A stretch of DNA of 35,823 nucleotides from an uncultured Methylococcaceae bacterium (lineage in GTDB: Bacteria > Pseudomonadota > Gammaproteobacteria > Methylococcales > Methylomonadaceae). The stretch lies in the NCBI GenBank assembly GCA_903866825.1, contig CAIPPE010000231.1, positions 1 through 35,823 on the forward strand, in the 5' to 3' direction. Both the position numbers and the translations under genes were made by a program. Below, piece after piece: positions 1-35,823 of this stretch; positions within the stretch are counted from its first letter, which is position 1; every line of letters starts with the position of its first letter. Under the pieces are notes generated by a model. The model ran no database searches. It worked only from the letters and a program-made list of their open reading frames with translations, and was not told where the DNA came from.

Positions 1-182
1 TATTGTTGATGAGTAGAAAAATGTTATTTAATGACTTTTCCAATGTCTTATGGTAGCCTTAATTTTATAGAAAATACGTGATTTTATTGCCTGTAATTTT
101 ATCATAATCAGTTAGTTATGCCTTAACTTACTGGCATTGACTCTGGCCCCAGTTATTCCCAGTTATTCCCGCATGGCATCAT
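1..182. other. non-coding left flank with a 10-bp direct duplication
   Basis: No open frame of convincing length or composition is visible here on either strand. The one distinct structure is a perfect head-to-tail duplication of AGTTATTCCC at 151-160 and 161-170. The stretch is AT-rich and leads directly into a decayed nuclease fragment, so it may be the eroded 5' part of that gene, but I cannot read recognisable protein in it. Confidence 0.4.
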
Positions 183-320
183 TTGGTTGTTGGAATAAAA
201 AAGTTTAATGCGAATCAAGTTGAAACAGAAAACCAATGTTGGTTAAAATTCTTTAAAGACGGTGAGAGCTTAAATAATGAAGCCTTACCTGATTGGATGA
301 TGGTGGTCGGTACGTTCTGA
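183..320 (+). pseudogene. C-terminal remnant of an Rpn-type PD-(D/E)XK nuclease/putative transposase
   Basis: The frame is open from 183 to the TGA at 318-320, but no start codon with a ribosome site precedes it. The 45 encoded residues include CWLKFFKDGE followed by SLNNEALPDWM. From memory this matches the stretch after the catalytic core in Rpn-family recombination-promoting nucleases, where a W-x-x-F-F-K-x-G-E block is followed by LP-x-WM. After PDWM the family normally continues with a helix of the TPEM type; here the frame runs into unrelated residues and stops. The catalytic part is absent. This is therefore a relic, not a functional gene. A chance resemblance is possible but unlikely given the length of the matching block. 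Confidence 0.42.
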
Positions 321-332
321 AAAACCAAACGG

Positions 333-746
333 GTAGCCTATTTTCCTTTTAGGATAGCCTATTCCGGTTAATGTACTTATGTCAGGCATTAATCAATGAT
401 CAATAATGGTTTTTGCATATCCTAAAAGCATTTATTGATAGCCTATTCTCCTTGTTGTACTTCCGATTTTGCTTTTTGTACGTCCTATTCTCCTTTTAGG
501 ATATCCTATTTTGCTTATTCAATGTACTTGATGGCTTTCTTGATAGCCTATTTTGGGTATTCAATATTCAATAAGGCGTATCGGTTATCCTTTTGGCAGT
601 TTTGTATTTATAATTTTCCTTATAGGAGACACCACAGGCTCAATAGGATAAGCAGTTGGTGGAATAGGATACGTGATTAGCACTTTAGGATGCCTCATTA
701 GCCCAATAGGATAATTTGCGGGTCTGATACGAAGTCTCACGGGTAT
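333..746. repeat. degenerate 21-bp tandem repeat cluster with an internal inversion
   Basis: Units related to ATAGCCTATT plus a T-rich tail start at 333, 354, 417, 438, 459, 480, 501, 522, 543, 564, 585 and 606, all on one 21-base register. Units at about 375 and 396 are badly eroded, but the register survives them. From 621 the motif appears reverse-complemented (AATAGGA-like) at 621, 642, 663, 684, 705 and 726, again exactly 21 bases apart. Because 21 is a multiple of three, translation gives heptapeptide repeats on both strands: IAYSPCC, TSYSPFR, ISYFAYS and IAYFGYS forward; YPIGLMR, YPIPPTA and YPIEPVV in reverse. There is no convincing start site, so I treat it as a repeat and not as a gene. 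It could be a relic of a heptad-repeat protein or a non-coding array. Confidence 0.75.
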
Positions 747-1009
747 TTTTGCATACTGTGTTGCCAATTTATTAAATGGCTTGGGTCAATTAGGAAATGC
801 CCCCAGCTATTTATCTCCACTTTTCGGAAAAATACGTAACTAATGATCCAAAAAAATAATTAAATAGTCAATTCTTACAGTCGGTTATCCCTTACTACGC
901 CATAACCCGGTTATGATTAACCATTATTTTAATAATAAAACTATCTATTTAAACTAAGTGGCCTATAGTAAGTGACTCAGAAGGATAATGAATAAAAGGG
1001 ATAAGTTCA
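747..1009. other. non-coding spacer with a 13-bp palindrome
   Basis: No gene is visible. A perfect palindrome with a central base, ATAACCCGGTTAT, lies at 902-914 and could be a protein-binding site; the half-site GGTTAT also occurs just upstream near 884. The end of the stretch carries a purine-rich segment (AAGGG near 997) that could serve as the ribosome site for the small ORF at 1010. No clear sigma-70 promoter stands out. Confidence 0.3.
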
Positions 1010-1210
1010 ATGAAGAGAACTATAGGGTTACTCGACTTTGTCACGCTTTCTGTGAACGATAAAATCGTATTATATAAAAACATTGCCATTCAACTGGCAG
1101 ATACACTCCTTTTCCCCAATCTTGAAGTCCCGATAGAAACTATTAATGCAGTCGTTGCTGATTTTGAAGCAGCCATTTTGGCAGCAATGGTCATGAGTGA
1201 CTCTATTTAA
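1010..1210 (+). CDS. small hypothetical protein, possibly a truncated N-terminal domain
   Basis: This 66-residue ORF starts with ATG and has a purine-rich stretch (AAAAGGG) about ten bases upstream. The protein is a mix of hydrophobic and acidic residues without a signal peptide or membrane helix. Its second half, from LFPNLEVPIETIN to ADFEAAILAA, resembles the pattern FPNP-x-P-x-x-x-(I/L)-x-x-A-(L/V)-x-x-FxAA-(I/L)-x-AA found near the N-terminus of small proteins of about 200 residues often annotated near fibronectin-type-III or phage genes. In those proteins a further region follows; here a TAA stops the frame at 1208. It may be a shortened, decayed copy. Function unknown. It is isolated, with 227 non-coding bases before the next gene. 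Confidence 0.4.
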   Translation: MKRTIGLLDFVTLSVNDKIVLYKNIAIQLADTLLFPNLEVPIETINAVVADFEAAILAAMVMSDSI

Positions 1211-1437
1211 TTGACCATTAATACAAGGTAATAGAAAAAATTCCATAGTTAACAACTTTACGTTTGTTTATCCTATGCACACCCTGTTTTCCTTGCAGAA
1301 TACGGGTCACAGCTTTACACCTTCATGTCCTCCATTCCCGTTGTATACGTTTTCGTTTTAAAAGAATGGGATCGAAAGTATATACTCTATATAATACTGA
1401 CTAATTTTTTAATGATCACACACGGGTAATTAAGGTA

Positions 1438-1911
1438 ATGCATAAGAAATTTTTAAATCTGGTTTTTTTAGTGCTGGCATTGTCATCGTTTTCAGTGAGC
1501 GCAGAGCTTTTGGGCAAAGACGCAATACCTGCTCAAGTATTAGACCAATTTTATAAACGACATCCGAATGCAATCGATGTTTCTGCTGAAAAGAAGGTTC
1601 ATTTTAAGCAGGATTTATACGAAATATTTTTTAAACTAGAGAAAGATAAAGAAACTAACATTGAGTTGTATAGAACCAATGGTCGTTTTTTTGTGAATGC
1701 TGATGATGTAACGACTTCAAATATGATGCCTACGGCTAGTTATGATAGTTTAAAGGCAGCATTTGATCCTTATACCATTAAAGAGGCTATTTTAGTTGTT
1801 AATCCAAATGGTGCTGGTGAGGAATATGATTTGACAATTAACTCATCGGGTGTTGATTGGAGCGTCATTATAGATTATAAAGGAAACATAACTCATAAAG
1901 TACGTGATTAA
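1438..1911 (+). CDS. secreted PepSY-like protein
   Basis: The 157-residue protein opens with a clear Sec signal peptide: positive residues, then a hydrophobic core and likely cleavage after SVSA (residue 22). The mature part has the layout of PepSY-like (BLIP-like fold) periplasmic proteins: IPAQVLDQFYKRHPNA, then a strand ending in YEIFFK, then a glycine turn (NGRFFV). A second, weaker copy may follow (SYDSLKAAFDPYTIKEA through ITHKV), so two tandem lobes are possible. Such proteins are usually small periplasmic binding or inhibitory modules without enzyme residues. The gene stands alone 54 bases before sdhC. The ribosome site (AAGG) is unusually close to the ATG. The exact role is unknown. 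Confidence 0.72.
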   Translation: MHKKFLNLVFLVLALSSFSVSAELLGKDAIPAQVLDQFYKRHPNAIDVSAEKKVHFKQDLYEIFFKLEKDKETNIELYRTNGRFFVNADDVTTSNMMPTASYDSLKAAFDPYTIKEAILVVNPNGAGEEYDLTINSSGVDWSVIIDYKGNITHKVRD

Positions 1912-1965
1912 ATGTTTGAATTAGGTTTAATGACACAAGTTTAATGAAAACAAAAGGATATTAAG

Positions 1966-2343
1966 ATGGCAAAGAAGAATAACAGACCTATTTCGCCCCA
2001 TTTGCAAATCTACAGATTACCTTTAACAGGTATCGTTTCCATATCACATCGCATGACGGGTGTCATGCTGTCAGCTGGACTGGTTCTTTTTGTATATATC
2101 ATCTATGCAGTTCTTGGGGGGGCAGTGACTTATGCAGCCATGCAGGCTTTTGCAGGCTTCTGGCTCATAAAAGCAGTGTATTGGGGCTTTGTTTACGCAC
2201 TCTTTTTTCACTTGTGTCATGGTGTGCGTCATTTAATCTGGGATGCGGGTAATAGCTTTGATCGCGAAACATTAAACCGTTACGCATTGATTGAACTGGG
2301 TGCTTCATTAGTCCTCACTCTCACTGTTTTGTTATTCATCTGA
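1966..2343 (+). CDS. sdhC: succinate dehydrogenase cytochrome b556 subunit
   Basis: SdhC is one of the two membrane anchors of succinate:quinone oxidoreductase (complex II) in the inner membrane and helps bind haem b and ubiquinone. The 125 residues match the usual family length. The N-terminal signature RPISPHLQIYRLPLTG is followed by SISHRMTGV, both characteristic of SdhC, and three hydrophobic helices follow. The motif HLCHGVRHLIWD supplies the candidate axial haem histidine. An AAGGA ribosome site sits seven bases before the ATG. This is the first gene of the sdhCDAB-sdhE operon; sdhD follows after 13 bases. Confidence 0.95.
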   Translation: MAKKNNRPISPHLQIYRLPLTGIVSISHRMTGVMLSAGLVLFVYIIYAVLGGAVTYAAMQAFAGFWLIKAVYWGFVYALFFHLCHGVRHLIWDAGNSFDRETLNRYALIELGASLVLTLTVLLFI

Positions 2344-2356
2344 CTTAAAGGCTATT

Positions 2357-2737
2357 ATGGAATTTAGATCACCCTTAGCTAATGTCCGTGGGCTAGGCTC
2401 AGCAAAATCAGGAACTTCACATTGGTGGATGCAACGTGTTACTGCGGTAGCACTTGTTCCATTATCTTTTTGGTTAGTTACATTTCTTAATTTAAGCTTA
2501 ACAGCACCCTATCAGGAAACGATTGCATGGGTCACTTCTCCCATTAATACAGTCTGTCTTGTGGCACTGATTCTGGTGATTTTTTATCATGCTGCTTTAG
2601 GTTTGCAAGTGGTTATAGAAGATTATATCGCTGCTGAAGGTATTAAAATTATTGCAGTCTGGACGGTAAATCTAAGTTTTCTACTGTTAGCACTGGCGGC
2701 ATTGATTGCTGTGTTTCGTATACTATTAATAGGGTAA
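2357..2737 (+). CDS. sdhD: succinate dehydrogenase hydrophobic membrane anchor subunit
   Basis: SdhD is the second membrane anchor of complex II and pairs with SdhC to form the haem and quinone pocket. The 126-residue protein starts with the family-typical segment RSPLANVRGLGSAKSG and then SHWWMQRVTAVALVPL, leading into the first of three transmembrane helices. HAALGLQVVIEDYI carries the expected haem-ligand histidine and the nearby Asp-Tyr pair associated with the quinone site. It lies between sdhC and sdhA with only three bases before sdhA, so the operon is tightly packed. Confidence 0.94.
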   Translation: MEFRSPLANVRGLGSAKSGTSHWWMQRVTAVALVPLSFWLVTFLNLSLTAPYQETIAWVTSPINTVCLVALILVIFYHAALGLQVVIEDYIAAEGIKIIAVWTVNLSFLLLALAALIAVFRILLIG

Positions 2738-2740
2738 CTT

Positions 2741-4525
2741 ATGTCGGCAGATTATAAAATTATTGAGCACACTTACGATGTTATTGTTGTGGGTGCGGGC
2801 GGGGCAGGGCTTAGAGCGACATTGGGAATGGCCGAAAGAGGTTTAAAAACAGCGTGTATCTCTAAAGTATTTCCAACACGCAGTCATACCGTCGCTGCTC
2901 AGGGCGGTATCAGTGCTGCCCTGGGTAATATGGGGGAAGATGACTGGCGTTTTCACATGTACGATACCGTTAAAGGCTCTGACTGGCTGGGTGATCAGGA
3001 TGCGATTGAATACATGTGTCGCGAAGCGATGGCAGCCGTTATCGAGTTAGAACATTATGGCGTGCCTTTCTCAAGAACAGCCGAAGGTAAAATTTACCAA
3101 CGGGCCTTTGGTGGCATGACTACACATTATGGAAAGGGTCAGGCACAACGGACTTGTGCAGCAGCCGATAAAACCGGTCACGCCATTTTACATACGCTTT
3201 ATCAACAAGCTCTAAAGCATAATGCCGAATTTTTTGTTGAGTATATCGTGCTCGATTTAATCATGGAAAATGGCGAGTGTCGCGGGGTTTTGGCCTGGTG
3301 TCTGGATGATGGCTCATTGCATCTGTTTAAGGCTCATGTCACTGTTTTAGCGACCGGCGGTTATGGACGGAGTTATTTTTCCTGTACGTCTGCGCACACG
3401 GTTACCGGTGATGGTAACGCAATGGTTTTGCGTGCGGGCTTGCCTTTACAGGATATGGAGTTTATTCAGTTTCATCCGACTGGCATTTACGGCTCAGGCT
3501 GTTTGATTACGGAAGGTGTGAGAGGTGAGGGGGGGTATTTAACTAACTCTGAGGGGGAGCGCTTTATGGAGCGCTATGCACCTCACGCAAAAGACCTGGC
3601 ATCTCGTGATGTCGTGAGTCGTGCCATGACCATTGAAATTCAGGAAGGGCGGGGCGTCGGTAAGCTTAAAGATCATATTTATTTGCATATTGAACACCTT
3701 GATCCTGAGCTTATTCATGAACGCTTACCCGGTATTGCTGAAACATCAAAGATTTTTGCTGGTGTTGATGTGACCAAAGATCCTATTCCCGTCTTGCCAA
3801 CAGTACATTATAACATGGGGGGAATTCCAACTAATTATAAGGCTGAGGTGGTCACGTTAGAAGGTGATGACCCTGATAAAGTAGTGCCTGGTTTAATGGC
3901 TATTGGAGAAGCAGCTTGTGTGTCAGTTCATGGTGCAAATCGTTTAGGCTCAAACTCGCTACTGGATTTAGTTGTATTTGGACGCTCTGCGGCGATTCGT
4001 TGTGCCGAATTGATTAAGCCAGGAACGGCTCAAAAACCACTGGCTAAATCAGCTTGCGATAAAGCCATAGCCCGTTTTGACAAGATTCGTAATGCCAATG
4101 GTGGGTTAACGACGTCAGAAATTCGCTTGAACATGCAAAAAACCATGCAGGCTAAAGCGGCTGTTTTTAGAACTCAAGTCACTTTGGATGAAGGCATTGC
4201 TGCTATGGCCGAGATTACCAAATCCTTTGAAGCTGTGGGGGTTAAAGACAAGTCACTCATCTGGAATACAGATCTGGTCGAAACATTAGAACTGGATAAT
4301 CTGCTAAGTCAGGCGAGCGTTGCCATTCATGCAGCAGGTAATCGCCATGAGAGTCGAGGCGGTCATGCACGGGAAGATTTCCCGGGTCGAGATGATGATA
4401 ACTGGTTAAAGCACACTTTGACGTGGTTGGTTGATGATAAGGTAAAAATTGATTATCGCCCTGTACATTTATATACATTGACTGACGAAGTCAGTGCGAT
4501 TCCACCTAAAGAGAGGGTTTACTAA
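2741..4525 (+). CDS. sdhA: succinate dehydrogenase flavoprotein subunit
   Basis: SdhA oxidises succinate to fumarate in the TCA cycle using covalently bound FAD, on the cytoplasmic face of the inner membrane. The 594 residues match the family length. The N-terminal dinucleotide-binding motif is GAGGAGLRA; the histidine in [10 protein letters not shown] is the expected 8-alpha-FAD attachment site, the target of SdhE. Further hallmarks are [28 protein letters not shown] and the C-terminal [13 protein letters not shown] block with substrate-binding residues. Its stop codon overlaps the start of sdhB by one base (TAATG), which suggests translational coupling and balanced output of the two catalytic subunits. 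Confidence 0.97.
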
Positions 4526-5310
4526 TGGCTGAATTTACGTTGCCCAAAAACTCGGTATTAACCGAAGGTAAAACCTTTAAAGCCGCTGAAGGTATCACCA
4601 ATATACGTCGTTTTGAAGTCTATCGTTGGGACCCTGATTCAGGTGAAAATCCCCGAATTGATAGCTACGAACTGGATATGGATACGTGTGGCCCAATGAT
4701 ATTGGATGCCATCTTAAAAATTAAAAATGAAATAGACAGTACCTTAACTTTCAGGCGGTCTTGTCGTGAAGGTGTGTGTGGTTCCTGTGCAATGACGGTT
4801 AACGGTAAGAATACCCTGGCCTGCACTAAAGCCATTGACTCGTATCCTGATACGATTAAAATCTTCCCACTACCACACATGCAGGTTATCAAAGATCTTG
4901 TGCCTGATATGACTCATTTTTATGCTCAATATGCGTCTATTAAACCCTGGATTGAAACGCAAACACCGGCGCCTGCTGATTCTGAACGACTGCAAAGTAA
5001 AGAAGATCGTGAAAGCTTAGATGGCTTATATGAGTGTGTGTTGTGTGCTTGTTGCTCAACCAGTTGTCCTAGCTATTGGTGGAACAGCGAACGGTATTTA
5101 GGCCCCGCCGTTTTGTTGCAGGCTTATCGTTGGTTAGTCGATACTCGCGATGAAAATACAGGCGAGCGTCTAGATGAATTAGAAGATCCCTTTAAGTTAT
5201 ATCGTTGCCATACTATTATGAATTGTACCGATACCTGTCCAAAAGGCTTAAATCCGGCAAAGGCTATAGCCGAAACCAAGAAGCTTTTAGTGCAGAGAAA
5301 ATTGGGTTAA
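4525..5310 (+). CDS. sdhB: succinate dehydrogenase iron-sulfur subunit
   Basis: SdhB passes electrons from the flavin of SdhA to the quinone site through three iron-sulfur clusters. All cluster ligands are visible in order: [15 protein letters not shown] with a later TLAC for [2Fe-2S]; [16 protein letters not shown] for [4Fe-4S]; and [17 protein letters not shown] for [3Fe-4S]. The length of 261 residues is slightly above the E. coli homologue because of an N-terminal extension of roughly twenty residues (start to about EGITNIR). The gene overlaps both neighbours by one base. Confidence 0.97.
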
Positions 5311-5537
5311 TGGATCAACTCTCAAAGCTGAGATGGCAATGCAGGCGCGGAACTAAAGAACTGGATTTGCTCTTGCAGCGCTATCTGGCAACGAACTATT
5401 TAACGGCAGATGCTAACGAGAAGGCCCTGTTTCTTGAGTTGTTAAGGTTAGAAGATGATGATTTATTTGCTGTTTTAATGGGGCAGTTAAGGTTGAAGTA
5501 TCCTCAGTTTATTCAATTTATACAGCCATTAAATTAG
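5310..5537 (+). CDS. sdhE: FAD assembly factor SdhE (YgfY/Sdh5 family)
   Basis: SdhE is a small cytoplasmic factor that promotes covalent attachment of FAD to SdhA. I chose the ATG that overlaps the sdhB stop codon (TAATG), because the frame open further upstream lies inside sdhB. This gives 75 residues, close to the family size. The N-terminal LRWQCRRGTKELD contains the conserved RGxxE motif (residues 13-17) required for flavinylation, and EKALFLELLRLEDDDLF matches the second half of the five-helix fold. Being the last gene of the sdh operon, downstream of the subunit it matures, strongly supports the call. Confidence 0.93.
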   Translation: MDQLSKLRWQCRRGTKELDLLLQRYLATNYLTADANEKALFLELLRLEDDDLFAVLMGQLRLKYPQFIQFIQPLN

Positions 5538-5665
5538 ATAAGGGTATGAGTGATTTAGATAACAGAATGCTTTATGTTAATATAAGCGGTTTATAACAAT
5601 CGCTTTAAAGGCATAAACACACGTCTGCCATTAGAGTGACTTCACAACGAAATTAACGAATTTTT

Positions 5666-6250
5666 ATGGAAGAACTATTTATTGGCTGGCTTAAGGAATA
5701 CGGTTACGTAATTTTATTCCTTTGGAGTGTTATTGAAGGTGAGATGGGACTCATCATGGGGGGGATACTTTCTCATACCGGCGACCTACAATATTTTGTT
5801 ACCATCTTTGTTGCGGGTCTGGGTGGGTTTACAGGCGATCAGATATACTTTTATATAGGTCGATTTAATAAAGGCTATATTCAACGAAAACTCCATAAGC
5901 AGCGGCGTAAGTTTGCCATTGCCCATCTTTTGTTAAGAAAATATGGCTGGCCTATTATTTTTGTACAACGATATATGTATGGTTTGCGGACAGTAATACC
6001 CATGTCTATTGGCATTACCAAGTACTCAGGTAAAAAATTTGCATTTATTAACTTAATGAGCGCCTGGGCATGGGCGGCAATTACAGTAACGCCTGCTTAT
6101 TATTATGGAGCAGAAATATTGGTTTTGTTGAGTTATGCCAAACAGCATTGGTATTTTGCTTTGCCGTTAGCAGCCGGTTTTGTTTATGGTGTTTATGTCT
6201 ATTTTAATAAACTTGAGCAGCATTTTTTAACCAAGCGTAAGAACCGCTGA
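5666..6250 (+). CDS. DedA/VTT-family inner membrane protein
   Basis: The 194-residue protein is a polytopic membrane protein of the DedA (VTT/SNARE-associated) family, implicated in phospholipid flipping and maintenance of the proton motive force. Characteristic parts are SVIEGEMGLIMGGILSHTG near the N-terminus, with the conserved acidic residue after the first helix, then GGFTGDQIYFYIGR, and the loop FVQRYMYGLRTVIPMSIG, which matches the F-x-R-x-x-x-x-x-R-x-x-x-P-x-x-x-G signature. The C-terminal helix is followed by a basic tail. It stands alone after the sdh operon and converges with cpdA; only five bases separate the two stop codons and no terminator hairpin is visible. Confidence 0.85.
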   Translation: MEELFIGWLKEYGYVILFLWSVIEGEMGLIMGGILSHTGDLQYFVTIFVAGLGGFTGDQIYFYIGRFNKGYIQRKLHKQRRKFAIAHLLLRKYGWPIIFVQRYMYGLRTVIPMSIGITKYSGKKFAFINLMSAWAWAAITVTPAYYYGAEILVLLSYAKQHWYFALPLAAGFVYGVYVYFNKLEQHFLTKRKNR

Positions 6251-6255
6251 GCTTA

Positions 6256-7026
6256 TTACGAAGCCCAAACATTGATTCGCCTAACATCTGTTTCAAATCG
6301 ACCATTATGGTAAAGTTTCAACCATCGATAACCCGGGGCTTCAGTCGTTATTTGTCCAGATTTTGATAAAGATTGATAACCAGTCGATGGCGTAGAGAAG
6401 TAACAGATACCGTTTTGATTGATAGTAAAGTCCTGATGAACGTGACCGGATATTACAAGTTTTATGGTGTTGAATCGTTCAAAATGTTGCATTACTTGTT
6501 CATGGTTTCGTAATTCAATATTGATACCACGATCTTGATGGTCTGGTACGTTGTGATGCATCGCAATTACGGTCCATTTATGAGGATAGTTAACCACTAG
6601 TTTTTCTATGCGCTCTAATTCAGCAGGAGAGATTTCACCTTCGTAGTTGTTTTCTTTGGGGCAATGATTAGAATCAACTAAAATAATTTGCCAGTTATCC
6701 AGGAGGCAATGGGTTTCAGTGGAAAGAAAGGGGAGAGGGTAAGCCTGATTAGCATTTTCACGGTTATCATGATTACCTAGTACATAATAGACACGTGAGG
6801 AAAAGACTTTTAAGCTGTCGGCTATGAACTGGTATGTCTCCAGATTGCCGTCGTGTGCCAGGTCCCCCGTGATTATAATAATATCCGGGTTTTCATAATG
6901 TTGTTGAATATGGCTTAAAACCTGGTTGTAGGTATCCCTAGTATTGACATGATTAAACAGTGCATCAGAATTAGCAAATAAATGTAAATCAGTCAGTTGT
7001 AAAATAGTAGTGAAATCACGTTTCAT
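6256..7026 (-). CDS. cpdA: 3',5'-cyclic-AMP phosphodiesterase (CpdA/Icc)
   Basis: CpdA hydrolyses cAMP to AMP and so lowers Crp-dependent signalling. The 256-residue protein has all metal-binding blocks of the class III (calcineurin-like) phosphodiesterases in order: LTDLHLF (residues 11-17), GDLAHDG (54-60), GNHDNR (84-89), an AMHHNV histidine block, and GHVHQ near residue 205. FSTPSTGYQS after the last block is typical of the CpdA branch and not of other metallophosphoesterases. Its start overlaps the stop of the upstream methyltransferase by four bases (ATGA), so the two are probably co-translated, with nadB further upstream. Confidence 0.9.
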   Translation of the reverse strand: MKRDFTTILQLTDLHLFANSDALFNHVNTRDTYNQVLSHIQQHYENPDIIIITGDLAHDGNLETYQFIADSLKVFSSRVYYVLGNHDNRENANQAYPLPFLSTETHCLLDNWQIILVDSNHCPKENNYEGEISPAELERIEKLVVNYPHKWTVIAMHHNVPDHQDRGINIELRNHEQVMQHFERFNTIKLVISGHVHQDFTINQNGICYFSTPSTGYQSLSKSGQITTEAPGYRWLKLYHNGRFETDVRRINVWAS

Positions 7027-7829
7027 TTACGGGCTATTGCTTCGCAACGTGCTCGGGCAAAAAAACTGGCAGGATTGTCACACCAATGATCCAATGCTTC
7101 ACACTGCTTAATTAATTCTGTAGGGGTTAGCCAATGTTGATCCAGAATTAGCTCCCGATGATCCTTGTTTAAGAATTGTTGCCAATAATCACGTATGCTG
7201 TGTTTATCAGCATCAGTTGCAAAAGTATCATAGGTGCAAGTAATAGTAATATTTTTAAAGCCTTGTTCTAGTAACAAGCGTTTATGCTCTGAGCCGAAAT
7301 ATATATTGCCTCCCTGATATCTAAATACTTTTTCGATGGTTGTCCAGGCCGCTGTTAAATAATCTGTTTGGGGCATCATCATATCGCCACTATGACAAGC
7401 ATCTCGCAAGGCTACCAATCCACCGGGTTTTAATACCCGAAGAAATTCTGCTAAAGCTTTTTCTGGCGTTAGTAAATGATAGAGCACGGCATGAGCAAAG
7501 ACTACATCGAACTGCTCATCCGCATAAGGGAGCGAATAGGCTGAGCCGGTTGTAAAGTGGGCATTAGTGATGGCTCGTTCATTTTGAAGTCGTAAGGCCT
7601 GCTCAATTTGAATCGGGCTACTGTCAATGCCAAAAACAGAGCCTGGGCTAACTAATTCTGCAATGTCTAGCGTCATTGAGCCAGGACCACAACCACAGTC
7701 TAAAACGGTTAAGTTTGGTGTTAAATAGGGCTTTAAAAACGCGCCCTGTTTTACAAAGGTTCTTTGTTTAAATTGGTCAATAATTTGGGGTGAATAACCA
7801 CCGCTGTATTGCTCTATTTTGGTTGTCAT
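7023..7829 (-). CDS. class I SAM-dependent methyltransferase
   Basis: This 268-residue protein is a small-molecule-type methyltransferase of the UbiE/MenG-like class. Motif I is VLDCGCGPGSMTLDIA; the acidic residue that binds the SAM ribose follows in VFGIDSS; motif II lies in FDVVFAHAVLYHL and motif III in RVLKPGGLVALRD. The C-terminal third is mostly helical and probably forms the substrate cap. I prefer the ATG at 7829; a GTG two codons upstream is also possible and neither has a strong ribosome site. It lies 49 bases after nadB and overlaps cpdA by four bases. The substrate cannot be deduced from the sequence. Confidence 0.8.
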   Translation of the reverse strand: MTTKIEQYSGGYSPQIIDQFKQRTFVKQGAFLKPYLTPNLTVLDCGCGPGSMTLDIAELVSPGSVFGIDSSPIQIEQALRLQNERAITNAHFTTGSAYSLPYADEQFDVVFAHAVLYHLLTPEKALAEFLRVLKPGGLVALRDACHSGDMMMPQTDYLTAAWTTIEKVFRYQGGNIYFGSEHKRLLLEQGFKNITITCTYDTFATDADKHSIRDYWQQFLNKDHRELILDQHWLTPTELIKQCEALDHWCDNPASFFARARCEAIARK

Positions 7830-7878
7830 GTTCACAGTAAATAAAAGTCTATCAATTAAATAAGCTCATTTTCAGGCA

Positions 7879-9483
7879 TTAGGGAGTTAGAATTGTGTTT
7901 TGAGGCGGTACGCTATTGTCCGTTTCTGGATAGTCCAATGTGTAATGTAAGCCTCGACTTTCTTTTCGATGCTGCGCGCAACGGATGATTAATTCAGCCA
8001 CAATCACTAAATTACGCAATTCTAACAAGTCACTGGTTACCCGAAAGTTACCGTAATATTCTGCTATTTCATTTTTGAGTAATTCTACGCGGCTCATGGC
8101 CCGACTTAAGCGTTTGTCTGTTCGTACTATGCCGACATAGTCCCACATGAAATTGCGCAATTCATTCCAGTTATGTGAGACCACGACTTCTTCATCTGAA
8201 TCGCTAACTTTAGATTCATCCCAATCAGGTATCTGAGTGAGTGATTCAATATTCGGGAGTTTTTTGATGATGTCTTCACTGGCCCGTTCAGCAAATACGA
8301 GGCATTCCAGTAAAGAGTTACTGGCCATTCGATTGGCACCATGCAAGCCAGTACAGGCAACTTCACCTACGGCATAAAGATTGAGAATGTCAGTACGGGC
8401 ATAGTTATCAGTTAACACGCCTCCGCAGGTGTAATGAGCGGCCGGTACAACGGGGATGGGTTGCTTGGTGATATCAATATCAAATTCAAGGCATTGCTGA
8501 TAAATAGTAGGGAAGTGCTCACGAATAAAGTCTTCTGATTTATGACTGATATCGAGATACACACAATCAATACCTCGCTTTTTCATTTCGTGGTCGATCG
8601 CTCTGGCAACAATATCCCTTGGGGCTAATTCACCTCGTGGGTCAAACTTTTCCATGAAAGTAGAGCCGTCGGCCAGAACTAATCGACCACCTTCACCTCT
8701 TAATGCTTCACTGATTAAAAAGTTACGGGCTTCTGGATGAAAAAGGCAGGTGGGATGAAATTGCATAAACTCCATGTTACCTACCCGACATCCAGCACGC
8801 CAGGCCAAAGCAATGCCATCTCCCGTTGAGCTATGGGGATTGGTGCTGTAGATATAAGCCATGTTGGCCCCACCTGTTGCCAAGACCACAACTCTCGCTG
8901 TCATGGTTTTAACAAGGCTCTTCTTGGTATCAAGAACATAAGCGCCAACAACACGTTTCTTTAAGTTATCCCCTGCACAAGGCCGAGTGATTAGCTCAAC
9001 AACGCTATGATGTTCTAGCAATTCAATATTAGCGTGTTCTCGCGCACGTTCAATGAGAGATAAGGACACCGCTTTGCCAGTTGCATCAGCAGAATGAACA
9101 ACACGTCGGTGAGAATGTCCACCTTCACGGTTTAAGTGGAGCTGGACTTCACCGGAAGGGTTTTGTTCTTCTGTAAAAACCACGCCTTGTTCAAGCAACC
9201 ACTCTATGGAACTTTTTCCATGAGAGACAGTCAGCCTCACGATATCAGGATCACAGAGTCCGGCGCCAGCGTCCAGGGTGTCTTCGATATGGGATTCAAT
9301 GGAGTCGCCAGCATCAAAGACCGCTGAGATGCCGCCTTGAGCATAATAAGTGCTACTAGACGTTAGCGCGAATTTTGATAATACGGCAACCTGGATTGCC
9401 TGGTTGGCTAGCTTAAGCGCTAAGGTAAGTCCTGCGCCACCACTACCAATAATTAGGACATCATAATTTTTTGAGTAAGACAT
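7879..9483 (-). CDS. nadB: L-aspartate oxidase
   Basis: NadB oxidises L-aspartate to iminoaspartate, the first step of NAD biosynthesis from aspartate, using non-covalent FAD. The 534-residue length is normal. The N-terminus [16 protein letters not shown] binds [45 protein letters not shown] and [10 protein letters not shown] follow in the usual order, and the C-terminus holds [15 protein letters not shown]. The [10 protein letters not shown] sequence lacks the FAD-linking histidine of SdhA, which separates NadB from the related sdhA at 2741. It is transcribed away from rpoE, the same divergent arrangement seen in Escherichia and Pseudomonas, and is followed by the methyltransferase and cpdA. 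Confidence 0.95.
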
Positions 9484-9616
9484 ATAATTTTTTCAGTTTT
9501 TCTCACAACCTTAAGCTTAGAAAAATACTCAAACTTAATGAAGGTTGTGGCTTAGTGGTTAAGGTTTATGGATAATAACGCTTTTTTGAGCGATAACACA
9601 ATTTTTGTGTACCATA

Positions 9617-9644
9617 GAACTTTTTAATATTGTGTTTGTCCATA
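9617..9644 (+). promoter_or_regulatory. candidate sigma-E (RpoE/AlgU) autoregulatory promoter
   Basis: GAACTT at 9617-9622 is followed after exactly 16 bases by TCCATA at 9639-9644. This fits the known RpoE-class consensus of GAACTT, a 16-17 base spacer and TCnnA. Transcription would start near 9650, leaving a very short leader containing the GAAGAG ribosome site before the GTG of rpoE. Self-activation of rpoE from such a promoter is established in Escherichia and Pseudomonas. The call here rests on sequence match and position only. Confidence 0.55.
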
Positions 9645-9663
9645 GAAACATTGAAGAGAATTA

Positions 9664-10272
9664 GTGACTCAACATAGTAAGTACAGTGAACAATTAGATG
9701 AAGACCTGGTTGCGCGAGTGCAGCAGGGTGATAAGTCTGCGTTTGATTTTTTAGTGATTAAATATCAGCATAAAATCATTCAGTTAGTTAATGGTTACAT
9801 TAAAGACCCTAGTGAAGCACAGGATGTGGCCCAGGAAGTATTTTTAAAGGCTTATCGGGCGTTAGGTTCTTTTAGAGGTGAGGCTGCTTTTTATACGTGG
9901 TTGTATAGAATCGCCATTAATACAGCAAAAAATTATTTACTGGCACGATCAAGAAGAAGCTCTTCTTCTGAGGTAGATATTCAGGATGCAGAGGCTATTG
10001 AAAATGCACCCCAGTTGCAAGGTATGGACACCCCTGAGAGACATCTACTCAATGAGGAGATTGTTGACACAATTAAAACAGCGATTGAAAACTTACCCGA
10101 AGAAATGCGAATAGCCATTATGTTGCGAGAATTTGAAGGGATGAGTTACGAAGAAATTGCTGTTGCAATGGACTGTCCTGTTGGTACGGTTCGTTCACGT
10201 ATATTTAGAGCACGTGAAGCGATCGATAGTAAGTTAAACCCTTTGCTTGAAAATGGTGATTTTGATGCCTGA
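9664..10272 (+). CDS. rpoE: RNA polymerase sigma-E factor (RpoE/AlgU)
   Basis: RpoE is the extracytoplasmic-function sigma factor that controls the envelope-stress response. The 202 residues include region 2 (DEDLVARVQQGDKSAFDFLV through QDVAQEVFLKAYRAL and TWLYRIAINTAKNYL) and region 4 (ENLPEEMRIAIMLRE, then GMSYEEIA and CPVGTVRSRIFRARE), all typical of this branch. It begins with GTG; GAAGAG lies a few bases upstream and no in-frame ATG fits better. The gene overlaps rseA by eight bases, so sigma factor and anti-sigma factor are translationally coupled. A matching promoter for its own product lies immediately upstream. Confidence 0.96.
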   Translation: MTQHSKYSEQLDEDLVARVQQGDKSAFDFLVIKYQHKIIQLVNGYIKDPSEAQDVAQEVFLKAYRALGSFRGEAAFYTWLYRIAINTAKNYLLARSRRSSSSEVDIQDAEAIENAPQLQGMDTPERHLLNEEIVDTIKTAIENLPEEMRIAIMLREFEGMSYEEIAVAMDCPVGTVRSRIFRAREAIDSKLNPLLENGDFDA

Positions 10273-10852
10273 AAATTTAAATCAAAAAATCTCTCAGTTT
10301 ATTGATAATGAACTTGATGAAGTGGATGCGCTGTATCTTTTAAACAAAATGCAGTTTAAGCCGGAGTTGCAAGGTAAATTGAATCGTTATCAGACGATTG
10401 GACAAGTTATAAAAGGTGATATAGGGATCGTACCTGATGCAGATTTTATGAAGAAAATCAGTCTGCAAATACAACAGGAGCCTACGTATTTGCTGCCTAA
10501 GGCTAAGGCGAAAGTAGAAAAGTTTAGCTATAAAAGGCCGGCAGCTATAGCCGCTTCTCTTTTTATTGTGGCGATCATAGCGGGGCATAGTGTGACGGAT
10601 AAGGCACAGCCAGCGAATGGTATGTCAACATTGCAAGTAGCCGATAATAAAGAAGTTAAAAAGCAGGAAGTAAAGGCCGTGGAGGAAACTGCTCAAAAGG
10701 TAGTGACTCCACAAGCCATAGCTAAAGTGAGTGAAAGTCCATTGAATAAGCAAATAAGTGATTATCTTCAGGCTCACAACGGGAATATAGACGCCAATAA
10801 TGAGCCTGCATTTCAACCTTATGCACGTGTTAGTTCATATAACCAAGAGTAA
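10265..10852 (+). CDS. rseA: anti-sigma-E factor RseA (MucA-like)
   Basis: RseA is the inner-membrane anti-sigma factor that holds RpoE inactive until it is cut by DegS and RseP-type proteases. I chose the ATG at 10265, which has GGTGA five bases upstream; a TTG six codons earlier is possible but less likely. The 195-residue protein has the N-terminal RseA domain (KISQFIDNELDEVDA, then ALYLLNKM and LNRYQTIGQVIKG), one transmembrane helix at about residues 92-110 and a periplasmic tail rich in Lys, Glu and Val. No rseB homologue lies between it and mucD. A separate rseB may exist elsewhere or be missing. Confidence 0.88.
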   Translation: MPENLNQKISQFIDNELDEVDALYLLNKMQFKPELQGKLNRYQTIGQVIKGDIGIVPDADFMKKISLQIQQEPTYLLPKAKAKVEKFSYKRPAAIAASLFIVAIIAGHSVTDKAQPANGMSTLQVADNKEVKKQEVKAVEETAQKVVTPQAIAKVSESPLNKQISDYLQAHNGNIDANNEPAFQPYARVSSYNQE

Positions 10853-10911
10853 CAAGATTTACTTTACAACGTAGTCGACAATATTTATCACAGTTAGGGA
10901 ATGGAGTTTTT

Positions 10912-12321
10912 ATGCTTAAAAAGCTTAGTTGGTGTGTTTTTCTAGTTTTTGTTTTTAGTCAAAATGTGTTAGCACAGTTACCAGACTTTACCGAGATGGT
11001 GAAGACAAATGGTGTGGCGGTGGTTAATATCAGTACCGTTCAAAAAGCTAAGCCAGAGCCTGCAGAAGGCCTAAAGGAGCAGCAAATTCCAGAAGGGATG
11101 CCCCCAGAAATGGAGGAGTTATTCAAACATTTTTTCAACAACCCTGAAGGCGGTAATGGTGGCGGTGGCGGTGATACTCAGTCGCTGGGTTCAGGTTTTA
11201 TCATCTCCAAAGATGGCTATGTATTAACCAATCATCATGTGGTAAAAGACGCTGATGAAATCATTGTTAAGTTTTCAGATAGACGGGAATTAACTGCTAA
11301 ATTGATTGGCTCAGATGCACGTACCGACGTTGCAGTTTTAAAAGTTGATGCGACTGATCTGCCAGCAGTCACCATAGGTGATCCAAATAAACTTCAGGTG
11401 GGTGAGTGGGTGTTAGCCATAGGGTCTCCATTTGGCTTTGAGCAATCAGTGACTGCGGGTATTGTCAGCGCTAAAGGTCGTAGTTTGCCGGGTGGTAATT
11501 ATGTGCCATTTATTCAAACGGATGTGGCGATTAACCCTGGTAATTCAGGTGGCCCACTGTTCAATATGGAAGGACAGGTTGTTGGTATAAACTCCCAGAT
11601 TTATAGCCGTACTGGCGGATTTATGGGTCTTTCGTTCTCCATCCCTATGGATGTAGTCATGAATGTCGTTAACCAAATTAAAACCAGCGGTAAAGCATCG
11701 CATGGTTGGTTAGGTGTTCAGATTCAAGACGTGACCCGTGAGTTGGCTGAATCCTTTGGTATGAAAAAACCCCAAGGTGCCTTAGTCTCTAAAATAATCC
11801 CGGGTAGTCCTGCTGAGAAAGCTGATCTTCAGATTGGTGATGTAATTCTGGAATTTAATGGACAGGCGATTGAGAAATCAGGTGATTTGCCACCGTTGGT
11901 CGGTGTAACACCTATCAATGATAAGGCGAACTTAAAAATTATCAGACAGGGTACTGAAAAAACGGTGACGTTTGATGTAGGTTTGTTACCTGAACAGGTT
12001 GATAAAGTAACGAACAGTCCTAAGGCTGAAAAGGCTAAGCCAACCAATCGATTGGGCGTCATAGTTACTGATTTGACCGCAGAGGATAAAGAAGCTTTAC
12101 AAATTACCAAAGGTGTTGTCGTACAGGAAGTGGGTAAAGGTGCTGCTAAAGTGGCGGGTATCCAACCAGGTGATATCATTCTGCGCATTGGTAATGAAGT
12201 CATTACCGACGTAGCTGCTTTCGAGAAGAGTCTGGGTAGTCTTATCCCAGGTAAAACGACAGCGGTATTGATTCAGCGTCGAGGAAGTCCAGCGTTCTTA
12301 GCGCTTAAAATAGACAAGTAA
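10912..12321 (+). CDS. mucD: periplasmic Do-family serine protease (MucD/DegP)
   Basis: This is a periplasmic protease-chaperone that degrades misfolded envelope proteins. The 469 residues start with a Sec signal peptide cleaved near VLAQ (about residue 21). A proline/glycine-rich loop, including GGNGGGGGD, precedes the trypsin-like domain with catalytic His109 (TNHHV), Asp139 (RTDVAVL) and Ser212 (GNSGGP). Two PDZ domains follow, the first from about HGWLGVQIQDV and the second from about NRLGVIVTDL. The place directly after rpoE-rseA is that of mucD in the alg operon of Pseudomonas. A strong terminator follows 18 bases after the stop, closing the operon. Confidence 0.95.
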   Translation: MLKKLSWCVFLVFVFSQNVLAQLPDFTEMVKTNGVAVVNISTVQKAKPEPAEGLKEQQIPEGMPPEMEELFKHFFNNPEGGNGGGGGDTQSLGSGFIISKDGYVLTNHHVVKDADEIIVKFSDRRELTAKLIGSDARTDVAVLKVDATDLPAVTIGDPNKLQVGEWVLAIGSPFGFEQSVTAGIVSAKGRSLPGGNYVPFIQTDVAINPGNSGGPLFNMEGQVVGINSQIYSRTGGFMGLSFSIPMDVVMNVVNQIKTSGKASHGWLGVQIQDVTRELAESFGMKKPQGALVSKIIPGSPAEKADLQIGDVILEFNGQAIEKSGDLPPLVGVTPINDKANLKIIRQGTEKTVTFDVGLLPEQVDKVTNSPKAEKAKPTNRLGVIVTDLTAEDKEALQITKGVVVQEVGKGAAKVAGIQPGDIILRIGNEVITDVAAFEKSLGSLIPGKTTAVLIQRRGSPAFLALKIDK

Positions 12322-12339
12322 CATTGAATAAATAAGATA

Positions 12340-12370
12340 AAAACGGCGGATTTATTCTGCCGTTTTTTTT
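12340..12370 (+). terminator. rho-independent terminator after mucD
   Basis: AAAACGGC at 12340-12347 pairs with GCCGTTTT at 12359-12366, and the helix extends inward with one mismatch. The hairpin is followed by an unbroken run of eight T (12363-12370). This ends the rpoE-rseA-mucD transcript. The run of A before the stem is too short for equally strong action in the opposite direction. Confidence 0.85.
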
Positions 12371-12486
12371 GTTTAAAGGTTCTTCCCATAGTTATTTCGC
12401 GGCGAAACTTACCACCCCTTTGTGCATTTAGTTTAAAATTGTCCGATAAATTTAGTTCCCTATCTTTTGATGATACTTTAACTATA

Positions 12487-13419
12487 ATGCAAACTCCCTC
12501 TTCTGAAGTTTTAACGACTTTAACAACCCTTCGTGACTACATTCGTTGGGCATCCAGTCGCTTTACCGAAGCACAAATCAGTTTTGGTCAAGGCACCATC
12601 GCGGCGCTTGATGAGGCTGCGGCTTTGGTTTTGCATACGGTTTATCAGCCTTATAATCTGTCTGAAGCCTATTTCGACACAGTCTTAACCCTGACCGAAC
12701 GTCAAGCTGTGTTTGATGTTGTTAATAGACGGATTAATGAAAGAATTCCAGCCGCTTATTTAACCAATGAGGCTATTTTTGCGGGTTTGTCATTTTATGT
12801 TGATGCTAGGGTATTAGTGCCCCGGTCACCTATTGCAGAGCTAATCGAGCAACGCTTTTCGCCTTGGGTGGAAGAAGAGCAGGTCACCCGTATTTTGGAT
12901 TTATGTACAGGCAGTGCCTGTATTGCAATTGCTTGTGCTTATGCATTTCAAGAAGCCTGGGTGGATGCTGTAGATTTATCAACGGATGCCTTGGCGGTTG
13001 CTGACATTAATGTTAAAAAACATCAGGTAGCTGATACTGTTTCGTTGTATCAATCTGATCTATTTAAAGAGCTTCCGCATCACCCTTATGACATTATTGT
13101 TAGTAATCCACCTTATGTTGCTCATGCCGAATGGGAACAGTTGCCTCAAGAGTTCCGCGCTGAACCCGATATGGGGTTTAAAGGTGGTGAGAGTGGCCTG
13201 GATTTGGTCTTGCGCATTCTTGTGGATGCATATGATTATTTGGCAGAGCAGGGCATTTTAGTTATTGAAGTCGGTAGTAGTGCCGAAACATTACAGAATG
13301 CGTTTCCTGATGTACCTTTTTATTGGTTGAATTTTGAACGAGGTGGCGATGGCGTGTTCTTGTTAACTGCAGAACAGGTTGATTACTACCATGAAACATT
13401 CTTAGCGGCGTTAAATTAA
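12487..13419 (+). CDS. prmB: ribosomal protein L3 N5-glutamine methyltransferase
   Basis: PrmB methylates the side-chain amide of a glutamine in ribosomal protein L3 during 50S assembly. The catalytic NPPY motif is present ([14 protein letters not shown]), the SAM-binding motif I is [16 protein letters not shown], and the PrmB-specific sequences [15 protein letters not shown] and [13 protein letters not shown] lie before it. I start at the ATG at 12487, giving 310 residues, the same as the E. coli protein and with a matching N-terminal length; a TTG sixteen codons upstream extends the frame. No strong ribosome site is visible for either. The stop is one base before the aroC start; prmB-aroC is a widespread gammaproteobacterial pair. 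Confidence 0.92.
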
Positions 13420-13420
13420 T

Positions 13421-14509
13421 ATGTCTGGAAATACAATAGGAAAACTCTTTACCGTCACTTCATTTGGTGAAAGTCATGGTCCTGCGATTGGCTGTATTGT
13501 TGACGGCTGTCCTCCAGGATTAGCCATAACCGAGGCGGATTTACAAGAAGATCTGGATCGTAGAAAACCAGGGACTTCAAGACATACGACCCAGCGTCGT
13601 GAAGCCGATGAGGTAAAAATACTCTCCGGGGTATTTGAAGGTAAAACAACCGGTACGCCGATTGGTCTGTTAATTCAGAATACTGACCAACGCTCAAAAG
13701 ATTACTCAAAGATTGCTGACAGTTTTAGGCCTGGACATGCTGATTATACTTATCAGCAAAAATACGGCTTTAGAGATTATCGAGGCGGCGGGCGATCTTC
13801 TGCACGCGAAACCGCTATGCGAGTAGCAGCGGGGGGTATCGCTAAAAAATATCTTAAAGAACAGTGCGGTATTGAAGTGCGTGGCTATCTGTCACAACTA
13901 GGCCCGATAAAGATTGAGAAGCTCGATTGGTCTGTGATTGATAGTAATCCTTTTTTCTGTCCTGATGTAGATAAAGTCCCTGAAATGGAAGCGTACATGG
14001 ATGCTTTACGTAAAGAAGGCGAGTCGATAGGTGCCAGGATTGAGGTAGTGGCAACTAACGTTCCACCGGGTTTGGGTGAGCCTATATTTGATCGTCTGGA
14101 TGCAGATTTAGCGCATGCCTTGATGAGTATTAATGCAGTTAAGGGCGTAGAAATTGGTGATGGCTTCGCTTGTGTTGATACTAAAGGGACAAAGTTTAGA
14201 GATGAAATGACACCAGTCGGTTTTCTTAGTAATCATGCGGGAGGAATTTTAGGTGGTATTTCTAGTGGACAAGCGGTTACTGCCAGTATTGCACTTAAAC
14301 CTACCTCTAGTTTACGTTTAGCCGGTAAAAGTATAAATTCATTTGCTGAAGCCGTCGATGTCGTAACAGAAGGTCGTCATGATCCTTGTGTGGGGATTCG
14401 TGCAACACCCATTGCCGAGGCAATGATGGCTATCGTTTTGATGGATCATTTTTTGCGTCATCGCGCGCAAAATGCGGGAGTAGTTTCAGGCTTGCCAATC
14501 TTAAGATAA
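13421..14509 (+). CDS. aroC: chorismate synthase
   Basis: AroC makes chorismate from 5-enolpyruvylshikimate-3-phosphate, the last step of the shikimate pathway, using reduced FMN. The 362-residue protein shows the family signatures in order: [19 protein letters not shown] near the N-terminus, [20 protein letters not shown], then [18 protein letters not shown], and GGISSGQ with the later [18 protein letters not shown]. Nothing is missing. It follows prmB after one base and precedes an MFS transporter by about 30 bases; a small duplication (GATAAGGGCG twice, around 14506-14525) fills that gap. Confidence 0.97.
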
Positions 14510-14539
14510 GGGCGAGATAAGGGCGTCAATTCTCGCATA

Positions 14540-15697
14540 ATGTCTGTTCCATATTGGAGGCTTTCAGGCTTTTATTTTTTCTATTTTGCAACCCTAGGTG
14601 GTTTTATACCTTATTGGAGCCTCTATTTAAAAGAAAATGGCTTCAATTCAGCAGACATTGGACAGCTCTCTGCGCTACTGTTAGGTACAAAAATCATAGC
14701 ACCGAATATATGGGGCTGGATTGCTGATCATACCGGAAAAAGTATACGGATTATCCGACTGGCCTCGTTGTTTGCAGCCTTACTTTTTATCGGTTTCCTG
14801 TTTGCGCAGGGTTATTTCTGGTTTGCACTAATTACCCTGGCCTTCAGTTTTTTCTGGAATGCGGTGCTACCCCAATTCGAAGCAGTCACACTGTTCCATT
14901 TAAAAGAGCAATCCTATCGTTACAGTCGAGTTCGATTGTGGGGTTCGGTGGGATTTATTATCGCCGTTTTGGGAGTGGGTCGGTTCCTGGATAAAGAACC
15001 CGTGACGTTGTTGCCTTTTATAGTGATTGCGTTATTATCGTTAGGTTGGCTAGTGACCTTATTAACCCCTGAAGCTAAGCAGGCTCATCATGAATCCGTC
15101 TCTGTGGGTCTGAGGTATATCTTAAAAAAGCCCGAAGTACTGGCTTTCTTTATGGTTAATATTTTATTGCAGGCCGCCCACTCACCGTATTATGTATTTT
15201 ATTCGATCTTCTTAAAGCTCCATCACTACTCAGCTACTTTAACGGGATTGCTATGGGCGTTGGGTGTTGTCGCGGAAATTGTCTTATTTATTTTCATGGG
15301 ACGTTTGCTGAAAAACACGTCATTAAGAAAAGTATTACTCTTTAGTGTGGTTTTAGCGATTTTACGCTGGCTCATGATTGCCTGGTATCCAGATAATTTA
15401 ATATTATTAATAACTGCCCAGCTATTACATGCCGCGACTTTTGGCGCCGCACACGTTACCGCTATACATTTCGTTCATCTTTATTTTGGCCAGCGGCACC
15501 AAGGCAAAGGGCAAGCTCTATACACCAGTCTTAGTTTTGGCGTCGGAGGTGTTTTGGGCAGTTTGTATAGCGGATATTATTGGGAATCAAAGGGTGGGGT
15601 TTTTGTTTACTCAATAGCAGCGTTATTATGTGGATTAGCTTTCATCATTGCTTATGGTTGGGTAGGGAGGGTAAGTAAAATTACTCAAAGTGCCTAA
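14540..15697 (+). CDS. MFS transporter of the HcaT/LacY-like group
   Basis: The 385-residue protein has about twelve hydrophobic helices in the two-lobed arrangement of the major facilitator superfamily. The opening segment WRLSGFYFFYFATLGGFIPY and the following LYLKENGFNSADIGQL with IWGWIADHTGK (loop 2-3 signature) match the 3-phenylpropionate-permease-like (HcaT, MFS_1_like) group. In that group the substrate is often unknown, and neighbours give no hint: aroC lies upstream and exbB downstream. It may be co-transcribed with prmB-aroC, given the short gap and lack of a terminator. Confidence 0.85.
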   Translation: MSVPYWRLSGFYFFYFATLGGFIPYWSLYLKENGFNSADIGQLSALLLGTKIIAPNIWGWIADHTGKSIRIIRLASLFAALLFIGFLFAQGYFWFALITLAFSFFWNAVLPQFEAVTLFHLKEQSYRYSRVRLWGSVGFIIAVLGVGRFLDKEPVTLLPFIVIALLSLGWLVTLLTPEAKQAHHESVSVGLRYILKKPEVLAFFMVNILLQAAHSPYYVFYSIFLKLHHYSATLTGLLWALGVVAEIVLFIFMGRLLKNTSLRKVLLFSVVLAILRWLMIAWYPDNLILLITAQLLHAATFGAAHVTAIHFVHLYFGQRHQGKGQALYTSLSFGVGGVLGSLYSGYYWESKGGVFVYSIAALLCGLAFIIAYGWVGRVSKITQSA

Positions 15698-15753
15698 TTG
15701 TTAGGTAAAATATACAATATCGTTCACTTAATTCGATTTAGTTAGGAAATCAT

Positions 15754-16368
15754 GTGCTTGAAATAATCAAAAGTGGCGGCTGGATGATGTTGCCCATCAT
15801 TCTATGTTCAATTTGCTCAATGGCAATTATTGGCGAACGATTCTGGTCTTTACAAAGAAAAAAAATATTACCTCCAGACTTGATACCTCAAATATGGTTG
15901 TTATCGCGAGAGAAAAAGCTGGATGATCGTGCGTTACAGAGCTTGAGGGTTAGTTCACCCTTAGGCTGTATCTTGGCTGTTGGTCTTGTTAACAGACATC
16001 ATGGCCGAGCGGTAATGAAAGAGTGTATAGAAGAAGTCGGTCGAAAGGTCGTGCATGATTTAGAGCGCTATCTTAACACCTTAGGCACTATCGCAACCAT
16101 AGGCCCCTTATTAGGCTTATTGGGTACGGTGTTTGGTATGATTGATATCTTTGCATCCCTAATGGCGCATGGGGCGGGTGATCCCAGTGCCTTGGCGGGT
16201 GGGATTTCAGTGGCATTAATTACCACTGCCGCAGGCTTAACAGTCGGTATTCCAAGCTTAATTTTTCATCGCTATTTTGAGGGCCTTGTTGATGGCTACG
16301 TAGTTGATATGGAATCTGAAGCGCTAAGGCTCATTGATATACTCAATGGAGACCGAGAGGAGACCTGA
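15754..16368 (+). CDS. exbB: MotA/TolQ/ExbB-family proton channel subunit
   Basis: ExbB forms the pentameric inner-membrane channel that uses the proton motive force to drive TonB- or Tol-like partners. The 204-residue protein starts at GTG with TAGGAAA just upstream; an overlapping ATG two bases earlier is out of frame and stops at once. Helix 1 is WMMLPIILCSICSMAIIGER; the long cytoplasmic loop follows; then helices 2 and 3 carry the signature GTIATIGPLLGLLGTVFGMI and ISVALITTAAGLTVGIPSL. It overlaps exbD by one base. No tonB gene lies in the window. Confidence 0.9.
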   Translation: MLEIIKSGGWMMLPIILCSICSMAIIGERFWSLQRKKILPPDLIPQIWLLSREKKLDDRALQSLRVSSPLGCILAVGLVNRHHGRAVMKECIEEVGRKVVHDLERYLNTLGTIATIGPLLGLLGTVFGMIDIFASLMAHGAGDPSALAGGISVALITTAAGLTVGIPSLIFHRYFEGLVDGYVVDMESEALRLIDILNGDREET

Positions 16369-16802
16369 TGAACTTTCGTCATAAAAAAAGAGAAAAGCTG
16401 GATATCACTTTGATATCCATGATTGATGTGTTGTTTGTACTGTTGCTTTTTTTTATGGTTTCTACCACCTTTAATCGCAACACAGAAGTTAAAGTTAAGT
16501 TACCCGAGGCTGACAGTACCCAGGCCGAACAACATCCTAAATTAATTACCCTCACTATCGATGCTGAGGGTATTTATTCGCTAAAGGGCGAAGATGGTTC
16601 AGTTCAGCCCTTGGTAGATCAGGAGTTGGCGACGTTAAAAAAAGCTCTGTCAATATTGGCGAATCATTCAAAGGAAATACCTTTTGTGATTAACGCCGAT
16701 GGAAAAACGCCCCATCAATTCGTGATCAGCGCATTAGAAGTGGTAGGCGCTACAGGTTTTAGTCACATCACTTTTGCAGCACAACATTCAATACAAAAAT
16801 AA
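16368..16802 (+). CDS. exbD: ExbD/TolR-family biopolymer transport protein
   Basis: ExbD is the single-pass partner of ExbB. The 144 residues start with a short basic cytoplasmic stretch and one transmembrane helix, LISMIDVLFVLLLFFMVSTT, in which the membrane-buried Asp (of MID) is the proton-carrying residue. The periplasmic domain includes the strand pattern of VKVKLPEAD and a C-terminal PFVINADGKTPHQFVISALE region. It overlaps exbB and lpxK by one base each, so the channel pair and the lipid A kinase are probably co-translated. Confidence 0.9.
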   Translation: MNFRHKKREKLDITLISMIDVLFVLLLFFMVSTTFNRNTEVKVKLPEADSTQAEQHPKLITLTIDAEGIYSLKGEDGSVQPLVDQELATLKKALSILANHSKEIPFVINADGKTPHQFVISALEVVGATGFSHITFAAQHSIQK

Positions 16803-17794
16803 TGAAAAAAACTTTTACTCGCTGGTTAACCGATATTTGGTACGAAGACCACTTTATCGGAGTCTGGTTAATGCCTTTGGGCTTTTTATTCAGTGATGTA
16901 GTTAAATTTAGAAAATTTCTATACCGGACAGGCTTTCTAAAAAAGCATACCTTACCTATACCTGTTATCGTTGTTGGCAATATTACCCTAGGGGGTACAG
17001 GTAAGACACCGTTAATTATCTGGTTAGCGGCACTCCTGAAATCCGAGGGATATAGCCCAGGAATTATCAGCAGGGGTTACGGTGGACAGGCTGACTCGTG
17101 GCCACAAAGGGTGACAGTTGATAGTGACCCTCAACAAATCGGGGATGAAGCACTCCTGATAGCCAAGAGAACTGGTTGCCCAATGGCTGTAGGGCCATCA
17201 CGTGTAGAGGCCGCAAAATTATTGCTAAGTCAGACCGACTGTGATGTTATTTTATCGGATGATGGATTACAGCACTATGCACTGAATAGAACCCTGGAGA
17301 TTGCTGTGATTGATGGTAACAGACGCTTTGGTAACGGTTACTGTTTACCGGCCGGGCCACTCCGGGAGCCAATAGAACGCTTAAAAAAAGTTGATCTGTT
17401 GGTGGTTAATGGTAGCGCTTGCGAAGAAAATGAGTTTTCCATGCAACTGGTTGGAGATCAGTTAGTGAATTGCATGACAGGGGAACAAAAACCTTTGGAA
17501 GAATTTAGAGGGATTAAGTGCCACGCTCTGGCTGGAATAGGTAACCCAGAGCGTTTTTTTAATGCACTTAAATCGGCTGGATTAATCCTTACATGCCATA
17601 GTTTTCCTGATCATTATCAATTTCAGCCCTACAATATTAAATATAGAGATAAAAAACCGGTATTAATGACAGAAAAAGATGCCGTAAAATGCACTCACTT
17701 TGCAGAATCACAGCATTGGTATTTACCTGTAAATGCGGTTCTGGAACCTTTATTTACTGAACGATTATTAGACCTACTGAAGAGAAAAGTATGA
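16802..17794 (+). CDS. lpxK: tetraacyldisaccharide 4'-kinase
   Basis: LpxK phosphorylates the 4' position of the lipid A disaccharide precursor at the inner membrane. The 330-residue protein has an N-terminal membrane-associated helix, the P-loop [14 protein letters not shown] (GGTGKT at 64-69) with the GG-x-GKTP form peculiar to LpxK, then [17 protein letters not shown] and [12 protein letters not shown], and the C-terminal MTEKDAVKC. All are hallmarks. The order exbB-exbD-lpxK-trm112-kdsB is the one seen in Pseudomonas; enterics instead have msbA before lpxK. No msbA is present in this window. Confidence 0.95.
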
Positions 17795-17985
17795 TAGATA
17801 AAAAACTGTTTGATATTTTAGCTTGTCCAATTTGCAAGAGCTCATTGCGTTATGACAAGACTAAAGAAGAGCTAATCTGCAGAGCGGACCGACTTGCTTT
17901 TCCTATTCGTGATGATATTCCAGTCATGCTTGAAGACGAAGCCCGGGTGTTAAGCAATGATGAAGTAGACGCTTTATACAAATGA
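17791..17985 (+). CDS. Trm112-family (YcaR) small zinc-ribbon protein
   Basis: A 64-residue protein that begins [17 protein letters not shown] and later has [21 protein letters not shown]. This is the Trm112/YcaR/UPF0434 pattern, with Cys residues at the CPxC knuckle and a third in ELIC. In eukaryotes Trm112 activates methyltransferases; the bacterial role is not settled. It overlaps lpxK and kdsB by four bases each (ATGA type), the usual place for this gene in Gammaproteobacteria. Confidence 0.92.
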
Positions 17986-18776
17986 GTTTACCGTTTAAAG
18001 TTGTTATCCCTGCCCGTTACGCTTCAACCAGGTTACCCGGTAAGCCCTTATTGCCGATTGCTGGCAAACCGATGATCGCTCATGTCTGTGAGCGTGCTCA
18101 GGAAGCCGGAGCAGATGAAATTATTGTCGCTACTGATAATGTTCAGATCCAGGAAACGGTCACGGCATTAGGTATTCGTGTAGTGATGACCCGTTCCGAT
18201 CATCAGAGTGGTACAGAAAGAATTGCCGAAGTAGCTCAGCAGTGTGGTTGGCGGGGTGATGATATTATCGTTAACCTGCAAGGTGATGAACCTCTGATTC
18301 CGCCTATTCTGATTCGTGAAGTGGCTGGTGCTTTAGCGGGACAACAACTAGCAGGAATAGCGACATTGGCCGCAAATATCCTTGATTCAGATGAGATATT
18401 TAATCCTAATGCCGTTAAAGTCGTCTTAAATAAAGCCGGTTATGCGCTTTATTTTAGTCGGGCGCCGATTCCTTGGGAGCGGGATAGCTTCGGTCAATCG
18501 GATGCATTACCCACTGGTCGTATCGCTTACCTCCGTCATATTGGAATGTATGCCTACACGGTCGACTTTTTACAACGTTACTGTGCCTGGGAGTCCTCAA
18601 TACTTGAATCGATTGAAGCATTGGAGCAACTCAGAATATTATGGCACGGCGAAGCCATCATGGTTAAAGTGGTCGACAAAACGCCACAAGCCGGTGTCGA
18701 TACGCCAGAAGATTTAGCACGCGTTGAGCAGGTGTTGGCCTTAAAGCGGGCTATTGATTTAGGTATGAAGCAATAG
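17982..18776 (+). CDS. kdsB: 3-deoxy-manno-octulosonate cytidylyltransferase
   Basis: KdsB activates Kdo with CTP to make CMP-Kdo for transfer to lipid A. The 264-residue protein carries [19 protein letters not shown] at the N-terminus (nucleotide-binding loop), then SGTERIAEV and [12 protein letters not shown] with the magnesium-binding Asp, [12 protein letters not shown] and the C-terminal [11 protein letters not shown]. It is the last gene of the tightly overlapping exbB-exbD-lpxK-trm112-kdsB unit, so lipid A phosphorylation and Kdo activation are linked. About 190 non-coding bases with T-rich segments follow; I see no convincing terminator in them. Confidence 0.96.
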
Positions 18777-18970
18777 CATTCATTAATAATTTCGGTATTT
18801 TTTCTGTTAAATTTGACAGAAGTGTTTAACACCAGTAATTTAAGCAGTTTTTTTGTAACTTCTCATCATTTGCGATAGTTAATGATTGGCGTGGTCTGTT
18901 TCTAAGATTGTTTGCCGGGAAGCTACGTTTTTTTAACATTACTCATACTTAGGTTGTTCAAGAGCTCGTA

Positions 18971-20155
18971 ATGCAAGAATTTCATAGAATAAGTCGTTTA
19001 CCTCCCTACGTTTTTAATATTGTTAATGATTTAAAAGCCAAAGCCCGTGCAGCAGGAGAGGATATTATTGATTTTGGTATGGGTAATCCTGACCAGCCCA
19101 CGCCCCAACATATCGTTGATAAATTAATAGAAGCGGTGCATCGCCCTGATACTCATCGTTATTCAGTCTCTAAAGGGATTCCCCGATTGAGAAAAGCGAT
19201 TTGTAACTGGTACAAAACCCGCTTTGATGTCGATTTGGACCCAGAAACCGAAGCTATTGTCACGATTGGTTCAAAAGAAGGTTTGGCGCATTTAGCATTA
19301 GCGACCTTAGGGCCTGGTGATGTCGTACTGGTGCCTAATCCGGCTTATCCAATTCATCCTTATGGTGTTGTTATCGCGGGTGCAGATTTACGTCACGTAC
19401 CGATGATTCCAGGTGGAGATTTTTTTGAAGAATTGCAAAAGGCTATTGTCGATTCATGGCCCAAGCCCAAAATGCTGATTCTTAATTTCCCAGGCAATCC
19501 GACAACCCAATGCGTAGAACTGGATTTCTTTGAGAAAATCATTGCCGTTGCTAAAGAGCACAACATTTGGGTTGTTCAAGATATTGCTTATGCCGATATC
19601 GTATTTGATGGTTACGTGACGCCTTCAATACTTCAAGTGGAAGGCGCAAAAGATATTGCCGTTGAGTTTTTCTCGATGTCCAAAAGTTACAACATGCCAG
19701 GCTGGCGTGTGGGCTTTATGTGTGGCAATAAGGACTTGGTTTCTGCGTTGGCAAGAATTAAATCTTATCTGGATTACGGCACCTTTGCACCGATTCAGAT
19801 CGCAGCGATTGCCGCTTTAGAAGGACCACAAGACTGTGTACATGAAATTGCTGAAATGTACAGAAAGCGTCGAGATGTCTTATGTGATGGATTGACCGCA
19901 GCCGGATGGCCTGTGCAAAAACCGAAAGCGACCATGTTTGTATGGGCAAAAATACCAGAAGCTTATAAAGACATGGGTTCTTTAGAGTTTTCTAAGAAGT
20001 TATTGCTAGAAGCGAAAGTGGCGGTTGCGCCGGGTATTGGTTTTGGTAATTATGGTGATGACCATGTCCGTTTTGGTTTAATTGAAAATGAACACCGTAC
20101 CCGTCAAGCTGTCAGAGGGATTCGCTTAATGATGAAAAAAGACGGTGTGATTTAA
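18971..20155 (+). CDS. alaC: PLP-dependent aminotransferase (AlaC type)
   Basis: A class I/II fold-type I aminotransferase, most like AlaC, which makes alanine from pyruvate and glutamate. The 394-residue protein has the N-terminal RLPPYVF and [12 protein letters not shown], then the PLP-site [13 protein letters not shown], the NFPGNPTTQ cofactor loop and [15 protein letters not shown] with catalytic Lys238. These features match AlaC and related diaminopimelate-type aminotransferases; substrate choice cannot be certain from motifs. It precedes hom and thrC by 50 bases, a frequent gammaproteobacterial order that suggests coordinated Ala/Asp-family amino-acid metabolism. Confidence 0.88.
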
Positions 20156-20205
20156 GTTCTACCCTGAGTCAATTTGGTCGTGAATGTGTTTAACTGGAGC
20201 TTAAT

Positions 20206-21522
20206 TTGAAACCGGTAAAAGTAGGTATATTAGGACTGGGCACAGTCGGTGGTGGTACAGTCAATGTATTAAAGCGTAATGCTTCAGAAATTGCTCGACG
20301 TGCAGGCAGAGAAATCATTATTACCCGCGCTGCTGCAAAGGACTTAACTAAAGCCCGGATTTGTGACACCGATGGTATCATTTTAAGCACTGATCCGACA
20401 GATATCATTAATGATCCCGAAATTGAGATAGTGGTGGAGTTGATTGGCGGTGGCGGTGTTGTTAAAGACTGGATCTTAAAAGCACTGGAAAATGGCAAGC
20501 ACGTCGTCACTGCCAATAAGTCACTGATTGCTTTATACGGTAACGAAATATTTGCTAAAGCCAGTGAAAAAGGCGTTATCGTGGCTTTTGAAGCGGCAGT
20601 TGCGGGTGGCATTCCTATCATTAAAGCCATTCGGGAAGGGTTGGCTGGCAATGAAATTGAATGGTTAGCCGGTATTATCAATGGCACCGGCAACTTTATT
20701 CTGACAGAAATGCGTGATAAAGGCCGTGATTTTGATGATGTATTGGCAGAAGCACAAGCTCTGGGCTATGCCGAAGCAGATCCTACGTTTGACGTGGAAG
20801 GTATAGATGCCGCACACAAATTAACCATCTTAGCCTCAATTGCTTTTGGGATTCCGCTACAGTTTGATAAAATCTACACTGAAGGGATCAGTCGTATTAC
20901 CCGCTTGGATGTTGAATATGCAGAACGACTCGGCTATCGCATAAAACATTTGGGAATTGCCAGAAAAACACCTGAAGGCATTGAGCTAAGAGTGCATCCC
21001 ACATTAATACCTGAGCGCCGTTTGATTGCCAACGTGAATGGCGTTATGAATGCCATAGTCGTTAGAGGTGATGCCGTGGGCAATACGCTTTATTACGGTC
21101 CTGGTGCGGGTGCCGAGCCGACTGCTTCAGCTGTAGTTGCTGACATAGTTGATGTCGCGAGGGCGCTAACCAGTGATCCTGAAAATCGGGTGCCGCATTT
21201 AGCTTTTCAGGCGGAATCGTTGTCAGATATCCTGGTTTTACATCCCGATAACTTCAAAACATCCTATTACTTACGTTTGTGTACAGAAGATAAGCCAGGT
21301 GTTTTAGCGGATGTCACTCGTATTCTTGCCGATCATGACATTAGTATTGAAGCCATTATTCAGAAAGAAGCACTACCCGATGAAACATTGATACCGATTA
21401 TTCTGCTGACTCAGATTACTCTGGAAAAAGAAATGAATGCAGCGATTGCCGCAATCGAAGCTTTAGACACTGTGAATGGTAAAGTAAACCGCATTCGCTT
21501 AGAAACTTTGGAAAATAAATAA
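20206..21522 (+). CDS. hom: homoserine dehydrogenase
   Basis: Hom reduces aspartate semialdehyde to homoserine, the branch point to threonine and methionine. The 438 residues comprise the NAD(P)-binding domain (VGILGLGTVGGGTVNVL), the catalytic domain (VVTANKSLIA, AAVAGGIPIIKAIREG, NGTGNFILTEM, AEADPTFDVEGIDAAHKL) and a C-terminal ACT domain (YYLRLCTEDKPGVLADVTRI) that usually confers threonine feedback. It starts at TTG, with GGAG six bases upstream. It is a monofunctional enzyme without an aspartokinase domain, unlike ThrA. thrC follows after eight bases. Confidence 0.96.
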   Translation: MKPVKVGILGLGTVGGGTVNVLKRNASEIARRAGREIIITRAAAKDLTKARICDTDGIILSTDPTDIINDPEIEIVVELIGGGGVVKDWILKALENGKHVVTANKSLIALYGNEIFAKASEKGVIVAFEAAVAGGIPIIKAIREGLAGNEIEWLAGIINGTGNFILTEMRDKGRDFDDVLAEAQALGYAEADPTFDVEGIDAAHKLTILASIAFGIPLQFDKIYTEGISRITRLDVEYAERLGYRIKHLGIARKTPEGIELRVHPTLIPERRLIANVNGVMNAIVVRGDAVGNTLYYGPGAGAEPTASAVVADIVDVARALTSDPENRVPHLAFQAESLSDILVLHPDNFKTSYYLRLCTEDKPGVLADVTRILADHDISIEAIIQKEALPDETLIPIILLTQITLEKEMNAAIAAIEALDTVNGKVNRIRLETLENK

Positions 21523-21530
21523 ACCTTATT

Positions 21531-22604
21531 ATGCAAAAACATTACACTGGATTAATTGAACGTTATAGAGACCGTTTGCCTGTTAGTAAATCGACGCGTG
21601 TTATCAGTCTATGTGAAGGCAATACGCCACTCATTCAATTACAAAATATTCCCAGAATGATAGGCAAAGACGTTGATATCTATGTCAAGTTTGAAGGCCT
21701 CAATCCAACTGGTTCATTTAAAGACCGTGGTATGACGATGGCAGTGACTAAAGCCGTAGAAGCTGGCAGTCAGGCTATTATTTGTGCATCAACCGGTAAT
21801 ACCTCTGCCTCAGCGGCGGCCTATGCGGCACGTGCGGGCATTAAAGCATTTGTATTGATACCGGAAGGTAAAATTGCTTTGGGCAAGTTAGCTCAAACCT
21901 TAATGTATAACGCAACTATTATTCAAATTAACGGCAATTTTGACCAGGGTATGGAATTGGTTAAAGAAGTTGCTAATCATGCCCCCGTATCTATCGTTAA
22001 CTCAATTAATCCGTTTAGATTAGAAGGTCAAAAAACCGCTGCTTTTGAAATTGTGGATGAATTGGGCTTTGCTCCTGACTATCATTGTTTACCTGTCGGT
22101 AATGCTGGCAATATTTCTGCCTATTGGAAAGGCTACAAGGAATATGCAACAGAACGCGTTTGCGGCAATCGCCCAGTGATGTGTGGTTATCAAGCAGCGG
22201 GTGCGGCACCTTTTTTGGCTGGGCACAAGATTGATAATCCAGAAACTGTAGCGACTGCCATTCGTATTGGTAATCCGCAATCATGGGATTTTGCAATTGC
22301 GGCTCAACAAGAGTCAGGTGGCTGGTTTGATAAGTTTACTGACCAACAAATATTAGCGGCGCAAAAAATGTTATCTCAGTTTGAAGGTATTTTTTGTGAA
22401 CCCGCTTCTGCAACCTCCTTAGCGGGTGCTTTAAATGATATTGGCACGGGTAAGATTCCAGAAGGTAGCAAGATTGTCTGTACATTAACAGGCAATGGGA
22501 TTAAAGACCCAGAAATTGCTATGCAACAATGTGCTGATGCTAAACCAGTAACTATTGAAGCGGATCTGGATGCTGTTAAACGTGCTATTTTAGATTGTTT
22601 ATAA
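21531..22604 (+). CDS. thrC: threonine synthase
   Basis: ThrC converts O-phosphohomoserine to threonine with PLP. The 357-residue length is that of the compact Bacillus-type enzyme, shorter than the enteric ThrC. The PLP lysine is Lys64 in FEGLNPTGSFKDRG; the cofactor phosphate loop (CASTGNTSASAAAYAARAG), PVGNAGNISAYWKG and the C-terminal VCTLTGNGIKDPE are all present. It lies eight bases after hom, and the pair completes the threonine branch together. Confidence 0.95.
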   Translation: MQKHYTGLIERYRDRLPVSKSTRVISLCEGNTPLIQLQNIPRMIGKDVDIYVKFEGLNPTGSFKDRGMTMAVTKAVEAGSQAIICASTGNTSASAAAYAARAGIKAFVLIPEGKIALGKLAQTLMYNATIIQINGNFDQGMELVKEVANHAPVSIVNSINPFRLEGQKTAAFEIVDELGFAPDYHCLPVGNAGNISAYWKGYKEYATERVCGNRPVMCGYQAAGAAPFLAGHKIDNPETVATAIRIGNPQSWDFAIAAQQESGGWFDKFTDQQILAAQKMLSQFEGIFCEPASATSLAGALNDIGTGKIPEGSKIVCTLTGNGIKDPEIAMQQCADAKPVTIEADLDAVKRAILDCL

Positions 22605-22642
22605 TTAACTATTTTTGTTTTGTTCCTGAGAAAATTATCGTA

Positions 22643-24055
22643 ATGAAGATTCATACCTTTATCGCTCGTTCAGTCTTTTTGTTGGTATTGACGAGCAGCG
22701 CTCATGCTACCACTTATAATTTGCCAGCAACAAAAGGGGATCGAGTGATTGAGCTTTCCCCCGAAGAAACTCTCACCATGACGGCAGACCATGATCAAAC
22801 CTTATTGGATGTTGCCAGACGATTTAACTTGGGGCAAACCGAAATCGTTACCTTAAATCCAAAATTGGATCGCTGGTTGATTAAGAAAGGCACTGTAATT
22901 CGTTTACCTAATAAGCGAATCTTGCCAGATAGTCCACATGTGGGTATTACCTTAAATATTGCTGAATACCGCATGTATTATTATCCAGCAGATCAGCCTG
23001 GCACTGTTAGATCTTATGCACACGGGGTTGGTAGACAAGATTGGCAAACGCCTTTAGGTAGAACTACGGTTGCTAAAAAAGTGAAAGATCCTTCCTGGCA
23101 TCCCCCTGAATCGATTCGTCGTGAACACGCAGCCAATGGAGATCCATTACCAGAAGTTGTGCCACCAGGTATTCATAACCCTTTAGGGGCTTATGCCTTG
23201 TACCTGAATTTACCTGGGGATTACAGAATACACGGGACTGACATCGATAAGATTTTTGGTATAGGGATGCAAATTACCCATGGTTGTGTGCGTATGTATC
23301 CTGAGGATATCGAAGCCTTATACAACTCAGTACCCTTAGGAACCTCCGTTTATATTGTTAAACAGCCTATTAAGGTGGGTTGGTTAAATAATACGCTCTA
23401 TATTGAAGCGCATCCTGATCTTGAAGGCGAAGAAAAGACCCAGGACCAACGTTACGCAATCGCTTTGGATCTTATCCAAAAAGCAAATAACGGTGAAATC
23501 CCCGATTTTGATCAAGTTGCCTTGAATAAAGCGGTTAAGGATTTAGACGGAACACCTGTAGCGCTCTATGAAGGTGTCGCTCCTGTGCAAGAGGAAGAGC
23601 CTGTTATTGAGGATATCGTTAAGAAAACCGTTGAGAATCCTAATAAGGTTGAGGCTGCAAAAAAACCTGCGGTTGTTGCGGTTGCGCCTAAAAGCATAAT
23701 TAAGCCAGTAAGCTCAAATTTAACTGCTGGAAAAAAATCAACGCCAGTTGTTGCGGCTCTAGCAAGCAAAAAAGGATTGCCAACAGTTGTTCAGAAAAAC
23801 ACAACACTGAAAAGTGCTGCTCCGGTAACGTTCGTTCAGAAAGGCTCAACATTAAAAAGCGCTGCACATGTTGCGCCTGTTCAGAAAACATCAGTCCAAA
23901 AAACTTCAGTGACAACGGCTCCATCAAAAGCTAAAAAGCCAGAAACAGTCATAGCTAGCAAAACAACTTCTGTTATCGTTCCAACCAAGAAAGTAGTAGT
24001 CCCCGTTAAAAAGGCAAGTACAGAGAGTAAAGGAGGCTATTATCACGGCACTTAG
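22643..24055 (+). CDS. periplasmic L,D-transpeptidase with LysM-like domain and repetitive tail
   Basis: This enzyme makes 3-3 peptidoglycan cross-links or attaches lipoprotein to peptidoglycan. I start at the ATG at 22643, since this gives an intact signal peptide (cleavage after SAHA, about residue 22); an earlier start adds a poor extension. The 470-residue protein has a LysM-like region at about 45-90 (TLLDVARRFN, LNPKLDRWLIKKGT), a YkuD catalytic domain at about 98-250 with IHGTD (His197) and THGCVRM (catalytic Cys215), and a tail of about 140 residues rich in Lys, Ala, Val, Pro and Thr. The tail has internal near-repeats (QKNTTLKSAAPV, QKGSTLKSAAHV, VQKTSVQKTS) and is likely disordered and surface-binding. 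Confidence 0.9.
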   Translation: MKIHTFIARSVFLLVLTSSAHATTYNLPATKGDRVIELSPEETLTMTADHDQTLLDVARRFNLGQTEIVTLNPKLDRWLIKKGTVIRLPNKRILPDSPHVGITLNIAEYRMYYYPADQPGTVRSYAHGVGRQDWQTPLGRTTVAKKVKDPSWHPPESIRREHAANGDPLPEVVPPGIHNPLGAYALYLNLPGDYRIHGTDIDKIFGIGMQITHGCVRMYPEDIEALYNSVPLGTSVYIVKQPIKVGWLNNTLYIEAHPDLEGEEKTQDQRYAIALDLIQKANNGEIPDFDQVALNKAVKDLDGTPVALYEGVAPVQEEEPVIEDIVKKTVENPNKVEAAKKPAVVAVAPKSIIKPVSSNLTAGKKSTPVVAALASKKGLPTVVQKNTTLKSAAPVTFVQKGSTLKSAAHVAPVQKTSVQKTSVTTAPSKAKKPETVIASKTTSVIVPTKKVVVPVKKASTESKGGYYHGT

Positions 24056-24058
24056 TTC

Positions 24059-24201
24059 CTTGTCAGTCGTAAGTTAATTGCAGCCAAGGGCGAACCGATA
24101 TCTTCGCGCCTAGCGTATTTAAATTCTTTCAATGCCTCATCAATATGATTATGCATGCGTTTTTATCAACGTTAAATTCGACAAAACTTAGGACTGACGA
24201 G
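24059..24201. repeat. 143-bp interval bounded by near-perfect 18-bp inverted repeats (possible MITE)
   Basis: CTTGTCAGTCGTAAGTTA at 24059-24076 matches the reverse complement of AAACTTAGGACTGACGAG at 24184-24201 in 15 of 18 positions. The interval fills the gap between the L,D-transpeptidase and the SGNH hydrolase genes. On the minus strand 24156-24052 is an open frame of 34 residues (ending AAINLRLTRN) that looks protein-like and runs through the left repeat to the overlap with the transpeptidase stop, so part may be a gene remnant. No obvious target-site duplication is visible. A non-autonomous element or a large imperfect hairpin are the two main readings. Confidence 0.35.
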
Positions 24202-24207
24202 TTATAA

Positions 24208-24927
24208 ATGCGTATGGTATTTTATTATTTAGGCATCATTGTATTGGTGTTGATTTGTGGATTCAACTGGGGCATTCAGTACAATAAGAATCAATCTTTT
24301 CCTTTCCATCTGGTTCAATCAATTAAATCATATTTTGGAACTAAACCAGGATTTACAGACCGAGGTCTTGAAGCGAAAGCACAAATTTTTGTTTCCTTCA
24401 ATAGAAAAGCCAATATAGTAATGATTGGAGATTCTTTAACGGATATTGCAGAGTGGTCAGAAATTTTTCCTGATGCTTCAATTGTAAATCGTGGTATTGG
24501 TGGCGACACTGCTAATGGAATCCTTTCAAGAATGGATGGGATTCTTTCAGTAGGTGCGAAAAAAGCTTTTATTATGGTAGGGATCAATGATTTACTTAAA
24601 GGGGTTTCACCATCAGACATACTTGAGGACTATTCAAAGATTGTAAAAATATTAATAGAACATGGTCATCAAGTTTATATTCAATCAACATTATTTTGTA
24701 ATGGGACGTTACTGTCGGTTGTCTGTACAAAAAATCTTAATAAGATAAATGTTCTTAACTCAGGTCTTGATCAACTGGCTAAGCAGCATGGCTTAACCTA
24801 CATAAACTTAAATTCTGACTTGTCATTCAATGGTCAGTTAAATGAGCTTTATACTTATGATGGTCTTCATTTGAATGCGTCGGGTTATGAAGTTTGGAAA
24901 ACTAAAATTGAGCAATACATAAATTAG
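24208..24927 (+). CDS. membrane-anchored SGNH/GDSL hydrolase
   Basis: The 239-residue protein belongs to the SGNH esterase/lipase superfamily. After an N-terminal transmembrane anchor (residues 2-24), the catalytic blocks appear in order: IGDSLTD with Ser76, the oxyanion Gly98 in GIGGD, Asn127 in VGINDLL, and Asp218/His221 in YDGLHLN. The domain probably faces the periplasm. Two cysteines (164 and 173) are suitably placed for a disulfide. Members act on acyl or acetyl esters of lipids or polysaccharides; the substrate is unknown here. It is isolated, AT-rich and sits between a possible MITE and a transposase relic, in keeping with an accessory origin. Confidence 0.85.
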   Translation: MRMVFYYLGIIVLVLICGFNWGIQYNKNQSFPFHLVQSIKSYFGTKPGFTDRGLEAKAQIFVSFNRKANIVMIGDSLTDIAEWSEIFPDASIVNRGIGGDTANGILSRMDGILSVGAKKAFIMVGINDLLKGVSPSDILEDYSKIVKILIEHGHQVYIQSTLFCNGTLLSVVCTKNLNKINVLNSGLDQLAKQHGLTYINLNSDLSFNGQLNELYTYDGLHLNASGYEVWKTKIEQYIN

Positions 24928-25128
24928 TGGCTGAAAGAAAACACAATAAAGTATTATGCTTCAATATGTTATAATTATTTCGATGAATTGAAGAAGTGTT
25001 CGGACAGACTCAGTCGACATTGCTAAGCGATTGATTTATTGTTTACCAAAGCGGTTGCTTCATTCATATTGGTGGGAAATGCCCTCATGAACCTATAAAA
25101 TCAAAAAATCTTCGTCGATCTAAAAGCT

Positions 25129-25970
25129 ATGCGCCGCCTTATTCAACCTCAAATGCAGTTCGGCGAAGTGGATATCTCCGCTATCGTTTTCAATTCGAAA
25201 TCCCGAGACGATATCCCTCAGATAATACGAGGACTTCAGTCTATTTACACAGAAAAGTCCGTACGCGAACGAGTTTTCGCCATTCTTCAGGACGTTTTAC
25301 CTGAACGGGTTGGAGCGAAAGGCAAAGTAAGTATAAAGACCTGTCGCCCCGGCATGGAGCAATAGAAAATACTGGATCTTGGTGTATTACGCTTAGGACT
25401 GGATGCAGATTATGATCGTCTTCAAGAATTGGCCAACGAACATAAGACGATCCGGCAGATGTTGGGTCACAGTGATTGGATGCCGGATAAACGCTATGAA
25501 TTCCAGACAATCAGAGACAACATCAGCTTATTCACGCCAGAAATTCTGGATCGAATTAACCAGGAAGTGGTCAGCGCAGGACATCAGTTGTTAAAAAAAA
25601 GCGGAAGAACCCCTAAAGGCTCGCTGCGACTCTTTTGTAGTCAAGACAGATGTACATTTTCCTACCGATATTAGTCTGTTATGGGATGCCCTCCGCAAAA
25701 CTATCCAAATCAGCGCCCAATTTTGCAATGCTCATGAGTTGACGGAATGGCGGCAGAGTTGACATCTTCTTCGCACTCTCAAGAAAAGCTATCGTCTCAT
25801 TCAGAAGCTCAAGCATTCCACCTCCAAAGATGAAGCCAAGCGTCGGCTTCAAGCGTTATGTGGCTCTAGCCATCGTGGCTCGCAACGTCCAACGATTAGG
25901 TGTGGTAGTGCATGAGCAAGAAATACAAAAAGCCGCACGACGGCGAGGCCCCTACCAGAAAGCCGCATGA
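25129..25970 (+). pseudogene. decayed ISNCY-family transposase
   Basis: The reading starts at 25129 (MRRLIQPQMQFGEVDISAI) and follows ISNCY-type transposases, but is broken at least four times. A TAG at 25363-25365 replaces the Trp expected before KIL; the frame then continues through ELANEHKTIRQMLGHSDW and DNISLFTPEILDRINQEVV. A frameshift lies around 25592-25615, next to a run of eight A; from about 25616 frame 2 gives ARCDSFVVKTDVHFPTDIS. A TGA at 25760 interrupts again. Near 25860 the reading jumps to the family C-terminus (VALAIVARNVQRLGVVV, ending at TGA 25970), so the central part, including most of the catalytic domain, is deleted. It cannot be active. Confidence 0.85.
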
Positions 25971-26289
25971 CGTCACCACATAAAGAAAAAATAACAACGA
26001 GTTAAGGCGTTGTTTGGATACCTGTGTCCTGAAATTGCCTAAGAAGCACCAAAGCTCCCGATTTGGGTAGTTCTGCCAGAAAAACAAAGTATTTAAAGAA
26101 GAAAAACCAATGCATCCGTCAAGAATCTAACGTTAACGTTGAGAAAAATGCGAGTTTTCGTTCAGGAACTAGTTTGATAACTCGATAAGGTGAGCAGTGA
26201 AAAATTAGATATAGTCAGTTAACTTTTAAATTTTCGTCATAGCAATGTCAGTCAGCTATGATATTGTTACTATGCAAAGGAGAAATTTT
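25971..26289. other. non-coding stretch after the transposase relic
   Basis: No gene is visible on either strand. The segment has the right-hand flank of the transposase relic, a short tandem AACGTTAACGTT near 26145, and the ribosome site AAAGGAG (26276-26282) for the deaminase. I looked for terminal inverted repeats of the insertion sequence and found only a weak similarity between 24997-25010 and the reverse complement of 26021-26034, not enough to define the element. Confidence 0.3.
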
Positions 26290-26766
26290 ATGCCCTCTGA
26301 AATAATCATTCATGAAGACTTTATGCGTAGGGCGATAGAGTTGGCTTTACATGTACCGCAATATCCCTTTGGAGCCATCATCGTCAATAGGACTACTGGT
26401 GAGATCATCGCTGAGGGCTTTAATCAGTCCACACTTAATCCGACTTTTCACGGTGAAATGGTGGCTATTAATCGTTGTGCCGAATTGCATCATCCGGTGG
26501 ATTGGAGTGAATTTGATCTTTATACCACGGCGGAACCCTGTTCAATGTGTCAGAGTGCTATCCAATGGGCGGGCATCGGGCGCATCTTCTATGGAACATC
26601 TATCCCTTATTTACAACAACTGAATTGGTGGCAAATTAATATTCGCGCTTCAGAAGTCATCGCTAAAACGTCATTTAGAAGCAATAGTCTTATTGGCGGC
26701 ATTTTAGAAACGGAATGCAATGCACTTTTTGATAATGCACCCAAAGGCATCTTTAATTTAAAATAA
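26290..26766 (+). CDS. nucleoside deaminase (CDA superfamily)
   Basis: A zinc-dependent deaminase of the cytidine/guanine/tRNA-adenosine deaminase superfamily. I prefer the ATG at 26290, because AAAGGAG lies seven bases before it; the earlier frame start adds an unlikely fifteen-residue extension. The 158-residue protein has the two zinc motifs HGE (His54, catalytic Glu56) and PCSMC (Cys84, Cys87). TTAEPCSMCQSAIQWAGIGR is the form found in guanine-deaminase-like and TadA-like members, but the rest does not match TadA closely, so it may act on a free base or nucleoside. It runs convergently toward the AMMECR1 gene with five bases between the stops. Confidence 0.85.
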   Translation: MPSEIIIHEDFMRRAIELALHVPQYPFGAIIVNRTTGEIIAEGFNQSTLNPTFHGEMVAINRCAELHHPVDWSEFDLYTTAEPCSMCQSAIQWAGIGRIFYGTSIPYLQQLNWWQINIRASEVIAKTSFRSNSLIGGILETECNALFDNAPKGIFNLK

Positions 26767-26771
26767 TCTTA

Positions 26772-27329
26772 TCAGCTTATAACCTCTGTCCGGTAACGAT
26801 AAATCTTGACGCTATCAGACCAATAATCAGCCGGTAGGCCTGCTTTTTGTTTTAAATGTCGAAGGAATGTTTTTGGGGCTGGTAATTGCTCCCATACCGA
26901 AGGTAAAAAAGTGCCACGATGATAAGTTTCTTCCAAAATTAAACCGTCAACAGCCGGTTGAAGCTGATTGATTAAGTCCTGTTCTGAGGTAAAGAGTAAT
27001 CGTTCTGGAACGGTAAGTAGAGACAAATGAATCTCGATATCCTTAAATTCATCTCTTGAAAGAGGAGGAAACCGAGGATCTCTAAAGGCGGCTGAAAAGG
27101 CATTTTCTGCAATATCTTTGACCAGTGGTCTGACAGCTTCTAACATGCCAATACAGCCTCGTAATTGATGATTCTTCTCTAAAGTAACAAAGCTGGCGCG
27201 ATGTTCAGTTAATTCCTCAGGAAAATCAGCTAACTCGATGCTTAATGGTCGACCGGTCGTTAAACCATTGTCTATAGAATGCTTTGCTATCGCCATTAAA
27301 CGTTGTTGATTAATCTCATTCAATGACAT
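26772..27329 (-). CDS. amrA: AmmeMemoRadiSam system protein A (AMMECR1 domain)
   Basis: A 185-residue AMMECR1-domain protein. The invariant LRGCIG motif is present (residues 56-61), followed by AENAFSAAFRDPRFPPL and the EIHLSLLTVPERL strand, and near the end QLPAPKTFLRHLKQKAG with AGLPADYW; these are typical of the family. The reaction is not known; the conserved Cys suggests chemistry. I prefer the ATG at 27329 over the one three codons upstream because of its spacing from AGGGT. It overlaps the Memo gene by 14 bases, so the two are surely one transcript. Confidence 0.9.
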   Translation of the reverse strand: MSLNEINQQRLMAIAKHSIDNGLTTGRPLSIELADFPEELTEHRASFVTLEKNHQLRGCIGMLEAVRPLVKDIAENAFSAAFRDPRFPPLSRDEFKDIEIHLSLLTVPERLLFTSEQDLINQLQPAVDGLILEETYHRGTFLPSVWEQLPAPKTFLRHLKQKAGLPADYWSDSVKIYRYRTEVIS

Positions 27330-28095
27330 AAGCACCATACCCTACCACTCTGCTTTTATCGCCAGCCGTATCCCCTGAATTACGTAGATCGATGGTCTTA
27401 ATGCTTAGGCTATTTTCTCTAGCGTACTTTAACAGACCACTTACAGGCACTTTGCCGCAGGCTGATCCGGGTTCAAATTGTTCATATTGCAAATGTTCTA
27501 TGATGTCACTGGTTGCTTTATCCTGTTGTCTTGCCGTCGTATAGTCATGATAGTGGCTTAAGTCTGAACTGATCACAATGAGGGTTTCATCACCCCCCCA
27601 TAAGGCTTCAAGCACTTGACTGACTTCTTCAGGGGAGGCATCGCCCGCAACGATGGGTATAATTTTAAAGTCAGATAGCATGTCCTGAAGAAAGGGTAAC
27701 TGAACTTCCAGACTATGTTCATAGAGGTGGGCTTCTTCAAGGTAATCGACAAAGGGCAGGTGGGATACCGTATTTAATGCCTCTTGATCAAGGAGTACCG
27801 AACCTAAGGGGGTAATAAATGAAAGCGCATGACTTAACGCAAGCCCTTTGAACCCAACCCGGTGAGAAGGCCCAATAATGACAACACGAGTAATGCGGTC
27901 GCGTGCGGCCTTTAGTCGGCTATAGACACTGGCGGCAATAGAGCCTGAATAAATATAGCCCGCATGGGGGGCAATAATCGCTTTCGGTACGTGCGTAACA
28001 GGTTCATAATCAGCCAGAAAGTGACTCAGCATTTGATGAAGCTGTTCTGGATCTGATGGATAAAAAGTACCTGCTACTGCGGGTTGTCTGTTCAT
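27316..28095 (-). CDS. amrB: AmmeMemoRadiSam system protein B (Memo family)
   Basis: A 259-residue Memo-family protein, related in fold to class III extradiol dioxygenases. The start at 28095 is backed by GGGAG eight bases upstream and by MNRQPAVAGTFYPSD, the normal Memo N-terminus; the frame is open about 33 codons further but without family similarity. Metal-site and signature residues are visible: IAPHAGYIYSG, VIIGPSHRVGF, HSLEVQLPFLQ and ISSDLSHYHDY. Human MEMO1 is a copper/iron-binding redox protein; the bacterial role is unsettled. It is transcribed divergently from the radical SAM partner across 143 bases. Confidence 0.92.
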   Translation of the reverse strand: MNRQPAVAGTFYPSDPEQLHQMLSHFLADYEPVTHVPKAIIAPHAGYIYSGSIAASVYSRLKAARDRITRVVIIGPSHRVGFKGLALSHALSFITPLGSVLLDQEALNTVSHLPFVDYLEEAHLYEHSLEVQLPFLQDMLSDFKIIPIVAGDASPEEVSQVLEALWGGDETLIVISSDLSHYHDYTTARQQDKATSDIIEHLQYEQFEPGSACGKVPVSGLLKYARENSLSIKTIDLRNSGDTAGDKSRVVGYGAYVIE

Positions 28096-28238
28096 GATAA
28101 AAGCTCCCAGGTAATAGAAAAACTCATTTAAACCGTTGCAGCTTAATAAAGCGCATTCTACTCTAATTGCTTGGCCACATACAAAAGACCTCAACAGTAA
28201 AGGGTGGGGTGATTTAGCAAGACTTTCAGGAGCATAAA

Positions 28239-29324
28239 ATGACTACTTTTATTACCCATGATACGGTTAAAACCCACTACTGGCATGACTTAGGGGAGGG
28301 TCGTGTTCAGTGTGATCTCTGTCCACGCTTTTGTACGCTTCATAAAGATCAGCGGGGCTTGTGCTTTGTCAGACAAAATCTGGATAATGAGGTAGTTATG
28401 ACGAGTTATGGTCGTTCCAGTGGATTTGCGATTGATCCGATTGAAAAAAAGCCCCTGAACCATTTTTTACCCGGTACACCGGTACTCTCTTTTGGAACGG
28501 CGGGTTGTAATCTGGCCTGTAAGTTTTGTCAGAACTGGGATATCAGTAAATCACGAGAAATGGATACCCTGATGAGCAAGGCTTCGCCTGATGCTATTGC
28601 CAGAGCCGCTCTGGAACAGGGTTGTGATAGCGTTGCTTATACCTATAATGATCCGGTCATTTTTCATGAATATGCCATTGATACCGCACAAGCCTGTAGA
28701 AGTCTGGGTATAAAATCAGTGGCAGTTTCGGCTGGTTATGTGTGTGCAGAACCCAGAACTGAATTTTATCAATGGATGGATGCCGCTAACATTGATCTAA
28801 AAGCCTTTACTGAACGGTTTTATCATCAAATCACCGGCTCACATCTTGAATCTGTCCTGGAAACCCTGAAATATATCAAACATGAAACATCAACCTGGCT
28901 GGAAATAACCACACTCCTTATTCCTGGTGAGAATGACTCAGAAGTCGAACTTGAAGCATTGACCGAATGGGTAGTCGAGAATCTGGGGCCTGACGTGCCG
29001 CTGCATTTTTCAGCATTTCATCCTGACTGGAAAATGCGTGATAAGCCATCTACACCTATTGAATCATTATTGATGGCGAGACAAATTGCATTAAAAAATG
29101 GTGTCCATCACACTTATATTGGTAATGCGCATGATAAAGCCGCAGACAGTACTTATTGTCATCAGTGCCATAACTTGTTGATAGGTCGGGATTGGTATCA
29201 ACTGTCTGAATGGAATCTCGATGATAAAGGGTGTTGTCGTTTTTGTGGTACTGCCTGTGCCGGTGTGTTTAGACCAGAACCCGGGAATTGGGGCGCAAGC
29301 TCTCAAAGAATAGGGATTGTCTAG
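28239..29324 (+). CDS. amrS: AmmeMemoRadiSam system radical SAM enzyme
   Basis: The 361-residue protein is the radical SAM member of the AmmeMemoRadiSam set. The [4Fe-4S]/SAM motif CNLACKFC gives Cys90, Cys94 and Cys97, following FGTAG. Besides it there are an N-terminal Cys cluster (CDLCPRFC plus Cys42) and a C-terminal zinc-ribbon-like segment (CHQCH, then CCRFCGTAC), so extra metal sites are likely. The general layout resembles the pyruvate-formate-lyase-activating group, consistent with generating a radical on a partner protein. AGGAG lies six bases upstream of the ATG. The target is unknown; Memo and AMMECR1 encoded next door are the obvious candidates. Confidence 0.93.
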   Translation: MTTFITHDTVKTHYWHDLGEGRVQCDLCPRFCTLHKDQRGLCFVRQNLDNEVVMTSYGRSSGFAIDPIEKKPLNHFLPGTPVLSFGTAGCNLACKFCQNWDISKSREMDTLMSKASPDAIARAALEQGCDSVAYTYNDPVIFHEYAIDTAQACRSLGIKSVAVSAGYVCAEPRTEFYQWMDAANIDLKAFTERFYHQITGSHLESVLETLKYIKHETSTWLEITTLLIPGENDSEVELEALTEWVVENLGPDVPLHFSAFHPDWKMRDKPSTPIESLLMARQIALKNGVHHTYIGNAHDKAADSTYCHQCHNLLIGRDWYQLSEWNLDDKGCCRFCGTACAGVFRPEPGNWGASSQRIGIV

Positions 29325-29527
29325 TCCCAGTTTCATTAAGTTAAGCGAAAGCAGTCTAAACCCCGGAGTGCAATCGCTTCAGCTATTGTCATGTTCTGGT
29401 CTTGATCTACTATAAACAAGGTCTCGTTTGCTCTCAATTTGGTAATTGAAAGACGCGTAAACTTGTCACTGATAGCGCTGTCTGTTATTGTCTGTCGACA
29501 AAGTTTTCTAGGCAAGCAGAGGTTATC

Positions 29528-30916
29528 ATGTCAGGCAGAATTGATTTTACGATGGGCTTTAAAACTCAAGGAGCGGGGCAAAAGAATGAAAGCAGTGAAG
29601 GGTATCGCATTTATATTTTAGGAAATTTCTCGGGTCAGTCTGCTGGTTCTTGGCAACAGCGAAAAATTAGAGCGATTGATATGGATAACTTTGATCAGGT
29701 AATGACTCAAGTCAACCCATTACTTGAAATTGGTTCTGGTTTGTCATTAACGTTTAAAACGTTAGATGATTTTCATCCTGATGCCTGGCTTGAAAAAGTT
29801 CAGATAATCGCTGATTTGCAAAAATTAAAGAGGGAGTTAAATAACCCTGCTACTGCTGCACAGGCAGCGGCGAAAATACAGGCATATTATCAATCTGAAA
29901 CGAAAAGTGAAAAGGCTTTTACATCGGTTGAGCCTCAGGCGTCCGGCGAAAGTCAGGACGATATTATGGAACGTTTACTCGGCAAAAAATCGGTCAATAC
30001 TGCCAGCAGTACCCAGTCGGTGGATCACTTCATTAATCAGCTTATTTCTCCGCATGTAAAGAAGGAAGTTGATCCGCAACATCAGGCTTTAATTAAATTG
30101 ATTGATTCAACGATAAGTCAATTCCTAATAATCCTGTTACATAATCCTGACTTTCAGAATTTAGAAGCGCTTTGGAGAGCTACTGAAGCCTTGGTTAATG
30201 AAGATCTGGCTGATGAACAAAGCGTTTATCTGGTCGATATCAGTCAATCGGAGTTGTTAGCTGAAATCAGAAAGGGCAATCTCGGTTTTGAACAAAGATT
30301 GCTTCAGCATGTTCAGTCGAATGATGATGAGCAGGCTGTTTTATTAGTCGGTGATTATTCTTTTACTGGTAGTGACGATGATAAAGATTTGCTGAGGTAT
30401 TGCGGTCACTTGGCAAAAGCCTCAGGGGGAACTTTCCTGGGTGGTGTAGCCGAGGCGTTGATTGAAAGTTCTATCTTGGGTGAGTCTGCCAATGTCAAAA
30501 GTTGGGTTCAATACTTAAGAGACGTTAACACCGACCGCGTTATATTAGCTTATCCCCGTTATTTATTGAGATTGCCCTATGGTAATAAACGTGATCCGAT
30601 TGATGCGTTTGAGTTTGAAGAATGTCCTGCTATACCTCAGTCAGATGAACTGCTTTGGGGAAATGCAGCTTTTATAGGGGCACGTTTTCTGATAAAAACC
30701 AGTCAAGGGGACAGCCGCCAGGAACAGTTATATTTTGGTGATATTCCGGTTTTTAGCTTTGATCAGGATGGGGAGAAAGTCTTGCAGCCTGCTACCGACG
30801 TATTATTAAATGAAGCGCAGGCAAACGGGTTATTGGCTCAAGGGATTTCGCCCTTGCTGGGTTTCCGTCAGCGTTCTGGGGCCCGTCTAATGGCAATTAC
30901 TACCTTGTCTGAATAG
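29528..30916 (+). CDS. fused TssB-TssC-like contractile sheath protein
   Basis: This 462-residue protein joins both subunits of the type VI secretion sheath. Residues 1-125 resemble TssB/VipA (RIYILGNFSGQ, then DMDNFDQVMTQVNP and LTFKTLDDFHPDAW). After a variable linker, residues 166-462 resemble TssC/VipB (HNPDFQNLEALWRATEALV, RVILAYPRYLLRLPYG, FEFEECP, LLWGNAAFIGARF). Normal TssB plus TssC would total about 650 residues, so the TssC part is shortened, mainly in its C-terminal portion. No TssA, ClpV, Hcp, VgrG or baseplate gene is visible nearby. AGAGG precedes the ATG and a strong terminator follows, so it is a single-gene unit. It could assemble a sheath-like structure of unknown use. Confidence 0.82.
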   Translation: MSGRIDFTMGFKTQGAGQKNESSEGYRIYILGNFSGQSAGSWQQRKIRAIDMDNFDQVMTQVNPLLEIGSGLSLTFKTLDDFHPDAWLEKVQIIADLQKLKRELNNPATAAQAAAKIQAYYQSETKSEKAFTSVEPQASGESQDDIMERLLGKKSVNTASSTQSVDHFINQLISPHVKKEVDPQHQALIKLIDSTISQFLIILLHNPDFQNLEALWRATEALVNEDLADEQSVYLVDISQSELLAEIRKGNLGFEQRLLQHVQSNDDEQAVLLVGDYSFTGSDDDKDLLRYCGHLAKASGGTFLGGVAEALIESSILGESANVKSWVQYLRDVNTDRVILAYPRYLLRLPYGNKRDPIDAFEFEECPAIPQSDELLWGNAAFIGARFLIKTSQGDSRQEQLYFGDIPVFSFDQDGEKVLQPATDVLLNEAQANGLLAQGISPLLGFRQRSGARLMAITTLSE

Positions 30917-30934
30917 TCATAGTGCGTATCGAAT

Positions 30935-30976
30935 AAAAAAACGTCCATGACTAAAGTCATGGACGTTTATATTTTC
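30935..30976. terminator. bidirectional rho-independent terminator
   Basis: ACGTCCATGACT (30941-30952) and AGTCATGGACGT (30955-30966) form a perfect 12-bp stem with a two-base loop. Six or seven A precede it and a T-rich run follows, so it can end transcription both from the sheath gene on the left and from the small membrane protein gene on the right, whose stop codon lies a few bases beyond. Confidence 0.9.
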
Positions 30977-30980
30977 CATT

Positions 30981-31154
30981 TTAATCCCATGAATATTGAC
31001 TTGATTTGTGTTTCTTTTGATTGACGTTGATGTAGCTTGCAATAGCGGCTACGGCGAATAGAGTTGATGAAATAATAAATTCTCCTGAAATATAGCCCAC
31101 TAAGCCTATTACAAAGAGTACAGCAATTAAAACATCTTTTGCTACGGTGCACAT
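30981..31154 (-). CDS. 57-residue two-helix membrane protein
   Basis: A short minus-strand gene starting at ATG 31154 with GAGGA seven bases upstream, ending at TAA 30983-30981. Two hydrophobic segments are visible: DVLIAVLFVIGLVGYI (residues 7-22) and a second around FIISSTLFAVAAIASYI (26-42), followed by a basic and polar tail (NQKKHKSSQYSWD). This is a hairpin-type membrane protein with the tail likely in the cytoplasm. Its stop is placed exactly behind the bidirectional terminator of the convergent sheath gene, which supports it as a real transcript unit. I do not recognise the family. A longer frame on the same strand in another phase (from 31152) is its shadow. Confidence 0.65.
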   Translation of the reverse strand: MCTVAKDVLIAVLFVIGLVGYISGEFIISSTLFAVAAIASYINVNQKKHKSSQYSWD

Positions 31155-31403
31155 GAGTTAATCCTCATTAAGTTGAATAGATCTTCATACTGCAGAATAA
31201 CTATAGTAGAGATACAGATAGTTGACAATGATGCTTGGTATTTATGCATTGTTTCTTAATTTGATACATTAAATTAATGGATTTTTAAGAGTAATCGTTT
31301 AGAATAAATCGTTTTTTGTCTTTCAATTAAACATAATTAATATCATGGAGTTTATTCAGCAGTTATTGGTGCGCTAAAACAGCCTTATGCCGCTGATGTT
31401 TTT

Positions 31404-31976
31404 ATGAAAAAATGTTTAATGCTCTTGTCGCTCATTTTATTATCTGCTTGTACAGCGCTTCCCCCTAAAAATGCAGATAACCTGTGTGCTACGTTTAAAG
31501 AAAACGAAGATTGGTATGAGGATGCTAAAGAATCTTATAAAAAGTGGGGGATACCGGTTCATGTGCAGATGGCTATTATGCACCAGGAGTCTCACTTTGT
31601 AGCGGATGCAAGACCCCCTCGAACCTGGTTATTGGGTTTTATTCCCTGGTTTAGGCCGAGCAGTGCTTATGGTTATGCACAGGCTTTGGATGATACTTGG
31701 GATCACTATGTTGAAAATGCAGGAAGCTGGTGGGCTGATCGTGATGACTTTACGGATGCGGTCGATTTTATAGGGTGGTATAGTTATACCAGTCATGCGC
31801 AATTGGGTATATCCACAACAGATGCAAAAGGCCTTTATCTTGCCTATCATGAAGGGCAGAGGGGTTATCAGCGTAAAGCGTATTTAAATAATGCCTCATT
31901 AAACCGGGTCGCCGATAAAGTGGCTTATAAAGCAAGGGAATTTCAACGCCAGTTGAATACTTGTAAAATCAATTGA
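31404..31976 (+). CDS. lipoprotein with transglycosylase SLT-like domain
   Basis: The 190-residue protein has a lipoprotein signal peptide with lipobox LSAC (lipidated Cys16) and so is membrane-anchored in the periplasm. The following domain has the lysozyme-like SLT start: WGIPVHVQMAIMHQESHF with candidate catalytic Glu62, then SSAYGYAQALDDTWDHY, which corresponds to the GxMQ region of lytic transglycosylases, and a C-terminal YLAYHEGQRGYQRKAY. It likely cleaves or binds peptidoglycan. Members with this spacing are mostly uncharacterised. No strong ribosome site precedes the ATG. No partner gene suggests a secretion role. Confidence 0.8.
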   Translation: MKKCLMLLSLILLSACTALPPKNADNLCATFKENEDWYEDAKESYKKWGIPVHVQMAIMHQESHFVADARPPRTWLLGFIPWFRPSSAYGYAQALDDTWDHYVENAGSWWADRDDFTDAVDFIGWYSYTSHAQLGISTTDAKGLYLAYHEGQRGYQRKAYLNNASLNRVADKVAYKAREFQRQLNTCKIN

Positions 31977-32034
31977 AAATGTAAGGCGATTTTTTGTTAA
32001 AATATCTTTTTCTTCGTTACTAAAAGGCAAATTC

Positions 32035-32517
32035 GTGAGAAAAATTCAAATTCAGGTTATTTCAATTATCACCGTTTTTATTATAGGGATCACTATGTTT
32101 TCAATGGCAAATGCCACTTCACCAGAAGAGAATAAAGCTGCAGGTGTTGCTTTCTTAGCAGAAAATGCTAAAAAACCGAATATTGTAACGACAGACACTG
32201 GTTTGCAATATGAGATTTTAACCAAAGGAACCGGTACCGTTTCACCTAAGGCAACTGATAACGTAACTGTACACTATAAAGGCACAACGATTGATGGAAC
32301 TGAGTTTGATAGTTCTTACGGTCGTGGATCACCTACCTCATTTCCTTTAAATCGCGTCATCCCGGGTTGGACTCAGGGCGTGCAATTAATGACTGAAGGC
32401 GCAAAGTATCGTTTTTTTATTCCTTCTGAACTGGCTTATGGTGAGCATGGTGCTGGCGGCGTTATTGCCCCTAATGCAACCTTAATCTTTGAAGTTGAGT
32501 TAATCAAAATTCAATAA
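32035..32517 (+). CDS. FKBP-type peptidyl-prolyl cis-trans isomerase
   Basis: A 160-residue secreted FKBP. It begins with GTG, and AAAAGG lies about seven bases upstream. The N-terminal hydrophobic segment (to about residue 27, ANA) is a signal peptide or membrane anchor; the short FklB/FkpA-like linker (EENKAAGVAFLAENAKKP) follows. The FKBP fold covers residues 55-160 with VTVHYKGTTIDGTEFDSSY, IPGWTQGVQLMTEGAKYRF and PSELAYGE, which hold the usual ligand-pocket aromatic residues. It lacks the long dimerisation helix of Mip/FkpA, so it is a minimal periplasmic member. A terminator follows directly. Confidence 0.9.
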   Translation: MRKIQIQVISIITVFIIGITMFSMANATSPEENKAAGVAFLAENAKKPNIVTTDTGLQYEILTKGTGTVSPKATDNVTVHYKGTTIDGTEFDSSYGRGSPTSFPLNRVIPGWTQGVQLMTEGAKYRFFIPSELAYGEHGAGGVIAPNATLIFEVELIKIQ

Positions 32518-32529
32518 GTACGCTTCACA

Positions 32530-32577
32530 AAGGCGTAAGACCTCAGGCAATTAGTCTGGGTCTTACGCCTTTTTTAT
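32530..32577 (+). terminator. rho-independent terminator after the FKBP gene
   Basis: AGGCGTAAGACC (32531-32542) pairs with GGTCTTACGCCT (32559-32570) in a perfect 12-bp stem around a 16-base loop, followed by a run of T. Only 20 bases separate it from rlmKL, so rlmKL must have its promoter within or very close to this structure or be read through. Confidence 0.9.
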
Positions 32578-32597
32578 TTAATACCACACCTCACATT

Positions 32598-34880
32598 ATG
32601 CCCACTTATCAATTATTTGCCACAACGCCTAAGGCGATGGAAACTATCCTTACCGACGAGCTTAAGTCGCTGGGTATTAATGATATCAAGGCGACCATGG
32701 CAGGTGTGGCTTTTCAGGGTGATCTTGAAACCGCTTACCGTGCCTGCTTATGGTCTAGAACAGCCAATCGAATTTTATTGGTATTAAGTTCTTTTACTGT
32801 TAAAACGCAAGACGATCTTTACAAAGGTGTGCAACAAATCAATTGGTTTGAGCATATTAATCCTGAAGATACCTTTGCAGTGTCGTTTAGTGCAAAAAAT
32901 TCTGAAGCGATTAACAATACCCATTTTGGCGCTTTAAAAGTAAAAGATGCGATTGTAGATCAGATGCGTGAGAGGTTTCAAAAGCGTCCCAGTATTGATA
33001 CCGAACAACCGAATATTCGCATTAATGTTTATCTGCAAGGTGAGCAAGCCCAACTGAGTCTGGATCTTTCGGGTGAGAGTTTGCATCGTCGTGGTTATCG
33101 TGATGTAAACATTAAAGCCCCTATGAAAGAAAATCTGGCAGCAGCGATGTTGTTACGGTGTGGTTGGCCTGAAATGGCTAAACAGAAGGCTTCTCTCATT
33201 GATCCTATGTGTGGCTCAGGCACCTTATTACTTGAAGCCGCAATGATTGCCGCCGATTATGCCCCCGGTCTATTGCGCGAGTACTATGGCTTTACAGGCT
33301 GGAAAAAACACGATGCCGAATGCTGGAAGAAGCTGCGTATGGAAGCGTTACAGCGTCGAAAAGTCGGTTTAGAAAAGTTGCCTATTATTGTCGGTTTTGA
33401 TCAAGATCGTCATACCGTTAATACGGCATTGCAACATATTGCTAATGCGGGCTTACAAAACAAGATTCATGTTGAGCGTCGGGATATTGAAGAAGCCAAG
33501 CCTGCTGATAGTTGGCCGCGTGGTTTATTAATCTGCAATCCGCCTTATGGTGAGCGCTTAGGCGATGAGGAAGAAACTGCAGAGTTATATGTCAAGTTTG
33601 GTAACACCTTAAAGACTCGATTCGTCGGTTGGAAAGCTGCGATGATTATCAGTAATCCTGAACTGGGTTTTCGCTTGGGTATCCGTTCACAGAAACCGAT
33701 TACGCTATTCAATGGAGCGCTTGAGTGTAAGTTATTGCGCTTTAACATTGAAGAAAATAACTTTTTTATCCCTAAAGCCAGAAATCAGGAAGAACGTATT
33801 GCCCAGGTTATGGCCATTGGTACGGCTCCACAACCTGCATTAAGCCCTGTTGCCGATTTAGAGCATGATTCGACTCATGACGAGGTTAAGATTAGCCCTC
33901 ATCATGAGAGTGCAGTTGGGGCAGTTGATTTTGCTAATAGACTAAAGAAAAATATCAAGAAGTTATCGAAATGGGCAAAGCAACATCAGGTCACTTGCTA
34001 TCGGGTTTATGATGCTGATTTACCGGATTATTCAGCGGCTGTGGATATTTATCAGGGTGAAGAAACCTGGGTTAATGTTCAGGAATATGAGCCGCCTAAA
34101 ACGATTGATCAACATAAAGCAGATCAACGTTTAGCCGGTTTACTGGCAGAAATTCCAAACGTATTGGGCGTTAACCGTGAGCAGGTTTTCTTAAAAATTC
34201 GTCGAAAACAAAGAAGCACCGATCAATATGAGAAACATGATAATCAGGGTCGGTTTCATGTTATTGAAGAAGGCGGCTGTAAGTTATTAGTTAACTTTGA
34301 AGATTATCTGGATACGGGGCTGTTTCTCGATCATCGACCTATCCGCTTACAGCTTCAAAAAGAAGCTAAAGATAAGCGCTTTTTAAATCTGTTTGCTTAT
34401 ACAGGCAGTGCAACGGTTCATGCGGCTGTGGGAGGCGCTAAATCGACTACGACCGTGGATATGTCGAATACCTATCTGCAATGGGCTAAGAATAATATGG
34501 CGTTAAACACTCATTCGGGTGAGCATACGTTTATTCAGGCTGATTGTCTGGAATGGTTGGCTAATCAAGCGAGTCAAGCCGATAGTCAGCATTATGATTT
34601 GATCTTTCTTGATCCGCCGACATTTTCTAATTCAAAGCGAATGGACGATGTGTTTGATATCCAGATTGATCATGTACAGTTGATTAAAAATGCGGTGAGC
34701 TTGTTAAAGACGGGTGGTATATTATATTTCTCGACTAACTTTAGACGATTTAAAATGGACACCGAGGCCTTGGCTGAATTCGATGTTGAGGATATTACTG
34801 CTAAGAGCATTCCAGAAGATTTTTCTCGAAATCCAAAAATTCATTATTGTTGGAAAATAAAGCATGGCGCGTCGAATTAA
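32598..34880 (+). CDS. rlmKL: bifunctional 23S rRNA (guanine) methyltransferase RlmKL
   Basis: RlmKL makes m2G2445 (RlmL part) and m7G2069 (RlmK part) on 23S rRNA. The 760-residue protein has an N-terminal THUMP domain (about residues 45-155), the RlmL methyltransferase with [17 protein letters not shown] and NPPYGERLG (Asn314), and the RlmK methyltransferase with [16 protein letters not shown] and [13 protein letters not shown] (Asp672). At about 395-440, between the two catalytic parts, is a linker rich in Glu, Asp, His and Pro that makes the protein about 58 residues longer than the E. coli form (702). Its 3' end overlaps acylphosphatase by 17 bases. Confidence 0.95.
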
Positions 34881-35136
34881 GTTATTAATCTCAGGTCGGG
34901 TACAAGGGGTCTATTTCCGTTACTTTACTCAAAAGAAGGCTAAGCAACTGGGTGTTAATGGTTTTGCCAGGAATTTGCCTGATGGACGGGTTGAGATAGT
35001 AGCTGAAGCTGATCATGACCCGATTAATCAGTTAATTGAATGGAGTCATAAAGGCCCAATTACTGCCCGTGTCGATCAGGTTGAGTTTATTGATATTGAA
35101 ATCGATGAGGTTTTTACCACGTTTGAAATTAGGTAA
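34864..35136 (+). CDS. acyP: acylphosphatase
   Basis: Acylphosphatase hydrolyses carboxyl-phosphate bonds such as that of acetyl phosphate. The 90-residue protein is full length with the two signatures [14 protein letters not shown], in which Arg19 binds phosphate, and [14 protein letters not shown], in which Asn37 orients the attacking water. The start lies inside rlmKL in another frame (17-base overlap), so translation is probably coupled. The start codon is the first suitable one; the family N-terminus aligns with [11 protein letters not shown]. Confidence 0.95.
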
Positions 35137-35540
35137 GACGCAACCTCAGACAGTGCGACATCTCCTTAAAGCTCATTAACACCTGCAATAGCAGCGATTA
35201 TCCTTGATCTTTTAGGCGCATAAAAACACTTTGTATGCTTCTTGCGTTTATCAAACTTTAACTGAGTTGTTAGCTGCAAATTCTTATCAAAACCTGTCAA
35301 CTTTTCCAGTGAAGCCCAACCACCTTTTCTTATTTAAAGCCGTCATTCAATAACATCTCAAAGAGCATCTAAATAAAAACCACCTGTTTTAGCAAAAATG
35401 AACATTTAAACTCCTCCCATTGACATGACTATATTATTGATTCAATAAATACATAACTCATAATTGACCGGAAAAGCAATCCCTGGAATGCCTAAGATTT
35501 TTTCGTGATTGATATCTAATGTCGACCTATCCTGTCGCAC
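35137..35540. other. non-coding spacer before the NADAR gene
   Basis: No gene-like frame is visible on either strand in these 404 bases. TTGACA occurs at 35420-35425, but the expected -10 position about 17 bases later reads CAATAA, a weak match, so a promoter is only possible. AT content rises compared with the preceding acylphosphatase gene, which fits the border of an accessory region. Confidence 0.3.
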
Positions 35541-35607
35541 ATCACCTCTAACATAACTAACTTCGCTGACCTAGCAGGTCGGCTAAGTTCTTTAGTTATG
35601 TGGTGAT
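35541..35607 (+). promoter_or_regulatory. 67-nt hairpin covering the ribosome site of the NADAR gene
   Basis: Three blocks pair across the sequence: ATCACC (35541-35546) with GGTGAT (35602-35607); ACATAACTAA (35551-35560) with TTAGTTATGT (35592-35601); and CTTCGCTGACCT (35561-35572) with AGGTCGGCTAAG (35576-35587), the last with one mismatch and one possible G-U pair around the loop AGC. Small bulges (TCTA on one side, TTCT on the other) separate blocks. The outer stem contains GGTGA, the only ribosome site before the ATG at 35611, so folding would block translation. It may be an RNA regulator, or DNA of a palindromic element. Confidence 0.55.
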
Positions 35608-35610
35608 TAT

Positions 35611-35823
35611 ATGAGTTTAGAAATTGTTCAGGTAGAGTCAATATATCGTTTAAATGAAGTTTGTGTATTTTGTAAGGTTAAAGAGGAATTTGGTGGTTTT
35701 TCAAATATGTCAAATGAGTTTCCGGTTCGAGTTAATGGTCATTTAATCGCTAATACAGAAGCTTTGTATCAGTCTTGTCGATTCCCTTATCATCCTGAAA
35801 TTCAGAATGAAATCCTTTTTCAA
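35611..35823 (+). CDS. NADAR-family protein, N-terminal part (cut by window end)
   Basis: Seventy-one residues are visible and the frame remains open at the end. The sequence EFGGFSNMSNEFPVRVNG followed by NTEALYQSCRFP and HPEIQNEI matches the start of the NADAR (NAD and ADP-ribose, YbiA-like) superfamily, in which FGGFSN, the EALYQ glutamate and the RFP segment line the nucleotide pocket. Known members are N-glycosidases: YbiA-like proteins act on riboflavin-pathway intermediates, and others remove ADP-ribose from guanine in DNA next to DarT-like toxins. Which applies here depends on the unseen C-terminus and next gene. An unusual hairpin sits directly before the start. Confidence 0.85.
   Translation, partial: MSLEIVQVESIYRLNEVCVFCKVKEEFGGFSNMSNEFPVRVNGHLIANTEALYQSCRFPYHPEIQNEILFQ

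What the first reader, a model, noticed from the sequence alone, without database searches (positions are those of the whole stretch)
29528..30916. Lone single-chain TssB-TssC sheath protein outside any type VI cluster
Residue patterns of both sheath subunits are read in one continuous frame of 462 residues, with a compressed TssC part. It forms its own transcription unit with a terminator and no other secretion genes in 35 kb. Classical sheaths need two separate chains and ClpV; a fused, shortened version might form a static tube, a small contractile device or a scaffold. Next to AmmeMemoRadiSam and a small membrane protein, it may be part of something not yet described.
Basis: partly seen in the sequence, partly recalled or inferred. 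Interest (0 to 1): 0.62.

Follow-up and report, generated by a model that had tools for sequence, protein, structure and literature searches.

The report
Single-chain T6SS sheath look-alike protein
A bacterium related to methane-eaters carries, away from its type VI secretion ("crossbow") genes, a one-piece look-alike of the crossbow's sheath building block that lacks the part needed to build a tube, and since related look-alikes nearly always occur in genomes that also have the crossbow's real sheath gene, it probably serves that machine rather than forming a new one.

Summary
Window 29528-30916 (+) is one intact frame of 462 codons: a TssB-like domain (residues 4-120) joined to a TssC-like domain (187-456). 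The "compressed" TssC part is a clean loss of the C-terminal gp25-like handshake domain, not found by Pfam in any of 21 fused proteins scanned. The genome does carry a canonical T6SS on other contigs. The gene is not a recent duplicate: fused proteins form their own clade, fully separated (100/100) from canonical TssC and rhizobial TssC40. Fused genes co-occur with canonical-type TssC (17 of 18 genomes, against 50 of 351 others), sometimes inside T6SS clusters or beside vgrG. Their linker carries a TssC-type N-terminal helix motif whose type agrees with the ClpV groove class of the same genome in 19 of 19 by my sorting (18 if one ambiguous motif is scored the other way), on only 1-2 independent changes. 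In six Rhodobacterales loci the module hangs on a complete TssB through an acidic linker. Best reading: a T6SS accessory, a non-polymerising sheath paralogue that acts on the resident sheath and/or ClpV. A stand-alone tube is unlikely. My paper searches found no description.

The parts
29528..30916 (+). Gene for the single-chain TssB-TssC paralogue, 462 aa
29537..29560 (+). Residues 4-11 (RIDFTMGF): counterpart of the TssB N-terminal donor strand (beta1)
   Evidence: Pfam aligns residue 4 to profile position 8; own-genome TssB residue 10 is at position 2 (sequence); strand role from PMC5807055 passages
29537..29887 (+). TssB/VipA-like domain, residues 4-120
   Evidence: PF05591, 46.8 bits
29948..29992 (+). 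Linker motif ESQDDIMERLLGKKS, residues 141-155: counterpart of the TssC N-terminal helix
   Evidence: the family profile aligns this stretch with the VipB N-terminus; compared across genomes
30086..30895 (+). TssC/VipB N-terminal (domain 2) part, residues 187-456; the protein ends about where the gp25-like domain would begin
29389..30936 (.). Stretch with no blastn match in close relative G033: the presence/absence unit (gene plus about 140 bp upstream)
30939..30968 (.). Terminator-like hairpin (13-bp stem, T-rich on both strands); in the flank shared with the relative lacking the gene

Best explanation
The gene encodes a member of an ancient, separate family of single-chain TssB-TssC paralogues that serve the resident T6SS in trans. 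SHOWN by sequence: the counterparts of the heterodimer core (sheath domain 2), of a TssB N-terminal strand and of a TssC N-terminal helix motif are kept; the gp25-like handshake domain (acceptor strands and C-terminal donor strand) is lost. INFERRED: it cannot polymerise on its own. It docks on canonical TssBC, most simply at a sheath end or on free protomers, by giving its N-terminal strand to a neighbour. Having no acceptor, it ends or limits extension, and it is handled by ClpV through its class-matched helix. It would thus tune sheath length, stability or turnover.
For: Domain content: (21 distinct fused proteins, no PF18945 hit). Profile against solved sheaths: TssB chains and TssC chains match up to, not into, the C-terminal domain. 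Co-occurrence with a canonical-type TssC match: 17 of 18 fused genomes against 50 of 351 others among 369 genomes, Fisher p=6e-13; 4 of 4 in a second set of 397. Six genomes carry it in or beside a T6SS cluster and three beside vgrG; the three plasmid loci read with wide flanks carry it inside a large cluster. Linker helix type agrees with ClpV groove class in 19 of 19 genomes by my sorting, 18 if G360 is scored the other way. In 6 of 6 Rhodobacterales frames the module is fused to a complete TssB domain, which would place it on the sheath. Own genome has TssK, L, M, TagF-PppA, A, B, C, Hcp, TagJ, E, F, G, H and VgrG. Close relative G033 lacks the gene, and neither TssC nor a ClpV above cut-off was found there.
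Against: No interaction was tested. The helix-ClpV match rests on 1 independent contrast on supported branches, 2 on the best tree, so it may reflect shared descent; motif types were assigned by eye, and the G360 motif (GLFDQLL) also resembles the LLDEII class, which would make it a mismatch (ClpV Arg6/Asp87). Genome G273 has a fused gene but no TssC, TssM or ClpV hit, although that MAG is 95% complete. A ClpV above cut-off was found in 19 of 23 fused genomes; G037, G265, G267 and G273 lack one. The AlphaFold2 model is poor (pLDDT 46), so docking geometry is unmodelled. The gene is sporadic: 2 of 35 genomes of the genus. The TssB peptide that binds TagJ is missing in the window protein (sequence; peptide from PMC4239648). 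Absence in G033 is weak evidence, since that MAG is 74% complete.
Confidence: 0.43

Rival explanations
1. Soluble ClpV decoy or adaptor: it binds the ClpV N-domain through the linker helix and modulates sheath disassembly without ever joining a sheath.
For: Linker helix type agrees with ClpV groove class in 19 of 19 genomes by my sorting, 18 if G360 is scored the other way; six Rhodobacterales forms carry 4-12 copies of DDx[LI]xx[LI] before the core against shuffle means of 0.3-1.0.
Against: Does not explain why the whole TssB-TssC core and the N-terminal strand are kept. In the TagJ-type system of P. aeruginosa the isolated ClpV1 N-domain did not bind HsiC1 (PMC4239648, results section read), and the window's genome is of that type.
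Confidence: 0.25
2. Accessory for a particular VgrG or effector: a sheath-like chaperone that helps load or place one spike.
For: VgrG lies next to the fused gene in 6 loci clustered (L032, L034, L059, L060, L070, L075) and close by in L067 and L073; four further Rhodobacterales loci have vgrG directly downstream.
Against: Twelve genomes, the window's included, show no vgrG in the stretch read; own VgrG is on another contig.
Confidence: 0.12
3. Stand-alone static tube, small contractile device or scaffold.
For: Single-chain sheaths exist in phages and pyocins (PMC5807055 passages); the gene is unlinked to T6SS genes here; G273 has the gene without T6SS hits.
Against: The domain with handshake acceptor and C-terminal donor strands is missing; no tube or baseplate gene found in the window; strong co-occurrence with canonical TssC.
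Confidence: 0.05
4. Decaying remnant or neutral gene fusion.
For: It diverges faster than its neighbours: 85% identity to the sister copy against 89-100% for seven neighbours; sporadic in the genus.
Against: Open frame with dN/dS 0.12; a separate clade found in genomes of many families with the same truncated architecture.
Confidence: 0.03

Closest known systems
T6SS contractile sheath TssB/TssC (VipA/VipB, HsiB/HsiC)
   Same: Homologous TssB domain and TssC N-terminal domain; TssC-type N-terminal helix motif in the linker
   Different: One chain; no gp25-like C-terminal domain; separate clade; no TagJ-binding TssB N-terminal peptide in the window form
Second TssC of rhizobial systems (TssC40/ImpD)
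   Same: A second, divergent TssC-like protein beside the canonical pair; in A. tumefaciens Atu4340 is needed for Hcp secretion, and TssB and TssC41 still accumulate without it (PMC3702570, passages)
   Different: The two rhizobial copies tested have VipB plus VipB_2 and no TssB domain; they fall with canonical TssC in the tree. Atu4340 itself was not in hand
Single-chain sheaths of phages, R-pyocins and extracellular injection systems
   Same: Sheath fold in one chain
   Different: gp18 and the R2 pyocin sheath keep domains 1 and 2 (PMC5807055, passages). In the phage collection P0001 hit only the TssC-like part of 5 records, none covering 80% of it; the one IMG/VR locus confirmed was an adjacent tssB-tssC pair
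Sheath accessory proteins TagJ, TagA, TagB
   Same: Accessory factors acting on sheath stability or recycling (PMC10433429, passages)
   Different: Not sheath paralogues (recalled for TagA and TagB; TagJ has an ImpE fold, PMC4239648)

Membership tests
T6SS contractile sheath (TssB/TssC) | TssB (PF05591) and TssC N-terminal (PF05943) homology | tested here: met
   both above the Pfam cut-off, both below the NCBIfam equivalog cut-offs
T6SS contractile sheath (TssB/TssC) | gp25-like C-terminal domain of TssC (PF18945) that carries the handshake | tested here: not met
   no hit in the window protein or in 20 fused relatives scanned; canonical TssC of the same genome does hit
T6SS contractile sheath (TssB/TssC) | Two separate chains | tested here: not met
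T6SS contractile sheath (TssB/TssC) | Polymerises into a tube around Hcp and contracts | not testable with these tools
   needs electron microscopy or imaging
Rhizobial TssC40/ImpD | TssC-like protein with VipB and VipB_2, no TssB domain | tested here: not met
   (two rhizobial copies) against (window)
Rhizobial TssC40/ImpD | Shares a clade with the window protein | tested here: not met
   L036 and L038 second-TssC rows lie among the canonical rows
T6SS-associated accessory protein | Occurs with a T6SS | tested here: met
   exception G273; ClpV above cut-off in 19 of 23
ClpV client or partner | Helix motif of the class read by the resident ClpV | tested here: inconclusive
   19 of 19 agree by eye, 18 if G360 is scored the other way; only 1-2 independent changes

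The most novel reading that the evidence does not exclude
The family is a dedicated chain terminator of the T6SS sheath: a protomer with a donor strand but no acceptor that caps sheath discs and hands the end to ClpV, so that cells set sheath length or turnover with a separate gene. In Rhodobacterales the cap is tethered to a working TssB by a long acidic repeat linker.
Probability: 0.25. Interest if true: 0.82.

Novelty: new variant of a known kind. Interest (0 to 1): 0.55.

Why it matters
How T6SS sheath length and turnover are limited is, to my knowledge, not fully solved (recalled). A sheath paralogue that keeps the donor strand and the core but lacks the polymerising domain is a ready candidate regulator, and it can be tested in non-pathogenic methanotrophs. 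Public annotation calls the plasmid-borne relatives "contractile sheath large subunit", so they could be counted as real TssC.

Tried and rejected
TssC40/ImpD identity: proposed from memory, tested by Pfam and tree, rejected. Phage or viral origin: no fused form found. Shared gene neighbourhood for the unlinked copies: the clusters listed showed vgrG, T6SS genes and strain-level synteny, and no other tie that I could make sense of. Rows dropped: G224, and the full-length rows whose frame holds a stop (G224 twice, G590, G563, G653, G634, G537, G544, G579, G697, G677, G723, G647), read as adjacent tssB-tssC pairs. One of the two G224 places was checked; the others are judged from the stop and from frames of 671-852 codons, and the match list was itself capped. 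Genomes G265 and G267 hold only part of a fused gene at a contig end; they are counted in the 18 but not in the motif table, nor is G273, which has no T6SS hit. Literature: searches found no paper on a TssB-TssC fused sheath paralogue; a 2026 survey of plasmid T6SSs (PMC13098142) has no "fused" or "fusion" in its main text (passages). That holds for the open-access library only, and mostly returned unrelated papers.

Full report
What is there. The window holds one intact frame of 462 codons at 29528-30916 (+). Pfam finds a TssB/VipA domain at residues 4-120 and the VipB (TssC) N-terminal domain at 187-456, both above the curated cut-offs, and no VipB_2 gp25-like domain. NCBIfam's two sheath models hit below cut-off. 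A tblastn of my T6SS reference proteins against the 35.8 kb finds only this gene. A tblastn of the last 130 residues of canonical-type TssC proteins finds no remnant beside the gene (best E 0.05, about 7 kb away). dN/dS against the sister copy (85% identity) is 0.12, so it is not a pseudogene.

The own genome has a T6SS. The window is contig C231 of a 4.28-Mb, 345-contig genome. Contig C54 carries TssK, L, M, TagF-PppA, A, B, C, Hcp, TagJ and E (frames; identities by Pfam or profile and by blastp to annotated proteins). C104 carries TssF, TssG and TssH/ClpV, and VgrG is on C232. The kin named in public records are methanotrophs: Methylomonas, Methylicorpusculum and an uncultured Methylococcaceae MAG; methane oxidation itself was not checked here.

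Presence and absence. Among 35 genomes of the genus, two have the fused gene. The sister copy sits in the same neighbourhood, with seven neighbours 89-100% identical. In close relative G033 the flanks align, but everything from 29389 to 30936 is missing; the terminator at 30939-30968 lies in the shared flank. In G033 (74% complete) neither TssC nor a ClpV above cut-off was found. Copies in Methylomonas and in G308 of the same family lie beside other genes, so AmmeMemoRadiSam is probably an incidental neighbour.

Family and distribution. With a 7-row alignment, 369 genomes of the window's class gave 68 with any match at E<=1e-20; 18 carry a fused form (16 complete, G265 and G267 cut by contig ends) after dropping G224, an adjacent tssB-tssC pair. 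Of the 18, 17 also have a separate match of canonical type, against 50 of the other 351 (Fisher p=6e-13; genomes are related, so p is only a guide). PF18945 was found in 19 of 20 fused genomes tested; the exception, G273, also lacks TssM and a strong ClpV hit. ClpV above the curated cut-off was found in 19 of 23 fused genomes; G037, G265, G267 and G273 lack one. In a second set of 397 genomes across the phylum, 4 carry the fused form and all 4 also have canonical TssC. At most 4 first-look candidates per genome were scored in these two searches and the list was capped, so counts are lower bounds. Placement varies. In or beside a T6SS cluster: G272, G144, G408, G226, G267, G531. Beside vgrG with no cluster in the stretch read: G128, G258, G265. 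No cluster in the stretch read: the window, G308, G360, G404, G196, G298, G112, G412, G362, G273, G787, G693 and the Methylomonas and Methylicorpusculum loci (G412 and G273 have a PpkA-like kinase nearby); some of these stretches are short contigs.

Not a recent duplicate and not TssC40. [quoted passage not shown] L025 and 7 canonical rows were left out for want of an anchor motif. Many fused branches are long, so order inside the clade is unsure. I had suspected the A. tumefaciens TssC40/ImpD family (a recalled lead); the two rhizobial second-TssC proteins tested have VipB plus VipB_2 and no TssB domain, so that filing fails.

Anatomy against known sheaths. A 21-row family profile hits TssC chains of solved sheaths with up to 245 bits and TssB chains with up to 63 bits; the TssC match ends before the C-terminal domain. 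In the P. aeruginosa sheath the handshake is built of TssC beta11 and beta12 plus donors TssC beta13 and TssB beta1 (PMC5807055, passages read). By this map the window protein keeps a beta1-like strand (RIDFTMGF) and domain 2, and lacks beta11, beta12 and beta13. The missing domain was not found by Pfam in any of 21 distinct fused proteins scanned. A tube made of it alone is therefore implausible. That it still donates beta1 is inference; some relatives' N-termini are too divergent to say.

A helix that tracks ClpV. The same profile aligns the linker with the VipB N-terminus, the helix read by ClpV in V. cholerae. PMC4239648 (results section read) reports two classes: TssC with LLDEII and ClpV with aliphatic groove residues, or TssC with EFASLL-like ends, ClpV with Arg6/Asp87 and often TagJ. 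I sorted the fused linkers by eye into LLDxI-like (6 genomes) and RLLG- or FxxLLG-like (13 genomes) before reading the ClpV residues. All 6 LLDxI-like genomes have ClpV Leu6 with Ala or Val at 87; all 13 others have Arg6 with Asp87 (12) or Asn87 (1). One of the 13, G360 (GLFDQLL), is ambiguous; scored as LLDEII-like it would be a mismatch, giving 18 of 19. Five of the six LLDxI-like genes are unlinked to the T6SS in the stretch read (G531 is the exception). TagJ is absent in 5 of 6 and present in 14 of 14 respectively, the latter count including G037, whose ClpV was not read, and leaving out G265, G267 and G273. However, there is only 1 independent contrast on supported branches and 2 on the best tree, so shared descent could explain the agreement. 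In the TagJ-type system of P. aeruginosa the isolated ClpV N-domain did not bind HsiC1, so direct binding here is unproven.

Tethered versions. In all 6 Rhodobacterales loci examined, the open frame upstream of the annotated start continues into a complete TssB domain (two VipA stretches, one VipB and no VipB_2 in all 6). Five of the six TssB parts have SQKFIARNRAP, as in the TagJ-binding N-terminus of PMC4239648, and one a variant. An acidic linker follows, 502-833 residues in the five anchored frames, with 4-12 DDx[LI]xx[LI] motifs before the core in the six (shuffle means 0.3-1.0), then the fused core and an acidic tail. That the whole frame is translated as one protein is not shown. The three plasmid loci read with wide flanks (two Rhodobacterales, one Eleftheria without the TssB part) are large T6SS clusters that also hold separate tssB and tssC. 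A complete TssB in the same chain would place the module on the sheath.

Mechanism and verdict. Most likely a T6SS accessory: a single-chain sheath paralogue that docks on canonical TssBC and cannot be extended, with ClpV as probable partner. I put about 0.8 on "T6SS-coupled, does not form its own tube" and 0.43 on the docking/limiting mechanism. No binding, imaging or usable structure supports the mechanism yet. It is a new variant of a known kind. The library searches turned up no description, and public annotation lists relatives simply as TssC.

Noticed in passing
L032:16009-19650, L034:15913-19662, L141-L144: Rhodobacterales plasmid T6SS clusters: the annotated 'contractile sheath large subunit' gene seems to start too late; the open frame includes a complete TssB and a long acidic repeat linker.
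   Followed up: partly
L059, L061, L062, L063, L066, L067, L072, L095, L097, L032 and others, end of the fused core: A short GxW peptide sits just after the core, where the gp25-like domain would begin, in at least 17 of 33 fused proteins (12 flagged, 5 more seen); not seen in the window's own subfamily.
   Followed up: no
G273:C179 (L063, L098): A fused gene in a 95% complete MAG with no TssC, TssM or strong ClpV hit; a PpkA-like kinase is nearby.
   Followed up: partly
window 30981-31154 (-): 57-codon ORF that reads as a small membrane protein, next to the terminator hairpin.
   Followed up: no
window 29528-30916 against neighbours: The fused gene diverges faster (85% identity) than its seven neighbours (89-100%) between sister genomes.
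   Followed up: no
window 31404-31976: SLT_4 transglycosylase with a lipoprotein-like start, the next gene downstream on the same strand; present also in G033, which lacks the fused gene.
   Followed up: no
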